Shown here piece after piece: positions 1-64,000 of a stretch of DNA of 64,000 bases. The notes under the pieces are model-generated. The model was not told the DNA's origin and did no database searches. It saw nothing but the letters and a program-made list of their open reading frames with translations. Within the stretch, counting starts at the first letter, position 1, and every line of letters begins with the position of its first letter. Source of the stretch: Erythrobacter insulae (GTDB lineage Bacteria; Pseudomonadota; Alphaproteobacteria; Sphingomonadales; Sphingomonadaceae); the NCBI RefSeq assembly GCF_007004095.1, contig NZ_VHJK01000001.1, forward strand, positions 2,422,501 through 2,486,500. The letters are read 5' to 3'. The translations under genes were made by a program, and so were the position numbers.

Positions 1-1191
1 GAGAATATTGTCGTCAGGGAGCATTGCCATCGCTTCAGAGAGATCCGCAGCGCTTTTCGCGCCTGCTCCAAATGCGCTCGCTGGGTGCGCATCGTGGCCG
101 GGGACTGGTACGGCGGTGATGCTCTTTATGATGTCGGACAATGGCTCTACCAGAGATCCGGGATCTTTGTTGTCCAGCATTCCGATGATGAGGTGAACCG
201 GAGTGCCATCCAGTTCTCCGGCAACCGCATCGCCTGCGCTGCGATTGTGCCCGCCATCAAGTAGCACTTGGCGTTTGCCGGTTAGCGGGCCGTTACACAG
301 CCGCTGCATACGGGCAGGCCATTGTGCCGAACCGATCCCTGCTGCGATAGATGCCTCAGACACCGATACTTTGGTTTGCGAGCGAACCATCGCCGCGGCG
401 AGGGCGGCATTGGCCGACTGATGCTTGCCAGACAAAGAACAGTTTTCGGGAGGGAATTCGATCAATTGTTGGATTGTTAGTTCGACCAGAGGAACAGCCC
501 GATCAAGCGCGATTTGCCGAATTGCATGGACCGCTTCCGGGCAATAATCGGGCATCATCGCGACCAGCGGCACACCGCCTTTTGCAATCCCCGCCTTCTC
601 AAAAGCGATCCGTGCCATTGGGTCTTTCGGCACGCCTTCTTCTGGCGCAAGCAGGAACTTCTCATGGTCGATACCGAGCGCCGCAATGCCGCAGGCGGCC
701 AGCACATCAGATTGCATCACATTGGTCGCATCCAGCCTTCCGCCAAGGCCGACTTCGACCACGCATACATCGGCAGGAACACGAGCGAATTCCATGAAGG
801 CCGCTGCGATTGTGATCTCGAAAAAACTGCAACCGAGCCCCTCGGCGGCGTCGAACACGTCTTCAAGCAGCTTTGCTAACCGAGCATCTTCGATCAGCTT
901 GCCAGCAACACGGAACCGTTCATTATAACGCACCAGATGCGGGGAAGTCGTGACGTGGACGCGGTAACCCTGCGCCTCCAACATCGCGCGCAGAAAGGCG
1001 CAAGTCGACCCTTTGCCGTTAGTTCCTGCGACGTGGAAGACAGGCGGCAGGTGTTTGTGCGGATCGCCAAGCCGCGAAAGCAGCGTCTCGATCGCGTCCA
1101 GCCCAAGCGTATCGCGCTGAATACTCAACCCGCTCAACCGGTCCAGCTGCGCCTGAACGCGCGGATCGTCCGATGATCCCATATCTCTCAT
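1..1191 (-). CDS. folC: FolC, dihydrofolate synthase / folylpolyglutamate synthase (3' end missing)
   Basis: Mur-ligase-like ATP enzyme that adds glutamate to dihydropteroate and to tetrahydrofolates in the cytoplasm. My translation of the minus strand is open for all 397 codons to the window edge, so the C-terminus lies outside. Visible motifs are the P-loop GTNGKGS near residue 55, a VEVGLGGRLDATN segment typical of FolC, a PARMQ segment and DGGHN near residue 325. Two in-frame ATGs (1191 and 1182) are possible; no strong ribosome site separates them. It starts 19 nt downstream of the accD stop, so it is probably the last gene of the lapA-to-accD operon. The accD-folC order is common in proteobacteria. 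Confidence 0.95.
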   Translation of the reverse strand, partial: MRDMGSSDDPRVQAQLDRLSGLSIQRDTLGLDAIETLLSRLGDPHKHLPPVFHVAGTNGKGSTCAFLRAMLEAQGYRVHVTTSPHLVRYNERFRVAGKLIEDARLAKLLEDVFDAAEGLGCSFFEITIAAAFMEFARVPADVCVVEVGLGGRLDATNVMQSDVLAACGIAALGIDHEKFLLAPEEGVPKDPMARIAFEKAGIAKGGVPLVAMMPDYCPEAVHAIRQIALDRAVPLVELTIQQLIEFPPENCSLSGKHQSANAALAAAMVRSQTKVSVSEASIAAGIGSAQWPARMQRLCNGPLTGKRQVLLDGGHNRSAGDAVAGELDGTPVHLIIGMLDNKDPGSLVEPLSDIIKSITAVPVPGHDAHPASAFGAGAKSAADLSEAMAMLPDDNIL

Positions 1192-1210
1192 AACTTGAGA
1201 ATTCGCTGGT

Positions 1211-2062
1211 TCAGGCGGCAGCTTGAGGTTGAAGATAGTCGATCACTGTGCCCAGCGTGTCTTTCAATTCGCGGCGGTGAACAACCATATCGACCATGCC
1301 GTGCTTATGCAGATACTCAGCCCGCTGGAAACCCTCGGGCAGTTGTTCGCGGATCGTGTCTTGAATAACGCGTTGTCCGGCAAAGCCGATCAAGGCGCCC
1401 GGTTCTGCGATATGGACATCGCCCAGCATGGCATAACTCGCCGTCACACCGCCGGTCGTTGGATCGGTCAGCACAACGATATACGGCAGGCCAGCATTCT
1501 TGAGGCGGCGCGTCATTACGGTTGCGCGCGGCATTTGCATAAGGCTCAATATGCCTTCTTGCATCCGAGCTCCGCCTGCTGCGGTGACGACAATGTAGGG
1601 ACATTTTCGGGTCAAAGCGCGCTCGGCACCCGCGCAGAACGCCATGCCTACTGCCATGCCCATCGATCCGCCCATGAACGAAAAATCCTGCACCCCGATA
1701 ACAGCCGGACGGCCATCTATCGTGCCTGATCCAACGCTGAATGCATCATCATGCGGGTTCTTGGCCCGGGCATCCTTTAAACGGTCGGTGTATTTCTTCG
1801 AATCTTTGAACTTTAGCGGGTCTTCTGTGACCTGCGGCTGCGGCAGCAGGTCAAAACCATGATCGAGCAGCAGCGCGAGGCGGGTATCCGCACTGATTCT
1901 GCCGTGATGCTCGCAGCGTGGACAGACGCTCAGATTGTCCTCAAATTCCTGGACAAACAGCATTTCCTGACAGGATTTGCATTTAATCCAGAGGTCTTTT
2001 TCCGAGGTGTTTTTTTCCTCGCCAAAGCCCAGCGAATTGCGGACACGGGTGAACCAGTTCAT
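1211..2062 (-). CDS. accD: Acetyl-CoA carboxylase carboxyltransferase beta subunit
   Basis: Beta subunit of the carboxyltransferase that moves CO2 from carboxybiotin to acetyl-CoA, the first step of fatty-acid synthesis; it works with AccA, which is not in this window. The 283-residue protein has the N-terminal four-cysteine zinc ribbon (C28, C31, C47, C50) and the crotonase-like body with GGSMGMAVG and GGARMQEG oxyanion-loop segments. Length matches the family. It lies 13 nt downstream of trpA and 19 nt upstream of folC, all on the same strand, which indicates one transcript. Confidence 0.97.
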
Positions 2063-2075
2063 TGCGTTTTATCCC

Positions 2076-2858
2076 TTAGGTGCGCGCATCTTTGATGGCG
2101 GCGACCATTGCTGTTGTCAGCTCTTGTAGCTTGGCCGGGGCCTCTTGGCCAAATTTCTCGACCAGATCGATGAAGGCTGATCCGACGACGACGCCGTCGG
2201 CAACCTTGGCGATCTCGGCGGCTTGTTCCGGCGTGCGCACGCCAAAGCCGACTGCGACGGGCAGATCGGTGGATCGTTTGATACGCGCGACGTTCTCTTC
2301 GATGGAGGCGGTTGCGGCTTGCTGTTTGCCGGTGATCCCTGCGACCGAGACGTAATAGACGAAGCCTTGCGATCCTTCGAGAACAGCGGGCAGGCGCGCG
2401 GCATCGGTGGTTGGCGTGGCGAGGCGGATCGGCGCAATGCCTTGGGCGCGCAAAGCAGGGCCGAGCGCATCGTCTTCCTCTGGCGGAATGTCGACGCAGA
2501 TTACGCCGTCGACGCCGGCGCCCTTGGCCGCATTCGCAAACCATTCCGGCCCGCGCCGGATCATCGGGTTGGCATAGCCCATCAGGACCAGCGGAATATC
2601 AGGGTGGCGCGCGCGGAAATCATAGGCGATTTGCAGCACATTGGCGGTGGTAGTCCCCGCGCCGAGGCTGCGCAAATTTGCCGCTTGGATCGCGGGGCCA
2701 TCGGCCATCGGATCGGTAAAGGGCATACCCAGTTCGATCACATCAGCGCCGCCTGCAACAAGCGCGTCGAGATTGGCAGCCGTATCGCCATCGCCAGCGG
2801 TGATGAATGCGACGAAAGCGGGGTGGGGCTTGGAAAAGGCGGATTGGATGCGGGTCAT
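2076..2858 (-). CDS. trpA: Tryptophan synthase alpha subunit
   Basis: Cleaves indole-3-glycerol phosphate to indole and glyceraldehyde 3-phosphate and passes indole to TrpB. The start MTRIQSAF is chosen because the longer open frame adds residues with no family match and because this ATG overlaps the stop of the upstream small gene (ATGA). The expected catalytic pair is present: Glu42 in [10 protein letters not shown] and Asp53 in MADGP. Length is 260 residues, near normal. Unusually, trpA does not directly follow trpB; an 82-codon membrane-protein gene sits between them. Confidence 0.96.
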
Positions 2859-3103
2859 ATGCCAATGTTTTCTGTAATGTATCCGATCAGAAACACGATC
2901 GGTGCGAAAAGTGCGGTAAAAAGCCACGCTTCGGGCGATAAGTAAGCGAAGATGTCACCCTCCCGAAGCACAGCGTAAAAAGGCAAAATAGGGATCGATA
3001 TCAGAAACATTGTCAGCCCGCGTTTCAGGCTAAATCGCCTCGCAATCCGTTCTAGGAAGGATGGTTTTGCACCGACTATCGGGCCAAGGTCATGGCGTTT
3101 CAA
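2855..3103 (-). CDS. Small membrane protein between trpB and trpA (unknown function)
   Basis: An 82-residue protein I do not recognise. A basic N-terminal part (about residues 1-30) is followed by two hydrophobic segments, roughly 31-47 and 58-80, so it is probably a two-pass inner-membrane protein with a very short tail. The start codon is TTG at 3103, overlapping the trpB stop (TTGA), with a GGGGTGGAG stretch just upstream; its own stop overlaps the trpA ATG (ATGA). This double coupling makes it a real gene and means trpA translation probably depends on passage through it. Function cannot be inferred beyond operon membership. Confidence 0.8.
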
Positions 3104-4311
3104 ATCTCCACCCCAAGCTTCTCAGCAACGGTGAAAATGTCCTTATCCCCGCGTCCGCACAGATTCATCAGGATGATCTCGTCCTCGCCCATCTGCTTGG
3201 CGCGCTTGGAAACGGCGGCGATGGCGTGTGACGGTTCGAGCGCGGGGATGATCCCCTCAGTGCGGCAGAGCAGCTGGAACCCGTCGAGCGCCTCGTCATC
3301 GGTCACGGCAGTATATTCGACCCGCCCGCTTTCTTTCAGCCATGCGTGTTCGGGGCCGATGCCGGGGTAATCTAGCCCGGCGCTGATCGAGTGGCCTTCG
3401 GTGATCTGGCCGTCCTCGTCTTGCAGCAGGTAGGTTTTGTTTCCGTGGAGCACGCCGGGTGCGCCGCCCAGCAGGCTTGCCGCGTGTTCATCGCCATCAA
3501 GGCCGTGCCCCGCCGCTTCGACGCCGAGCATCTTCACGTCAGCGTCATCGAGGAACGGGTGGAACAGGCCAAGCGCATTCGATCCGCCGCCGATACAGGC
3601 GATCAGCAGGTCTGGCAGTCGGCCCACACGATCAAGCATTTGCGCGCGCGCTTCGGTGCCGATCACGCTTTGGAAATTGCGGACCATTTCGGGATAGGGA
3701 TGCGGGCCAGCCGCCGTGCCGATGATGTAGAACGTGTCGTGCACATTCGCGACCCAATCGCGCAGCCCCTCGTTCATGGCGTCTTTGAGCGTAGCGCCGC
3801 CGCTGGTGACGGGGACGACTTCCGCGCCGAGCAGTTTCATACGGAAAACATTGGGCGATTGCCGCTTTACGTCCTCTGCGCCCATGTAAATGACGCAAGG
3901 CAGGCCGAACCTCGCGCAGACCGTGGCGGTCGCAACGCCGTGCTGGCCCGCGCCGGTTTCCGCGATGATGCGCGTCTTACCCATGCGACGAGCCAGCAGG
4001 ATCTGCCCGATGCAATTGTTGATCTTGTGCGCGCCGGTGTGATTGAGCTCATCACGTTTGAACCACACCTGTGCGCCGCCAAGCGCTTCGGTCAGCCGCT
4101 CGGCATAATAGAGCGGAGATGGGCGACCGACGTAATGCTTCATCAGATCGTCAAACTCTGCCGCAAATGCGGGGTCGGCCTGCGCCGCGCGGTATTCTCG
4201 CTCAAGCTCGAGGATGAGCGGCATCAGCGTTTCCGCCACATAGCGTCCGCCAAAATCGCCAAAGTGCCCGCGTTCATCGGGTTGCGTACGGAAAGAGTTA
4301 GGTGAGTTCAT
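3100..4311 (-). CDS. trpB: Tryptophan synthase beta subunit
   Basis: PLP enzyme that condenses indole with serine to make tryptophan. The 403-residue protein begins with the usual [15 protein letters not shown] segment; the PLP lysine is Lys96 in [10 protein letters not shown], and the phosphate-binding GGGSNA is visible near residue 235. It lies 21 nt downstream of trpF. Its stop codon overlaps the TTG start of a small membrane-protein gene that separates it from trpA. Confidence 0.98.
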
Positions 4312-4332
4312 AAAAGGCCAGCTTTTCGGGGG

Positions 4333-4971
4333 TTATGCTTCGAACGCGGCTTTGCAGAAGGCAGCGATTTTGTCCACGTCCTTCACGCCCGGCGCGCTTT
4401 CTAAACCAGACGAAGCATCGACCATATCGGTTCCCGTCTCACGGATCGCATCGGCAACATTGTCCGGCGTCAATCCGCCTGCGAGACCCCAAGGTATGCG
4501 GTGGTCAAAACCTTTCAGCACGTCCCAGCGGAATGTCTCGCCATTACCGCCGGGAAGTCCCTTCGCCGGCGCATCGAATAGCAGACGATCCACAGCGCCT
4601 TCGAAACGTGCGGAATTCGCCAGCGTTTGTGCGTCTTTCACGCCAAGCGCTTTCCATGCCTCAACTTTGGTCTTTTCGCGCACAACCTTGATCCATTCCG
4701 GCGTTTCATTGCCGTGGAACTGGATTACGTCAGGTTTGACCAGCTCAATCGCTTTTCCGGTCGTCGCAACGTCTGCATTCACGGTAAGTAAAACAACCTT
4801 CACGCCCCCTGGCACCATAGCGCGCAGCCGTGCTGCATCTTCAAGCGATAGATGGCGAGGGCTAGGCTCGAAATGCACCAGCCCAACGTGTGTTGCGCCC
4901 GCACCAATTGCCGCGCTAAGCGTTTCGGGCGTCGAAAGCCCGCAGATCTTGATTTGGGTAGATTGGCTCAT
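4333..4971 (-). CDS. trpF: Phosphoribosylanthranilate isomerase
   Basis: Catalyses the Amadori rearrangement of N-(5-phosphoribosyl)anthranilate in tryptophan synthesis. The 212-residue TIM barrel has the catalytic cysteine at Cys10 (KICGL), the DVIQFHGNE strand and a C-terminal MVDASSGLE segment that binds phosphate. It is a stand-alone TrpF, not the TrpC-TrpF fusion of enterics. It is 56 nt downstream of pyrF and 21 nt upstream of trpB. Confidence 0.97.
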   Translation of the reverse strand: MSQSTQIKICGLSTPETLSAAIGAGATHVGLVHFEPSPRHLSLEDAARLRAMVPGGVKVVLLTVNADVATTGKAIELVKPDVIQFHGNETPEWIKVVREKTKVEAWKALGVKDAQTLANSARFEGAVDRLLFDAPAKGLPGGNGETFRWDVLKGFDHRIPWGLAGGLTPDNVADAIRETGTDMVDASSGLESAPGVKDVDKIAAFCKAAFEA

Positions 4972-5027
4972 GGCTTAGGCTCTAACCATGTTGGCGGCCA
5001 TGATGAAAGGGTCTTTTTTGACCGTTA

Positions 5028-5702
5028 TTACAGCGTTGCTTCAATTGCTCTCGCAGCCGCCTCAGGATCATCCGCTCGGCTGATTGGTCGCCCGATTACC
5101 AGCACGCTGGCACCATCGTCGCGCGCTTTGCGCGGCGTAACGACACGCTTTTGATCACCGACCATGTTACCTGCTGGTCGCAGGCCTGGCACCACGAAAT
5201 AACCATCTTTCCAGCGTTTGCGCACTTCGCCGACTTCGTGACCTGAACATACGATTCCATCCAGTCCCGCGTCTTGCGCCAAATCTGCCAGGCGCATGAC
5301 GTGATCATGCGTTGTCCCGCCGATACCGGCCCGCTTTAGGTCATTTTCATCAAGACTGGTGAGAGCCGTAACCGCGACGACTTTGCAGCCCTCGGCTGCG
5401 GCGGCTTTGGCATCTTCCATCATGGCGCGTCCGCCGCTTGCATGGACGGTTACGATGGCAGGCTCATAAACGTGGATAGCCTGCATTGCCCCTGCGACCG
5501 TGTTGGGAATATCGTGAAATTTCAGGTCGAGGAAAATCGGTAAACCCAGACGCGCGATTTCGTGAACGCCGTGTCCGCCATGCGCGCAGAAGAACTCAAG
5601 TCCCAGTTTGACCCCACCAATATGCGCTTTCACTTTTTCAAGCAGCGCCTTTGCCGGTTCGATTTGCGGGAGGTCCAGCGCAAGGAAGACGGGGTTGCTC
5701 AT
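5028..5702 (-). CDS. pyrF: Orotidine 5'-phosphate decarboxylase
   Basis: Last step of UMP synthesis. The 224-residue TIM barrel carries the catalytic signature LDLKFHDIPNT with Lys61 and Asp64, the N-terminal ALD strand (Asp10), and a C-terminal VIGRPIS phosphate-binding loop. Its ATG shares one base with the lapA stop (TGATG), so the two are translationally coupled. It heads into the trpFBA segment, linking pyrimidine and tryptophan genes in one transcript. Confidence 0.97.
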   Translation of the reverse strand: MSNPVFLALDLPQIEPAKALLEKVKAHIGGVKLGLEFFCAHGGHGVHEIARLGLPIFLDLKFHDIPNTVAGAMQAIHVYEPAIVTVHASGGRAMMEDAKAAAAEGCKVVAVTALTSLDENDLKRAGIGGTTHDHVMRLADLAQDAGLDGIVCSGHEVGEVRKRWKDGYFVVPGLRPAGNMVGDQKRVVTPRKARDDGASVLVIGRPISRADDPEAAARAIEATL

Positions 5703-6079
5703 CAGCCATCTGCTCCATCGGACGGAGCCAGAATATCCCCAGGCTTTGCCGTGCTTTCCACTGGCTTGTCCACAGTCACCGGGGCGGGTTTGGGGGGCGA
5801 CCCATCAACTGGCGGCTCATGCCGCCGCGCCAATGCGCTGGATTTGACCGAATTTTCAAGACTGCGGATGCGTCGATTGAGGCTCCAGGTAACGCTGCGA
5901 TGGAACAGCCACATCGGCATCAGTCCAAGCAAGAACGCGATAATCACGAGCGCCGGAACTTTGGTTTCAAGCACCAGATTATCCCACAGCGTCACTTCAA
6001 CCGGTTGCCAGTTGAAGAACGAGAAAGCCAAAATGGCAAACAGGATCAGTACCCAGATTATTGTTCGAACGATCTGCAT
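5702..6079 (-). CDS. lapA: LapA-domain (DUF1049) inner-membrane protein
   Basis: A 125-residue membrane protein with two hydrophobic helices (about residues 5-24 and 40-62), then a charged segment and a Pro-rich tail. The layout and the NWQPVEVTLWDN segment between the helices match the LapA/DUF1049 family; in E. coli LapA acts with LapB in lipopolysaccharide assembly control. No lapB is seen here. A strong AGGAGG site lies 9 nt before the ATG. It starts 72 nt beyond the purB stop. Confidence 0.85.
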   Translation of the reverse strand: MQIVRTIIWVLILFAILAFSFFNWQPVEVTLWDNLVLETKVPALVIIAFLLGLMPMWLFHRSVTWSLNRRIRSLENSVKSSALARRHEPPVDGSPPKPAPVTVDKPVESTAKPGDILAPSDGADG

Positions 6080-6151
6080 CAGCAGCGTCCCTCCTAATTG
6101 TTTTCAGCCGTCAGCGTGGAAGCCTAAGCCATTTGCGGCTTGAGTCTAGTT

Positions 6152-7462
6152 TCAGCCAAAGACCCGCGCAAAGATCGTGTCGACATGTTTGAAGTGATAG
6201 GCGAGATCAAACTTCTCCTCCAGCTCGCTGGCGGAGAGCGCGGCAGTAACTTCGTCATCACTCTTTAACAGGTCCAAAAGCGAAAGCGCACCGTTCGATT
6301 CCCAGACTTTCATCGCGTTGCGCTGTACCAGGCGATATGCGTCCTCGCGGCTGACCCCAGCTTGCGTCAACGCCAACAGCACACGCTGAGAATGCACGAG
6401 GCCGCCCATCGCATCGAGGTTCGCCTGCATTCGCTCAGGATAGATAAGCAGTTTTTCGACCACGCCGGTCAGGCGTGCGAGTGCAAAATCGAGCGTTATG
6501 GTCGAATCCGGCCCGATGAATCGTTCGACCGAAGAATGTGAAATATCCCGTTCGTGCCAAAGCGCCACGTTTTCCAGCGCAGGAAGGGCATATGCACGGA
6601 TCATGCGTGCCTGACCCGTCAGGTTTTCTGTCAGGATCGGGTTGCGCTTGTGCGGCATCGCTGACGATCCTTTCTGCCCGGGCGAGAAATACTCTTCGGC
6701 TTCCAGCACTTCGGTACGCTGCAAATGGCGCACTTCGACTGCCAGACGCTCAATCGACCCGGCGATCACCGCCAGCGTTGAAAAATACATCGCGTGGCGA
6801 TCACGCGGGATCACTTGCGTGCTGACCGGTTCGATTTCGAGGCCGAGTTGTTCAGCGACATAGGCTTCGACTTCGGGGTCGATATTGGCGAAGGTGCCAA
6901 CCGCGCCGGAGACCGCGCACGTGGCGATTTCCTTGCGCGCAGCGATCAGACGGTCGCGGCAGCGATCAAATTCTGCATAAGCCTGCGCGAGCTTGAGCCC
7001 GAAAGTGACAGGTTCGGCATGGATGCCGTGACTGCGCCCGATGGTCGGCGTGTATTTGTGCTCTTCCGCGCGCTTCTTGATTGCGGCGAGCAGCGCGTCG
7101 AGATCGGCCATCAGGATATCGGTCGCGCGTGCCAGTTGCACCGAAAGCGTCGTGTCCAGCACATCCGAAGAAGTCATGCCCTGATGCATAAAGCGGGCTT
7201 CGTCACCCACTTGCTCTGCAACCCATGTCAGGAATGCAATCACATCGTGCTTGGTCACAGCCTCAATCGCGTCAATCGCTTCGACATCGATTTTCGGATT
7301 GGTTGCCCACCAGTCCCAAAGTGCCTGTCCGGCGCTTTCCGGCACCACGCCCATCTCGCCAAGTTTTTGCGTGGCATGCGCTTCAATCTCGAACCAGATG
7401 CGAAATTTCGCCTCTGGCTCCCAAAGAGCAGACATTTCGGGACGGGCATAACGCGGAACCAT
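6152..7462 (-). CDS. purB: Adenylosuccinate lyase
   Basis: Cleaves SAICAR and adenylosuccinate to release fumarate, acting twice in AMP synthesis. The 436-residue protein has the fumarase/aspartase signature GSSAMPHKRNP near residue 262, whose flexible loop holds the catalytic serine, and a TSSDVLDT segment near residue 93. The ATG has GAGGAA 7 nt upstream. It is divergent from the DoxX-NDH2 gene; the 140-nt gap should hold both promoters. Transcription may run on into lapA. Confidence 0.97.
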   Translation of the reverse strand: MVPRYARPEMSALWEPEAKFRIWFEIEAHATQKLGEMGVVPESAGQALWDWWATNPKIDVEAIDAIEAVTKHDVIAFLTWVAEQVGDEARFMHQGMTSSDVLDTTLSVQLARATDILMADLDALLAAIKKRAEEHKYTPTIGRSHGIHAEPVTFGLKLAQAYAEFDRCRDRLIAARKEIATCAVSGAVGTFANIDPEVEAYVAEQLGLEIEPVSTQVIPRDRHAMYFSTLAVIAGSIERLAVEVRHLQRTEVLEAEEYFSPGQKGSSAMPHKRNPILTENLTGQARMIRAYALPALENVALWHERDISHSSVERFIGPDSTITLDFALARLTGVVEKLLIYPERMQANLDAMGGLVHSQRVLLALTQAGVSREDAYRLVQRNAMKVWESNGALSLLDLLKSDDEVTAALSASELEEKFDLAYHFKHVDTIFARVFG

Positions 7463-7602
7463 GGTGAACTTCCTCGGCGATTCACAAATACGATAGGGTG
7501 TGAGGCGCGGCTATTGCCCATAGGCGCTCTTGGCAAGGGGGGCCGCACAGGCTGTAACCAGTTCCTCAAACGAGGCGAACCTATTCTCAGGAGGGTACGG
7601 GC

Positions 7603-9813
7603 ATGTCGGAAACTGGAGAAACGGCTCAACAAGCCGGGCGAGAGCTCTTGCAGGAAGAGCGATTGCCGCCTTTTGTCAGAGTGACATTGAGACGCTGGGC
7701 CAAGTGGTATTCTGGCGGCGCGGAACTGTTCTGGCCATTCACAGACATTGCGGTTCGGTTTTTCGTGGCAGTCTGGTTCTTGCGGTCTGGGCTGGTCAAG
7801 CTGAGTGATTGGGACACCGCGCTTTATCTGGCGGCGAATGAGTACCCTGTAAGCTGGATGTCTGCGTCGAATGCGGCGATCATTGGGCTTTCAATCGAGC
7901 TTGTCGGGCCGCTTTTGTTTCTGGCTGGCTTCTTTACCCGTCCCGCGGCTCTTGCGATGGCTGCTCTTACCGTCATCAGCCAAGCGGTGTATATTCCGAC
8001 GACTACGAACCTGATGGTTATCTCAATTCTCGCTTGGTACGTTATCAGCGGCCCGGCGGCTTTCTCGTTTGATCGGGTATTGGCTTCTGGATTGAAGCAC
8101 AGCGCGTTGCCTTTGGCGCGGCCCTTGATCAAACTTGGCGATTGGTCGCGAGCGGAAATCGGGCCGGCTGCGATGATGGCTATTCGGATCTGGTTGACGA
8201 TCGCGCTGCTCGCTTACGCTGATGTATTTGAGCCTTCGATAGGTTTGGCGACGTGGCTCCCGACGAGTGTTTTTGTGGGAATTCCAGCGTGGCTTGCGAT
8301 TGCCTTTGCCGCATTGTTCCTGACGGGATTTGCGGCGAGCATCGTATCTTATGCACTGGTACTTGTAATCGGCTTCACAATGATCGCTGGCGCGCATCCG
8401 AATGTCACGCTGTTCCCGTTTCTGCTGCTTGGTATTTACGAATCGCGCGGGGCCGGACGGCTATCGTTCGACTCAGCCATTTGGGCCTGGATGGAGAAAA
8501 ACATCCTGTTTGACCGCGATTATTCCGAGATTCCCGGTGATTGGCCGCACATTGTCGTTGTCGGCGCAGGTTTTGGCGGGCTTGCAGCCGTTGAGCGGCT
8601 TAAACGTCTACCGGTGCGTATTACATTGATAGACAAACGCAATTATCACCTTTTCCAACCGCTGCTGTATCAAGTTGCGACCGCGACTTTGAACCCGGCA
8701 GATATCGCCACTCCAATTCGAAGCCTGTTTCGCGCCGACGGCAATGTTCGGGTTATCAAGGGTGAGGTCCGGGAAATTGATTCAAAGACCAAGACCATCA
8801 CGCATGGCGCGGTGTCAGGTGAGAAACGCGAGCTTGGCTATGACCGGCTGGTTCTGGCGACGGGAGCAACCCACAGCTATTTCGGAAATGAGGAGTGGAG
8901 CGCATTGGCTCCCGGGCTCAAGACGATAGAGGATGGAGTGGCGGTGCGGGCTTCGATCCTGAATGCATTCGAGCAAGCAGAAGCGACCGAAGATCAGAAC
9001 AAGATCAGACGTTTGCTAACCTTTGTCATCGTCGGCGGCGGACCAACAGGCGTGGAATTGGCAGGTGCAATCGCCGAACTCGCGAAGGTGAGCGTAGCGA
9101 GAGAATTCAGAACAGTTGATCCCGCCACCGCTCAGGTCATCCTTGTACAATCTGGCGACAGAATTCTGCCAGCCTTTTCTGCGGAGTTATCGCTCAAAGC
9201 TTCAGAATCGCTCGAAAACCTGGGTGTTGAAATTCGAACTGGCGGGCGTGTGACCCATATTGCCAATGAACAAGTGCGGATCGATGATGCTTCGACAATC
9301 GAGACCGAGACCGTTCTCTGGGCTGCCGGGGTCAAGGCTTCACCAGCGGCGAAATGGCTCGGGACGGAGAGTGATCGGGCGGGCAGGGTGCCTGTTAATG
9401 ATCACTTGAGAGTGCATGGCCCCGATGGCGTGCTCGATGATGTATTCGCGATTGGGGACACCGCGAACAGCAATGGGTGGGGCGGAAATATGGTGCCAGG
9501 GCTTGCACCTGCGGCAAAGCAAGGCGGCATTTATGTCTCGCAGGTTGTTGAGGCAGAATTGCTAAACAAACAATGCCCCGGCCCCTTCGTCTACAAACAT
9601 CAAGGCAGTCTGGCGACCATTGGGCGTAAATCGGCAGTCGCCGATTTTGGTATGTACAAATTATCCGGGAACATCGCGTGGTGGCTTTGGGGAGTTGTGC
9701 ATCTCGGGTTCCTTACCGGGATGAGAAATCGAGTGACTGTGACGATCAATTGGATCTGGAGTTTTTTCGCCCACCATTCCGGCGTGCGTCTGATCACGGA
9801 AAAACAGGTTTAA
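7603..9813 (+). CDS. DoxX-like membrane module fused to type II NADH dehydrogenase
   Basis: A 736-residue fusion. Residues about 45-290 hold several hydrophobic helices in a DoxX-like arrangement (RFFVAVWFLRSGLVKL, then LVGPLLFLAGFFTRPAAL), probably one and a half to two DoxX units. Residues 315 to the end form a two-dinucleotide-fold flavoprotein: FAD motif GAGFGG at 321-326, NAD motif GGGPTGVELAG near 479, and FAIGDTA before the C-terminal membrane-binding region. Known NDH-2 enzymes oxidise NADH and reduce quinone without proton pumping. The fused DoxX part may anchor the enzyme or carry a quinone- or thiol-linked activity; that is inference. A strong AGGAGGG ribosome site precedes the ATG. 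It is monocistronic as far as seen. Confidence 0.9.
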   Translation: MSETGETAQQAGRELLQEERLPPFVRVTLRRWAKWYSGGAELFWPFTDIAVRFFVAVWFLRSGLVKLSDWDTALYLAANEYPVSWMSASNAAIIGLSIELVGPLLFLAGFFTRPAALAMAALTVISQAVYIPTTTNLMVISILAWYVISGPAAFSFDRVLASGLKHSALPLARPLIKLGDWSRAEIGPAAMMAIRIWLTIALLAYADVFEPSIGLATWLPTSVFVGIPAWLAIAFAALFLTGFAASIVSYALVLVIGFTMIAGAHPNVTLFPFLLLGIYESRGAGRLSFDSAIWAWMEKNILFDRDYSEIPGDWPHIVVVGAGFGGLAAVERLKRLPVRITLIDKRNYHLFQPLLYQVATATLNPADIATPIRSLFRADGNVRVIKGEVREIDSKTKTITHGAVSGEKRELGYDRLVLATGATHSYFGNEEWSALAPGLKTIEDGVAVRASILNAFEQAEATEDQNKIRRLLTFVIVGGGPTGVELAGAIAELAKVSVAREFRTVDPATAQVILVQSGDRILPAFSAELSLKASESLENLGVEIRTGGRVTHIANEQVRIDDASTIETETVLWAAGVKASPAAKWLGTESDRAGRVPVNDHLRVHGPDGVLDDVFAIGDTANSNGWGGNMVPGLAPAAKQGGIYVSQVVEAELLNKQCPGPFVYKHQGSLATIGRKSAVADFGMYKLSGNIAWWLWGVVHLGFLTGMRNRVTVTINWIWSFFAHHSGVRLITEKQV

Positions 9814-9877
9814 GGTTTGGCAAATTGCCATCGGACGGGGTCCGCATTTGAGCATGTTGGGGTCACGCCAGCGATCT

Positions 9878-10624
9878 TCAGATCAAGCCTTTTGCACGAA
9901 GGCTGACATGGCCCTCGCGCCCGATGATGACATGATCGTGAAGGGTAACACCCAATAGCCTTCCGGCTTCAGCGATTTTCTTGGTTATTTGAATATCTGC
10001 GCGGCTCGGCTCGGGGCTTCCGCTCGGGTGATTGTGGACCAGAATCAACGCCGTTGCGCCAACGTCCATTGCTCTACGAATAACTTCGCGAGGATGGATT
10101 GCGGCTTCGTCAATCGAGCCATCTCCCACATGGTGATCATCGATCAACCGATTTCTTGTATCGAGGTACAGAACCCGGACGCGTTCAACAGTGAGATGCG
10201 CCATATCGATTGCAAGATAGTCGATCAGCGCATCCCAGCTGGAAAGAACCGGCTTTTTGATCACTTCACTGCGCGCCATCCGCCGGGTTGCGATTGATAC
10301 CGCTTTCAGTGCAGCTGAACTGGTTTCTCCCACTCCTTTGACGCGCTGTAACGCTTTAGGGTCGGCATTAAGCACGCCTGCGAGGCTGCCAAACTGTTTG
10401 ATCAGCGCCTTTGCAATCGGTTTCGTATCGCCCTGTTTGATGGCTGCGAACAAGAGGTATTCCAGCACTTCGTAATCGGCGAGGGCATCGTACCCACCGG
10501 TCAACAGCCGCTCGCGAAGTCTCGCGCGGTGACCAATGCCTGCAAGCTTGCCTGAATCCGAAGCCGGTCGAGCCGCTCCAGATGGCTCTTTCCCAAAATC
10601 AAAACTCTCAGTGGCGTCGGCCAA
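9878..10624 (-). CDS. radC: RadC-family JAB/MPN-domain protein
   Basis: A 248-residue protein with an N-terminal helix-hairpin-helix region (VKGVGETSSAALKA near residue 95) and a C-terminal JAB metalloprotease-like domain carrying LVHNHPSGSPEPSRAD, the zinc-ligand motif. The biological role of RadC is unsettled; it was long but doubtfully linked to DNA repair. The only start that gives the full domain is TTG at 10624, supported by GGGGGA about 4 nt upstream. Divergent from ydbH. Confidence 0.92.
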   Translation of the reverse strand: MADATESFDFGKEPSGAARPASDSGKLAGIGHRARLRERLLTGGYDALADYEVLEYLLFAAIKQGDTKPIAKALIKQFGSLAGVLNADPKALQRVKGVGETSSAALKAVSIATRRMARSEVIKKPVLSSWDALIDYLAIDMAHLTVERVRVLYLDTRNRLIDDHHVGDGSIDEAAIHPREVIRRAMDVGATALILVHNHPSGSPEPSRADIQITKKIAEAGRLLGVTLHDHVIIGREGHVSLRAKGLI

Positions 10625-10694
10625 TTTGTCCCCCAGAGATTATCCTTTTACTTCATTGCCTTTACGCAGCGATACGCGCAAGTGTGCCAGCGCC

Positions 10695-13600
10695 ATGGCA
10701 AGCGCGAATGATACGATCAAACCGGCTCGGCCTCATCGGATTTCCCTGCCCCGAAAGCGGCGGTGGAGAGCACTTGCGCTGATTTTGATTTTGATGGGTG
10801 CAGGTTTTGTAGCAACGTGGATCTCGCGCGAGAGAATTGCGGGCAACATCATTCAGGAAGAATTGGATAGGCTGGGCCTGCCGGCCACCTATGAGATTGT
10901 TTCAATAACCCCGCAAAAACAGCTGCTGCGGAACCTAATCGTAGGAAACCCCAATCGGCCCGACCTGTTGATTGAAGAAGTCGTAGTCAATCTTGAATAT
11001 GGCCTGGCGGGGCCGGCCGTTGGGCAAATAGAGATCGTGAAACCGCGGCTTTACGCGACATTTCGCGGCGGCGAATTCAGCCTCGGCTCGCTTGATCCTG
11101 TGCTTTTCAGCGATAGTGAAGAACCCCCGGCTTTGCCGCAGTTCGACGTCGTTCTGCGCGATGGGCGCGCTTTGGTTGAAAGCGATTTTGGTGCGGTTGG
11201 CGCTAAGTTCACTGGTAGCGGGCGGCTGGATGACGGCTTTAACGGTAAACTGGCGATAACCGCTCCCAATGCTGGCGTGGCTGGCTGCAATGTAGAAACA
11301 GCCACCGCGTACGGAGATGTTACCACAAAAGATGGCGTCCCATCGTTTGTTGGTCCGCTGCGCTTGCGGGGGCTTGATTGCCAAGGGGGCACGTTGAAGA
11401 CGTTTGATGCGAGCGCGGACCTTGCGCTGACACAAGATCTGTCAGGTGCGGGCGGGACGGTGACATTGGCCGCTGATGCATTGGACTTTGCAAACGGCGG
11501 TGCCGCGATGCTGTCCGGTGATGTGGTTTTTAGCTGGGATGAAGGCGGCTTAAACCTTCGCCACGATCTGCTAGCTGATCAGATCCGGACGGATTATGGC
11601 AATTTTGACGAAGCCCGCCTCGATGGGGCGTTCCGTTCGGAACCCGGTTTTGCGCGCAGTGATTGGGATGCAAACGTGACGGGCCGCGGGCTAAACCTTG
11701 CCGGCGGTGCTAACGCGATGATCGAAGAAGCGAAAGCCGGTTCTGCCGAGACCTTGCTGGCGCCGCTGATTGCGAAATTTCAGCGGAATTTCACACAGGC
11801 TTCATCCGATGCCAATTTGGCCGCGGCATTCACTTTGAGACAGACCGAAGACGCAACCACATTCGTAATTCCCGAAGGCCGATTACAAAGCGGCAGCGGC
11901 GAAACCCTTTTGGCTCTTTCGCGGGTAAGTTGGATACGCAGTGATGCAGGTGCCAGGCTTAGCGGCAATTTTGTAACGGGCGGAAGGGGGCTTCCCCGGG
12001 TGAACGGGAGAATGGAACAATCGAGGGGCGGATCGTTGGCGCTTCGCATCGCGATGGCCGAGTTTGCTCAAGGATCTGACCGGATAAGTATTCCCCGGCT
12101 ACAAGTGACGCAGAGGCAGGACGGCAACGTCACATTTGGCGGCGCTGCTGTGGTAGGCGGCGCTATTCCCGGGGGAAGCATCACAGCACTTGAAATTCCG
12201 ATTGAAGGGGAATGGAATAACACCTCGGGTCTGATCCTGGGCCGTCAATGTCTTGATCTGCGTTTTGGGGGCTTGAATGTCTATGATCTCGCGATCGAAG
12301 GCAGTGCGATTTCCGTTTGCCCCGAACAAGGGGCCCCGATGATACGGTTTACCGATACTCTAACCGTCAACGCTGCCGCGCGGGACGTCCAGTTTACTGG
12401 CGTTTTGGCCGGTTCCCCTACCGAACTTTCGGCTGGCGCAATCGCAATTGCGTATCCGGGCTCTTTCGCGTTGCAGGATGCGCGCGTTGTTTTGGGCGCG
12501 GAGGAAAGCTCAATGCAGCTGCATTCCAGCAGCATTGAAGGAAACTTTGATACGCTTGGCGGAACCTTTAGCGGTGCAAACGCGGCGCTGGATTTCGTAC
12601 CTCTCGATCTTTCTGAGGCATCTGGTCTCTGGGCTTACCGCGATAATGCTTTGGTCATTGAAGATGGAGCGTTTGAATTGTCCGAAAGGATCGAGGGTGA
12701 AGCGCGATTCGAACCGCTGACTGGCCGCGCTGCGATGATGAGCCTTTTGGGCAATGAGTTGAAAGCACACGCCGATCTAACCCATTCTGGATCAGGCCGA
12801 TTGATTACGCGAATTAATCTTATTCATGATCTGGGGCAGGGGATCGGGGTTGCAACGATCGATGTGCCCGGTGTGATATTCGATGACCGCCTTCGGCCCG
12901 AGGATCTGAGCAATCTCGTCAAGGGCGTGATCGCCAATGCCAATGGCACCGTATCTGGCGAGGGCAGGATACGCTGGAGCGAGGATTCAATCACGAGTGA
13001 AGGTACGTTCGGTACCGAAGAACTGGACCTGGCTGCGGCCTTTGGCCCCATAGATGGATTGCGCGGGGAAATACGCTTCACGGATCTGATAAATTTGACC
13101 ACAGCACCTGCTCAAACGCTCGAGATAGGCTCCATGAACCCCGGGATCGAGGTATTGGCGGGACGCGTGCAATATTCTTTGACCAACGGCGAATTGATAT
13201 CTGTCGAGGATGCGCGGTGGCCGTTTATGGGCGGCGAGTTGATCCTTCGCCCGGTTGACATCCGATATGGCACGCCGGGCAGTCAGCTGTATGTGCTCGA
13301 AATCGTCGGCTTGGATGCCGAGACATTTATCGCGCAAATGGAGCTTAGCAATCTAAGCGCGACGGGTACGTTCGATGGAGCGGTGCCTATTTTGTTCGAT
13401 GATCAGGGCAATGGCACCATTGGGGCCGGTTTGTTGCTTTCGAGGGCACCGGGCGGCAATGTATCGTATATCGGTGAGCTGACATACGAAGACATGGGCG
13501 CGATTACGAACTTCGCTTTTCAATCGCTCAAATCATTAGATTACACGCAAATGAGCATCGGGTTGGATGGCAGCCTTGCCGGTGAAATCATCACAAGCTT

Positions 13601-13943
13601 CAAAATTGACGGGGTTAGACAAGGGGCAGGGGCCAATCAAAACCTGTTCACGAGGCAGCTCTCGAAACTTCCCATCCGGTTCAACGTCAATGTTCGGTCT
13701 GAGAACTTTTATCAGCTTGCGACCATGGTTCAGTCATTTTTTGACCCGGACTACCTCGGGAATCCTGTTGATCGCGGATTGTTTGATGTCGAGGGCCAGC
13801 GATTTTCCCCCGCAAATCCATTTGTCGAACCGCAGCCCAGCGCGCCCGGTCCCAGCGAAAATGTGCAGGATACGCCCGCACTTAATCTCAGACGCGGTGA
13901 TGAAACGCCCGTTCAACCTGTAGAAAGCGACGAGGATTTATGA
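10695..13943 (+). CDS. ydbH: YdbH-like AsmA-type intermembrane lipid transport protein
   Basis: A 1082-residue protein with a basic N-terminus, one signal-anchor helix (about residues 26-45) and a long beta-rich periplasmic body. The AsmA-like N-terminal phrases (LLRNLIVGNPNRPDLLIEE) and the following ynbE and ydbL homologues identify it as YdbH. In E. coli, YdbH bridges the envelope and shares with TamB and YhdP the job of moving phospholipids to the outer membrane. The open frame extends 53 codons upstream into radC antisense sequence; ATG 10695 (MASAND) is preferred because the extension has no family character. E. coli YdbH is shorter, about 880 residues. Confidence 0.85.
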   Translation: MASANDTIKPARPHRISLPRKRRWRALALILILMGAGFVATWISRERIAGNIIQEELDRLGLPATYEIVSITPQKQLLRNLIVGNPNRPDLLIEEVVVNLEYGLAGPAVGQIEIVKPRLYATFRGGEFSLGSLDPVLFSDSEEPPALPQFDVVLRDGRALVESDFGAVGAKFTGSGRLDDGFNGKLAITAPNAGVAGCNVETATAYGDVTTKDGVPSFVGPLRLRGLDCQGGTLKTFDASADLALTQDLSGAGGTVTLAADALDFANGGAAMLSGDVVFSWDEGGLNLRHDLLADQIRTDYGNFDEARLDGAFRSEPGFARSDWDANVTGRGLNLAGGANAMIEEAKAGSAETLLAPLIAKFQRNFTQASSDANLAAAFTLRQTEDATTFVIPEGRLQSGSGETLLALSRVSWIRSDAGARLSGNFVTGGRGLPRVNGRMEQSRGGSLALRIAMAEFAQGSDRISIPRLQVTQRQDGNVTFGGAAVVGGAIPGGSITALEIPIEGEWNNTSGLILGRQCLDLRFGGLNVYDLAIEGSAISVCPEQGAPMIRFTDTLTVNAAARDVQFTGVLAGSPTELSAGAIAIAYPGSFALQDARVVLGAEESSMQLHSSSIEGNFDTLGGTFSGANAALDFVPLDLSEASGLWAYRDNALVIEDGAFELSERIEGEARFEPLTGRAAMMSLLGNELKAHADLTHSGSGRLITRINLIHDLGQGIGVATIDVPGVIFDDRLRPEDLSNLVKGVIANANGTVSGEGRIRWSEDSITSEGTFGTEELDLAAAFGPIDGLRGEIRFTDLINLTTAPAQTLEIGSMNPGIEVLAGRVQYSLTNGELISVEDARWPFMGGELILRPVDIRYGTPGSQLYVLEIVGLDAETFIAQMELSNLSATGTFDGAVPILFDDQGNGTIGAGLLLSRAPGGNVSYIGELTYEDMGAITNFAFQSLKSLDYTQMSIGLDGSLAGEIITSFKIDGVRQGAGANQNLFTRQLSKLPIRFNVNVRSENFYQLATMVQSFFDPDYLGNPVDRGLFDVEGQRFSPANPFVEPQPSAPGPSENVQDTPALNLRRGDETPVQPVESDEDL

Positions 13944-14200
13944 AGGAGACGAAATTGACCGGAAATGGGCAGTCTGAGGCGCGTTTGGGTGTTCAGGGCA
14001 GACACGAGACCACACGAAGGGTTATCGGGAAAGCCGCCATGGGCTTGTTCGCCGCCGCAGGTTTGGGAGGTTGCATAAATGTTGCCGCTCCCGATGAGCC
14101 GATTGTGATCGAGCTGAACATCAATATCCGGCAAGAAGTAATTTACCGGTTGGCCGAGGATGCCGCCAACACAATTGACGAGAATGCAGATATTTTTTGA
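13940..14200 (+). CDS. ynbE: YnbE-like outer-membrane lipoprotein
   Basis: An 86-residue lipoprotein with an unusually long charged N-terminus before the hydrophobic segment and a lipobox ending in Cys45 (AAAGLGGC). The mature part (VAAPDEPIVIELNINIRQEV) matches YnbE, which in E. coli caps the C-terminal end of YdbH at the outer membrane. Its ATG overlaps the ydbH stop (ATGA) with GAGGA just upstream. An Arg-Arg pair in the leader could suit the Tat route, but this is weak. Confidence 0.88.
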   Translation: MKETKLTGNGQSEARLGVQGRHETTRRVIGKAAMGLFAAAGLGGCINVAAPDEPIVIELNINIRQEVIYRLAEDAANTIDENADIF

Positions 14201-14239
14201 TCCACAGATCAGACGTTCTGTTTGAGAGGTTGAGTTAGA

Positions 14240-14626
14240 ATGACGACAATTCGCAAATATGTTCTGGCCGCAGCGGCCGGTCTCGCAGCAATCGCAACCG
14301 CGCTGCCCGCGCAGGCGCAGAGAGATCCAGCCTACGCTGCAGCACGCGCCTCCGGCCAGATTGGTGAGAAACCCGATGGCTATCTTGGCATCGTGGGCGA
14401 TGCGACCCCGCAACTTCGCGATCTGGTGAATGATATCAACATCAAACGGCGCGCTGTGTATTCACGCAAGTCACAGGAAAACAAAGCCACTCTGGAAGCC
14501 TATGCGTTGACCGCTGGGTGTCAGGCGATTGCGCGAACAGCCCCTGGTGAAAAGTATCAGGCCCCTGATGGAACATGGCAAACGCGCACTGATGCTGCGC
14601 CGCTGCGTGATCCACGCTGCCCATAA
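14240..14626 (+). CDS. ydbL: YdbL-like periplasmic protein (DUF1318)
   Basis: A 128-residue protein with a clear signal peptide ending in LPAQAQ near residue 27. The mature region (ASGQIGEKPDGYLGIVG, then INIKRRAVY) matches the DUF1318/YdbL family. In E. coli, YdbL is encoded after ydbH-ynbE and modulates assembly of the YdbH-YnbE bridge. GAGAGG lies 10 nt before the ATG. Two late cysteines (about residues 94 and 127) may form a disulfide. The three-gene order is the full conserved operon. Confidence 0.88.
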   Translation: MTTIRKYVLAAAAGLAAIATALPAQAQRDPAYAAARASGQIGEKPDGYLGIVGDATPQLRDLVNDINIKRRAVYSRKSQENKATLEAYALTAGCQAIARTAPGEKYQAPDGTWQTRTDAAPLRDPRCP

Positions 14627-14686
14627 GGACGGCGGCACAAGCGGACCTTCGCAAGCATTTGTGCGACAAATACACCATTGCTACTG

Positions 14687-14715
14687 TTGACTTGAAATTG
14701 CCCCCCTTCTAAGGG
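14687..14715 (+). promoter_or_regulatory. Possible promoter of the F0 ATP synthase operon
   Basis: TTGACT at 14687-14692 is followed after 17 nt by TAAGGG, a poor -10 match. It sits in the 150-nt gap between ydbL and atpI, where an atp promoter would be expected. The -35 resembles a sigma-70 box; the -10 is weak, so this is tentative. Confidence 0.25.
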
Positions 14716-14776
14716 AGCGGCGCCCTCGGCGGGCACTTTTGAGCATGTGCCTGGTTGCCCCAAACAGGAAGCTAGC

Positions 14777-15112
14777 ATGAGCGAAGAAAAGCCCGCACGA
14801 GAACCCATAGCCGAGGATGCGCGGATCGATGCGCTCGAAGCGCGGTTAAAAGCCGCAAACGAGCGAGAAGAAGAGCGTACCAAGCCAAAGGTCAAAGGGG
14901 CTGATGCGAATTATCGCAGCGGCAACCGGGTACTGGCGGATTTATTAGGTGGGATTTTCGGAGGCATGGTGATTGGCTGGGCGTTTGATGCGCTGGTCGG
15001 AACCTTGCCCTGGGGACTGTTGGTTGGCCTGTTTCTCGGAATAGGTGTCGCCTTCAGAAACATCATTCGAGCGGCAGACACGCGCCCTGACGACCCTGAA
15101 GCGGGATCGTAA
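14777..15112 (+). CDS. atpI: AtpI, ATP synthase protein I
   Basis: A 111-residue protein with an acidic, coiled-coil-like N-terminus (about residues 1-40) and two hydrophobic helices (roughly 54-72 and 77-93) around a Gly-rich turn, as in AtpI. AtpI is thought to help c-ring assembly or Mg2+ supply. The ATG at 14777 (MSEEKPAREP) is preferred over one 30 nt upstream because CAGGAAG lies at a suitable distance. It leads the F0 operon. Confidence 0.9.
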   Translation: MSEEKPAREPIAEDARIDALEARLKAANEREEERTKPKVKGADANYRSGNRVLADLLGGIFGGMVIGWAFDALVGTLPWGLLVGLFLGIGVAFRNIIRAADTRPDDPEAGS

Positions 15113-15157
15113 ATCGGGGCGCTTTTTACCGCGTTAATTAATAGGGACCGACCAAAA

Positions 15158-15949
15158 GTGGCAGCCGATCAGGCAAAAGTCGATCCGATGAAGCAGTTCC
15201 TTATCGAACCCTGGTGGGGCTCGGAAAATTGGGAGCTCGCTGACGGTTTCAACATCGCGTTTACCAACTCCTCTTGGTGGATGGCTATTACAGTCGTCCT
15301 TCTATGGGTGTTCGTAGCGGGCGGCATGAAGCGTGAGCTTGTGCCGGGCCGTTGGCAGATGGCGGTTGAAACCTTCACAGGCTTCATCGATGACATGCTG
15401 GAAGCAAACGTAGGCAAAGAAGGGCGCAAATATGTGCCCTACATCTTTAGCCTTTTCATGTTCATCCTATTCGCAAACCTGTTGGGTTTGATGCCAATTG
15501 GCGTGCTCGGTCTGCACCCGTTTACGTTCACCAGCCACTTCACGGTAACCGGCGTTCTTGCTGTGCTCAGCTTCTCGATCGTTCTGGTCGTCGGCTTCTG
15601 GAAGCACGGTATCAAGTTTTTCAGCCTGTTTGTGCCGCACGGTACGCCCGCACCTATGGTGCTGCCGATAGCCTTGATCGAGTTCTTCTCGTTCTTGATC
15701 CGCCCATTCAGCCTCGCGCTGCGTTTGTTCGTAGCCATGATGGCGGGTCACGTTCTCTTGAAGGTTCTTTCAAGCTTCGTGATTGACGGTCTCAATGCAG
15801 GCGCGATGACCAGCGTTATCGTTGCCGTGCCGAGTTTCGCTTTGATGATCGCCATCAGCGCGCTCGAAATCCTGGTTGCTGGCATTCAGGCATATGTTTT
15901 CGCTCTGTTGACCTCGTTGTATATCAACGACGCGGAGCATCTTCACTAA
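15158..15949 (+). CDS. atpB: F0 ATP synthase subunit a
   Basis: The stationary proton-channel subunit. The 263-residue protein has at least five hydrophobic helices; the essential arginine is Arg189 in SLALRLFVAMMAGH, and the last helix carries ILVAGIQAYVFALL. The chosen start is GTG at 15158 with AGGGA about 10 nt upstream; ATG at 15188 is the alternative and would remove ten residues. Second gene of atpI-atpB-atpE-b'-b. Confidence 0.97.
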   Translation: MAADQAKVDPMKQFLIEPWWGSENWELADGFNIAFTNSSWWMAITVVLLWVFVAGGMKRELVPGRWQMAVETFTGFIDDMLEANVGKEGRKYVPYIFSLFMFILFANLLGLMPIGVLGLHPFTFTSHFTVTGVLAVLSFSIVLVVGFWKHGIKFFSLFVPHGTPAPMVLPIALIEFFSFLIRPFSLALRLFVAMMAGHVLLKVLSSFVIDGLNAGAMTSVIVAVPSFALMIAISALEILVAGIQAYVFALLTSLYINDAEHLH

Positions 15950-15998
15950 GTTTACCCTTTTCCATTCACACAGTTTTGATTTTCAAGGAGTTTTTATA

Positions 15999-16226
15999 AT
16001 GGAAGCAGAAGCAGCCAAGCTCGTAGGCGCAGGCCTTGCAGCAATCGGTGCCGGTATGGCAGCAATCGGCGTTGGTAACGTCTTCGGTTCGTTCCTCGAA
16101 AGCGCACTGCGCAATCCTGGTGCTGCCGATGGTCAACAGGGCCGTCTCTTCATCGGCTTCGCCGCAGCCGAGCTTCTCGGCCTGCTGGCGTTCGTCGTTG
16201 CGATGATCCTGATCTTCGTCGCATAA
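15999..16226 (+). CDS. atpE: F0 ATP synthase subunit c
   Basis: A 75-residue hairpin of two helices forming the rotor ring. The proton-carrying carboxylate is Glu58 in FAAAELLG, and the polar loop RNPGA is present. The residues around Glu58 look like a proton-type rather than sodium-type ring. A strong AAGGAG lies 8-9 nt before the ATG, fitting the high copy number of subunit c. Confidence 0.98.
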   Translation: MEAEAAKLVGAGLAAIGAGMAAIGVGNVFGSFLESALRNPGAADGQQGRLFIGFAAAELLGLLAFVVAMILIFVA

Positions 16227-16314
16227 ACGACTTACATGAATTTGCGGGCTGGTTGGCAAGTGCGCCAGCCAGTCCGCCAATCTCTTTTATTCTAGCAAGC
16301 TTCGGACCCGGCCC

Positions 16315-16809
16315 ATGCCTCAGATAGCCCAACTTGCCGAATTTTGGTCGAGCCAGGTATTCTGGACTCTGATCTTTTTCGGAATCACCTTTTTCGTGAT
16401 CGGACGCGGTATGGTGCCTAAAGTTATGGGCACCGTGGAACTTCGCGATAATCAGATCGCTGATGATCTTGCGGCTGCTCAAGCCGCGCGTGATGCAGCG
16501 GATGATCAAGAAGAAGCATGGCGGGTCCGTGAGAACGAGAACCGCGCCGCAGCGCAGGCATTGATTGCAGAGGCGAAAGCCAAAGCCGCGAAAGCGACAG
16601 AAAAAAAGCTTGCGACTGCGCAAACCAAAATCGACGCAAAACTGGCCGATGCCGAGACGGAGATCGAATCTGCTCGCGTAAGCGCATTGGCTGAGATCGA
16701 GGGCGTCGCAGCCGAGGCTACGCAAGATATCGTCGTTCGCCTGTCCGGCGAAAAAGTGGACAAGCGTACAGCGCGTTCGGCAGTTAAAAAGGCTCTTTCA
16801 AATGCCTGA
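16315..16809 (+). CDS. atpF2: F0 ATP synthase subunit b'
   Basis: A 164-residue peripheral-stalk subunit: one N-terminal membrane helix (about residues 14-33) and a long Ala/Glu/Lys-rich helix that would dimerise with subunit b. Having both b' and b is typical of alphaproteobacteria and phototrophs. The next gene begins inside its last codons (8-nt overlap). No F1 genes are in this window, consistent with the separate F1 operon of alphaproteobacteria. Confidence 0.93.
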   Translation: MPQIAQLAEFWSSQVFWTLIFFGITFFVIGRGMVPKVMGTVELRDNQIADDLAAAQAARDAADDQEEAWRVRENENRAAAQALIAEAKAKAAKATEKKLATAQTKIDAKLADAETEIESARVSALAEIEGVAAEATQDIVVRLSGEKVDKRTARSAVKKALSNA

Positions 16810-17332
16810 TATTCTCACCATCCTTGCATCCGCAGATGACGGTAAGGCTGTGCCTGCTGCGTTTGGCGTTCAGGATTATCAGTGGGTGTCGTTGGCGATG
16901 CTCGTCCTCATCGGGGTGTTTCTTTGGAAGAAGGTGCCCGGTCTGATTACGGGCGGTCTCGATTCCAAGATTGCCGAGATTAAACAGCAATTGGACGAGG
17001 CAAAGAACCTTCGTGCAGAAGCAGAAACTCTCCGCGATGAATACGCATCCAAGATCACAACGGCTGAGCAAGATGCCGAGAAGATGATCGAAGGCGCCCA
17101 GCGTGAAGCAGTCGCAATTCTCGATAAGGCCAAGTCAGATGGCGAAGCGATGGTTAAGCGTCGCAAGCAAATGGCCGAGGAAAAAATCGCATCGGCAGAG
17201 CGTGACGCCGTTCGGGATGTCCGGAATCGTGCTGCCAGCGCAGCCGCGATTGCCGCTGGTGACATTATCGCGAATAAACATGACGCTGAGGCGGACGGTA
17301 AGCTCGCGGATGAAGTGATCGCTGGCATCTGA
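16802..17332 (+). CDS. atpF: F0 ATP synthase subunit b
   Basis: A 176-residue stalk subunit with one membrane helix (about residues 27-47, VSLAMLVLIGVFLWKKVPGLI) and a charged helical domain. It overlaps the b' gene by 8 nt, so b and b' are probably made in equal amounts. Last gene of the F0 operon; a convergent oxidoreductase gene ends 72 nt away and no clear terminator was found in the gap. Confidence 0.94.
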   Translation: MPDILTILASADDGKAVPAAFGVQDYQWVSLAMLVLIGVFLWKKVPGLITGGLDSKIAEIKQQLDEAKNLRAEAETLRDEYASKITTAEQDAEKMIEGAQREAVAILDKAKSDGEAMVKRRKQMAEEKIASAERDAVRDVRNRAASAAAIAAGDIIANKHDAEADGKLADEVIAGI

Positions 17333-17404
17333 TTTTCGCCGCCGCCCCAGTCTTTCATGGCGGGTGGCTTAGAGCGTTTCTGCGTAGCGTGTCGGTTTGA
17401 ATTA

Positions 17405-18385
17405 CTAGGCACCTGGCAGCATGACAACTTTTCCTGTCAGTTGCCGCTGAGCCATTGCAGTGAATGCCGTTTTCCAATCCGATAGCGGTAAGATGCGGTC
17501 GATTGCAGGCTTTATCGATCCACTCGCAGCCAGATCCGAGACGTGAGCCGCGATCCGCGCACCGCGATCAGGAAAGCGTCTGGCATATTCGCCAGCTCTA
17601 ACGCCGACAATTGAGAACCCTTTGATGAGGGGGATGTTCGTGCGAATGCTGGCAATTCGCCCACCGGCGAAGCCGACAACGAGCAGTTTGCCGTTAAACG
17701 CGACGCAGCGCGTGCTTTCATCAAAAATGTCACCGCCAACTGGGTCAAAAACAAGGTCGCACAAAAGACCGCCCGTTATTTCGGCAATTTGCTCGCGAAA
17801 TTGGCCCTCTGCCAGCACGATTGAGTGGGGGCGATACAATTTGTGAATGCGCGCGAGTTTATGAGCTGAGCCGCTTACGGCAATGACTTTGGCGCCCAGA
17901 GACATTGCCAAATCAACGGCTGCCATACCCACGCCGCCACTTGATCCATGGATCAAGACCCATTGGCCCGCACGCAATTGGCCTAATTCCACCAGAGCGG
18001 TGTAGGCTGTATTGTAAGCCGCTCCGAGCGCTGCGGCTACTTCGAAGGTTACACCTTTGGGCATTGGCCGGAGGCTCGCAGTAGGAAACGCTGCATATTC
18101 GGCGAATCCTCCTGTCTTTGCACCGCCCATTACAAAATCGCCGGGCTTCAGTGGGCTGTCGCTATCCGCATCGACCACCTCACCCGCCAGTTCCATGCCC
18201 GCCGTAAAAGGCGGCTCTGGCTTGAACTGGTAATCCTCTGAGGTCATCAACAGGTCGGGGTAGTTCAGCGATGCAGCGCGAATTTTGACGAGTGCTTCAC
18301 CTCTCTGGCGCTCTGGGACCGGTACATCAGTCAAATTGACCCCGGACAAGTCGCGCGACAGGTGTTCCACTCGGAGAGCCTGCAT
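17405..18385 (-). CDS. NADPH:quinone oxidoreductase-type MDR enzyme
   Basis: A 326-residue medium-chain dehydrogenase/reductase without the structural zinc cysteines, as in quinone oxidoreductases. The N-terminal GroES-like half contains NYPDLL; the Rossmann motif HGSSGGVGMAAVDLA lies near residue 145 and FDPVGGDIFDES near 215. Its substrate cannot be told from sequence; zeta-crystallin-type quinone or enone reduction is likely. It starts 3 nt after the gloB stop, so the two are one operon, pairing glyoxal removal with carbonyl/quinone reduction. Confidence 0.88.
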   Translation of the reverse strand: MQALRVEHLSRDLSGVNLTDVPVPERQRGEALVKIRAASLNYPDLLMTSEDYQFKPEPPFTAGMELAGEVVDADSDSPLKPGDFVMGGAKTGGFAEYAAFPTASLRPMPKGVTFEVAAALGAAYNTAYTALVELGQLRAGQWVLIHGSSGGVGMAAVDLAMSLGAKVIAVSGSAHKLARIHKLYRPHSIVLAEGQFREQIAEITGGLLCDLVFDPVGGDIFDESTRCVAFNGKLLVVGFAGGRIASIRTNIPLIKGFSIVGVRAGEYARRFPDRGARIAAHVSDLAASGSIKPAIDRILPLSDWKTAFTAMAQRQLTGKVVMLPGA

Positions 18386-18388
18386 GGC

Positions 18389-19144
18389 CTAGAAATTGTC
18401 CTTGGCAGCACGCAGAGCGGCGAAGGTTTCGTGTGGCTTTTCGCCGCCCCACTTTGCCATCAGGGCAGGATCATCAGCCCTTAGGAATGGATTGGTGGCA
18501 AGCTCACGGTGAAGCTGCGTCGGGACAGTGGGTTCTTTCCGCTCACGTTTGGCCGTGATTTCGTCAACGTAGGATCGAAGCGCAGAGTTATCAGGGTCTG
18601 CGTGCAGAGCGAATTTCGCATTTGCTGCGGTGTATTCGTGTGCGCAATATAGGATTGTGGCCGGAGGCAGAGCCTTTACGCGCTCAAGGCTTGCCCAGAA
18701 TTGCGGTGCGGTGCCTTCGAACATGCGTCCGCATCCAAGCGCAAAAACGCTATCGCCGACAAAAGCAATTCCGGCTTTAGGGATATGGAAGGCAATGTGG
18801 CCATTGGTGTGGCCGGAGACGTCGATGACGTCTGCTGTAACCGCGCCCAGCGAAACTGTGTCGCCGTGAGCCACTTTTGTGTCGATCGGAGAGAGTTTTG
18901 TCACCTCGTCCGGTGCGATGACTTTGGCGCCTGTGGCAGCCACAATCTCAGCGTTTCCGCCAGCGTGATCGGGGTGCCAATGCGTGTTCCAGATTTGGGT
19001 TATCGTCCACCCTTTGGTATCGGCCTGACGCAGATATTCTTTCGCATCGGGCGTATCGATTGCAGCGGTTTCGCCGCTGACTGGATCGTGCAGGAGAAAT
19101 CCGTAATTGTCGGACAGGCATGGGAATTGATGAACTGTTAGCAT
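18389..19144 (-). CDS. gloB: Hydroxyacylglutathione hydrolase (glyoxalase II)
   Basis: Hydrolyses S-lactoylglutathione to lactate and glutathione, completing methylglyoxal removal. The 251-residue metallo-beta-lactamase fold carries the binuclear-metal motif THWHPDHAGG near residue 54, a SGHTNGHIAF segment with another histidine ligand, and CAHEYT near residue 165. Length is typical. Its partner glyoxalase I is not in the window. Confidence 0.95.
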   Translation of the reverse strand: MLTVHQFPCLSDNYGFLLHDPVSGETAAIDTPDAKEYLRQADTKGWTITQIWNTHWHPDHAGGNAEIVAATGAKVIAPDEVTKLSPIDTKVAHGDTVSLGAVTADVIDVSGHTNGHIAFHIPKAGIAFVGDSVFALGCGRMFEGTAPQFWASLERVKALPPATILYCAHEYTAANAKFALHADPDNSALRSYVDEITAKRERKEPTVPTQLHRELATNPFLRADDPALMAKWGGEKPHETFAALRAAKDNF

Positions 19145-19173
19145 GTGCCGCAGTGTAGATTACTTTACGCAAT

Positions 19174-19212
19174 AAAAAAGGCCCGACTGCTTTTCAGCAA
19201 TCGGGCCTTTCG
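19174..19212 (-). terminator. Intrinsic terminator of rpsA
   Basis: On the minus strand an AAAGGCCCGATTGCT arm pairs with AGCAGTCGGGCC around a short GAAA loop, followed by a run of U residues. It lies just beyond the rpsA stop and before gloB, so it should end the aroA-cmk-rpsA transcription. Confidence 0.9.
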
Positions 19213-19235
19213 TATCCAACAAAGGAGATTCGGTT

Positions 19236-20945
19236 TTAGTCGTCTGATTTCTTGAGAGCTTCGCCCAAGATATCGCCAAGCGATGCGCCGCTGTCGGATG
19301 AACCGAACTGCTGCACGGCTTCTTTCTCTTCAGCGATTTGACGCGCCTTGATCGAGAAGTTTGGTTTTTTGGAACGGTCGAAACCGATAACCATTGCATC
19401 GACTTTTCCGCCAACCTGGAAGCGATCTGGACGTTGTTCGTCACGATCACGGCCGAGGTCCGAACGTTTGATAAAGCCTGTTGCGCCATCGTCGCCAACC
19501 TGAACTTCAAGGCCGCCATCGCGCACTTCGAGGATCGATACAGTAACGATCTGGTTCTTACGAAGCGAACCTGCTGCGGCTGCGCCGGCTTCTGTCGGTG
19601 CGCCTTTCTCAAGCTGCTTCATACCGAGGCTGATGCGTTCTTTTTCAACATCGACATCAAGAACGACAGCTTTGACTTCTTCACCTTTGCGGTGAAGCGC
19701 CAATGCGTCCTCGCCCGAGATACCCCATGCGATATCCGACATGTGGACCATGCCATCGACATCGCCATCGAGGCCGATGAACAGGCCGAATTCGGTAGCG
19801 TTCTTGACTTCGCCCGTGACTTCGGCGCCGACTGGGAACTTCTCGGCAAATTCGTCCCATGGATTGCGTTGAGCCTGCTTGAGACCGAGCGAAATACGAC
19901 GCTTTTCGCTGTCGACTTCGAGGACCAGCACTTCGACTTCCTGCGAAGTCGATACGATTTTGCCAGGGTGAACGTTCTTCTTGGTCCAGCTCATTTCCGA
20001 AACATGGACAAGGCCTTCGATGCCCGGTTCCAGTTCGACGAATGCGCCGTATTCGGTGATGTTCGTGACAGTGCCGGAAAGCTTTGCGCCCATTGGGTAT
20101 TTGGCTGCGACGCCGTCCCATGGATCACTTTCAAGCTGTTTCATGCCTAGGCTGATACGCTGTGTATCGGCGTTAATGCGCACGATCTGAACTGTGACGG
20201 TCTGACCGATTTCGATGATCTCGCTCGGGTGGTTGACCCGCTTGTAGCTCATGTCGGTTACGTGGAGCAGGCCGTCGATGCCGCCCAGATCCACAAATGC
20301 ACCGTAATCGGTGATGTTCTTCACAACACCGTCAATAACCTGACCTTCGGCCAGATCGCTGATCAGTTCACTGCGCTGTTCGGCACGCGTTTCTTCGAGA
20401 ACGGCGCGGCGCGAAACAACGATGTTGCCGCGGCGACGATCCATTTTGAGGATCTGAAAAGGCTGTGGCATGTCCATAAGCGGCGTAACGTCGCGAACGG
20501 GGCGGATATCGACCTGCGAGCCGGGAAGGAAGGCAACGGCGCCGTCAAGGTCGACTGTGAAGCCACCTTTAACGCGGCCAAAGATGCGGCCTTCGACACG
20601 CTTGCCTTCGCCAAATTCATTTTCAAGCTTGTCCCAAGCAGCTTCGCGGCGAGCGCGGTCACGGCTGAGCATGGCTTCGCCATCAGCGTTTTCGACGCGA
20701 TCGACATAGACTTCGACTTCGCTGCCGACTTCCAGGCCGTGATCTTCTTCACCGCGTGCAAATTCTTTGAGGTTTACGCGGCCTTCGGATTTGAGGCCTA
20801 CGTCAATCACAGCCATTCCGGCTTCGATTGAGGTTACGGTGCCTTTTACGACGCGGCCTTCAAAGCCGCCGTCTCCGGCACCGCCGAGTTGTTCGTTAAG
20901 GAGCGCTTCAAAATCGTCGCGCGTTGGGTTGGGCGAAGTCGCCAT
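19236..20945 (-). CDS. rpsA: 30S ribosomal protein S1
   Basis: Binds mRNA on the 30S subunit and helps start translation. The 569-residue protein is a chain of S1 RNA-binding domains, recognisable by repeats such as DYGAFVDLGGIDGLLH, EYGAFVELEPGIEGLVH and EFGLFIGLDGDVDGMVH. Length is normal for alphaproteobacteria. The region before the ATG (AGGATTTTTTCCTTT) has no good Shine-Dalgarno match, as is known for rpsA, which is autoregulated in E. coli. It follows cmk, a widely conserved pairing. Confidence 0.98.
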   Translation of the reverse strand: MATSPNPTRDDFEALLNEQLGGAGDGGFEGRVVKGTVTSIEAGMAVIDVGLKSEGRVNLKEFARGEEDHGLEVGSEVEVYVDRVENADGEAMLSRDRARREAAWDKLENEFGEGKRVEGRIFGRVKGGFTVDLDGAVAFLPGSQVDIRPVRDVTPLMDMPQPFQILKMDRRRGNIVVSRRAVLEETRAEQRSELISDLAEGQVIDGVVKNITDYGAFVDLGGIDGLLHVTDMSYKRVNHPSEIIEIGQTVTVQIVRINADTQRISLGMKQLESDPWDGVAAKYPMGAKLSGTVTNITEYGAFVELEPGIEGLVHVSEMSWTKKNVHPGKIVSTSQEVEVLVLEVDSEKRRISLGLKQAQRNPWDEFAEKFPVGAEVTGEVKNATEFGLFIGLDGDVDGMVHMSDIAWGISGEDALALHRKGEEVKAVVLDVDVEKERISLGMKQLEKGAPTEAGAAAAGSLRKNQIVTVSILEVRDGGLEVQVGDDGATGFIKRSDLGRDRDEQRPDRFQVGGKVDAMVIGFDRSKKPNFSIKARQIAEEKEAVQQFGSSDSGASLGDILGEALKKSDD

Positions 20946-21172
20946 AAAGGAAAAAATCCTGTCTACGTTTTGCTACCGGCCACCGGTTTTTCCGGGGTCT
21001 TAAACTGTCTCCCACGCACGATTGCTTGGGCTAACAGGGCAAGAGGGCCGAATGTCTCTGCGAGGCCGGATGCCGCCGCAAAGGTTCTGACAATCGTTCC
21101 GACGTCAGCAACGTGCGCGCGTCTATGCCAATAAGGCCGCAAACGCAAGCGTTTTCGGGGTGAAGCCGCAGT
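20946..21172 (-). promoter_or_regulatory. Leader region between cmk and rpsA
   Basis: A 227-nt stretch without a convincing gene. An open frame of 61 codons inside it has no ribosome site and no protein-like features. The region is long enough for a separate rpsA promoter and an untranslated leader for S1 autoregulation, but I could not define promoter boxes. Confidence 0.35.
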
Positions 21173-21793
21173 TCAGGCGAGGGCGGTTTGCACCGTTTCC
21201 AGCACTGTTTCAAACGCTTCTTCGCGATTAAAACTGGTAGTGTCGATGACAAATGCATCGACTGCAGCTTTCAATGGAGCGTCCGAGCGATTGATGTCGC
21301 GGGCATCGCGTTTCGCAATGTCCGCCTCGACCTCGGTCAATTGCACTTCGATTCCCCGGTCGGTCATTTCCAGCCAACGCCGCCGCGCTCGTTCCTGAAC
21401 GCTGGCGGTGATGAATAACTTCACGTCAGCATCGGGTGCAATGATAGTCCCGATGTCCCGCCCATCCAAAACCGCGCCATTGGATTGAGTTGCAAAGGAG
21501 CGCTGACGATCAAACAGCGCCTGGCGGACAGCGGGGTGCACTGAAACCCGGCTCGCTAGGCTACCGGTCGTTTCAGATCTCAAAACCGCATCATCAAGCA
21601 ACGCTGCGGGAAAATCGCAGGCGGCCACTGCATCGCGCTCATTGTCGGGGTCACCGCCGTTAAGGATGACCTGATGACCCACAGCGCGGTACAGCAAACC
21701 TGTGTCTAAATGCGGTATATCGAAATGTGAGGCCAACTGCTTTGCGATTGTGCCTTTACCGGATGCTGTTGGGCCGTCGACAGCGATGATCAT
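21173..21793 (-). CDS. cmk: Cytidylate kinase
   Basis: Phosphorylates CMP and dCMP. The 206-residue protein has the P-loop GPTASGKGT at residues 7-15, DTGLLYRAV in the substrate-binding domain and DGRDIGT near residue 110. Its ATG overlaps the stop of the upstream 80-codon gene (ATGA). Position between aroA and rpsA is the common proteobacterial order, here interrupted by two tiny genes. Confidence 0.96.
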   Translation of the reverse strand: MIIAVDGPTASGKGTIAKQLASHFDIPHLDTGLLYRAVGHQVILNGGDPDNERDAVAACDFPAALLDDAVLRSETTGSLASRVSVHPAVRQALFDRQRSFATQSNGAVLDGRDIGTIIAPDADVKLFITASVQERARRRWLEMTDRGIEVQLTEVEADIAKRDARDINRSDAPLKAAVDAFVIDTTSFNREEAFETVLETVQTALA

Positions 21794-22032
21794 GAAAAAA
21801 TGTCCTTGGCCTGGTTCGGGGTGACCTGTTGTTTTTCTTTACCGCGCCAACGGAAATGGAGAAATACCAGCGCGATCAGTGCGGCTGATATGTTGGCGGC
21901 TAACTCTAGCCAATTCGTAGCGCCCTGATTGCGAACCATAGTAACGATCACAGCGGTTCCGATCAAAATTGTCGCTGCAACACGCCGCCTCATTACGGGT
22001 GTTCGTCCTAGACTCAAACCAGTACGGATCAT
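21790..22032 (-). CDS. Small membrane protein upstream of cmk (unknown)
   Basis: An 80-residue protein with a basic start and two hydrophobic segments (about residues 17-33 and 42-60) followed by a Lys/Gln-rich tail. I do not recognise the family. Its start overlaps the stop of the preceding 89-codon gene and its stop overlaps the cmk start, each by 4 nt, so it is translated as part of the aroA-cmk unit. Probably a two-pass inner-membrane protein. Confidence 0.72.
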   Translation of the reverse strand: MIRTGLSLGRTPVMRRRVAATILIGTAVIVTMVRNQGATNWLELAANISAALIALVFLHFRWRGKEKQQVTPNQAKDIFS

Positions 22033-22298
22033 GCTTGTTCGGTTTTGCGTCGCCGCGATGCGCGTAACGCTTTACGTAGGCCAAAGATCGCGATTGCCGC
22101 CCAGAACCCTTCAAGCACAAGGCTTGGCCAGTTTGTGTGCACAATTAACGAGACAGTGAGCAATGCGGCGCCCATCAGATTGGTGCTGTGAAGAATGAAT
22201 GGGTTTGGCTGCTCAACATAGGTCAAATATGCATAAGCGCCGATAATGCATGCGGTGCCAATAAACCCGATATAGCTTGCCCAGTCCAAGCCTTCCAT
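22029..22298 (-). CDS. CBU_0592-family small membrane protein
   Basis: An 89-residue protein with three short hydrophobic segments. The pattern GFIGTACIIGAYAYLTY, then HSTNLMGAALLTVSL and WPSLVLEGFWAAIAIFGL fits the CBU_0592-type family of small membrane proteins, whose role is unknown. Its ATG shares a base with the aroA stop (TAATG), and its stop overlaps the next small gene. Confidence 0.78.
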   Translation of the reverse strand: MEGLDWASYIGFIGTACIIGAYAYLTYVEQPNPFILHSTNLMGAALLTVSLIVHTNWPSLVLEGFWAAIAIFGLRKALRASRRRKTEQA

Positions 22299-23617
22299 TA
22301 GGCCGCGGCCCCTTCCAAAAGATTCATGAAAGTCGGAAAGCTGGTAGCGATAGGAGTGATGTCGTCAACGCTCACTCCGTCCCGGCTGACTAAGCCGGCA
22401 ACCGCCATGCTCATGGCAATACGGTGATCCAGACTTGTTTTGACCAATGCATTCTTTGGTGTCCCCTTAAGGGGCTCTCCGCCGGTGCCCTGAATAGTGA
22501 GCCCGTCTTCGTGCTCTTCAACGTCGGCACCGGCCAGATTTAGCGCGGCGGCCATAGCCGCAATTCGATCGCTTTCTTTGACACGCAGCTCGTCCAGGCC
22601 AGTCGTACGGGTTGTGCCTTGCGCCAATGCCGCCGCTACGAACAGGACGGGAAATTCATCAACCATGCTGGGGACAATCGCAGGATCGATATCCACTCCC
22701 TGGAGCGGTGAATGCTTCACGTGAAGGTCTGCAACCGGTTCGCCGCCGACCTCGCGCGCATTTACCTCCTCGATGCTACCGCCCATTTGTCGCAGTGCGG
22801 AAACAATCCCTGCGCGCGTGCGGTTCATTCCGACGTTTTCAATCACGATATCGCTGCCCGGGACAAGTAGGGCGGCAACCATGAAGAACGCGGCCGACGA
22901 TGGATCACCTGGCACAATTACATTTTGTGGCTTGAGCTCGGCCTCTCCGTGGATCGCGATCAAGCGCTCGCCATTGTGCTCGCCGATTTCAAGCGTTGCG
23001 CCAAAGCCTGTAAGCATCCGCTCCGTATGGTCGCGCGTCTCAACCGGTTCGATCACTCGGGTGATACCCGGAGTGTTCAGCCCTGCGAGCAAGACCGCAC
23101 TTTTGACCTGCGCGCTGGCGACAGGAAGGCGATAGGTTATTGGAACCGCAGGCGAGGCACCGCGCATCATGAGGGGTAAGGTCCCACCTGTGGACGCTTC
23201 GAAACTTGCGCCCATTTGGCCTAATGGATCAATGACACGCTTCATCGGACGGCCAGAAAGGCTGGCGTCTCCGATGAAAGTCGAAGCAAAACCGTGGCTG
23301 GCCAATAATCCCATAAGAAGCCGGGTGGATGTGCCGGAATTACCCATGTCCAAAGCATTCTTGGGCTCAAGCAGACTGCCCAGACCCGCGCCATTTACAC
23401 GCCAGTCTCCCTCTCCCGTGCGCTCGATATCCGCTCCAAGCTGTCGCATGGCAGCGGCAGTGGCGAGGACATCTTCGCCTTCGAGCAAGCCATGGATCGT
23501 GCTTTCACCGATTGCCAGAGATGAGAACATCAAGGCGCGATGACTTATCGATTTATCGCCCGGTACGCGGATGGTCCCGCGTAGTGGCCTGGAAGTTTGA
23601 AACGTGTGGGCTGGCAA
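22298..23617 (-). CDS. aroA: 3-phosphoshikimate 1-carboxyvinyltransferase (EPSP synthase)
   Basis: Sixth step of the shikimate pathway, the target of glyphosate. The 439-residue protein resembles class II enzymes of the CP4 type: PGDKSISHRA near residue 20, a TFIGDASLSGRPMKRV stretch, SAQVKSAVLLAGLNTPGITRV and the NRTRAG motif. However the glyphosate-contact position that is alanine in CP4 is glycine here (GNSGTSTR), so strong natural tolerance is not predicted. First gene of the aroA-small-small-cmk unit. Confidence 0.96.
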   Translation of the reverse strand: MPAHTFQTSRPLRGTIRVPGDKSISHRALMFSSLAIGESTIHGLLEGEDVLATAAAMRQLGADIERTGEGDWRVNGAGLGSLLEPKNALDMGNSGTSTRLLMGLLASHGFASTFIGDASLSGRPMKRVIDPLGQMGASFEASTGGTLPLMMRGASPAVPITYRLPVASAQVKSAVLLAGLNTPGITRVIEPVETRDHTERMLTGFGATLEIGEHNGERLIAIHGEAELKPQNVIVPGDPSSAAFFMVAALLVPGSDIVIENVGMNRTRAGIVSALRQMGGSIEEVNAREVGGEPVADLHVKHSPLQGVDIDPAIVPSMVDEFPVLFVAAALAQGTTRTTGLDELRVKESDRIAAMAAALNLAGADVEEHEDGLTIQGTGGEPLKGTPKNALVKTSLDHRIAMSMAVAGLVSRDGVSVDDITPIATSFPTFMNLLEGAAA

Positions 23618-23785
23618 TTGTGTTCGTCCGTGATTAGATCATCGTTTAAGACGCGCTGCTTTGACAGTGACCCACGCTTCTGGCAAGGCGCGCCGCTATC
23701 TTGATTCCGGAACTTTTCGGTTCCAAAACAAAACAGACATTATGCGCCCGGCGATAATCCGGGCAAGACTAAGGATTGTGTGAGA

Positions 23786-24127
23786 ATGGCCAAGCCAGAA
23801 TGGGGAACCAAGCGTTCCTGCCCCAAATGCGGGGAACGCTTTTATGACCTCGGTAATGATGAGCCGGTAACCTGTATTGAGTGTGGCGAGGAATGGTCTC
23901 CTGAGCCCGTTCTCAAATCAAAACAGCCGATCCCGTTCGATAATGACAAAAAGAAGGATGGCGAAGCCGATAGCGATCTCTCCGGCGATGATGAAGATGA
24001 TGAGCTGAAAGACATCGAAAACATCGACGACGAAGAAGATTCGCCAGATAACGATGTGGATCTCGGCGGCGACGATGATCTTGGCGTGTCCAAGGGCAAA
24101 GGCGACGAAGACGACGTCGAAAACTGA
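23786..24127 (+). CDS. FYDLN-type acidic zinc-ribbon protein (TIGR02300 family)
   Basis: A 113-residue protein with an N-terminal zinc ribbon: CPKCG near residue 14 and CIECG near 33 flank the family word FYDLG. The rest is highly acidic (Asp/Glu runs from residue 55 on) and probably disordered. The family is restricted to alphaproteobacteria and its function is unknown. ATG 23786 matches the usual family start MAKPE; a GTG two codons upstream is possible. It stands alone between the divergent aroA and tRNA-Ala. Confidence 0.88.
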   Translation: MAKPEWGTKRSCPKCGERFYDLGNDEPVTCIECGEEWSPEPVLKSKQPIPFDNDKKKDGEADSDLSGDDEDDELKDIENIDDEEDSPDNDVDLGGDDDLGVSKGKGDEDDVEN

Positions 24128-24143
24128 TTTTGCTGTTGCAAAC

Positions 24144-24173
24144 GGGAAGTTGGCCTTATATTGGCCGCTTCCC
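24144..24173 (+). terminator. Stem-loop after the FYDLN-type gene
   Basis: GGGAAG pairs with CTTCCC with an inner GGCC/GGCC pairing and an AT-rich loop. It lies 16 nt after the stop codon and before tRNA-Ala. There is no U-tract, so it may be a weak terminator or a transcript-end stabiliser. Confidence 0.4.
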
Positions 24174-24214
24174 GCACGCTGCATCCATATGGAAGCGTGC
24201 AAATTGACTGGAAC

Positions 24215-24290
24215 GGGGCCTTAGCTCAGCTGGGAGAGCGCAACACTGGCAGTGTTGAGGTCAGCGGTTCGATCCCGCTAGGCTCCACCA
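24215..24290 (+). tRNA. tRNA-Ala (GGC anticodon)
   Basis: A 76-nt cloverleaf. The acceptor GGGGCCT pairs with AGGCTCC with one G-U pair, the D-arm is GCTCAGCTGGGAGAGC, the anticodon stem is CAACA/TGTTG around CTGGCAG giving anticodon GGC at 24248-24250, and GGTTCGATCC forms the T-arm. CCA is encoded at 24288-24290. It reads GCC and GCU alanine codons. Confidence 0.97.
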
Positions 24291-24414
24291 GTCAAACAAG
24301 ATTTAAGCCGGACTTCTTTGATAAAGAACTCCGCGCGCTGGCTGACGAGGTTTCGTCCGCCGGCGTTTTTCGCGTTTAGAGCTGATTGTTATGATCGGCG
24401 AGGAGTTGAAGACG

Positions 24415-25872
24415 ATGTTTGACAATCTGTCCGACCGCTTAGGTGGTGTCTTTGACAAACTCAAAGGCCGCGGCTCGCTTAAGGAGCAGGACGTTCGCGA
24501 TGCTATGCGCGAAGTCAGAATCGCCTTGCTCGAAGCCGATGTAGCGCTGCCTGTCGCACGGCGTTTCATCGATGCCGTGACGGAAAAGGCTGTTGGTCAG
24601 GAAGTTCTGAAATCAGTCAAACCGGGCCAGCAAGTCGTCAAGATTGTTCATGACGAGCTGGTCGAAATGCTTGGCGGTGCCGAAGTTGAAGGCATTACGC
24701 TCGACGCCAAGCCGCCCGTAGTTATTATGCTCGTTGGCCTGCAGGGCTCGGGTAAAACAACGACTACCGCCAAACTTGGCAAAATGCTGCGCGAAAAGCA
24801 TGGCAAAAAAGCCATGATGGCATCACTCGATGTGAACCGTCCTGCGGCGCAGGAACAACTGGAAGTGCTCGGTAAGCAGGTCGATGTTTCGACCCTCCCG
24901 ATTGTTTCCGGCCAGCAACCGGTTGATATTGCCCGGCGTGCAATGGAATCCGCCAAGCTCCAGAATTTCGACGTTCTGCTGCTGGATACCGCAGGACGTC
25001 TGCACGTCGATGAAGCCCTGATGGCCGAGATGAAAGCAGTCTCGCAGGTTTCAGCACCGACCGAAGTCTTGCTGGTTGTTGACAGCCTGACGGGTCAGGA
25101 TGCGGTGAATGTCGCACAAAGCTTCACCAATGAAGTTCCTTTAACCGGCGTCGTGCTGACCCGCATGGATGGCGATGCGCGCGGCGGCGCGGCGCTGTCG
25201 ATGCGCGCCGTAACTGGCAAACCCATCAAATTCGCTGGCACCGGCGAAAAACTTGACGCGATTGAAGCGTTCCGTCCCGGATCCGTTGCCGATCGCATAT
25301 TGGGCATGGGCGATGTTATCAGTCTGGTCGAAAAAGCGGCTGCCTCCATCAAAGAAGAGGAAGCTGAACAGCTCGCCAGGAATTTTGAGAAGGGCAAGTT
25401 CGACCTCAACGATTTGCGTATGCAGTTGAAGCAGATGCAGAACATGGGCGGTCTCGGGATGCTGGCAGGCATGATGCCGGGCATGAAAAAAGCAAAGGCT
25501 GCGATGGAAGCATCCAACATGGATGACAAAGTGCTGGTCCACATGGATGCGATCATCGGTTCGATGACTGCCAAAGAACGCGCGCATCCCGGCGTGATGA
25601 ATGCAAAGCGTAAAAAACGCGTGGCGGCCGGTAGCGGGACCGATGTTCAGACGGTTAACAAGCTGCTGAAAATGCATCAGGAAATGGGCCGTGCGATGAA
25701 GCAAATCAAGAAAATGGGCGGTCTGAAAGGTCTCGCGGCGATGTTTGGCGGTGGCGGTATGCCCGGAATGGGCGGCCCCGGCGGAGGTATGGGCGGTATG
25801 GGCGGCCTTGGTGGCCCAGGCGGAATGCCCGGCGGACTACCCGGGCTCGGCGGTCCCGGTACTAAGAAATAA
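24415..25872 (+). CDS. ffh: Signal recognition particle GTPase Ffh
   Basis: Binds 4.5S RNA and signal sequences and docks with FtsY for cotranslational membrane targeting. About 485 residues: N domain, GTPase G domain with GLQGSGKTTTTAKL near residue 105 and DTAGRLHVD near 195, then a Met-rich M domain (GMLAGMMPGMKK). The C-terminus is a long Gly/Met/Pro-rich tail (about residues 445-482). The start MFDNLSDRLG fits the family; an in-frame ATG 24 nt upstream is possible. GGAG lies 11 nt before 24415. First gene of the ffh-rpsP-rimM-trmD-rplS group. Confidence 0.96.
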   Translation: MFDNLSDRLGGVFDKLKGRGSLKEQDVRDAMREVRIALLEADVALPVARRFIDAVTEKAVGQEVLKSVKPGQQVVKIVHDELVEMLGGAEVEGITLDAKPPVVIMLVGLQGSGKTTTTAKLGKMLREKHGKKAMMASLDVNRPAAQEQLEVLGKQVDVSTLPIVSGQQPVDIARRAMESAKLQNFDVLLLDTAGRLHVDEALMAEMKAVSQVSAPTEVLLVVDSLTGQDAVNVAQSFTNEVPLTGVVLTRMDGDARGGAALSMRAVTGKPIKFAGTGEKLDAIEAFRPGSVADRILGMGDVISLVEKAAASIKEEEAEQLARNFEKGKFDLNDLRMQLKQMQNMGGLGMLAGMMPGMKKAKAAMEASNMDDKVLVHMDAIIGSMTAKERAHPGVMNAKRKKRVAAGSGTDVQTVNKLLKMHQEMGRAMKQIKKMGGLKGLAAMFGGGGMPGMGGPGGGMGGMGGLGGPGGMPGGLPGLGGPGTKK

Positions 25873-25923
25873 TTCTAACAAACAATTCAAATACAGTGAT
25901 TTAAACTCGAAAGGTAATTTCAA

Positions 25924-26460
25924 ATGGCAGTAGCAATCCGGCTTTCGCGCGGTGGCGCAAAAAAGCGTCCTTACTATCGCATCGTCGTGTCAGACGAGCG
26001 TGCCCCACGTGACGGCAAGTATCTTGAGCAGATCGGCACCTACAACCCGCTGCTCGCGAAGGATGATGAGAACCGCGTCAAGCTGAATGAAGATCGTGCG
26101 AAATACTGGCTTGGTGTTGGGGCAAAGCCATCTGACCGTGTTCTGCGCTTTCTGGACGCAGCGGGCATCTTGGAGCGTGAAGCACGCAACAACCCGAACA
26201 AGGGCAAGCCTGGTGAAAAGGCGGTTGAGCGCGCCGAAGAAAAAGCTGAAAAGCTGAAAGAAGCTGAAGAAGCCAAGAAGGCCGCCGAGGAAGAAGCCAA
26301 GGCAGCGGCCGCCGCTCCAGCGGAAGAAACTCCTGCTGAAGAAGCTCCGGCAACTGAAGAAGCGACCCCAGCAGAAGAAGCCGCTGTTGAAGGTGCCGCT
26401 GACGAAGCACCAACCGAAGATGCACCCGCTGAAGCGGCTGCTGAAGACAAGGCCGAGTAA
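25924..26460 (+). CDS. rpsP: 30S ribosomal protein S16 with long acidic tail
   Basis: Residues 1-80 are a normal S16 ([19 protein letters not shown], then [13 protein letters not shown]). The protein runs on to 178 residues: a charged helix rich in Ala/Glu/Lys (about 95-130) and a Pro/Ala/Glu tail with loose EEAPA/TPAEEA repeats. Typical S16 is 80-90 residues, so over half of this protein is extension. Such tails occur in sphingomonads. It is followed 9 nt later by rimM, whose product acts in 30S maturation. Confidence 0.96.
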
Positions 26461-26469
26461 GCCTTTCTT

Positions 26470-27000
26470 ATGACCGATAAAGACGATGCGCGCCGGACCG
26501 TGGAACTTGCCGCGATCTCCGGCGCGCATGGTATTTCGGGTGAGGTTCGCCTCAAATTGTTTGGGGAGGGCGTCGAGGCGCTGTCCGCGCACAAATCATT
26601 CATCGTCCGCGATACAGGCGCGGTCCTGACGCTCAAGAAAGTGCGCTCGGACAATAAAGGCGGCGCGGTGGCGCGGTTCGCCGAATGCTCGACACGCAAC
26701 GATGCGGAAAAGATGCGAGGGACGGTGATCACCGTGTCGCAAGACGCTTTGCCTGCGCTGGAAGACGGCGAGTATTACCACGCCGATCTGATCGGCCTCG
26801 CCGCTGTCACCGATGCAGGTGATGCATTGGGCGAGGTAATTGCCGTCGAAAATTTCGGCGCGACCGATATTGTCGAAATTCGCAAAGAGCCGCCGCCTGC
26901 CAAAGGCACCAAGACCTTTATGGTGCCTATGACCAGAGATGCGGTTCTCGAGTGGGACGACACAAAGCTTGTGATCAACGCAGATTTCGCCAACGATTAA
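26470..27000 (+). CDS. rimM: Ribosome maturation factor RimM
   Basis: Assists assembly of the 30S head and binds S19. The 176-residue protein has the N-terminal RimM domain (ISGAHGISGEVRLKLFGE) and the C-terminal PRC-like barrel (GEYYHADLIGL, then FMVPM). The usual order rpsP-rimM-trmD-rplS is broken here: two small membrane genes and a nitrilase gene lie between rimM and trmD. Confidence 0.95.
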   Translation: MTDKDDARRTVELAAISGAHGISGEVRLKLFGEGVEALSAHKSFIVRDTGAVLTLKKVRSDNKGGAVARFAECSTRNDAEKMRGTVITVSQDALPALEDGEYYHADLIGLAAVTDAGDALGEVIAVENFGATDIVEIRKEPPPAKGTKTFMVPMTRDAVLEWDDTKLVINADFAND

Positions 27001-27003
27001 ATC

Positions 27004-27336
27004 ATGATTTCTGGATCGCTAATTTTTGGCTTGTTGCTAATCGCGGGATTTTCCCTCGGACTAGCTCTCATCCTCGATACTCAAGCACCAAAGATGATGT
27101 GGCAAAGGCGAGCGCTGATCGCTTCACTGGGCGGCGCATTCATTCCGATGCTGCTGCCGATTGCTGTTTTGCTGATCGAAGGCGATTGGCAAGCCGAGAC
27201 ATTTATTTTACTGATGGCTCTCATCATCGGAAGCCTAATGCTTGCTGGCATTGTCGGTTTCCCAGTTACCTACTGGTTCTGCAAACGGCGGGAAGCTGCG
27301 CGTGGAAATCTAGATCCCGCGAAAGACTTCGAATGA
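27004..27336 (+). CDS. Small three-helix membrane protein after rimM (unknown)
   Basis: A 110-residue protein with three hydrophobic segments (about residues 4-24, 38-59 and 67-90) and a charged tail. I do not recognise a family. It begins 4 nt after the rimM stop and its stop overlaps the nitrilase start (ATGA), so it belongs to the ribosome-maturation operon by position. No catalytic motif is visible. Confidence 0.72.
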   Translation: MISGSLIFGLLLIAGFSLGLALILDTQAPKMMWQRRALIASLGGAFIPMLLPIAVLLIEGDWQAETFILLMALIIGSLMLAGIVGFPVTYWFCKRREAARGNLDPAKDFE

Positions 27337-28298
27337 CTTCACTGCAAGTCGCCATTTGTCAGGCTGCACCTATTCCGCTCGATTTTGCTGGCGGTATCGA
27401 AAAAGCGACGCGGCTTGCGCGCGAGGCTATCGAGGGCGGCGCGCAGTTTGTGGCCTTTGGCGAGACGTTTCTGGGTGGTTATCCGCTCTGGCTTGACGAA
27501 GCGCCGGGTGCAGGATTGTGGGATCATCCGGGGACCAAGGCGCTCCACGCGATCATGCTGGAACAGGCGATTGTGCCGAATGACGAGCGGCTGCTACCCT
27601 TGCAAGAACTGTCCGACGAAAGCGGCGCTTGCATCTCCATCGGCGCGCATGAGCGGGTGCGGCAGAGCCTTTACAACAACCAACTGCTGTTCCGCCCCGG
27701 AGGGGCACCGCTCGACCACCGCAAGCTGGTGCCGACCCATGGCGAGCGCCTGATCTGGATGCGCGGTGATGGCTCGACGCTGGGCGTGCATCAGGCCGAA
27801 TGGGGCAATGCGGGCAATCTCATCTGTTGGGAGCACTGGATGCCCTTGGCGCGTGCGGCGATGCACAATCTGGGCGAGACGCTGCATGTGGCCGCATGGC
27901 CGACCGTGCGCGAGGAATATGCGCTGGCTTCGCGGCACTACGCGATGGAGGGTCGGTGCTTTGTGCTCGCCGCAGGATTGGTGCAGCACCACGATGATCT
28001 GTTCGACGGGCTTGAGCGGGTTGGCGGAAATGACGATGCGCTCGCTCTGTTCAACGCTATTGGAGGCGAGCAACTGAACCGAGGCGGCTCCATGATTATC
28101 GCGCCAGATGCGGGGGTGATCGCGCAAGCCGGTGGGGGCGAGGAAATCCTTCACGCTGAGTTGGATCTGTCAATGATAGGACAGGGACTGGCGAGCCTCG
28201 ACACCGACGGTCATTATTCGCGGCCCGATGTGTTTGAGCTTAATGTCGATATCCGGGCGAAGGATGGGGTGAATTGGAATGCGGGGCACGAGGCATGA
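27333..28298 (+). CDS. Nitrilase-family C-N hydrolase
   Basis: A 321-residue enzyme with the full catalytic set of true nitrilases: Glu44 in FGETFLGGYP, Lys131 in HRKLVPTHGERL and Cys165 in NLICWEHWMPLA. The family hydrolyses nitriles to acids; the word CWEH rather than the amidase-type CYD supports the nitrilase branch, with natural substrate unknown. The ATG at 27333 overlaps the preceding stop; the frame is open further upstream but only through rimM and the small gene in another frame. Its stop overlaps the next gene. Its place inside the rimM-trmD operon is unusual. Confidence 0.9.
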   Translation: MTSLQVAICQAAPIPLDFAGGIEKATRLAREAIEGGAQFVAFGETFLGGYPLWLDEAPGAGLWDHPGTKALHAIMLEQAIVPNDERLLPLQELSDESGACISIGAHERVRQSLYNNQLLFRPGGAPLDHRKLVPTHGERLIWMRGDGSTLGVHQAEWGNAGNLICWEHWMPLARAAMHNLGETLHVAAWPTVREEYALASRHYAMEGRCFVLAAGLVQHHDDLFDGLERVGGNDDALALFNAIGGEQLNRGGSMIIAPDAGVIAQAGGGEEILHAELDLSMIGQGLASLDTDGHYSRPDVFELNVDIRAKDGVNWNAGHEA

Positions 28299-28612
28299 GC
28301 CTTGTCCTGTTTCTTTCACCTTTCCCAATCGCTTTGCTCACAGCTTTCTTCGCAGGGCACCTCCTTGCAAGCCGCGCTACGGCAATGCCAAGTGCCTTAA
28401 GGGTATTTTTGGCCGGTCTTGCCGGTGTCATCGCTTCGGTTGGCTATCTCTGGATTTGGGAGGCTATCGAAGTCGCTTTGCGTGACTCACGCGGGGATAC
28501 GAGCGATTACATGGGGCCGATGGTTATGCTAGTCTACGGGTATCCCTTGTTCATCATAACATGGCTTTTGTGCTTTGCGATGGCTGGCTTTGCGGTCTGG
28601 CGCGCGAAATGA
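28295..28612 (+). CDS. Small membrane protein upstream of trmD (unknown)
   Basis: A 105-residue protein with three hydrophobic segments (about residues 3-22, 33-56 and 76-100). No family recognised. The ATG at 28295 overlaps the nitrilase stop and its own stop overlaps the trmD start (both ATGA), so it is firmly coupled in the operon. It resembles the 110-residue protein upstream only in general layout. Confidence 0.72.
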
Positions 28613-29358
28613 CCTTCGCCGCGCAAATCCTCACCCTCTACCCTGAGATGTTCCCCGGCCAGCTTGGCCAATCGCTCGCGGGTAAGGCGCTCGCGCGCGG
28701 TGATTGGTCTTGCGACACGATCCAGATGCGCGATTTTGCCTTAGACAAGCACAAGAACGTCGATTCCCCTCCGTCGGGCGGCGGGGCAGGGATGGTGCTT
28801 AAGTGCGATGTTCTGGGGCGCGCGGTCGATCATGCAATTGAGCGCCAACCGAACGCCCCCATTCTTGCCATGACACCGCGCGGCAAACCGATCACTCAGG
28901 AACGCATTCGAGAAATCGCTGCCGGCCCTGGATTAACGCTGCTTTGCGGACGGTTTGAAGGCTTCGACGAACGCCTGTTCGAAGCCCGCCCTCAGATCGA
29001 GCAGGTCAGCCTCGCCGACATCGTGCTTTCCGGCGGTGAAACGGCGGCGATTGCCATACTTGATGCTTGCATTCGGCTGCTTCCCGGCGTAATGGGCGCG
29101 ACTTCTAGCGGGACCGAGGAAAGCTTCGAAGACGGGCTTCTCGAATATCCGCAATATACCCGACCTCAAGAATGGGAAGGGCGCACGATCCCCGAAGTGC
29201 TGCGATCTGGGGATCATGCGAAGGTTGACGCTTGGCGAAAGCTACAGTCTGAAACCGACACTAGGTTACGCAGGCCGGATCTTTGGGAGCGCTATGAGGG
29301 CGCTCGGGTTCAGTCTGCCTCTGGCGCGCGGCGAAAAAATAAGGATACGGACCAGTGA
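28609..29358 (+). CDS. trmD: tRNA (guanine-37-N1) methyltransferase
   Basis: Methylates G37 next to the anticodon and prevents frameshifting. The 249-residue protein has the SPOUT trefoil-knot motifs [21 protein letters not shown] and [11 protein letters not shown]. The start [15 protein letters not shown] fits the family and overlaps the preceding stop by 4 nt. Its stop overlaps the GTG of rplS. Confidence 0.97.
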
Positions 29359-29723
29359 ACCTGATCCAGCAAATCGAAGCTGAAGAAATTGCCAAAGCTG
29401 GCAAAGATATTCCAGAATTCCGCGCCGGCGACACTGTTCGCGTTGGCGTGAAGGTGAAGGAAGGCACGCGTGAGCGTGTCCAGATGTTCGAAGGCGTATG
29501 CATCGCCCGTTCCAACCGGAGCATCAACAGCAACTTCACCGTCCGTAAAATGAGCTTTGGCGAAGGCGTAGAGCGCGTTTTCCCAATCTATGCTCCGATC
29601 GTTGACAGCATTACAGTTGTGCGCCGCGGTGTCGTGCGCCGTGCGAAACTGTATTACCTGCGTGGCCGCACCGGTAAGCGTGCGCGTATCGCCGAACGTC
29701 GGGATAACGCTCCAAAAGCGTAA
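29355..29723 (+). CDS. rplS: 50S ribosomal protein L19
   Basis: Protein at the 30S-50S interface. The 122-residue product has the family core ([18 protein letters not shown], then [15 protein letters not shown]). The start is GTG at 29355, overlapping the trmD stop (GTGA), so L19 output is tied to trmD translation. A terminator follows. Confidence 0.98.
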
Positions 29724-29746
29724 GGCTCAACACATAGTAAATTTCC

Positions 29747-29778
29747 AAGGGCGGTCCATTGCGGGCCGCCCTTTCTCG
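29747..29778 (+). terminator. Intrinsic terminator after rplS
   Basis: AAGGGCGGTCC pairs with GGGCCGCCCTT around a short loop and is followed by TTTCTCGTTT. It lies 24 nt after the rplS stop and should end the ffh-to-rplS transcription unit. Confidence 0.88.
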
Positions 29779-29870
29779 TTTCGGGCACTCCAGCTCAAGG
29801 CTTGCAAATTTCCGGCTGCGTTGCGAGGGGGTGTGGCAATGAAACAATTCAAAAAGGGGCTATCCTTGAA

Positions 29871-32105
29871 ATGCGTTTATCGTTGCTTGCTGCTGCCGCT
29901 GTGCTCGTTTCTGCACCCGCTCTCGCGGATGATCACGCGATGACGAAGGCACAGGAGCTTTCGTTTGAACGGGTTTTTGCCTCACCCTCACTCAACGGAA
30001 CATCGCCGCGCCAGGCGAAACTTTCGCCTGATGGCCGGTATCTCACTCTGCTGCGGAACCGCAGCGATGATCTTGAACGATACGATCTCTGGGGCTTTGA
30101 TGTCTCGACGGGCGAGTGGACTATGCTTGTCGATAGCGAGGCGTTGGGATCGGGCAGAGAGCTGTCCGAAGATGAAAAGATGCAGCGCGAGCGCGCGCGG
30201 GTCGGAAACCTTAAAGGCATCATCAGCTACCAATGGGCAAGCGACGGATCTGGCGTCCTCGTGCCGTTGGACGGCGATCTGTATTTTGCAAAGCTCGACG
30301 GCCAGAATGAAGCTAACGTTCGGCGTTTGACCGATACCGAGGAAAGCGAACTTAATCCGAAATTGTCTCCGCGTGGCGGATTTGTATCTTTTGTCCGTGA
30401 TCGTCAGCTTTGGGTTGGCGAAATCGGTTCTGAAGCGGCACCGATCACACCCAAGGAAGCGGACACTATCCGCTGGGGTGAGGCCGAATTTGTTGCTCAG
30501 GAAGAAATGGGCCGTCTGACTGGGTATTGGTGGGATCGCAATGACACCCGCTTGGCGGTTCAGCGAACCGATGAAAGCCCGGTAGGTATCGTCACACGTG
30601 CAGCCATCGGAGCGAAAGGCACAAAGGTGTTCGATCAACGCTATCCGGTTGCGGGCAGCGACAATGCGATTGTCGACTTGTTCTTGATGGATCCCGACGG
30701 TCAGAACCGCGTGAAAGTTGATCTGGGCTCTGACCCAGACATCTATGTTGCGCGCGTGAATTGGGGGCCGGACGATTATTTGTATGTTCAGCGCCAGAAC
30801 CGCGAGCAAACTGTTCTCGATATGCTAAAGGTCGATCCGGCTACGGGCGAAAGCGAGATCTGGTTTACAGAGAAATCCGCACGCGAGGATTACTGGATCA
30901 ACCTCAGCGATAATTATCGTTTCCTGAAAGATGGCAGCCTGCTGTGGTGGTCAGAGCGCGACGGATTTGGACATTTCTACCGATTTAACGGGAGTGACTG
31001 GACGCAGCTGACCAGTGGGTCTTCTCCGGCGACCTCGCTAGTTGGTGTGAACGAGGAAAAGCGTGAGCTGTTTTTCCAGCGCACGGATGACGTGCTGACA
31101 CAGCAAATTTACCGCACTTACCTTGACGGGGAAACGCGCCCGACTTTGCTGACAGACGCGACCTTCACGAATTCTGCCAGCATGGATAGCAAGGGCCGTA
31201 CGCTTTACGTCACGCGATCGAAGACCGATCAGCCGGCGCAAAGTTATCTTGCCGATACAGACGGTAAGCGGCTCACCTGGGTTGAGGAAAACGCTCTTGA
31301 TGCCGACCATCCCTACACCCCGTATCTCGCCGGCCACACCGCGCCAGAGTATGGCACGGTCAAGGCTGAAGACGGGACGGACTTGCATTACATGATGCTC
31401 AAACCGGAAATGGCGGCGGGCAAGCAGTATCCCGTGTTCTATTACCATTATTCCGGTCCCGGTCCGCAGGTTGTGGACAAGGGCTGGGGCGGGGCGCTGG
31501 CGCAGGCTGTGGTCGACAAAGGCTACATCTACTTTGCTCTCGACAATCGCGGCACCGCCAATCGCGGAGTCGATTTCGAGCAGCCGATTTATCGCGCGAT
31601 GGGCGGTGTTGAAGTACGCGACCAGAAAGTCGGTGCGGAATTCCTCAAGACGCTCGATTACGTCGATGGAGACAAGATCGCGCTGTATGGCTGGTCCTAT
31701 GGCGGATATATGACGCTGAAACAGCTTCAGGCCGATCCAGGCCTTTATGCAGCGGGCATCTCTGGCGCACCGGTCACCAAATGGGAGCTGTATGACACCC
31801 ACTACACCGAGCGATTTATGGGCGATCCGCGCAAAGTGCCGGAAGCCTATGACAAAGCGAGCGCCATTCCCGATGCGACCAAGATCAGCGATCCAATGCT
31901 GCTGATTCATGGCATGGCCGATGATAATGTGGTGTTCGAAAACTCATCGGAATTGATCAGTGTACTACAAGAGGGCAATGTTCCCTTCGAAATGATGCTC
32001 TATCCCGGCTACACGCACCGCGTCGCTGGAGAGAATATCTCGCCGCATCTTTGGAATACAATCTTTCGCTTCCTCGAAAGTCACGGCATTACCCCTCCGG
32101 AATAA
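29871..32105 (+). CDS. Exported S9 family peptidase (dipeptidyl-peptidase IV type)
   Basis: Serine exopeptidase that removes dipeptides from peptide N-termini, acting in the periplasm. The 744-residue protein has a signal peptide (RLSLLAAAAVLVSAPALA, cleavage near residue 19), an eight-bladed-propeller DPPIV N-terminal domain with KLSPDG repeats, and the alpha/beta-hydrolase domain with nucleophile Ser609 in GWSYGGYM, Asp in GMADDNV and His in GYTHRVAG. A WGEAEFVAQEEMGR segment resembles the double-Glu motif that binds the free amino terminus. The start at 29871 is chosen for the signal peptide. It abuts the convergent hydrolase gene with no gap. Confidence 0.93.
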   Translation: MRLSLLAAAAVLVSAPALADDHAMTKAQELSFERVFASPSLNGTSPRQAKLSPDGRYLTLLRNRSDDLERYDLWGFDVSTGEWTMLVDSEALGSGRELSEDEKMQRERARVGNLKGIISYQWASDGSGVLVPLDGDLYFAKLDGQNEANVRRLTDTEESELNPKLSPRGGFVSFVRDRQLWVGEIGSEAAPITPKEADTIRWGEAEFVAQEEMGRLTGYWWDRNDTRLAVQRTDESPVGIVTRAAIGAKGTKVFDQRYPVAGSDNAIVDLFLMDPDGQNRVKVDLGSDPDIYVARVNWGPDDYLYVQRQNREQTVLDMLKVDPATGESEIWFTEKSAREDYWINLSDNYRFLKDGSLLWWSERDGFGHFYRFNGSDWTQLTSGSSPATSLVGVNEEKRELFFQRTDDVLTQQIYRTYLDGETRPTLLTDATFTNSASMDSKGRTLYVTRSKTDQPAQSYLADTDGKRLTWVEENALDADHPYTPYLAGHTAPEYGTVKAEDGTDLHYMMLKPEMAAGKQYPVFYYHYSGPGPQVVDKGWGGALAQAVVDKGYIYFALDNRGTANRGVDFEQPIYRAMGGVEVRDQKVGAEFLKTLDYVDGDKIALYGWSYGGYMTLKQLQADPGLYAAGISGAPVTKWELYDTHYTERFMGDPRKVPEAYDKASAIPDATKISDPMLLIHGMADDNVVFENSSELISVLQEGNVPFEMMLYPGYTHRVAGENISPHLWNTIFRFLESHGITPPE

Positions 32106-32972
32106 TCAATCAGCGAGCCACTCAAGCACTTTGGCAGCCACTTCATCAGGTGCTTCAACTTGCGGGTAATGGCCGACGTTCTTGATCAGGTGGTGCCGTG
32201 CATTTGGCAATGTCGCGCACCACCTATCATACGCATGCTTGCCCGAAACCGGGTCTAGTGCGCCGTTGATCAGTCCGATTCTGCTTTGTGCGTTGACCAA
32301 AGCCGTTTCCCAGCGGGCCTTATGCGTCACACGGTCCGCGATATAGTGCAGCAGCTTATGCGTAATCCGGTTGCCGCGCTTGTGACTGATAAATTCCCAA
32401 AATTCATCAAGCTCGGCTTCGCTCGGGCGTGTATCTGGACCGAACACTTCGGAAAAGCTGCTTCCAAAACTCTTACGGCTCATAAGCAGGCCGACCAAAA
32501 AACCTAATCGCGAAACACCGAGTTTCTGGATTGGCCGGGCGCGGTGCTGATCAGGGAAAATTCCGCCATTGAGGAAGATTGCGCGTGAAAAACCTTGCGC
32601 TCCTGATCCATCGTGTTGCCTTGCCAGTAATTCTTGGCCGACAGATACGCCGTAATCGTGCACCAGCGCATCGAATTCGTCGATGCCCAGATGAGCCAAC
32701 AGTGCCTCCTGCAAATCCGTCTGGCGGTGGATCGTGTACCCAGAGCGCGGTTTGTCAGACAGACCAAAGCCCAGCATGTCGCATGCGATCAGATTGCGAT
32801 CGCTGCTGAGCGAATTCCAAACCAAAGCCCAATCCCAGGAGCATGTCGGAAATCCATGGACCAGCAAAAGTGGCCGCGCATTCGGATTTCCGCCTGTCCA
32901 ATAGGCGATCTGATGGCCTTGAAAGTCAAAATACTTGGCATTCGACCGCCATCTTTGTGTATCCAATTTCAT
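32106..32972 (-). CDS. MEST-like alpha/beta hydrolase
   Basis: A 288-residue alpha/beta hydrolase of the epoxide-hydrolase/haloalkane-dehalogenase branch. The nucleophile position is Asp106 in VHDYGVSVGQE, the oxyanion motif is HGFPTCSWDW near residue 39 and the base lies in NVGHYPQVE. The phrases HDYG, FLNGGIFPDQHRA and LDPV closely follow the animal MEST/PEG1 proteins as I remember them. Substrate is unknown. ATG 32972 has AAGGGGA 6 nt upstream; an ORF extension of 19 codons lacks a ribosome site. Divergent from asd. Confidence 0.86.
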   Translation of the reverse strand: MKLDTQRWRSNAKYFDFQGHQIAYWTGGNPNARPLLLVHGFPTCSWDWALVWNSLSSDRNLIACDMLGFGLSDKPRSGYTIHRQTDLQEALLAHLGIDEFDALVHDYGVSVGQELLARQHDGSGAQGFSRAIFLNGGIFPDQHRARPIQKLGVSRLGFLVGLLMSRKSFGSSFSEVFGPDTRPSEAELDEFWEFISHKRGNRITHKLLHYIADRVTHKARWETALVNAQSRIGLINGALDPVSGKHAYDRWCATLPNARHHLIKNVGHYPQVEAPDEVAAKVLEWLAD

Positions 32973-33043
32973 CTCTTTCCCCTTGCCAATCCACGCTAGT
33001 GGCGTCAGCGAGGCCTGCAATAGTTTCAAACGGAGTATGTGAA

Positions 33044-34069
33044 TTGGGTTATCGGGTGGCAGTCGTCGGCGCGACAGGCAATGTCGGACGCGAAATGATG
33101 ATGATCCTTGCAGAGCGGGAATTTCCGATTGAGGAAATTGCAGCCGTCGCCAGCGGCCGTTCTCATGGCAGTGAGGTCGAGTTCGGCGACACAGGCAAAA
33201 TGCTGAAATGTAAGAATATCGAGCATTTCGACTGGGCTGGCTGGGATATCGCTTTGTTCGCGGCAGGTAGCGGTCCGGCTAAGGAATATGCGCCCAAAGC
33301 CGCAGCAGCTGGCTGTGTAGTCATCGACAATTCGTCGCTTTACCGCATGGACCCTGACGTGCCACTGATCGTGCCAGAGGTGAACCCTGACGCGATTGAC
33401 GGATATGCACAGCGCAACATAATCGCCAATCCAAATTGTTCGACGGCTCAATTGGTCGTGGCGCTCAAGCCATTGCATGATGCTGCTACAATCAAGCGCG
33501 TTGTTGTCTCGACCTATCAATCGGTTTCAGGGGCGGGAAAATCAGGCATGGACGAGCTGTTTGAGCAAAGCCGTGCAATCTTTGTCGGCGATCCGGTTGA
33601 ACCCTCCACTTTTACCAAGCAGATCGCGTTTAACGTTATTCCGCATATCGATGTCTTCCTCGATGATGGCTCGACCAAGGAAGAATGGAAGATGGTTGTC
33701 GAGACCAAGAAAATTCTTGATCCGAAAATCAAACTGAACGCTACCTGCGTCCGTGTGCCCGTTTTTGTCGGCCATGCCGAGGCGATCAATATAGAGTTCG
33801 AAAATGAGCTTTCCGCTGAGAAAGCTCAGGAAATATTGCGTGAGGCCCCCGGCATTATGTTGGTCGATAAGCGCGAGGACGAGGGCTATGTGACGCCGGT
33901 CGAATGCGCCGGTGACAGCGCCACCTATGTCAGCCGCGTACGTGAAGATCCGACGGTCGAAAACGGTATCACGCTTTGGTGCGTTAGCGATAACCTTCGT
34001 AAAGGTGCGGCGTTGAACGCGGTTCAAATTGCTGAGCTGCTTGGGCGGCGACACCTTAAAAAGGGATAA
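33044..34069 (+). CDS. asd: Aspartate-semialdehyde dehydrogenase
   Basis: Makes aspartate semialdehyde from aspartyl phosphate for lysine, threonine, methionine and diaminopimelate synthesis. The 341-residue protein begins at the Rossmann motif GYRVAVVGATGNVGREM; the catalytic cysteine is Cys132 in NPNCSTAQ. No in-frame ATG exists near the start; TTG at 33044 is preceded by GGAG at 8 nt and gives the normal family length. A longer open frame upstream is antisense to the hydrolase gene and not coding. Confidence 0.95.
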   Translation: MGYRVAVVGATGNVGREMMMILAEREFPIEEIAAVASGRSHGSEVEFGDTGKMLKCKNIEHFDWAGWDIALFAAGSGPAKEYAPKAAAAGCVVIDNSSLYRMDPDVPLIVPEVNPDAIDGYAQRNIIANPNCSTAQLVVALKPLHDAATIKRVVVSTYQSVSGAGKSGMDELFEQSRAIFVGDPVEPSTFTKQIAFNVIPHIDVFLDDGSTKEEWKMVVETKKILDPKIKLNATCVRVPVFVGHAEAINIEFENELSAEKAQEILREAPGIMLVDKREDEGYVTPVECAGDSATYVSRVREDPTVENGITLWCVSDNLRKGAALNAVQIAELLGRRHLKKG

Positions 34070-34074
34070 GTGCG

Positions 34075-34617
34075 ATGCGGATATGGGCTCTTTCAATTGC
34101 AATGCTGGCGGTTGCTGCCTGCGACAGTGGCAATGTCCCGCCGCCCAGCTCGCAATCAGAATTGCGGGCCAGTACGCCTTATGTCGAGGTTGATGAGGTG
34201 GCTCTGCGAGGCGACGGCATAACTGCCGGCACGGAATCGTTTTATTTTGCCGCCGGTCAGAACGAAGTCGAGGGCGCGCTTGAGCAAGCCCTGGGCGATC
34301 CCGGCGATAAGGGTGAGAATGGCGAATGCGGCGCAGGCGCCATGGCCTTTGCCAGCTATCCCGGCGGTCTGACTGTCAATTTTCAAGGTGGCAGCCTTGT
34401 CGGGTGGAACTGGGACAGCGACGCGGACAATATCTCGCTGAACGGTGATTATCGCATTGGCACTCTGCGTACTGAGATCGAAGCCCTTGATGGGTTTGTG
34501 ATGATCGAAGACAGCACGCTGGGAGAGGAATTTGCGCTCGGTGACCGGATCGGCGGTTTCTTTGAGGGTGATGCCGTATCGATGTTTTATGCCGGAACGC
34601 AGTGCTTTTTTAGATAG
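34075..34617 (+). CDS. Putative lipoprotein downstream of asd (unknown)
   Basis: A 180-residue protein with a short signal peptide and lipobox LAVAAC (Cys16), so it is predicted to be anchored in a membrane facing the periplasm. The mature part is acidic, with a Gly-rich GDPGDKGENGECGAG stretch and two further cysteines (about residues 85 and 177) that may pair. No family recognised. An AAGGGAT ribosome site lies in the end of asd, 5 nt upstream. Confidence 0.75.
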   Translation: MRIWALSIAMLAVAACDSGNVPPPSSQSELRASTPYVEVDEVALRGDGITAGTESFYFAAGQNEVEGALEQALGDPGDKGENGECGAGAMAFASYPGGLTVNFQGGSLVGWNWDSDADNISLNGDYRIGTLRTEIEALDGFVMIEDSTLGEEFALGDRIGGFFEGDAVSMFYAGTQCFFR

Positions 34618-34651
34618 CGCTTTTTCCAAAAGAGCGCGCTAGGCTGCTGCC

Positions 34652-35302
34652 ATGACACTTAAAGCCGATCTCTTTTTCAGCTTCCGTTCCCCATATTCCT
34701 ATCTCGCGATTGGGCGTTATCGCGCGATGATTGCTGACTATGATCTGGAAATAGCGCTTCGGACAGTTTGGCCCATCGCCATTCGTGATCCCGCGCTTTT
34801 GTTTTCCGGCAATCCCAATGTGCCGCGGTACATCCTGATGGATTCGATGCGATCCGCACAAATGTTGGGTATCCCGTTCCGCTGGCCAAGGCCGGATCCG
34901 ATTGTGCAGAACCTCGCGACGCGCGAGATCGCTGCGGATCAGCCGTATATTTATCGATTGGGCAGGTTGGGGCAGGCGGCAGAGCGAGCAGGCAAAGGCG
35001 TTGAATTCGCCGACGAAGTATCCCGCGTCATCTTTTCCGGCGAAGTCGATGGCTGGGATGAAGGCGATCACCTTGCTGACGCTGCCGAGCGGGCGGGATT
35101 GAAAATGACCGACCTTGAGGCGGTTGTCGCGGCCGACACCAAGGCACTCGATGATGAAATCGCCGCTAATCAGGCTGCGCTGGAGGCGGCGGGCCATTGG
35201 GGCGTGCCAACACTTGTGTTCGATGGTGAGCCGTTTTTCGGGCAGGACCGCATCGAAATGGCGAAATGGCGCATGGAGCAAAAAGGTCTGGTCAAGAGGT
35301 GA
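34652..35302 (+). CDS. DsbA-fold 2-hydroxychromene-2-carboxylate isomerase-like protein
   Basis: A 216-residue thioredoxin-fold protein of the HCCA isomerase / kappa-class GST family. The N-terminal FFSFRSPYSYLAIGR contains the serine that binds glutathione in this family, and the C-terminal WGVPTLVFDGEPFFGQDR is characteristic. In naphthalene degradation the enzyme isomerises a ring-fission product with glutathione; no other degradation gene is nearby, so the real substrate is uncertain. Its stop overlaps the GTG of the next gene. Confidence 0.88.
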   Translation: MTLKADLFFSFRSPYSYLAIGRYRAMIADYDLEIALRTVWPIAIRDPALLFSGNPNVPRYILMDSMRSAQMLGIPFRWPRPDPIVQNLATREIAADQPYIYRLGRLGQAAERAGKGVEFADEVSRVIFSGEVDGWDEGDHLADAAERAGLKMTDLEAVVAADTKALDDEIAANQAALEAAGHWGVPTLVFDGEPFFGQDRIEMAKWRMEQKGLVKR

Positions 35303-35748
35303 AAGGCGAACTCTCTGGCCAATGCCTTTGCGGTGCAGTGCGTTATACTTTGCGCGAAGGATTTCGGCTTAAACCATATGCCTGCCACTGCGGTAACTGC
35401 CAGAGCCGCACCGGATCAGCCTTTAGCGAACACATGCTTTTTGCGATCTCAGATATGAATATCTCGGGTGAGCTGGATGCTGGCGAGTATGATATGCCAA
35501 GCGGTGGGCATTCCACGATTTACGGCTGTGCGAAATGCAAAGCGCGGATCTATGCCGTGAACGCCAACCGCGAGGGCATGGCAAGCCTGCGCTGCGGGAC
35601 GCTCGATAATAGCACCGATCTCGACATTCAGCACCATATTTGGGTGGCGAGTAAACAACCATGGATCGGTCTTCACGAAGGCGCGAAGACAATGGAACAG
35701 CAGCCGCGCTCCCATCAGGAGTGGGTCGAATTTGTTGGGATAGCGTAG
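35299..35748 (+). CDS. GFA-domain zinc protein
   Basis: A 149-residue protein of the GFA (glutathione-dependent formaldehyde-activating enzyme-like) family. It has the zinc cysteines CLCGAV, CHCGNCQ and CAKCKA in the family order. GFA proteins bind glutathione-type adducts, but most have unproven substrates. GTG 35299 overlaps the preceding stop (GTGA) and gives the best family fit. Its link to an HCCA-isomerase-like protein suggests glutathione-dependent handling of a toxic carbonyl; this is inference. Confidence 0.86.
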   Translation: MKGELSGQCLCGAVRYTLREGFRLKPYACHCGNCQSRTGSAFSEHMLFAISDMNISGELDAGEYDMPSGGHSTIYGCAKCKARIYAVNANREGMASLRCGTLDNSTDLDIQHHIWVASKQPWIGLHEGAKTMEQQPRSHQEWVEFVGIA

Positions 35749-35752
35749 CGGG

Positions 35753-36511
35753 ATGAAAACCGAATATTTTGAAACTTTCGACGGGACCGAACTCGCACTC
35801 CATCGGGAAGGTGAGGGCAAACCTGTCGTATTGCTGCATGGACTGTTTTCCAGCTCGCATATGAACTGGATCAAATGGGGACACGCGGCGCGGCTCGCCG
35901 AGGCGGGCTTTGAGGCCATTATGCTTGATTTCCGCGTTCACGGAGACAGCGCATCCCCGACCGACCCGGCGGCATATCCGGCAGGGGTCCTGGTTCGCGA
36001 TGTCGCGGCCTTGATCGATCACCTTGGTGTCTTCGATCATGAATATGACCTCGTCGGATTTTCATTGGGAGCGCGCACTTCAATCCATGCCTGCGCTGCA
36101 GGTGTCCTCGCTCCGCGGCGACTTGTTGCGTGCGGCATGGGCGTTGCAGGCCTGGCAGAATGGGAGAAACGCTCTGCATTCTTTAAGCGCGTAATCGACG
36201 AATTCGACACAATCGAGCGCGGCGATCCCGCCTATCTGTCGCGGCAATTCCTGAAGTCTCAAGGTGTTGACCGCGTTGCGGCCCGGCTTTTGCTGAACGC
36301 TTTTGAAAACCTCGATCCGGCAATGCTTTCGAACATTCATGTGCCGACACTGGTCCTTTGCGGGGAAAACGATCAGGACAATGGCTCGGCAGAAGAGCTC
36401 GCGCGGCTGCTGCCTGATGCGCGCTATCAAACCGTACCGGGGGGGCATCTTGATAGTGCTACCAAACCCGAATTAGGCGCCGCTATCGTCGAATATCTCC
36501 AAGCCGAGTGA
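35753..36511 (+). CDS. Alpha/beta hydrolase
   Basis: A 252-residue hydrolase with oxyanion motif LLHGLFSS near residue 28, nucleophile serine in GFSLGAR near residue 103, acid in GENDQD and base in PGGHLDS. A serine triad points to esterase-type activity; substrate unknown. It starts 4 nt after the GFA gene, so the isomerase-like, GFA and hydrolase genes form a three-gene unit. Confidence 0.88.
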   Translation: MKTEYFETFDGTELALHREGEGKPVVLLHGLFSSSHMNWIKWGHAARLAEAGFEAIMLDFRVHGDSASPTDPAAYPAGVLVRDVAALIDHLGVFDHEYDLVGFSLGARTSIHACAAGVLAPRRLVACGMGVAGLAEWEKRSAFFKRVIDEFDTIERGDPAYLSRQFLKSQGVDRVAARLLLNAFENLDPAMLSNIHVPTLVLCGENDQDNGSAEELARLLPDARYQTVPGGHLDSATKPELGAAIVEYLQAE

Positions 36512-36634
36512 CGGACGAGCAATGCTAGTTTCAAGTCAGGCGTTTTTCGACTGGCGACGCTTGATTCAGCTTGCCCACAGGTTCAATCAGTTATCCAGGC
36601 AAACACATTTCAGTCTCAAGAGGATCACTCAACC

Positions 36635-38515
36635 ATGACACTCGCAATCTCTGCGCTTAAAACCTCTCTCGCATCCTTGGCGATATCGCTCGCAGCCGCT
36701 CCCGCATTTGCAGATGGCCATGCCGGACATGCGCACACGGACACTGCGGCATCGGCTGCCGAAACAGAGTTTCCGCTCACACCTGAAGGAGCGGCGCAGT
36801 TCATTGCAAAAGTCGAAGCCGAAATGGCCGACTTTTCCAGCACTTCTGCGCATATCTATTGGTTGCAAGCGACCAACATCACCTATGACAGCAACAAACT
36901 TGCCGCTGAATATGGCGCGCGGGCTACCTTGATGAGCGTTGGCTATGCCAATGAAGCGGCAAAATACGCCGCAGTGCCCGGGCTCGATTCAGAAATCTCG
37001 CGCAAACTGGATATGTTGCGCAACGGGATCGCGATGCCAGCTCCTTCACGCGATGGCGCGGCAGAGGAATTGTCAAACATCGCGACCGATCTTGGCGCAC
37101 AGTACGGTCAGGGTAAGGGGACTTTGAATGGCGAGCCTATCAATGGCTCCGACATCGAAGCAGAAATGGGTAATCTGGAACGCACCCCGGAAGAGCTCGC
37201 CGAAATGTGGGCCAGCTGGCACGACAATGTCGGCGCGCCAATGCGTGAAGATTACACCAAAATGATAGCCATCGCGAATGAAGGCGCCAAAGAGCTCGGA
37301 TTCGATAATGTCGGCACGATGTGGCGTTCGGGTTATGATATGTCGGCGGAGGAATTCGCAGGCGAAACCGAACGCATGTGGCAGGAAGTCAAACCGCTTT
37401 ACGTTGCGCTTCATACATACGTTCGCCGAAAGCTGAACGAGAAATACGGCGACAACGTGCAACCTGCGACCGGCCCAATTCGCGCTGACTTGCTCGGCAA
37501 TATGTGGGCCCAGGAATGGGGTAACATTTACCCTCTGGTTGCGCCCGAAGGCGCGGGTGATATCGGTTATGACCTAACCGATTTGATCGCGGAAAAAGAT
37601 CTGGACGCGGTCGAGATGACGAAAGTCGGCGAACAGTTTTTCTCATCTTTGGGCTTTGAAGCTCTGCCGGAAACCTTTTGGGATCGAAGCCAGTTCACCA
37701 AACCGCGCGACCGCGAAGTTGTGTGCCATGCCTCAGCCTGGAACCTCGACAATGTCGACGATCTTCGTATCAAGATGTGCATCAAGCAGAATGCAGATGA
37801 CTTCATCACGATCCATCACGAGCTTGGCCACAATTATTATCAGCGCGCCTATAATGATCAGGACTTCCTGCATCTCAATGGCGCAAATGATGGTTTCCAC
37901 GAAGCGATCGGCGATATGATCGCCTTGTCGATTACACCGGATTATCTGGTGCAGATCGACATGCTGAAAGAAGACGAAGTGCCCAGCGCCGATAAGGACA
38001 TTGGCCTGCTGCTGCGTCAGGCGATGGATAAGGTGGCGTTCCTGCCATTCGGTCTGCTTGTTGACCGGTATCGTTGGAGCTTGTTTGATGGATCGGTCGC
38101 ACCGCAAGATTACAACAAGGCATGGACCGAATTGCGCACCGAATATCAGGGTATCATTCCACCGGTTGAGCGGCCGGATGATGCCTTTGACCCCGGCGCA
38201 AAATATCATGTTCCCGGCAATGTCAGCTACACCCGCTATTTCCTTGCCCGTCTTCTGCAATTCCAGTTTTATAAAGCGGCCTGCGACACCGCAGGTTGGG
38301 AAGGGCCGCTTCACCGCTGTTCGTTTTATGGCAATGAAGAGGTCGGCCAGAATTTGAACGCCATGCTTGAAATGGGCGCTTCCAAGCCGTGGCCTGACGC
38401 ACTTGAGGCCTTCACAGGAGAGCGCCAAATGTCCGGCAAGGCGATGGTCGAATATTTCGCCCCGCTTATGGATTGGCTTGAAGAACAGAATAAAGGACAG
38501 GAAAAAGGTTGGTGA
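36635..38515 (+). CDS. M2 family peptidyl-dipeptidase (ACE-like), exported
   Basis: Zinc dipeptidyl carboxypeptidase related to angiotensin-converting enzyme. The 626-residue protein has a signal peptide ending in APAFA near residue 26, a His-rich start to the mature chain, and the zinc site HHELGHNYYQ (His395, Glu396, His399) with third ligand in HEAIGD near residue 423. AGAGGA precedes the ATG. It would release C-terminal dipeptides from peptides in the periplasm. Its stop overlaps the next start, making it the head of a coupled operon with a propeller lipoprotein, a RimB-like protease and RimK. Confidence 0.93.
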   Translation: MTLAISALKTSLASLAISLAAAPAFADGHAGHAHTDTAASAAETEFPLTPEGAAQFIAKVEAEMADFSSTSAHIYWLQATNITYDSNKLAAEYGARATLMSVGYANEAAKYAAVPGLDSEISRKLDMLRNGIAMPAPSRDGAAEELSNIATDLGAQYGQGKGTLNGEPINGSDIEAEMGNLERTPEELAEMWASWHDNVGAPMREDYTKMIAIANEGAKELGFDNVGTMWRSGYDMSAEEFAGETERMWQEVKPLYVALHTYVRRKLNEKYGDNVQPATGPIRADLLGNMWAQEWGNIYPLVAPEGAGDIGYDLTDLIAEKDLDAVEMTKVGEQFFSSLGFEALPETFWDRSQFTKPRDREVVCHASAWNLDNVDDLRIKMCIKQNADDFITIHHELGHNYYQRAYNDQDFLHLNGANDGFHEAIGDMIALSITPDYLVQIDMLKEDEVPSADKDIGLLLRQAMDKVAFLPFGLLVDRYRWSLFDGSVAPQDYNKAWTELRTEYQGIIPPVERPDDAFDPGAKYHVPGNVSYTRYFLARLLQFQFYKAACDTAGWEGPLHRCSFYGNEEVGQNLNAMLEMGASKPWPDALEAFTGERQMSGKAMVEYFAPLMDWLEEQNKGQEKGW

Positions 38516-39528
38516 GATTAACGGCAGCCTCCTTTTTCATTTTGCCGCTCGTTACCGCATGCCTGGCACCGGATGAGCGCATCGAAACTGAGCCGGTCGC
38601 ATCTTCGGATGTGACCGGCACACTGTTTGTTGCCAATAAACGTGGCAATACGCTGTCGAAAATTGATCTTGTTTCGGGCGAAGAAGTGCTGCGGCGCGAT
38701 AGCTGTACAAACCCGCACGAATTGGCGACTTCACCCGATCAGAAGCATGTCGCTCTGGCCTGTTATGGCGGCACGACTGTGGACATCTTCAAAACCGACA
38801 CGCTCGAAAGGGTGCGGAGCCTCAATCTAGGCGAAGATGCGCGTCCGCATGGTATCGTCTGGCATGAAAGCGGCGACATCTATGTCACCGCCGAAGGTCA
38901 ACAGGCCATTTACAGGCTGCCCGATCCCTTTCCCGCCGTTTCGATCGCGCAATCAAGATACGAAACGGGTAAACAAGGCAGCCACATGATCGCTGTGGCA
39001 CCGGATCAGTCGGCGGCTTGGACAACCGATCTCGGGTCCAAAACTGTGACCCGGATTGATCTGAAATCTGGATCGGTAAAGTCAGTGACCGTTGGAGAAG
39101 AACCGGAGGGTATCTCCCTTGCGCCAGACGGATCAGCATTATGGGTGTCAGCGCGTGGATCCGATCAGGCATTTGAGCTCGATCCAACGACTATGGAAGT
39201 CCGTAATACGGTTGAAACAGGCGCGTTCCCGCTGCGCCTTTCCATCCGGCCCCAAGGCGACGTTGCTGTGACTTCTGATTTGAGAGATGGCGGGCTGACG
39301 GTGATTGATCTTAAATCGGCTAAAGTTATTCGCACGATTGCGGTTTCCGGGCCAGAAGAGGCGCAGGAACGCTTTCAGGTGACGATCCTATGGTCTGATG
39401 ATGGCCGGCGTATCTATGTCGCGGAAACGGCGAGCAACACTGTCGCAGAGGTAGATTATGCGAGTGGAGAAGTTTTGCGCCGATTACCCACGGGTGATGG
39501 CGGCGATGGCATGGCGATCTTGCCATGA
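38512..39528 (+). CDS. YncE/YVTN-type beta-propeller lipoprotein
   Basis: A 338-residue protein with a signal peptide ending in a lipobox (LVTAC near residue 17). The mature chain is a beta-propeller with repeated units such as LFVANKRGNTLSKIDLVSGE, VAPDQSAAWTTDLGSKTV and IYVAETASNTVAEVDYASGE. Such propellers are usually binding scaffolds; YncE binds DNA in vitro but this is not general. GTG 38512 overlaps the M2 stop (GTGA); TTG one codon earlier is possible. The stop overlaps the next ATG. Confidence 0.85.
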   Translation: MRLTAASFFILPLVTACLAPDERIETEPVASSDVTGTLFVANKRGNTLSKIDLVSGEEVLRRDSCTNPHELATSPDQKHVALACYGGTTVDIFKTDTLERVRSLNLGEDARPHGIVWHESGDIYVTAEGQQAIYRLPDPFPAVSIAQSRYETGKQGSHMIAVAPDQSAAWTTDLGSKTVTRIDLKSGSVKSVTVGEEPEGISLAPDGSALWVSARGSDQAFELDPTTMEVRNTVETGAFPLRLSIRPQGDVAVTSDLRDGGLTVIDLKSAKVIRTIAVSGPEEAQERFQVTILWSDDGRRIYVAETASNTVAEVDYASGEVLRRLPTGDGGDGMAILP

Positions 39529-39971
39529 AGTCTGAAGCATTAATTTTACCTGTTGTCGGGTGGCGTGAACGCGTGAGCCTGCCCGATCTGGGCCTGTTCA
39601 ACATTCCGGCCAAAATCGACACCGGGGCCCGCACGTCATCGCTCCACGGCCATGTGACCGAAACGATCGAGCGTGATGGAAAAGAATTCGTGCGTTTTTC
39701 GGTCGATTGGGATGGTGAGGAGCACGAATGTGAAGCGGTTCAGGTGGACATTCGCGGAATAACCAGCTCAAACGGAGAAAGTCAGCGGCGATATGTAATC
39801 AAGACGCCGCTTTGTATCGGGGACACCCAATTCCGCGCGGAATTCAGTCTGGCCGACAGGTCAGACATGCAGTTTCCCATGCTGATTGGCCGTACGGCTT
39901 TAAGACGGCGTTTCGTCGTGAACAGCGGTCAATCGTGGCTGCAAAAAGGCGGGCTGACGAACGCCCGATAA
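39525..39971 (+). CDS. rimB: RimB-like retropepsin-type protease (PF05618, RimK-associated)
   Basis: A 148-residue protein of the family often labelled ATP-dependent zinc protease. It carries the aspartic-protease-like motif [13 protein letters not shown] with Asp32 and later MLIGRTAL, the second conserved element. In Pseudomonas the rimABK operon encodes such a protease (RimB) that acts with the glutamate ligase RimK. Its ATG overlaps the preceding stop (ATGA), and rimK follows after 53 nt. No rimA homologue is seen. Confidence 0.87.
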
Positions 39972-40024
39972 TTCTCAATAAAACAGTGGTCCCTGAACTG
40001 GGATCAGCAAAAGGATACTTCATT

Positions 40025-40930
40025 TTGAAAATCGCGATGCTCGCTCGTAACCCTAACCTCTACTCGCACAAGCGCCTGGTTGAGGCTGCGGAGGAGCGTG
40101 GTCATACGCTTGATATTCTCAACACCACTCGCTGCACCGTCAACATCGCCAGCCACCGCCCGACAGTTATGTATCGCGGGGAAACATTGAGCGGCTATCA
40201 TGCTGTAATCCCGCGCATTGGCGCTTCGATCACGAATTATGGCCTCGCAGTCCTTCGTCAGTTTGAAATGAGCGGCGTATGGTCCCTAAACGAAAGCGTT
40301 GCGATCGGCAGAAGCCGCGACAAACTCCGCTCGACCCAGATTATGGCGAAACACGGTTTGGGTTTGCCGCTCACTGCATACGCAAATGATCCCAAGCAAG
40401 CCGAAGAGATTATCAAGGCTGTCAACGGTCCGCCGGTGGTAATCAAATTGCTCGAAGGAACGCAGGGCATCGGTGTGGTGCTCGCTGAAACGCTCAAAGG
40501 CGGAGCGTCGATCATCGAGGCGTTCCGCGGTGCCAATGTGAACATCATGGTGCAGGAGTTCATCAAAGAAGCCGGAGGCTCCGATATCCGGTGCCTGGTC
40601 GTAGGCGGCAAGGTTGTTGCAGCAATGAAGCGGCAGGGGGCCGAAGGCGAGTTCCGGTCAAATCTTCACCGCGGCGGAACTGCGCAGCTGATTAAGATCA
40701 CTCCAGAAGAGCGCTCCACCGCCGTTCGTGCAGCGAAACATATGGGGCTGAATGTGTGCGGCGTTGATTTGCTGCGAAGCAATCACGGGCCGGTGATCAT
40801 GGAAGTCAATTCATCGCCGGGTCTGGAGGGAATTGAGAATGCCACAGGCAAAGACATTGCAGGCCAGATCATCGAATTCATCGAAGGTCATGCAAAACCG
40901 AACAGCACAAAAACCAAGGGGAAGGGCTGA
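40025..40930 (+). CDS. rimK: RimK, ATP-grasp alpha-L-glutamate ligase
   Basis: Adds glutamates to the C-terminus of ribosomal protein S6 in E. coli and Pseudomonas. The 301-residue protein has the family N-terminus ([17 protein letters not shown]) and ATP-grasp motifs ([20 protein letters not shown], then FRSNLHRGG and [14 protein letters not shown]). The start is TTG at 40025 with AAGGA 9 nt upstream, matching the E. coli start exactly in alignment. A longer frame through rimB is not coding. rpsF, the known substrate gene, lies about 4.4 kb away on the other strand. Confidence 0.94.
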
Positions 40931-40932
40931 TA

Positions 40933-42435
40933 TCAGGCAGCCTTAAGCTTGCTGACGAACTCTTGGGTTGATGTTTCGAGCGCTTGTACGGTTTGGATCA
41001 AAGCACTCGCTGCGTGACCCAGTTCGCCGGAAAGGTTTTTCGCGGCACTGGCCGATTGGGCAAGGCTTCGGCTGCGTTCTGCCATTTCGCTAACCTCGCT
41101 TGCTGCACCGCGCGCGAATTGCTGAATCGTGTCGGCTGATTTGCGCTGATCGTCGACGTCCCAGCGGATGGCTTTTGCGGCTTGATTAAGCTCGGTGATA
41201 GCCGCGTCGATTTCTGTGAAATTGCGTTCTGCCTCGAGACTCCCGGACCGTACGCCAGTCAGAAATGCATCAATCTGCGTGGCCGCTTCCCCTGCCTGCG
41301 ATGCAAGAGCTTTGACCTCTTGGGCAACAATGGTGAAGCCTCGGCCAGCTGGGCCGGCTGTGGCGGCTTCAATCGCAGCGTTCAGTGACAGCAGGTTTGT
41401 TTTCTCCGCGATCCGCACGATTGCGCGCGTTGCCTCGCCAATAGTGTCAGAATGCTGGGTGAGCGATCCCACCGACTGCCCGCCCGACAGCGCTTTTTCA
41501 GTAGCAAGCTGGGTTAATTCGTCTTGCTGGCTTACGTTTACGGCAATCTTTGCAATCGAGTCCGTCAGCTCCGCTACGCCGCGCGCGACCGTATCGGCGG
41601 CTTTGGCAGCAGCATTTGAGGTGCCGAAGAAGCCATCGGCTTGATCGCCGGTCTCTTTGGCCAAGGCGTCAAGCTGTTTGGTAGTGGTATCCAGCATCAT
41701 TGCGGTTTTTGCGACAGATTGGATTACGGTCGAAACCGATGTTTCAAACTCGTGTGAGAACCGTTTGAGATCCTCTGTTCTTTGCTGTTCTTTTTCGATC
41801 TCGAATTCTTCGCGGCGTGTGCGTTCAAGTTCAACGCGGTGAAGCGCCTGCTGTAGCTCGGCAGACTGTTCTTTCAAGAGATCTGCGTTCACCTCAGCGT
41901 CAATGCGGGCGCTCGCATTCTGCTCCAGTAATTGCCTGATTTCGTTAGATATCCAGCTTAGGACGCATCCGATCAGCAAGGTGGCGAAGGCATGAATAAA
42001 CAATCGTGCGGCATTGGTCTCACCGATAAACACCCAGGTCGGGATTAGGTAGGATAGAAACACGTGATGGGCGAAGATCAGCGCGCAGGCTATGAATATT
42101 GAGCGGATATCGCAGAGCACCGTGAGTGAGGCTAGGGCGACGAAGAAGTACAGGTGCATATCGATTTGCCAGCCCGTATCCTGCATAACGTAGAGCAACA
42201 AGGCTGGCTGGATCGCAGCAGCAATTCCCATCAGGCTTCTTGCGTTCCGGTTATTGATGCCCCTTGCGGCATAGACCGAAGGTAAAATATTCAGGGACGC
42301 GCTGGCAAATGCTGCGGTCACAGCGATATCGCCAAACCATAACCCCAAAACGAACAGGGTGAGGGTCACGAGCCAACTGCCCGCGGTAATGAATTGGATT
42401 CCACGCAAACGCAGTTCTTCGATCGAAACGATCAT
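40933..42435 (-). CDS. Methyl-accepting chemotaxis protein with multi-pass membrane sensor
   Basis: A 500-residue receptor. Residues about 15-175 form around six hydrophobic helices including [14 protein letters not shown], with no large periplasmic domain; residues 180-240 form a coiled coil; the rest is the MCP signalling domain with tip [21 protein letters not shown]. The usual tip reads EAARAGE, so Arg and Glu are replaced by Thr and Pro. ATG 42435 has AAAGGA 7 nt upstream and overlaps the stop of a 117-codon gene. No che genes are in the window. The sensor may detect membrane or redox state; inference only. Confidence 0.9.
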
Positions 42436-42785
42436 CTTGTGTCCTTTTCGATTGAAGCCGGCCCGCAACCCGGCGCGTTTGAGTTCAGTAAAAGTAAGCC
42501 ATGGAAACGCAGAGCTGTCCCGAAGTCAGGAGGGGTTCCGATTACAACGTAACTGCCCGGAAGATTGCCGCGGGAGACCAATCGGAGGCTTTTTGATGAT
42601 AAGATGTGAGGCATCGCAGCAATGCCCCGCTGATCAACGGGATAAAGCGTAACCGGTTCACCGCGCCTCGGGGTCAGCAGAAGTGCGAGCACCACGATGC
42701 ATGCGAAAAGGAAATAAAGCGGGACCAGCGCAGTCTTCCAAATCACAGGGGGTATCGCCATCAAAAGTGCGCCTATGTTTGCCAT
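42432..42785 (-). CDS. Small single-pass membrane protein coupled to the MCP gene (unknown)
   Basis: A 117-residue protein with one or two hydrophobic segments near the N-terminus (about residues 4-37) and an 80-residue soluble tail containing [14 protein letters not shown] and [13 protein letters not shown]. No family recognised. Its stop overlaps the MCP start (ATGA), so the two are made together; it may be a partner or regulator of the receptor. Confidence 0.7.
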
Positions 42786-42854
42786 AGGCGTCCTTTTGAC
42801 GGGTTTTGGTTATCGCTCTGAACGCATAGAGATGCGTAGTATTACGAGCGTTCT

Positions 42855-44303
42855 CTAGCGGAAGGGAGGCTCATTAAATGCGCGCAATTTCCGACTGTGC
42901 AACCGGTCACCTTCGTCTCTCAACCGCTTGCACGATTCCAAGCCGATTTGCAGGTGTGCTGCGATGGCTTCTTCGTAGAACTTGTTTGCCTGTCCCGGCA
43001 ATTTGATCTCACCGTGAAGTGGCTTGTCCGATACGCATAGCAATGTGCCGTACGGCACCCGAAACCGATATCCTTGGGCAGCAATAGTGGCGCTTTCCAT
43101 CTCAACGGCGATGGCCCGGCTCTGCGAAAAGCGCTTTGCCGAGCTTGAATAGTGCAATTCCCAATTGCGGTCATCGGTGGTGACTACAGTTCCAGTGCGC
43201 ATTCGCTGTTTGATGTTTGCGCCCTGCGCGCCGGAAACAGCCTCGGCCGCCGCTGCCAAAGCCTGCTGGACTTCGGCGATCGGCGGGATCGGAATTTCAG
43301 GGGGCAGAACATTATCCAAAACATGATCATCACGAAGATAGGCGTGTGCGAGCACAAAATCGCCGATCTTCTGGCTGGAACGTACGCCTCCACAGTGACC
43401 GATCATCATCCATGCATGCGGCCGCAATACAGCGAGGTGATCGCAGATAGTCTTTGCGTTGGACGGGCCGACGCCGATGTTGACCAGCGTGATGCCTTTG
43501 CCGTCTTTCCGGATCAGGTGGTAGGCAGGCATCTGGTGTCGCCGCCAAGCGGTATCGTTCAGCTGTTCCTGCGCATTGTCGGAGCACTTACGGATGTCCA
43601 ACCCTCCGGCGCCAGTAAGGCCGATATAGCTGTCTTTGCCAGTGTCATCGGAGATCTGTTGAGCCCCCCAATTAACGAATTCATCGACATAACGATGATA
43701 GTTCGTGAACAGGATGAAGTCCTGAAAATCTTCCACCCGTGTGCCGGTGTAGTGCGCGAGACGCGCGAGTGAATAATCGGTTCGTAAACCATCAAATAGC
43801 GAAAGTGGCATGTCTTCGTTGTCGTCGAATTCGATGCCATCAGCCAATTCGTCGCCGATCAAAGCGAGGTCGGTAGAAGGGAAGTGTTGCGCGATGTCAG
43901 TTGGAGAAATGCCGACCATCGCAGCGCCTGCTGCGCCATCCAAAACATAAGGGAACGGGATTTCCTGCCGCGAGCGACTGACTTCGAATTTAACATCGTA
44001 TTCCGATGCGATCAGTTCCAGCTGCTCTTCTAGATAGGGCGCGAACAGATCAGGGCGGGTAATTGTTGTCGTATACGTCCCCGGCATTTCGAGCCGTCCG
44101 AATGCGCGGCTTCGGTCCAAGGGTTCGCCAACACCTGAATAATGCAGAGTAAGCTGCGGATAGGCATAACTGCCGTCCTCACGCTTTCGTTGAGGCGGGA
44201 TGGTTCCGGCAGTGCCGAATGCCATCACGTCTGCGCGCAAGGTAGAAACAGCTTCGCTGTAAACCTGCTGCAATTCTTCGACAATGGTGTTGATTGGTGT
44301 CAT
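42855..44303 (-). CDS. amn: AMP nucleosidase
   Basis: Hydrolyses AMP to adenine and ribose 5-phosphate, adjusting adenylate pools. The 482-residue protein has the Amn N-terminal domain (about residues 1-180) and a nucleoside-phosphorylase-like catalytic domain with VNIGVGPSNAKTICDHLAVL near residue 275 and the purine-site segment IAVEMESATIAAQGYRF. Length agrees with the family. It is separated from rplI by a terminator and probably has its own promoter. Confidence 0.94.
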   Translation of the reverse strand: MTPINTIVEELQQVYSEAVSTLRADVMAFGTAGTIPPQRKREDGSYAYPQLTLHYSGVGEPLDRSRAFGRLEMPGTYTTTITRPDLFAPYLEEQLELIASEYDVKFEVSRSRQEIPFPYVLDGAAGAAMVGISPTDIAQHFPSTDLALIGDELADGIEFDDNEDMPLSLFDGLRTDYSLARLAHYTGTRVEDFQDFILFTNYHRYVDEFVNWGAQQISDDTGKDSYIGLTGAGGLDIRKCSDNAQEQLNDTAWRRHQMPAYHLIRKDGKGITLVNIGVGPSNAKTICDHLAVLRPHAWMMIGHCGGVRSSQKIGDFVLAHAYLRDDHVLDNVLPPEIPIPPIAEVQQALAAAAEAVSGAQGANIKQRMRTGTVVTTDDRNWELHYSSSAKRFSQSRAIAVEMESATIAAQGYRFRVPYGTLLCVSDKPLHGEIKLPGQANKFYEEAIAAHLQIGLESCKRLRDEGDRLHSRKLRAFNEPPFR

Positions 44304-44375
44304 TCAGTGTCCTTAGCTGTTGATGCTGTATGTTTCAAAATCTGGCGTTTGCGCGGATGCTTCATCGCCTCTTAC

Positions 44376-44413
44376 AAAAAGGGCGCGAAGTCGAACCGAC
44401 TCCGCGCCCTTTT
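44376..44413 (-). terminator. Intrinsic terminator after rplI
   Basis: On the minus strand AAAAGGGCGCGGAGTC pairs with GACTTCGCGCCCTTTTT with a short loop, one mismatch in the upper stem and a 3' U-run. It lies 29 nt beyond the rplI stop and ends the rpsF-rpsR-rplI unit. Confidence 0.9.
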
Positions 44414-44442
44414 AATGACTGAGCGAAAGCTCTTGGAAGAAA

Positions 44443-45099
44443 TCAGCCTTCGGCTTCTTCTTCGCTGGCTGCTTCGTCTGCCGATGCTTCGGCTGCGTCG
44501 GCGGCGTTTTCTTCAAGCAGCTCGGCAGGGATTTCGCCCGGCTCAAGGGCAGGGTCAATGCGGTTTGCGTCGGCCTGTTCCTCGATTTGCTTCTGCTCGT
44601 CTTCAAACATCTGAGCCAGAACGTCGATGCCCTGCGTTTGCAATTCGGCTTCGTCGTCACTGCGCGCGACGTTTGCTTTGACGGTCACGTGCACTTCTGG
44701 GTGCAAAGCCACAGTCACATCGTGCATGCCGATGGTTTTGATCGGGGCGCCCATGATGACTTGTTTCTTGTCAACATCGTGACCTTGCGCGGTCAAACCG
44801 ACAATCATGTCACGGACGTTGACAGAACCGTAAAGCTGGCCGGTGTTGGATGCGGCGCGGATCAGAATGACCTCTGCTCCAGCAACTTTTTCACCGGTCG
44901 CTTCTGCGACACTGCGACGCTCTGCGTTTTCTTTTTCAAGGCGCTCACGGTTGGCTTCGAACACTTTTTTGTTCGATTCGTTGGCGCGCAAAGCTTTCTT
45001 CTGCGGGAGAAGGAAGTTGCGGGCATAACCGTCTTTCACAGTGACAACGTCACCGATGGTTCCGAGTTTCTCGATACGTTCGAGGAGGATGATATCCAT
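44443..45099 (-). CDS. rplI: 50S ribosomal protein L9 with acidic C-terminal extension
   Basis: Residues 1-150 are a normal L9 ([24 protein letters not shown], split by the long central helix). The protein continues to 218 residues with an Asp/Glu/Ala tail from about residue 155. Usual L9 is near 149 residues. S16 in this window has a similar tail. It is 13 nt downstream of rpsR. Confidence 0.96.
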
Positions 45100-45112
45100 G
45101 TTCTTACTCCTC

Positions 45113-45337
45113 TTACTTCACGATGTACGGCAGAAGGCCGATGTGACGCGCACGTTTGATGGCTTTAGCGAGTTCACGCTGCTTCTTTGCGGAAACGGCG
45201 GTGATACGCGAAGGCACAATCTTGCCACGCTCGGACATGAAACCCTGAAGCAGGCGCACGTCTTTGAAATCGATTTTGGGGGCATCCTTGCCAGAGAACG
45301 GGCAAGATTTGCGGCGGCGGAAAAACGGGCGTGCCAT
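45113..45337 (-). CDS. rpsR: 30S ribosomal protein S18
   Basis: A 74-residue basic protein that pairs with S6 on the 30S platform. It has the family core [21 protein letters not shown] and [10 protein letters not shown]. Its ATG shares a base with the rpsF stop (TGATG), so S6 and S18 are translationally coupled, as expected for partners. Confidence 0.98.
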
Positions 45338-45702
45338 CAGTCGCGCTCCTCACGGTCTGAACGGCGCTTACGATCGCGCTCGTTTTTGCGCATCATTACG
45401 CTTGGACCTTCTTCGTGCTCTTCGACACGGATGGTCATGTAACGAATGACGTCTTCGTTGATACGGGTCTGGCGTTCGAGTTCTTCAACAACGCTGCCTG
45501 GAGCGTCGATGTTGAGCATCACGAAGTGAGCCTTGCGGTTACGGTCGATTTTATAGGCGAGTGATTTTAGGCCCCAAGTTTCAGTCTTGGTGACTTTGCC
45601 TTCATTCGCTTCGACGATTTCGGTGGCCGTGGCCGCCAGCGCATCGACTTGAGCTTGGCTCAAATCCTGACGCGCGAGAAAGATATGCTCATATAGAGCC
45701 AT
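45337..45702 (-). CDS. rpsF: 30S ribosomal protein S6
   Basis: A 121-residue S6 with the core [14 protein letters not shown] and [20 protein letters not shown]. The start is ATG 45702 with AAAGGA upstream; an in-frame extension beyond it is not coding. The C-terminus is strongly charged and ends in REERD, not in the two glutamates of E. coli S6. RimK, which extends the S6 C-terminus in other bacteria, is encoded in the same window. Confidence 0.97.
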
Positions 45703-45920
45703 CTCGCATCCTTTCATGTTTATGCCGATCGCTGGCTTGTCCGCGCGGATCGCGGGGCCCCTCCGGCTTTCTTCGTTTCCGCCCGATAAAAAGGCGATGC
45801 GCGCACATAGCTTGTTCTGGGATGAATGCAAGCGTTCACAATCAATGTCGCGCGCGCTCTTGCAGGCGGGCGAACAACCGATATGGAGGTGGCCATTCCA
45901 TTTCACCATAGGAAAACACA
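45703..45920. promoter_or_regulatory. Divergent region between rpsF and DUF808, possible S6 leader
   Basis: 218 nt with no gene. On the rpsF side, positions 45724-45767 can fold with GCCG/CGGC closing pairs and an inner CCGCG/CGCGG pairing. S6:S18-binding leaders are known before rpsF in many bacteria; I cannot show that this is one. Promoters for both directions should lie here. Confidence 0.3.
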
Positions 45921-46862
45921 ATGCCATCAGGTCTGGTCGCACTTTTCGATGATGTCGCGGTGATTGCGCGCGCAGCCTCTGCCTCGGTAGACGACATTGC
46001 GGCGGCCGCAGGCAGGGCAGGGTCAAAGACTGCCGGGGTCGTGATTGACGACGCAGCCGTGACCCCGAGCTATGTTACGGGTCTTTCGCCTGCACGGGAA
46101 TTGCCGATAATCTGGGCAATCACCAAAGGTAGCTTGTTCAACAAGCTCATCATTCTATTGCCCGGTGCGATTCTGTTGTCGGAGTTTTTGCCGTGGTTAA
46201 TCATCTGGATTTTGATGCTGGGCGGGGCTTTTCTCTGTTACGAAGGCGCGGAAAAAGTCTTGGAAAAACTGGGCGGGGCCAAGCACGGCAAAACGCTTGA
46301 AGATGAAATTCAGGACCCTGCCGAATTTGAAAAACAGCGGATCGCTGGCGCTGTCAGAACCGACCTCATATTGTCGGCGGAAATTATGGCGATCACTCTG
46401 AACGAGATCGATTTGGACGTGTGGTGGGAACGCGGGATCGCTCTGGCAATAGTCGCCGTGGTGGTGACCGTGGTGGTTTACGGCGCAGTGGCTTTGATTG
46501 TGAAAATGGACGATGTCGGCCTGCATCTGACGAAGAAAGAGAACACTACAGCACAAAACTTCGGGCATTTTCTGGTCAACGCTGTCCCCAAATTGCTGGT
46601 CGCGCTTTCGGTGATCGGGACGGTTGCGATGTTGTGGGTTGGCGGCGGAATTATCGTGCATGGCACACATGAAGTCGGGTTCGATTTGCTCTATGATATC
46701 GCACACGGTGCAGAATACGCCGTGCAAGGCATTGCAGGTTCATTGGCGGGTATCGCAGGCTGGTTCACCTACGCAGCGATTTCGGCAGTGATCGGCCTCA
46801 TCCTCGGCGCAATCATCACTTTCGTGCTGCACAAAGTGATCGGGTATGAGGGCGCACACTGA
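45921..46862 (+). CDS. DUF808 (YedI-like) membrane protein
   Basis: A 313-residue protein with the family start [20 protein letters not shown] and at least four hydrophobic segments (about residues 80-110, 165-195, 218-250, 265-305). The DUF808/YedI family has no proven function; transport or envelope roles have been suggested. AGGAAA precedes the ATG. Its stop and the next ATG share a base (TGATG). Confidence 0.88.
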
Positions 46863-47506
46863 TGACCCAAAAACCGGTCTTATACACTTGCGCTGCATCG
46901 CGCGGGCTTAGAGCGACCTGGGCGGCTGAGGAGGCTGGTGTTGAGATTGATCTGAAGATCTTGCCGTTTCCGCCGCGATATCTTGCGCCTGACTATCTCG
47001 AGATCAATCCACTAGGCACCGTGCCCTTGTTGATTGATGGCGATGCCCGCATGACGGAAAGCTGCGCAATTGCCCATTATCTGGCGACCAAAGACGGCAT
47101 CACCGATCTGGCTGTCGCTCCAGGTGATACGGACTATGCCGAATATTGTGATTACACATATCACGCAGATGCCACGATCACTTTTCCGCAAACTGTCTAT
47201 ATGCGCTTTGCCATATTCGAAAAGGACAAGGGCTGGGCCGATGCAGGTCATGCCTATGCCAAGTGGTTTTACAAACGTCTGGTGAAGATCGAGCAGCGAT
47301 TGCAGGGGCGCGATTTCCTTTGCGCGGACCGTTTTACAATCGCTGATATCTGTGTGGGATACGCGTTAATTTTGGCAAAGAATGTCGGTCTGGACGATGG
47401 CATTCCAGCAGGGCTTAAAGCGTACAGAGAGCGACTTACGGGACGAGAAGCCTACAAACGCGCCGCCGAACGCGAGGAAAAAGGACGCGCCGCGCTCCCA
47501 TCCTAG
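46862..47506 (+). CDS. Glutathione S-transferase family protein
   Basis: A 214-residue GST: thioredoxin-like N-terminal domain (INPLGTVPLLIDGD, then ESCAIAHYLA) and helical C-terminal domain (FTIADICVGYAL). It is coupled to the DUF808 gene. The last stop overlaps tail-to-tail with the convergent zinc-ribbon gene, so CTAG serves as stop on both strands. Substrate unknown. Confidence 0.9.
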   Translation: MTQKPVLYTCAASRGLRATWAAEEAGVEIDLKILPFPPRYLAPDYLEINPLGTVPLLIDGDARMTESCAIAHYLATKDGITDLAVAPGDTDYAEYCDYTYHADATITFPQTVYMRFAIFEKDKGWADAGHAYAKWFYKRLVKIEQRLQGRDFLCADRFTIADICVGYALILAKNVGLDDGIPAGLKAYRERLTGREAYKRAAEREEKGRAALPS

Positions 47507-47781
47507 GGATTTGCTTGCGTCAAATCTGTCCCGCATTTGCCACAGATCCTGTTCGGCCACGGCACCACAAATATTCCGCGAAAGAAAAGGTTCTTTCCGC
47601 AAGTCTTGCAATTGAGGCGCAGCATAGGTGTGTTCATCGCGACGAGCCCGACGATGGCGATTGCAAACGCGATGGATGAGTGTCCCCAAAATCGCTCCAC
47701 AACGATGACAAACAGAATGGCGAGGAAAAGCGCGCCCAACATCCGCAATGCATGTTGTTTTGCGGCTTGATAGGTATTCAT
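47503..47781 (-). CDS. Small membrane protein with C-terminal zinc ribbon (unknown)
   Basis: A 92-residue protein: two hydrophobic segments (about residues 12-29 and 35-51) and then a four-cysteine ribbon, CKTCGKN near residue 58 and CGKCGTD near 80. I do not recognise the family. Its start overlaps the stop of the Mur-ligase-like gene (ATGA), so both are one operon. It may be a membrane-bound zinc or redox protein serving envelope synthesis. Confidence 0.78.
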   Translation of the reverse strand: MNTYQAAKQHALRMLGALFLAILFVIVVERFWGHSSIAFAIAIVGLVAMNTPMLRLNCKTCGKNLFFRGIFVVPWPNRICGKCGTDLTQANP

Positions 47782-49205
47782 CGGATCTGTTCGAAAATGG
47801 ACCGTGCAAATTCGCTAAGTGTGTCATCCCGAGCGCCCATAATCACAATCCGGTCCCCGGGCTTTGCAAGCTGTTTAATGCGGGCTCCGCAATCTTCGCG
47901 GGCGGCGATGTGTTCGGCGGTTCCTCCCTGCGCTTTGATCAGATCAATGATCCGTTCGCTGCCTTCACTGCGATCAACCGTCCCGCCGAAATAGACCGGG
48001 TCGCACATGATTGTGATGTCGTCTGGAGCAAGCACGCTTGCGAAAGTTTCAGCCAGTTCATCGCCCATCTGCCGCAGTGGGCCATATCCATGCGGTTGAA
48101 AAAACGCGATTACCCGGCCCGGGGCCGATTTTAACGTCCGAAGGGTCGCCGCGCATTTTTCCGGGTTGTGGCCAAAATCATCGATGACGGTGATATCGGT
48201 ATCGCTCGTACCCACAACATCGAACCGGCGCGCCAGCCCTTTGAAGGAACGCAGCGCGTGCACCGCTTTATCAACTCCGATACCCGCCGCGCTTACCGCT
48301 GCGATTGCGGCGAGGGCGTTGGAAAGATTGTGCAACCCCGGCATAGGCAGAACCAGAGGGAAGGCTTCTTTTGATCGGCTGTCCACAACCGCAGCGGAGA
48401 TTTCCAACGCGCCTTGCTCGATTGTCTTGCGATCAACGGTGATCTCCGCATCATCGGACTCGATCCCGAAGCTCACAAATTGGGAAGCGTACTTCACCAG
48501 ATCACGGGCCTCGTGATTGTCGAAATTGACGACTGCGCAGCCGGAATCAGAGAGGTAATTGCCGAACAAAGCGCGCAGCTCGCCAAGGCTTTTGTGATCA
48601 AGACTGACATTGAGCAGCACGCCGATTGTTGGCCGGTAAAGCGCAATTGAGCCGTCGCTTTCATCCACCTCGCTAACAAAGACCCGCGGATTGCCAACCC
48701 GTGCGCTTGCAAAGGGATTGTCGCCATCGGCGAAGTTTTTCATGACCGCACCGTTCATCACGGTCGGGTCATGTTCTGCGACAGAAAGAATCCACGCGAT
48801 CATTCCGGTGACAGTCGATTTGCCTGAGGTGCCGCCGATGGCGATGGAATATCCCGCTTCGTTGAACAACATCGAAAGCAGTTCAGCGCGCGTCATACGC
48901 ACGCAGCCCAGCTCTTTTGCACGTTTAACCTCGGGCACGGTGTCCTCGACCGCAGCGGATGCGATCAGGATTTGGTCTTTGTCGGTGATGCCTGTGCCGT
49001 CTTGCGGGTAAAGTGCATATCCGTTGTCCGCGAGCCATCCGAATTTTTCGGGCGTGCGACCCTGATCACGGCTTCTGTCAGAGCCTGCGATCTGGTGGCC
49101 AAAGCCGTGCGCGATCTGAGCCAGCGGGAGCATGCCCGACCCACCGATGCCGCAAAAGAAAAAGGGCCGTCCATCAAGGTCCGGCCGGTCGTTCCAGTTA
49201 TCCAT
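47778..49205 (-). CDS. Mur ligase family protein (MurC/Mpl-like)
   Basis: A 475-residue ATP-dependent amide ligase of the MurC/Mpl branch: FCGIGGSGMLPLA at the N-terminus, P-loop GGTSGKST near residue 125, SEVDESDGS near 180, SLDHKSLGEL near 205 and DDFGHNP near 340. The P-loop differs from the GTHGKTT of MurC and Mpl, so substrate is uncertain. With an LD-carboxypeptidase gene divergent 53 nt away, a role like Mpl in reusing murein peptides is plausible; housekeeping MurC is normally in the division cluster. Confidence 0.82.
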   Translation of the reverse strand: MDNWNDRPDLDGRPFFFCGIGGSGMLPLAQIAHGFGHQIAGSDRSRDQGRTPEKFGWLADNGYALYPQDGTGITDKDQILIASAAVEDTVPEVKRAKELGCVRMTRAELLSMLFNEAGYSIAIGGTSGKSTVTGMIAWILSVAEHDPTVMNGAVMKNFADGDNPFASARVGNPRVFVSEVDESDGSIALYRPTIGVLLNVSLDHKSLGELRALFGNYLSDSGCAVVNFDNHEARDLVKYASQFVSFGIESDDAEITVDRKTIEQGALEISAAVVDSRSKEAFPLVLPMPGLHNLSNALAAIAAVSAAGIGVDKAVHALRSFKGLARRFDVVGTSDTDITVIDDFGHNPEKCAATLRTLKSAPGRVIAFFQPHGYGPLRQMGDELAETFASVLAPDDITIMCDPVYFGGTVDRSEGSERIIDLIKAQGGTAEHIAAREDCGARIKQLAKPGDRIVIMGARDDTLSEFARSIFEQIR

Positions 49206-49258
49206 AGGACACGGATATTGGCTTGCGCGGGCACTGACAAGCGAACTAGGTGTAAAGA

Positions 49259-50089
49259 ATGACGAAAATTGCCATTTGTGCCCCTGCCACGCCGATAACC
49301 CGCGAACACGCGGACGCCTTGCGCGAGATGGTGGCCGCAGAATTTCCGCAGACGCAGGTCACATTTCATGACCAATGCTTTGTTCGCGAAGGGCATTTCG
49401 CGGGAAGTGATCTTACGCGGCTAACCGCGCTGCTCGAGTGCGCCAATGATCCGGCGTTTGACGCGGTTTGGTTCGCTAAAGGCGGGTATGGCTCCAATCG
49501 CATCGCCGAAGCCGCCATGGCCCGAATGAACGCTGCTGCGCGTGCGAAAACTTATGTCGGGTTTTCCGATTGCGGGTATTTGCTGGCGGCGTTGTACCGC
49601 GCTGGTATCGGGCAGTGCGCGCATGGGTCGATGCCAGTCAGCGCGCGCTCCGCCAATGGTCGCAAGGCTGTGCGCCGGGTTTTGCAATGGCTTAACGGTG
49701 ACAATACCGGACTGGAGCCGAGCTTGGATGGGGCGACACCGGCAGTCGCGTTTAACCTGATCACACTCGCCATGCTTTCCAACACGCCGATGATGCCGGA
49801 CCTTTCCGGGCATGTTGTTATGGTCGAGGAAGTCAGCGAGCATCTCTACGCGATTGATCGGCTGTTCTTCCATCTGTCGGGCAGCTTGCCGCGCATCGCC
49901 GGGCTTCGGCTTGGTTCGGTAACCGACATTCCGGAAAATTATGTAGAGTTCGGCCAGAGCGAGGAAGATATTGCGCGTTTCTGGTGCGAGCGCGCAGGTG
50001 TTCCGTATCTGGGCCGAGCTGAAATCGGTCACACATCTGCCAACAGGGTCGTGCCGTTCGGGCTTGCCAGTCCGCCGGCAGCTTCGTAA
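49259..50089 (+). CDS. ldcA: LD-carboxypeptidase (S66, LdcA-like)
   Basis: Removes the terminal D-Ala from murein tetrapeptides in the cytoplasm during cell-wall recycling. The 276-residue protein has WFAKGGYGSNRI near residue 77, the nucleophile serine in VGFSDCGYLL near residue 102, VVMVEEVSEHLYAIDR with the Glu base and a C-terminal GHTSANRVVPFG with the histidine. It is divergent from the Mur-ligase-like gene, and fabD follows 27 nt downstream. Confidence 0.9.
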   Translation: MTKIAICAPATPITREHADALREMVAAEFPQTQVTFHDQCFVREGHFAGSDLTRLTALLECANDPAFDAVWFAKGGYGSNRIAEAAMARMNAAARAKTYVGFSDCGYLLAALYRAGIGQCAHGSMPVSARSANGRKAVRRVLQWLNGDNTGLEPSLDGATPAVAFNLITLAMLSNTPMMPDLSGHVVMVEEVSEHLYAIDRLFFHLSGSLPRIAGLRLGSVTDIPENYVEFGQSEEDIARFWCERAGVPYLGRAEIGHTSANRVVPFGLASPPAAS

Positions 50090-50116
50090 CCGCCGGGCCT
50101 GACAAGGAGTAATTTC

Positions 50117-51055
50117 ATGCGTGCATTCGTGTTTCCCGGACAGGGCAGCCAGAAAGTGGGAATGGGTAGCGAGCTGGCATCAGCCAGCAGCGCGGCCCGT
50201 GAAGTGTTTGAAGAGGTCGACGAAGCTCTTGGGCAAAAACTGTCGGAGATTATGCGCGACGGACCTGAGGATCAGCTTACCCTTACCGAAAATGCCCAGC
50301 CAGCGATCATGGCCAATGCTATCGCGACACTACGCGTCATGGAAATCGAATTCGGCGTAAAACTGGCGGATCATGGCGCTTGCGTGGCGGGGCATTCTTT
50401 GGGCGAATATACGGCGCTATGCGCTGTCGGGGCTTTTGATCTGCCGACGACAGCGCGGCTGCTGAAACTGCGCGGTCAGGCGATGCAAGCAGCGGTTCCT
50501 GTGGGCGAGGGCGCAATGGCGGCTTTGCTGGGGGCGGATATCGAAAAAGCCGCCGCCCTGGCCGCTGCGGCTGCCGAAGGGGACGTTTGCGAGATCGCCA
50601 ATGACAATGACCCGACTCAGGTCGTGATATCCGGCCATAGGAGCGCGATTGAGCGCGCCATCGCTTTGGTCAAAGACCACGGCATCAAGCGCGGGATATT
50701 GCTACCGGTATCGGCTCCGTTTCACTGTTCGATGATGCAGCCTGCGGCGGACCGTATGGCTGAGGCCTTGGCGGAAACATCGCCGGGTGATTTGGCATTA
50801 CCGCTTTTTGCCAATGTCACCGCGAGCAAGGTGAGTGACCCTGAAGAAGAACGCGCTTTGCTGGTCGAACAGGTGACTGGCCGTGTGCGTTGGCGTGAAA
50901 GTGTGCTGTCCATGCGTGCTGATGGAGTGGACAGCTTTATCGAGCTTGGCGGGAAAGTGCTTGGCCCGATGATTGGCCGCATTGATAAAGAAGCTGCAGC
51001 GTCCAGCCTGATCACGATGGAAGACATCGAAAGTTTTGCCAAGGATGCCGGTTAA
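50117..51055 (+). CDS. fabD: Malonyl-CoA:ACP transacylase
   Basis: Loads malonyl groups on acyl carrier protein. The 312-residue protein begins FVFPGQGSQ, has Ser94 in AGHSLGEY and the histidine of SAPFHCSMM near residue 200. AAGGAG precedes the ATG. Its stop shares a base with the ATG of the next gene (TAATG). Confidence 0.97.
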   Translation: MRAFVFPGQGSQKVGMGSELASASSAAREVFEEVDEALGQKLSEIMRDGPEDQLTLTENAQPAIMANAIATLRVMEIEFGVKLADHGACVAGHSLGEYTALCAVGAFDLPTTARLLKLRGQAMQAAVPVGEGAMAALLGADIEKAAALAAAAAEGDVCEIANDNDPTQVVISGHRSAIERAIALVKDHGIKRGILLPVSAPFHCSMMQPAADRMAEALAETSPGDLALPLFANVTASKVSDPEEERALLVEQVTGRVRWRESVLSMRADGVDSFIELGGKVLGPMIGRIDKEAAASSLITMEDIESFAKDAG

Positions 51056-51630
51056 TGCATTGGATTAAAACACTTTCGCTTGCTGGAGCGGCATTGTCCC
51101 TGCCGACTGTTGGCCACGCTCAGACTGCCGATTTGATCGCCTGTATGGAGGGTGGATATTCCGAGGCTGATCAGGCCACGATTGATAGATATGTCAGCGA
51201 GTTTTCAATTAACGATGACAGTCTGGCTCAGGCTTTGGGCATGGCGCTTGGCACTCGTTTAGAAGAGTGTGCCGGCCCGGATGCGGAGGAGGAAACCGTT
51301 ATCCTTCTCGCCCAGCATCGTTTTGCATTGTTGTCGGAAAAGGGGATTGAAGCCTCGCGCCCTGATGTGGTCGAAGTGGTTCGCCGGATCGATACGCTTT
51401 TGAGCAATGAAGATCGCGCGCGCTTTATGAAGCTGTTTTCAATAATGGTGTTTGGCGACCCCGAGACCGGCAAACAGAGCGGGCTGAATGAGGAAGACGT
51501 CGATTGGTTCAGCAATGTGATCATCGACGAGCCGGTGAACGGCTCGATCGAGCAATCCGAATATATCGGTGCCTATCTTGCTGCGCGCGTTTTGCGAGAA
51601 ACAGCTTTAGAACAATTGGCACCAGAATAA
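51055..51630 (+). CDS. Putative exported protein between fabD and fabG (unknown)
   Basis: A 191-residue acidic protein with a signal peptide (about residues 1-22, ending VGHAQ). The mature part is helical with no recognised domain; two cysteines (about residues 30 and 72) could pair. It is coupled to fabD by a one-base overlap. Its place between two fatty-acid genes does not by itself suggest a role. Confidence 0.75.
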   Translation: MHWIKTLSLAGAALSLPTVGHAQTADLIACMEGGYSEADQATIDRYVSEFSINDDSLAQALGMALGTRLEECAGPDAEEETVILLAQHRFALLSEKGIEASRPDVVEVVRRIDTLLSNEDRARFMKLFSIMVFGDPETGKQSGLNEEDVDWFSNVIIDEPVNGSIEQSEYIGAYLAARVLRETALEQLAPE

Positions 51631-51707
51631 GAGCGGCAATTCCGAAATTACCCCAAGTCGCTTAGCTTAGTTCGCTTACAAGAAATATCAGAGTCCAGGA
51701 GACACCC

Positions 51708-52460
51708 ATGTTTTCACTTTCAGGAATGAACGCTTTGGTCACCGGCGCAAGCGGCGGTATCGGATCGGCGATTGCAATCGCGCTGGCCAAACAGGGCGCG
51801 CGCGTCGCTTTGTCGGGTTCCAACGGTTCAAAGCTGCGCGGATTTCGCGAGCAACTGATCGAGGAAAATGGCGGCGATCATGTAGAGATCACCTGCAATC
51901 TTTCCGACAGTACGCAAGTTGAAGAATTGATCCCGGCCGCGCTCGATACGATGGGCAGTGTGGACATTCTGGTCAACAATGCCGGGATTACGCGCGATAA
52001 CCTTGCGATGCGGATGAAAGACGATGAATGGGACGAGGTAATCCGCATCAATCTTGAGGCGACCTTCCGGTTGATGCGCGCCAGTGCCCGGCCGATGATG
52101 AAGGCCCGCTTTGGCCGGATCATCAACATTACCAGCGTTGTCGGCGCGACGGGTAACCCGGGGCAGATGAACTACATCGCGGCCAAGGCAGGCGTTACCG
52201 GCATGACCAAAAGCTTTGCACAGGAGGTCGCATCGCGCGGGATCACCGCCAACTGCGTCGCACCCGGTTTCATCCGCACAGCCATGACGGCTGCCTTGGA
52301 TGAAAAGCAAACCGCGGCAATCAACGCCAAAATACCGGCCGGCAAAATGGGCGAGGGCGACGATATCGGAGCCGCCGTAGCCTATCTTGCAAGCCGTGAA
52401 GCCGGTTATGTCACCGGTCAGACGCTGCACGTGAACGGCGGCATGGCGATGATGTCATAG
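51708..52460 (+). CDS. fabG: 3-oxoacyl-ACP reductase
   Basis: NADPH-dependent reduction of beta-ketoacyl-ACP. The 250-residue SDR has TGASGGIG at residues 12-19, NNAGITRDNL near 87, and the Ser-Tyr-Lys triad in ITSVVGATGNPGQMNYIAAK; it ends GGMAMMS as typical FabG. AGGAGA lies 6 nt before the ATG. acpP and fabF, often next, are not here. Confidence 0.96.
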   Translation: MFSLSGMNALVTGASGGIGSAIAIALAKQGARVALSGSNGSKLRGFREQLIEENGGDHVEITCNLSDSTQVEELIPAALDTMGSVDILVNNAGITRDNLAMRMKDDEWDEVIRINLEATFRLMRASARPMMKARFGRIINITSVVGATGNPGQMNYIAAKAGVTGMTKSFAQEVASRGITANCVAPGFIRTAMTAALDEKQTAAINAKIPAGKMGEGDDIGAAVAYLASREAGYVTGQTLHVNGGMAMMS

Positions 52461-52660
52461 GCGCCCGCTTGCTCGATAAGCGGCTGACAGCCCTCGGACG
52501 AGGCCTTATCCCCAGACGAGTCTGCAATTCGTATTCCTCGCGGCTTGCCCGTAACGGCCACCGCGCTAAGGTTTCAGGCAAATTCCAGTGCGACCGGGGC
52601 GATTCCGTCCCATGTTCGCCATAACGAGGGCACCGGCCCCCACAGAGCGATAGGTAAGCG
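52461..52660. other. Intergenic region upstream of dnaN
   Basis: 200 nt without a gene. A CCGCTT/AAGCGG hairpin just after fabG has no U-tract. No cluster of DnaA boxes is present, so this is not an origin. A dnaN promoter is expected here but I could not place it. Confidence 0.4.
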
Positions 52661-53788
52661 ATGAAGGCTACGATCGAACGCGCGACGCTCCTGCGTTGTC
52701 TCTCCCACGTACAATCGGTGGTTGAACGCCGAAACACCATTCCGATCCTGTCGAACGTGCTGATCGATGCCAGTGATGGCGGCAGTGTTAAAGTGATGGC
52801 AACCGACCTTGATCTGCAAGTCGTCGAAACGATGGCCGCAGCGTCGGTAGAAAAAGCCGGGGCCATTACGGTCTCCGCGCACCTTTTGTTCGATATTGCC
52901 CGCAAATTGCCCGAAGGCAGCCAGGTCAGTCTGGAAACGGCCGATAACCGGATGGAGGTTAAGGCCGGACGCAGCCGTTTCAAACTCCCGACACTGCCGC
53001 GTGATGATTTCCCGGTTATTGTCGAAGGCGATCTTCCGACCTCGTTTGAATTGCCCGCGCGCGTTCTGGCAGAGATGGTCGATCGCACCCGCTTCGCCAT
53101 TTCGACCGAGGAAACCCGGTATTACCTCAACGGCATTTTCCTGCACGTGACCGATGATGATGAGCCGGTGTTGAAGGCGGCTGCGACAGATGGTCACCGG
53201 CTTGCCCGTTTCACACTTGACCGACCTGAAGGCGCCGAAGGCATGCCGGATGTGATCGTGCCGCGCAAAGCGGTGGCCGAGCTGCGCAAACTCCTCGAAG
53301 AGGCGTTGGACGGGAATGTTCAGGTCGATCTGTCCGCCAGCAAGATCCGCTTTACCCTTGGCGGCGAAGGCGGCGTTGTTCTTACCAGCAAGCTGATTGA
53401 TGGCACTTTCCCGGATTACAGCCGTGTTATTCCCACAGGAAATGACAAGCTTTTGAAAGTTGATCCGAAACTGTTCTTCCAGGGTGTTGACCGTGTTGCG
53501 ACGATCGCAACGGAGAAAACCCGCGCCGTGAAGATGGGGCTTGAGACGGATAAGGTCACACTTTCTGTAACATCTCCCGATAACGGAACGGCAACCGAAG
53601 AATTGGCTGCGGAATTCAAGTCGGAAGGATTCGAAATCGGCTTTAACGCCAACTATCTGAAAGATATCCTCGATCAGATCGACAGCGACACTGTTGAATT
53701 GCATCTCGCCGATGCAGGCGCGCCGACGATGATCCGTCAGGACGAAAACAGCCCCGCGCTGTATGTCCTCATGCCGATGCGGGTCTAA
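52661..53788 (+). CDS. dnaN: DNA polymerase III beta clamp
   Basis: Sliding clamp that holds polymerases on DNA. The 375-residue protein has three clamp domains; family words include RNTIPILSNVLI near residue 24, RYYLNGIFL near 150, TDGHRLA near 178 and a C-terminal YVLMPMRV. dnaN is not beside dnaA, which is usual in sphingomonads. Confidence 0.98.
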   Translation: MKATIERATLLRCLSHVQSVVERRNTIPILSNVLIDASDGGSVKVMATDLDLQVVETMAAASVEKAGAITVSAHLLFDIARKLPEGSQVSLETADNRMEVKAGRSRFKLPTLPRDDFPVIVEGDLPTSFELPARVLAEMVDRTRFAISTEETRYYLNGIFLHVTDDDEPVLKAAATDGHRLARFTLDRPEGAEGMPDVIVPRKAVAELRKLLEEALDGNVQVDLSASKIRFTLGGEGGVVLTSKLIDGTFPDYSRVIPTGNDKLLKVDPKLFFQGVDRVATIATEKTRAVKMGLETDKVTLSVTSPDNGTATEELAAEFKSEGFEIGFNANYLKDILDQIDSDTVELHLADAGAPTMIRQDENSPALYVLMPMRV

Positions 53789-53807
53789 TCCCGCCCGGCA
53801 TATCGGC

Positions 53808-54434
53808 GTGACAGCGCAGGTCCGCATTTTTGGTACGGTCATTTCGACTTACACCCGCATTGTTCAGATTGCGTGTGAAGAAGCCGGCGTAAGCCACGAA
53901 ACTATTGCGACTGCTGCGCAATCACCGCAGAACAGGCACCCCTTCGGCAAGGTGCCGGTTGTCGAGATTGATGGCCTTGAGCTGGTCGAAAGCGTTGCGA
54001 TCGCCAATTACATTGACAATGCGCATAATGGCGGCGCGCTTCAGCCGGCAGATCACGCTGCGCGGGCGCTCAGTGAAAAATGGGTCGCGATTGCCAACAA
54101 TTACATGTTCCCGTTGTTTGAAAGTGGCCTTGTGATGCCATGGATCATGCACAAAGTCGCAGGCTTCCCGCTTGAACGGGAAAAGATTGACCGGGCACTG
54201 CCCAATATCAGCCTCGCTCTCGGGTTCGTTGAAGGTGAAATGCAGCGGGACGGTGCGTGGGCCGCAAACGGTTTCACCATGGCTGACGTGTTTCTCTATC
54301 CTGTTCTGCGCGGATTGCAGCTCACACCGCAAGGCGAGGTAGGCATTGCCCAATGCGACAAGATCAGCAGCTGGATGGAAGCGTGCGAAAAGCGTCCCTC
54401 CGTCATAGCAACACGGTGGGAAAGCGAGCCGTGA
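53808..54434 (+). CDS. Glutathione S-transferase family protein
   Basis: A 208-residue GST: GTVISTYTRIVQIACEEAG at the N-terminus, GKVPVVEIDGLELVESVAI near residue 43, and GFTMADVFLYPVL in the helical domain. Start GTG 53808 is chosen because an upstream ATG lies inside dnaN and adds non-family residues. The ribosome site is poor. Substrate unknown. Confidence 0.86.
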   Translation: MTAQVRIFGTVISTYTRIVQIACEEAGVSHETIATAAQSPQNRHPFGKVPVVEIDGLELVESVAIANYIDNAHNGGALQPADHAARALSEKWVAIANNYMFPLFESGLVMPWIMHKVAGFPLEREKIDRALPNISLALGFVEGEMQRDGAWAANGFTMADVFLYPVLRGLQLTPQGEVGIAQCDKISSWMEACEKRPSVIATRWESEP

Positions 54435-54468
54435 TGGGGTAGGGTCTTCTTCAAAGAGGAGAAAGCCC

Positions 54469-55557
54469 GTGACCATTCAACAAGTCCACGTCAAAAAAGA
54501 CGAACTCACCCATGCCGATATCGTCCATGTTGAATTAACCGACCTCGCCGAAGGCGCTGTCCGACTTGAGATCGAGAGCTTCTCGGTCACGGCAAACAAT
54601 ATCACCTACGCGGTTGTTGGCGATGGTTTCGGGTACTGGAATTTCTTCCCCGCCCCTGCCGGTTTTGGCATCGTACCGATGTGGGGCCATGCAAAAGTGA
54701 TCGAGAGCAAACACGAGGAATTCACCCCTGGCGAGCGCGTCTATGGGTATCTTCCGATGGCGACCCATCTGGACGTGCAACCGGGCAAGGTTTCCGCTTC
54801 CGGTTTCACAGATATGACCGAATATCGTCAACCGATGAGCCCGATCTACAATCAGTATTCACGGCTTGCGGCGGATCCGGAACATGACGCAGCCCGTGAA
54901 GCGGAGCGGATGATTTTTGGACCGCTTTTCAAAACGGGTTTCCTGATCGAGTATTTCATGCGGCAGGAAGACTGGTTCGGGGCTAAGCAGGTGATCCTGA
55001 CCAGTGCGTCTTCGAAAACAGCGATGGGCCTTGCCAGTGTTGCCCAGCAGAATTCGCCGGGTATCAAACGCATTGGTTTGACTTCCGCGGGCAATATCGA
55101 ATTCGTCGAAGGCACCGGGCTTTATGACAAAGTGATGTCGTATGAAGAGGTTGGCATGTTGCCAATCGCCGAAAGTGTCACCGTCGATTTCGCTGGTAAC
55201 GCCGCTTTGCTCGCTAATTTGCACGAGCATTTCTCGGATACGCTCAAATATTCATGCCTCGTTGGCGCGACCCATATCGAAGAGCGCGGCAGCGGCCGGA
55301 TGACCGATGATCGCGGGCTCCCCGGTCCCAAACCGACATTATTCTTTGCGCCGGATCATGCCGTGTCATTCTTTAAAGAGCATGGTCCGGTTGAAGGTGG
55401 TAAACTGGTCGCGAAGGCGTGGCACGGTTTTCTCGGCGCAACAGACGGAACAGTCGAGATCGTCAAACATTCGGGCCTTGATGCCGCGAAGTCGGTCTAT
55501 CTCGAAATGATTGCTGGCAAGGTTGATCCAGCGAAGGGTATCGTCATCGAGCCGTGA
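54469..55557 (+). CDS. DUF2855 family protein
   Basis: A 362-residue protein with the DUF2855 pattern (TANNITYAVVGDGFGYWNFFP, then GYLPMATHL). The family looks like a divergent medium-chain reductase but lacks a clear GxGxxG motif here (SASSKTAMGLA takes its place). Function unknown. Start is GTG with AGAGGAG upstream. It follows the GST by 34 nt, so they may be cotranscribed. Confidence 0.85.
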   Translation: MTIQQVHVKKDELTHADIVHVELTDLAEGAVRLEIESFSVTANNITYAVVGDGFGYWNFFPAPAGFGIVPMWGHAKVIESKHEEFTPGERVYGYLPMATHLDVQPGKVSASGFTDMTEYRQPMSPIYNQYSRLAADPEHDAAREAERMIFGPLFKTGFLIEYFMRQEDWFGAKQVILTSASSKTAMGLASVAQQNSPGIKRIGLTSAGNIEFVEGTGLYDKVMSYEEVGMLPIAESVTVDFAGNAALLANLHEHFSDTLKYSCLVGATHIEERGSGRMTDDRGLPGPKPTLFFAPDHAVSFFKEHGPVEGGKLVAKAWHGFLGATDGTVEIVKHSGLDAAKSVYLEMIAGKVDPAKGIVIEP

Positions 55558-55564
55558 GTGGTTG

Positions 55565-55587
55565 GCGGCGGAGTTTCACTCCGCCGC
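55565..55587. terminator. Hairpin between the DUF2855 and amidohydrolase genes
   Basis: GCGGCGGAG pairs perfectly with CTCCGCCGC around a five-base loop. The amidohydrolase stop codon lies in the loop. It sits between convergent genes, so it may act as a bidirectional terminator, though no U-tract follows. Confidence 0.5.
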
Positions 55588-57342
55588 TTCGGCCATTTCG
55601 ACACGTTGAGGCCCGCGGATCAGCCCGCCCGGCGTCTCACCGGTCCATTTGCCGCCGCGAAATGTGACGGCCCCGTTCTTGATTGTGCAGACGTAGCCAT
55701 CGGCTTTCTGCAGCAACCGTTTTCCGCCCGCTGGGAGATCAAATGCCAGCCATGGGCGGCCAAGTTTGATCGCGTCCATATCAATCACGTTGATATCGGC
55801 AAGATAACCCGGTGCGATGATGCCGCGATCCTCCAGACCATAAAGCACGGCGGTGTCGCGGCATTGCCGTTTGATCGCGTTTTCAAGTGTAATCCGATTC
55901 CCCCGTTTGCGAGACTTGACCCAGTGTTCCAGCATGAATGTGGGCGAGGCTGCATCGCAAATCGTGCCGCAATGTGCGCCGCCATCTGATAGCGAATTCA
56001 CCGTGTCATCGGCATGTTGCAACGGATGCAGGAAGTCGAGATTGCCCTCGGCATAGTTCAGAATGGGAAGGTAGATAAAGCCGGTCCCCTCTTCGCGGCA
56101 CAGCATGTCATAGGCGTATTCCTGAGGATCAACGCCGGCGGCCTGAGCGCGGGCATTCACGCTTGCGGTTTCGTCCGGCTCATAATCGAAATCGGGGTCC
56201 ATTTCATATTGCAGGGCCCAACCCTGTGTGATCACCATGACGACACCTATGATGTCCATGGGCGCCTCTGAGTAATCATTGGCCTCTGACAAAAGCTGTT
56301 TTTTAAATGCGGGATCGAGCAATTTGGCTTTCTGTTCCGGCCAGGGCAGGTCTTTAATGCCCTGCCAGCTTGGGCGGAATGTGAACGGGTTTACGGTTCC
56401 CTGCCACGCCATGATGATCCCGTTGCCGCGCAAGGCAATCTGAGCCACGATGTGCGCGCCATTGTCGTTTTCAGCCCGCATCGTCTCGATCTGCTCTTTC
56501 AGCGGCATTTCCTTTGCGATGGATTCAAGCGCGGCAAAGGTGACAGGAATGCCGGCCTCTCGAGACAATTTGCCCATCCATTCAAACTCGTTCCAGTCGC
56601 GCTGAAGGTCGCTAGCCATTTCGAATACCGCGTGCCCGCCTGCGTCTTTTGCGCGGCCCATTGCTTTGCCGATAGCGACAAGCTCTTCGGGTGTGGCGGT
56701 GGTTCCCGGCACCAGCTCTCCATCGACCGATTTGTGGAGCACTGTACGCGATGTAGAAAAGCCCAAAGCGCCGGCGCGCACGCCCTCTTCGACGATATCT
56801 GACATTGCGGCGATATCTTCAGGAGTGGGGACGGCACCGGGCTGTTCCCGGTCGCCCAATACATACGCTCTTACCGCGCCGTGCGGTACGTGCGTCCCGA
56901 TATCGACTGTACGGGGAAGTTTCTCAAGCGAATCGAGATATTCCGGGAAAGTCTCCCAATCCCAGGTAATCCCTTCTGCCAGAGCCGTGCCAGGAATGTC
57001 TTCCACACCCTCCATGAGGCTGATCAGCCATTCGTGGCGATCCGGCTTTGCAGGGGCAAAACCAACACCGCAATTGCCCATGACAACGGTGGTTACCCCG
57101 TGCCAGCTGGAGGGGGCCATTTCCTGATCCCAGGTCGCCTGACCATCGTAATGCGTGTGAATGTCGACAAAGCCGGGCGCGACGATTTTACCGGTCGCGT
57201 CGATCTCTTCTGCGGCGTCGCCCAGAATGGTGCCGATTTGCGCAATGAGACCATCTTTGATCGCGATATCTCCGGCGAACCGTTTTGCGCCGGTGCCATC
57301 GACGATCGTTCCGCCGCGGATAATAAGGTCAAATGCTGGCAT
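55576..57342 (-). CDS. N-acyl-D-amino-acid deacylase-type amidohydrolase
   Basis: A 588-residue amidohydrolase of the D-aminoacylase group (COG3653). The metal site begins with HTHYDGQ (His62, His64); GGAHCGTICD near residue 450 carries the late Asp/His region, and APGYLADINVID closes the C-terminal beta-sandwich. It probably hydrolyses an N-acyl D-amino acid or a related amide; exact substrate unknown. ATG 57342 is preferred for the start MPAFDLIIRGGTIVDG, with GGGAG upstream. Confidence 0.88.
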   Translation of the reverse strand: MPAFDLIIRGGTIVDGTGAKRFAGDIAIKDGLIAQIGTILGDAAEEIDATGKIVAPGFVDIHTHYDGQATWDQEMAPSSWHGVTTVVMGNCGVGFAPAKPDRHEWLISLMEGVEDIPGTALAEGITWDWETFPEYLDSLEKLPRTVDIGTHVPHGAVRAYVLGDREQPGAVPTPEDIAAMSDIVEEGVRAGALGFSTSRTVLHKSVDGELVPGTTATPEELVAIGKAMGRAKDAGGHAVFEMASDLQRDWNEFEWMGKLSREAGIPVTFAALESIAKEMPLKEQIETMRAENDNGAHIVAQIALRGNGIIMAWQGTVNPFTFRPSWQGIKDLPWPEQKAKLLDPAFKKQLLSEANDYSEAPMDIIGVVMVITQGWALQYEMDPDFDYEPDETASVNARAQAAGVDPQEYAYDMLCREEGTGFIYLPILNYAEGNLDFLHPLQHADDTVNSLSDGGAHCGTICDAASPTFMLEHWVKSRKRGNRITLENAIKRQCRDTAVLYGLEDRGIIAPGYLADINVIDMDAIKLGRPWLAFDLPAGGKRLLQKADGYVCTIKNGAVTFRGGKWTGETPGGLIRGPQRVEMAEAAE

Positions 57343-57765
57343 GGTCTCTCTCCCGTTATGCACAGCAGATTGTCCCAATCCTCCGGGCGTGTCCAGAGCG
57401 CTTTATCTGCGAAGAGCAGTCCGAGAGCGCGGCTGTTGGTGGATCAAGCGGAGTAGAGTGATCTGAGATCAGCGTTGCGTTTTCGAGCAGTTCGAAGACG
57501 ATGGCGATCGTCATGCACTGAGGGGATTGATGAGTATTTTGAGAGGTTTGAGCGGTGTGCTCGCCTTTTCTAAGGCAGCTACAATGGAGTCTACACGGGC
57601 GCCTGCAAATGCGTCTGCAAGGGCGCAAACAGAGCTACAAATGCCCGATGTGACCAAGAAATGACCAATTTCCTGAGCCGCGACGGTTTCGGGGATACGT
57701 TGATCGGTAAACGTTGCAGCAATTGATCAAAGGTTGGGTGCTTGGAGCCAAGTTAAACCAGCGGT
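57343..57765. other. Intergenic region between the amidohydrolase and phaZ
   Basis: About 420 nt with no secure gene. It should hold the promoter of the amidohydrolase gene and the end of the phaZ transcript. Only a 44-codon candidate (listed separately) is worth note. Confidence 0.5.
57530..57664 (+). CDS. Candidate 44-codon small ORF
   Basis: ATG at 57530 has GAGGGG at a 4-6 nt spacing, and the frame runs 44 codons to TGA. The product is basic with a weakly hydrophobic start (MSILRGLSGVLAFSK) and an Ala/Arg/Thr-rich remainder. No family recognised. The ribosome site is the only support, so this may be chance. Confidence 0.25.
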   Translation: MSILRGLSGVLAFSKAATMESTRAPANASARAQTELQMPDVTKK

Positions 57766-58629
57766 TCAAGCTGCCTCAGCGGTGTCTTCATCCTCATCGT
57801 CATGCTCGGCAGTGGCAAGAAATCCGCGAATAGACTTCACGCATTCCTCTTTGTGGCTAAGCAAAAATAGATGCCCGCCGCCTTTCATGACGACCAATTC
57901 ATTGTTGGGGATCAGCATGGATAGGAATTTGCCATTGGCGAGGGGGACAATCGCATCTTCATCGCCCATCATGATAAGGGTCGGTTTCTGCAATAGGAAT
58001 GGCAGGGCTGGCGCGCTTGTCCAGCCGAGCATACATATCAATTGATACATGTATCCGCGCGGCGAGGGCGGCTTTAACAGCGACATATGCCCTTTTTTGC
58101 CGCTGGTTTTGCCTAAACCTTCGCCATAGAGGGTCTCGAAATTCTTGATCATGTAGTCAGCGTCAACATACCGGCGCGGATTGGCCATTTTGGTAAGCGC
58201 TTTGGGACTGCCAGGCATCATCAACATACCGGCACTTGTAGCGATCAAAACCAGACGCCGAGTGCGATTGGCGTGTTGCATGGCGAAATGTTGCGCGATG
58301 CCTCCGCCCCAGCTGATGCCCATCACATCAACTTGATCAATCCCCAGTTTATCGAGCAGTTTTGAGGCAGTCCAGCTGATCGTGAAGGGGTTGTAAGGGA
58401 CAACTGGATCAGGCGATTCGCCGACACCGGGCATATCGAACATGATGAAACCGCGCTCGGTCAAAGTCTGCGCCAGCGGTGCCACAGCCTCGATATTCGC
58501 GCCGATGCCATTAAAGAACAATACAGGCGGATGATCGCTCTGTTCGTCGAGCCGCCACGTAGCAATCCGTAGCGTCCGTCCGCCAATTTCTTCCATGCGG
58601 ACGTCAGCGTCCTTCAATACATCAGACAC
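57766..58629 (-). CDS. phaZ: Medium-chain PHA depolymerase
   Basis: Intracellular depolymerase that releases monomers from polyhydroxyalkanoate granules. The 287-residue alpha/beta hydrolase closely follows the Pseudomonas PhaZ pattern: LFFNGIGANIE near residue 37, Ser106 in GISWGGGIAQ, PRRYVDADYMI, LGWTSAPALPFL and GGGHLFLLS. GTG 58629 is the start with GGA upstream. It is encoded after phaC on the same strand, separated by a strong hairpin. The tail is very acidic. Confidence 0.9.
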   Translation of the reverse strand: MSDVLKDADVRMEEIGGRTLRIATWRLDEQSDHPPVLFFNGIGANIEAVAPLAQTLTERGFIMFDMPGVGESPDPVVPYNPFTISWTASKLLDKLGIDQVDVMGISWGGGIAQHFAMQHANRTRRLVLIATSAGMLMMPGSPKALTKMANPRRYVDADYMIKNFETLYGEGLGKTSGKKGHMSLLKPPSPRGYMYQLICMLGWTSAPALPFLLQKPTLIMMGDEDAIVPLANGKFLSMLIPNNELVVMKGGGHLFLLSHKEECVKSIRGFLATAEHDDEDEDTAEAA

Positions 58630-58674
58630 TTAATTTCCGTCCTTTCTGAACGTCACGGCTGAACCGGGACGTGG

Positions 58675-58717
58675 GTGGGAGGCACCCTCGTTGATCCCTA
58701 ACGGGGGTGCCTCCCAT
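58675..58717 (-). repeat. Strong inverted repeat between phaC and phaZ
   Basis: GGGAGGCACCC (58677-58687) and GGGTGCCTCCC (58705-58715) are perfect inverted copies with a 17-nt loop; the outer pairs extend by two. No U-run follows on the minus strand. It may stabilise the phaC end or lower phaZ expression by partial termination. Confidence 0.75.
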
Positions 58718-58750
58718 AAGCTTTAGTAAAATACGTCGCTAAAGCGCTTA

Positions 58751-60448
58751 TCAGACTTCTTCAATAACATAGAGTCCGGGCGCTGGATCTGATGGTTTAT
58801 GCTTGGCACTGCCGAGCTTCGCCGGGGCCGCTTTCTTCGCGCCTGAGCGTTCTTGAATCCATTCCATCCAATACGGCCACCAGCTACCGGCAACCTCTTC
58901 GGTTCCTTGCAACCATTCATCTGCGGTTGCAGGCAGTTTGCCCTTCTTTTTCTGAACAAAGTATTTGGCTTTGGGATTGCCGGGAGGGTTCAAGATAGCC
59001 TGCATATGTCCAGACTGGCTGAGCACATAGGTGACATTTTTCGCACCAAAAAGCTGGGTCGATCGATAGGTCGCTTTCCACGGAGTGATATGATCGGTCA
59101 CGCCGCCCAAAATGAACATGTCTGATGTCACCTTCGACAGATCGACTTTATGATCTGCCATTTCCACTTCGCCATGTTTCGTGAAAGCCAATGTCTCGAA
59201 TAACGTCAAGAAATCGCCCATAAGGCTGGCCGAAAGATTGGTGGCATCTGCATTCCAGTACAGAACATCAAAAGCCGGCGGGTCCATACCCAACAGATAA
59301 TTGTTGATGACGTAGTTCCAGATCAGATCATTCGGGCGCAGCCACGCAAAGCCGCGCGCCAGATCGTCTGCCTTGATTATGCCAGCTTTTGCCGCGCGTT
59401 GGCGAGCAAGCTGGGTGCCGTTTTCGCTGACCAGAGACGCTGCCTCAATGTCAGTCTGTTTCGGGTGCAAAACGCAGACCATCAATGTCAGCGTGCCCAG
59501 AATGTCATTGCCTGTCGCCGCCAGCTTTGATGCCAGGACAGAAGCAGTCTGACCGCCCGAGCATCCGGCCGAAACATTCACCTTTTTCGAACCGGTGATG
59601 TCCGACACGATTGCCAATGCCTCTTCGCACGAAGCGATATAATCGGCCATGTCCCAATGGCCCTGATCCTTCGATGGGTTGCGCCATGAGATAACGAAAG
59701 TCTGCAATCCGTTATCGACCTGCCATTTGATGATGGATTTTTCCGGCGAGAGATCATTGATGTACATCTTGTTGATCTGCGGCGGGATTGTCATTTGCGG
59801 GATTGCATAAACTTCGTCGGTCGTCGGCGTATACTGCACAAGCTCATACATCTCTGTGCGATGCACAACCGCACCTTTGGATGTCGCAATGTTTTCGCCG
59901 ATTTTAAACGGTCGTTTATCGACCTGACTGACCATGCCTTTGTTGTGGACCAGATCATTATAGGCGTTTTGAAGACCCTTGATCAAAGACAGTCCGCCTG
60001 AATTGATGATCTGCTTTTGCGCAATCGGATTGCCAACCAGCGTGTTGGTCGGGGCCAGACCGTCAAGGATAATGTTGGCGATGAAATTGGCGCGGTTGCG
60101 TTCCAGATCATCCAGCTCAAGCTCGTCCAGCCAGCTGCGCATTCCTTTTTGCACGGCCAGATAATACTGCGCACCGGCCCGGAAAAACGGGTTGAACTGC
60201 CACGCAGGATCCTGAAACCGTTTGTCTTTTGGGTGAGGGGCAAGCTCGCTTTTGCCGGTCAGGATCTTGACCATATCCTCGCTGAAAGATCGCGCATGGC
60301 GAAACGCGCGGTTGGGGTTAGACGCAGTCTCACGCAGAAGCAATGCCACAGCGCTGACAAAGTCCTCGCGAGCGACCCCAATCAGTGGGCCGAGCGCGCT
60401 CGTGGATTGAGCTGCTTCATTTTCAAGCTTGATTGTGTCGTCTGACAT
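58751..60448 (-). CDS. phaC: Class II-like polyhydroxyalkanoate synthase
   Basis: Polymerises hydroxyacyl-CoA into PHA. The 565-residue protein has the lipase-like box SAGCSGGQT with catalytic Cys296, Asp452 in GGVTDHITPW and His481 in SGHMQ; these numbers nearly coincide with Pseudomonas PhaC1. Length and the linked PhaZ suggest medium-chain monomers. GAGGG lies 5 nt before the ATG. No phasin, phaJ or phaG gene is in view. Confidence 0.94.
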   Translation of the reverse strand: MSDDTIKLENEAAQSTSALGPLIGVAREDFVSAVALLLRETASNPNRAFRHARSFSEDMVKILTGKSELAPHPKDKRFQDPAWQFNPFFRAGAQYYLAVQKGMRSWLDELELDDLERNRANFIANIILDGLAPTNTLVGNPIAQKQIINSGGLSLIKGLQNAYNDLVHNKGMVSQVDKRPFKIGENIATSKGAVVHRTEMYELVQYTPTTDEVYAIPQMTIPPQINKMYINDLSPEKSIIKWQVDNGLQTFVISWRNPSKDQGHWDMADYIASCEEALAIVSDITGSKKVNVSAGCSGGQTASVLASKLAATGNDILGTLTLMVCVLHPKQTDIEAASLVSENGTQLARQRAAKAGIIKADDLARGFAWLRPNDLIWNYVINNYLLGMDPPAFDVLYWNADATNLSASLMGDFLTLFETLAFTKHGEVEMADHKVDLSKVTSDMFILGGVTDHITPWKATYRSTQLFGAKNVTYVLSQSGHMQAILNPPGNPKAKYFVQKKKGKLPATADEWLQGTEEVAGSWWPYWMEWIQERSGAKKAAPAKLGSAKHKPSDPAPGLYVIEEV

Positions 60449-60650
60449 AGGAGCCCTCTCTTACTGCTGCCGTTGCGTTTCGGCGTTTTGTTTTTTCAGG
60501 TTTTACATGCCTGTTACCGGTATAAGTATCAAGCGGGGGGCACGGTTCCCGTTCACCGTTTTGGTTAGGGTTAACTCGTCTTAGCCATTCCTAAACCAAT
60601 CTGCGCGTAATGCACCGTGGCAGATATTACACGATTTAGAGAGGCTCTTC

Positions 60651-62867
60651 ATGGGCGGTTTTTTTTCAAAATTTGCTGGTGCGCAGCAAAAAAAGGCAGA
60701 TTCCGCAGAAGGCGGCGTTGCTCCGCTTGCGCCGATTGCGTCCGATGATGCAGTTCGGCGCGCAGGCTTGTTGGATGCCTTAGAGAAATCCGAATTGGGC
60801 TGGTTCTGGGCCAGCGACGGTGCCGGGCGATTGGTTTACCTTTCCGCACCCGCAGCAGAGCGACTATCGGGAAACCCCGATGAACTGATCGGTATGAAGC
60901 TCAGCGATTTGTTCGTTGATGACGAAGGCACCGGTGAATCGTCGACACAGCGACCACTGAAGTTTCAGTTTGCGGCCCGCAATTCGCTTCGTCCGACCAT
61001 TGTTAAAATCGAGCAAGGCGGAAAAACAGTCTGGTGGGAAATTTCCGGGGCGCCAAAGCAGGATACAGAAAACGAATTTAGCGGTTATCACGGTATTGCC
61101 CGCGATGTTACGTCAACCATCGCGAGTCAAAGAGACGCTGAAAAACTCTCGCGATATGACTCGCTGACCGGCCTGGCTAACCGGCATCGGATCAATCACA
61201 AACTGACCGCAACACTTAGCGCATTCAGGGTCGCAAAACGATCCTGTGCGACGATGCTGCTTGATCTTGACCGTTTCAAACAGGTCAATGATACGATGGG
61301 CCATCCTGCCGGTGATGAGTTGTTGAAGCAGGTTTCGCAAAGACTAACGCGGATTGTCGGCGATCAAGGGGAAATTGGCCGTTTGGGCGGCGATGAATTC
61401 CAGATCCTGCTCCCCGATATTGAGGACCGCGCCATTCTAGGGGACCTGTCTGACCGCATCATTCAGATGCTGTCGCAGCCCTATTCTATCAACGGTATGC
61501 GGGCGATCATCGGGTGTTCTGTCGGCGTTGCCGTGGCCCCCTTTGATGGGATCGAAAGCGAAGAGTTGATCAAGGCAGCCGACCTTGCATTGTACGCCGC
61601 TAAAGGCGGCGGGCGTGGGCAATTCCGGTTCTATTCGAGTGACCTGCGTGATCAGGCGAGCCATCGTCATCAGATTGAAGAAGATCTGAGGGATGCGCTC
61701 GTCAAAGAAGAATTGGAAATGCATTTCCAGCCGATTGTCAGCGCTGACGAACACAAGGTTGTTTGTGTCGAAGCCCTGATGCGTTGGAATCATGGTGAGC
61801 GCGGCATGATCTCGCCGGCTGACTTTATTCCAGTTGCCGAAGAGGTCGGCATTATTCGCGAATTGGGCGAATGGGCGATCAACGATGTTTGCGCACAAGT
61901 CGCCAGTTGGCCGACGGATGTCTGCGCAGCGATTAACGTTTCGGCGGTTCAATTCGCATCCGATAACTTCATTGAGATCGTGAATAGAGCGTTGAAAAAT
62001 TCGGGCGTCGAGCCGTCGCGCATCGAGTTCGAGATTACCGAAAGCGTCTTTGTCGGCGATATTGATCGCGCGCTCAGGATGTTCCGCGAGCTGAAAGAAA
62101 TCGGTGTGCGTCTGGCGCTGGATGATTTTGGCACTGGCTATTCTTCACTTAGCTACCTGCGCGATGCGCCTTTTGACAAAATGAAGATTGACCAGAGCTT
62201 CGTTCGTGGCTGCACCGAGGAAGGCAACAATAACGGAGCGATTGTCTCTGCGGTCGTGAGCCTGGCAAAAGCGCTCAATATGGAAACTGTGGCCGAAGGT
62301 GTAGAGACGCAAGACGAACTGGAAGCGGTGGTTACGTATGGTGCAGGGCGGATTCAGGGCGCTCTGTTTGCAAGAGCGATGCCTGGATCAGAAATACGTG
62401 AGCGGCTCGAGAATGGAGAACTGATTTTTGAACCGCGCGGACCTGAAAAATATCGGTCTGATCGCCGTACAGAATTTCGGAAAATCGGGCTGATCCATGA
62501 AGACAGCCGGTACAATGTGTTCTTGCGCAACCTGTCAAAAACAGGCGCCAAGATCGAAGGCTTGCTCGAAGTGCCAATTGGCACAGACGTTGTTCTCGAT
62601 CTGGGCGGTGGTCAGCTAGCGGTTGCGAGCGTGCGCCGCTCGCAGGGTTTCAGCCAGGGTGTTGAATTTGAAACTGCGCTGGTTTCCGATGGCGCGGACG
62701 GCCTCTGTACCCGCCACAGAGTCTCACCTTATCAGATCGAAGCTGCAGGCCGCCCGCTTGGAGCGCTTAACGATTCTGCGGTTGCAGCGCTGACAGGGGC
62801 GCTGAACATGAGCAAAAAAGCCTTTGTAGAAGTCGACATCAGCGCACAGCCAGACGGAAAAAAATAG
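60651..62867 (+). CDS. PAS-GGDEF-EAL-PilZ cyclic-di-GMP protein
   Basis: A 738-residue cytoplasmic protein with no membrane helix. Order: PAS-like sensor (about 38-160), GGDEF (165-330) with intact GGDEF at 246-250, EAL (340-595) with EAL at 374-376, DDFGTGYSS and AEGVET intact, then PilZ (600-690) with RTEFR and NLSKTG. Both catalytic domains look active. The RxxD inhibitory site before GGDEF is absent (Gly in both places). It can therefore in principle make, break and sense cyclic-di-GMP. GAGAGG precedes the ATG. A paralogue follows 169 nt later. Confidence 0.93.
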   Translation: MGGFFSKFAGAQQKKADSAEGGVAPLAPIASDDAVRRAGLLDALEKSELGWFWASDGAGRLVYLSAPAAERLSGNPDELIGMKLSDLFVDDEGTGESSTQRPLKFQFAARNSLRPTIVKIEQGGKTVWWEISGAPKQDTENEFSGYHGIARDVTSTIASQRDAEKLSRYDSLTGLANRHRINHKLTATLSAFRVAKRSCATMLLDLDRFKQVNDTMGHPAGDELLKQVSQRLTRIVGDQGEIGRLGGDEFQILLPDIEDRAILGDLSDRIIQMLSQPYSINGMRAIIGCSVGVAVAPFDGIESEELIKAADLALYAAKGGGRGQFRFYSSDLRDQASHRHQIEEDLRDALVKEELEMHFQPIVSADEHKVVCVEALMRWNHGERGMISPADFIPVAEEVGIIRELGEWAINDVCAQVASWPTDVCAAINVSAVQFASDNFIEIVNRALKNSGVEPSRIEFEITESVFVGDIDRALRMFRELKEIGVRLALDDFGTGYSSLSYLRDAPFDKMKIDQSFVRGCTEEGNNNGAIVSAVVSLAKALNMETVAEGVETQDELEAVVTYGAGRIQGALFARAMPGSEIRERLENGELIFEPRGPEKYRSDRRTEFRKIGLIHEDSRYNVFLRNLSKTGAKIEGLLEVPIGTDVVLDLGGGQLAVASVRRSQGFSQGVEFETALVSDGADGLCTRHRVSPYQIEAAGRPLGALNDSAVAALTGALNMSKKAFVEVDISAQPDGKK

Positions 62868-63036
62868 CACAATAGCCGGTTTTGCCAACGCGAACGTTTT
62901 GCAATTTTTCTCCGCTTTTGCCGATTGTTACGATCAATTGCGCTCCGACATTAGTAGAAAAATAACCAACCGGGTTTACAGGTGATTGAGGTTCAGGATG
63001 TTCTGAGCTGGCGTACTTGTTAAAGGAATTGCCTCG
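62868..63036. other. Intergenic region between the two cyclic-di-GMP genes
   Basis: 169 nt, relatively AT-rich at 62900-62970, holding no gene. It could carry a promoter for the second paralogue; no terminator was seen. Confidence 0.35.
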
Positions 63037-64000
63037 GTGTCCCTAAAGGGTCTCTTGTCAACGAAAAGCGGTGGTTTGCTTAGCGGCTTTCGCACCCATG
63101 CTGCCTCGGAAATGACCGATGGCGAGCGATTGACAATGCTGGATGAACTTGAGCAATCCGGTCTCGGATGGTTTTGGGCGACAGACGCCGACGGCAATAT
63201 TTCCTATCTTAGCGCAGCGATCGCAGACCGACTTGAAATCCCGCTCGGCGATTTGCTGGGCAAACCGCTTGCAAGCGTATTCTCTCCGATTGATCGCGAT
63301 GGGCGTACTCAATCACTTTCGCTGATGCACGGTGCCCGAAAAGCGTTTTCGGGTTTTGCCGTGCGTGCCGATAGCCGTCCTGCAGGTGCTGTTCTGAGAA
63401 TGTCGGGCCAGCCTGTTTTCTCCTCAGGCAGAAAATTCACCGGATTCCGGGGCACGAGCGCGGATATTACTGAAGAATATTACCGCGAGGCAGAAACTGC
63501 CAAACTTGCAAAATTCGATTCCTTGACCGGTTTATCGAACCGGCATCGGATGGCGCACCAGATCGAAACCACACTCACGGCGTTCAAAACGGCTAAGCGC
63601 AACTGTGCGATCATGATGCTCGATCTGGATAAGTTCAAGCAGGTGAATGACACGCTGGGCCATGCTGCGGGCGATGAATTGTTGAAACAGGTTGCAGAGC
63701 GTCTGCGGCGTTCGATTACCCATGATTGCGAAATTGGCCGGCTTGGCGGTGACGAATTCCAGGTGATGATTCCCGACGTGGATGACCGCGGTGTCCTCGG
63801 TGAAATCGCGATGAAAATCATCACGATGCTTAAACAGCCATATTCCCTTGATGAAGGCAGATGCGTGATCGGCGCGTCAGTCGGCATCGCGATCGCTCCG
63901 CATGATGGCGTAAGCGCAGATGCAGTCGTGCGTTCGGCCGATCTCGCCTTGTATGCCGCCAAAAATGGTGGACGCGGCCAATACCGGTTCTTTTCATGCG
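63037..64000 (+). CDS. PAS-GGDEF protein, paralogue of the preceding gene (3' end missing)
   Basis: Open for 321 codons to the window edge. From GTG 63037 (AAGGA about 11 nt upstream) the product starts MSLKGLLSTKSGG, then a PAS-like domain (ELEQSGLGWFWATDADGN) and a GGDEF domain with intact GGDEF in GRLGGDEFQ. It aligns along its length with the upstream gene; shared phrases include LDLDKFKQVNDT, AGDELLKQV and ADLALYAAK. An EAL domain probably follows beyond the edge, by analogy. The RxxD inhibitory site is also absent. ATG 63112 is an alternative start. Confidence 0.92.
   Translation, partial: MSLKGLLSTKSGGLLSGFRTHAASEMTDGERLTMLDELEQSGLGWFWATDADGNISYLSAAIADRLEIPLGDLLGKPLASVFSPIDRDGRTQSLSLMHGARKAFSGFAVRADSRPAGAVLRMSGQPVFSSGRKFTGFRGTSADITEEYYREAETAKLAKFDSLTGLSNRHRMAHQIETTLTAFKTAKRNCAIMMLDLDKFKQVNDTLGHAAGDELLKQVAERLRRSITHDCEIGRLGGDEFQVMIPDVDDRGVLGEIAMKIITMLKQPYSLDEGRCVIGASVGIAIAPHDGVSADAVVRSADLALYAAKNGGRGQYRFFSC

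Follow-up and report, generated by a model that had tools for sequence, protein, structure and literature searches.

The Mur ligase encoded beside an LD-carboxypeptidase gene in Erythrobacter insulae, here called Mur2, is probably a stem-peptide ligase which evolved separately from Mpl and would do the job of Mpl in many Alphaproteobacteria (we put the probability at roughly 0.77). In the scheme proposed, LdcA would trim the tetrapeptide to a tripeptide and Mur2 would join this tripeptide to UDP-MurNAc, a return which would bypass MurC, MurD, and MurE. The reaction of Mur2, its donor peptide and its UDP-MurNAc acceptor are predicted from sequence. The original prediction had suggested a recycling module consisting of LdcA and a UDP-MurNAc:peptide ligase, and the co-occurrence of the two genes, their neighborhood and the active-site residues described below all point to such a module. 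No publication describing the Mur2 ligase was found among the matches listed in one open-access literature collection.

Organization of the locus

In the window (the whole stretch of 64,000 nucleotides analyzed), the mur2 gene (47778-49205, minus strand) encodes a Mur ligase of 475 aa, as identified from its open reading frame and Pfam domains. It lies back to back with ldcA (49259-50089, plus strand), which encodes an S66 serine LD-carboxypeptidase of 276 aa, identified from its Pfam domains and its match with the structure 3g23. The two starts face outward and are separated by a divergent intergenic region of 53 nt (49206-49258), which is possibly a shared regulatory region for both genes. 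The promoter scan gave no sites, no sigma-70-like match was present in 49206-49258, and the terminator scan gave three matches, which is below the mean of 4.2 obtained with shuffled sequences. A third gene (47503-47781, minus strand) encodes a small membrane protein of 92 aa with four cysteines in a zinc-ribbon-like CxxC...CxxC tail; its start shares four nucleotides with the stop of mur2, in the form ATGA. The open reading frames are thus those originally described, that is, divergent ligase and LdcA genes accompanied by a four-cysteine membrane protein, and the arrangement is not due to chance, numerous genera having kept the pair. The mur2 gene carries only a generic annotation as a cell-wall ligase, and the flanking genes, encoding a GST and FabD, have no apparent relation to mur2 or ldcA.

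Mur2 is distinct from both MurC and Mpl

Mur2 belongs to the Mur ligase superfamily: it scores over the Pfam cut-offs for the Mur_ligase N, M, and C domains, and the P-loop lysine and the metal-binding glutamate and histidine residues are present. It gave 259.6 bits with the MurC model TIGR01082 and 113.3 bits with the Mpl model TIGR01081, both below the curated cut-offs (335.1 and 388.7, respectively). Since the Mpl of E. coli, which gave 914.4 bits with TIGR01081, also reached 272.9 bits with the MurC model, the MurC score cannot tell a MurC from an Mpl-like enzyme. The genome (2.99 Mb in three contigs, listed as 100% complete) encodes five Mur ligase middle domains, four of which are located at 344-353 kb, the fifth being that of Mur2. 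A standard murC had been proposed as something to be sought elsewhere in the genome, and a separate true murC does occur at G000:C1:343875-345212 (525 bits with the MurC model). The objection that mur2 might be the only murC therefore fails, and mur2 is ruled out as the housekeeping murC.

A quick, unrooted tree restricted to Pseudomonadota sequences, with 100 proteins (43 Mur2, 31 MurC, and 26 Mpl), separated Mur2, MurC, and Mpl into three groups with supports of 100, 97, and 100. The support of the Mur2 clade is an SH-aLRT value of 100, and Mur2 falls outside the MurC group, in which only MurC from Pseudomonadota were sampled. The alignment included 14 rows with an odd letter make-up (10 of the 12 that were named are Mur2 from other alphaproteobacterial families) and the tree one long branch (L199). 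The (S/T)AFFDKRSK motif was found in none of the 43 Mur2, whereas 24 of the 26 Mpl carry AFFDKRSK. By score, motif, and tree alike, Mur2 is not a canonical Mpl: it is a third supported clade beside MurC and Mpl. The two oddities originally put forward as a poor fit to textbook Mpl, the P-loop and the membrane protein, carry little weight.

As regards MurC, Mur2 shows the same three-domain fold and catalytic residues, and among the well-conserved columns 14 are common to Mur2 and MurC vs. Mpl, as against two common to Mur2 and Mpl vs. MurC. Overall, the sequence of Mur2 is closer to MurC than to Mpl, which counts against the peptide-ligase reading. It differs from MurC, however, by its separate clade, its score below the cut-off, the replacement of substrate contacts, a five-residue insertion in the N-domain (DQGR region), and the presence of a true murC in the same genome.

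Canonical mpl was found over the cut-off in none of the 149 genomes of the family and in none of the 289 genomes of the class, where at most five candidates were scored per genome. The E. coli control exceeded the Mpl cut-off in the class screen. Proteins from all 25 of a set of other Pseudomonadota, chosen for having two hits, also exceeded it. Mpl homologs are reported in some Caulobacteraceae in the passages of one study dealing with them (PMC11980594), so Mpl is not missing from the whole class.

Active site and predicted structure of Mur2

The P-loop GTSGKST (residues 125-131; 48813-48833, minus strand) reads as originally stated, but it is the usual P-loop of the clade, being present in 50 out of 50 Mur2 sequences in one alignment, and is of little weight as a peculiarity. 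In the wider set of 43 Mur2, the third residue was Ser in 40, Cys in two, and Ala in one, and the residue following the lysine was Ser in 31 and Thr in 12. GTSGKST was ruled out as a sign of inactivity, given that the P-loop lysine and the metal-binding glutamates and histidine were kept in all 43.

In MurC, binding of the incoming amino acid is attributed to His376, Arg377, Arg380, Tyr346, and His348 in the part of the source describing these residues (PMC3060825); by spacing, they were mapped to positions 382, 383, 386, 352, and 354 of the E. coli MurC. Tyr346, Arg377, and Arg380 were conserved in all 31 MurC, and the corresponding residues were Phe, Ser, and Met in all 26 Mpl. In Mur2, they were Phe (42/43), Gly (40/43), and Pro (40/43), which means that three of the five contact positions are replaced in nearly all the Mur2, while His348 and His376 are retained. 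The Mur2 of E. insulae lacks the MurC contacts in the same way, since it carries F, G, and P at positions 346, 377, and 380. The first of these is located in the DDFGHNP motif (residues 342-348; 48162-48182, minus strand), where the position of His349 is occupied by Asn, and the other two in the QPHGYGP motif (residues 370-376; 48078-48098, minus strand). The fact that the same three contacts are lost in Mur2 and Mpl, with the arginines replaced differently, suggests that the two enzymes adapted independently to a larger substrate, which in the case of Mur2 may be a stem peptide. Two positions speak against the peptide-ligase reading: residue 376 is His in Mur2, as in MurC, whereas it is Arg in Mpl, and His349, conserved in MurC and Mpl alike, is replaced by Asn in all 43 Mur2.

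The AlphaFold model of Mur2 (mean pLDDT 90.3) had its best structural match with MurC 1p3d (Z 44.2, 2.2 A over 443 residues). Full-length Mpl 3hn7 gave Z 30.9 (4.5 A over 434 residues) and two-domain Mpl 3eag gave Z 33.3 (2.4 A over 296 residues), this ranking of MurC and Mpl by Z being influenced by the domain pose. The modeled fold leaves the substrate undecided between a MurC-like and an Mpl-like one. The match with 1p3d, the best family score, which is that with the MurC model, the 14 common columns, and the conservation of His348 and His376 might all be accounted for if Mur2 were a second MurC adding free L-alanine to UDP-MurNAc, an isoenzyme for particular conditions. Precedents for a second MurC exist, for instance in Frankia, in the passages concerned of PMC7231273; Frankia MurC2 grouped there with plant MurC and was ruled out as being the same as Mur2. 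We nevertheless consider a second MurC unlikely: the three contacts replaced in nearly all the Mur2 are invariant in MurC, the MurC score does not discriminate from Mpl, and the near-obligate pairing with LdcA described below would be left without an explanation.

The main doubt concerning the stem-peptide ligase is the acceptor site, to which Asp69 and Arg44 are assigned. In 41 of the 43 Mur2, Asp stands at the position of the uracil-contact residue His71 of the E. coli MurC, and the acceptor may therefore differ. This substitution, the Arg located directly after GSD in 41 of the 43, and the insertion in the DQGR region would be in keeping with a peptide ligase using another acceptor or donor, such as a different activated muramyl sugar or a tetrapeptide or dipeptide donor. 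That possibility seems improbable, however, because the GSD aspartate (43/43) and the glycine loop are kept, and because the same histidine is also changed in Mpl (Tyr in 21 and Phe in five of the 26), which nonetheless uses UDP-MurNAc. A decidedly doubtful extension of the main reading is that Mur2, as a third family of Mur ligases joining peptides, independent of Mpl and spread with ldcA through the Alphaproteobacteria, does not use plain UDP-MurNAc but another acceptor (such as a different activated muramyl intermediate of a MurU-type shunt), which would amount to a new recycling route.

The LdcA protein

The LdcA of the locus scored over the cut-offs for the N and C domains of Peptidase_S66. 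Ser103, Glu190, and His258, which we take to be the catalytic triad on the basis of family knowledge, were invariant in all of the 22 sequences aligned. Its best solved relative is 3g23, named LD-carboxypeptidase A in the PDB (E 2.3e-106, nearly full length), which we take to be NaLdcA of Novosphingobium aromaticivorans. NaLdcA acts on tetrapeptides, much like the LdcA of E. coli, in the account given in part of PMC5646250. It is a close homolog of the LdcA of the locus and no functional difference of note was seen between them; the latter is predicted by analogy to be a tetrapeptide-trimming LD-carboxypeptidase.

Distribution of mur2 and ldcA in the Sphingomonadaceae

Among 149 genomes of the Sphingomonadaceae, including that of E. 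insulae, Mur2 was identified in 102 and a close LdcA in 101: both were present in 101 genomes, Mur2 only in one, LdcA only in none, and neither in 47 (Fisher p 3e-38, kinship being ignored). The lone genome with Mur2 only is a 380-contig assembly with a Mur2 fragment of 147 aa, and in one of the 101 genomes having both (G070), the match with Mur2 is only a fragment at a contig edge. The two genes are adjacent in 97 of the 101 genomes. In the best 80 of 547 relatives, which are therefore close ones, 79 of the named loci have a divergent ldcA at most 225 bases from the matched domains, and the remaining locus is cut by the contig end.

This single gene order, conserved in named loci nearly all of which belong to close relatives, might also be expected if mur2 and ldcA were unrelated housekeeping or stress genes kept together by synteny. 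Such an explanation is highly improbable. In four of the 101 genomes (G004, G050, G098, and G127), the two genes are unlinked, lying far apart or on other contigs, and yet both have been retained; two genera each include one genome with both genes and one with neither (G137 and G068; G076 and G144); and, as described below, two different gene orders exist.

On a tree of MurC from 80 genomes, a quick tree based on a sample chosen to include 45 genomes without the pair, Mur2 and LdcA changed jointly eight times on the best tree and never singly. Since just three of these eight joint changes are on strongly supported branches, a significant outcome is out of reach for the sign test (p 0.25); this lack of significance in the independent-pairs test counts against the peptide-ligase reading.

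Distribution in the Alphaproteobacteria

The class-wide counts were obtained by scoring at most five or eight candidates per genome. Mur2 was identified at E 1e-90 or better in 35 of the 289 genomes of the class, and an S66 relative at E 1e-12 was present in 32 of these 35, vs. 19 of the other 254. The three Mur2 genomes without an S66 relative at this threshold, the 19 genomes with an S66 relative and no Mur2, and one genome (G316) with an LdcA of the sphingomonad type and no Mur2 are at odds with the peptide-ligase reading. In a survey of 219 genomes of the phylum, scores at the level of Mur2 (at least 738 bits) occurred in eight, all of them Alphaproteobacteria, and the next score was 290.

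The 27 loci in other alphaproteobacterial families comprise nine divergent loci, 11 in which mur2 precedes ldcA on the same strand, and seven with no S66 gene nearby, including one (G330) in which the other part of a split gene adjoins an ldcA. The S66 protein in the same-strand loci is of a more distant type. The existence of two different orders of mur2 and ldcA argues for a functional tie between them.

The four-cysteine membrane protein

The small protein had no Pfam or NCBIfam match; its four cysteines (CKTC and CGKC), which follow hydrophobic segments, were read directly from the translation. The coupling of this membrane protein to the ligase had been cited as a departure from textbook Mpl, a point which was given too much weight: its gene is optional, immediately following mur2 in the same orientation in only 14 of the 149 family genomes, and in 25 of the 80 named loci. 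On these counts, the zinc-ribbon protein was ruled out as a core partner. Seven further, weaker matches were located at other places in the family genomes, and a profile search detected no such protein at 20 divergent loci of the family or at the 27 loci from outside it. The module does not require the zinc-ribbon protein, a lineage-restricted accessory whose role in the relatives of Erythrobacter may be to anchor the ligase or to regulate it.

A predicted route for peptidoglycan recycling

An AmpG-family permease was identified in 148 of the 149 family genomes at E 0.001, in 141 of them over the cut-off, including that of E. insulae, and occurs in genomes with and without Mur2. In E. insulae, the window begins 150 bases beyond the end of the best copy, and the genome also encodes an Amidase_2 protein at C1:464202. 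With these proteins and LdcA, the equipment resembles that of the E. coli recycling pathway (AmpG, AmpD, LdcA, and Mpl), but the ligase step would be performed by a non-orthologous enzyme linked to ldcA. Mur2 is thus a predicted replacement of Mpl, which it resembles in its predicted reaction, its partnership with LdcA and the loss of the MurC contacts Tyr346, Arg377, and Arg380, whereas it differs from Mpl in its clade, its score, the absence of AFFDKRSK, its retained His376, and its GTSGKST P-loop. In E. coli without LdcA, unprocessed tetrapeptides are joined to UDP-MurNAc, giving a damaging product, as reported in a section of PMC13046382. A peptide ligase thus depends on LdcA, and this dependence would account for the pairing.

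In the passages of PMC13046382 and PMC9790009 dealing with Caulobacter and Agrobacterium, no Mpl or LdcA is reported and breakdown of the stem peptides is suggested. Should Mur2 prove to be a peptide ligase, intact peptides would be reused in many other Alphaproteobacteria, and searches for Mpl homologs would miss the enzyme responsible. The joint loss of Tyr346, Arg377, and Arg380 would then provide a rule for substrate specificity, and Mur2 and Mpl would be a clear-cut example of Mur ligases converging on a changed substrate. A peptide-ligase activity of Mur2 would also explain the purpose of LdcA in the Sphingomonadales.

Genomic context of mur2 and ldcA

The joint presence across genomes of Mur2, the Mur ligase of a third clade beside MurC and Mpl, and LdcA, the S66 LD-carboxypeptidase, has an exception in G316, a class relative with a small genome (0.9 Mb). 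An LdcA of the sphingomonad type is encoded there at C27:8426-9244 (E = 1e-115), but the genome has no Mur2.

In two distant alphaproteobacteria (loci L186 and L189), ldcA is followed on the same strand by a long ORF of about 765 aa. These two ORFs are alike at their start, and they lengthen the mur2-ldcA gene row at both loci.

Elsewhere in the window, the forward strand carries genes encoding a protein in which a DoxX membrane domain is fused to an NDH-2-like pyridine nucleotide oxidoreductase (7603-9813), a large YdbH-like protein of intermembrane phospholipid transport (10536-13943) and a full-length peptidase M2 protein of the angiotensin-converting-enzyme family (36635-38515; E = 2.8e-212).

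An AmpG-family muropeptide permease gene (G000:C1:2420758-2422350, on the same contig) lies outside the window, ending 150 bases before its position 1. About 48 kb separates this gene from mur2-ldcA, and the spacing is comparable in several relatives.
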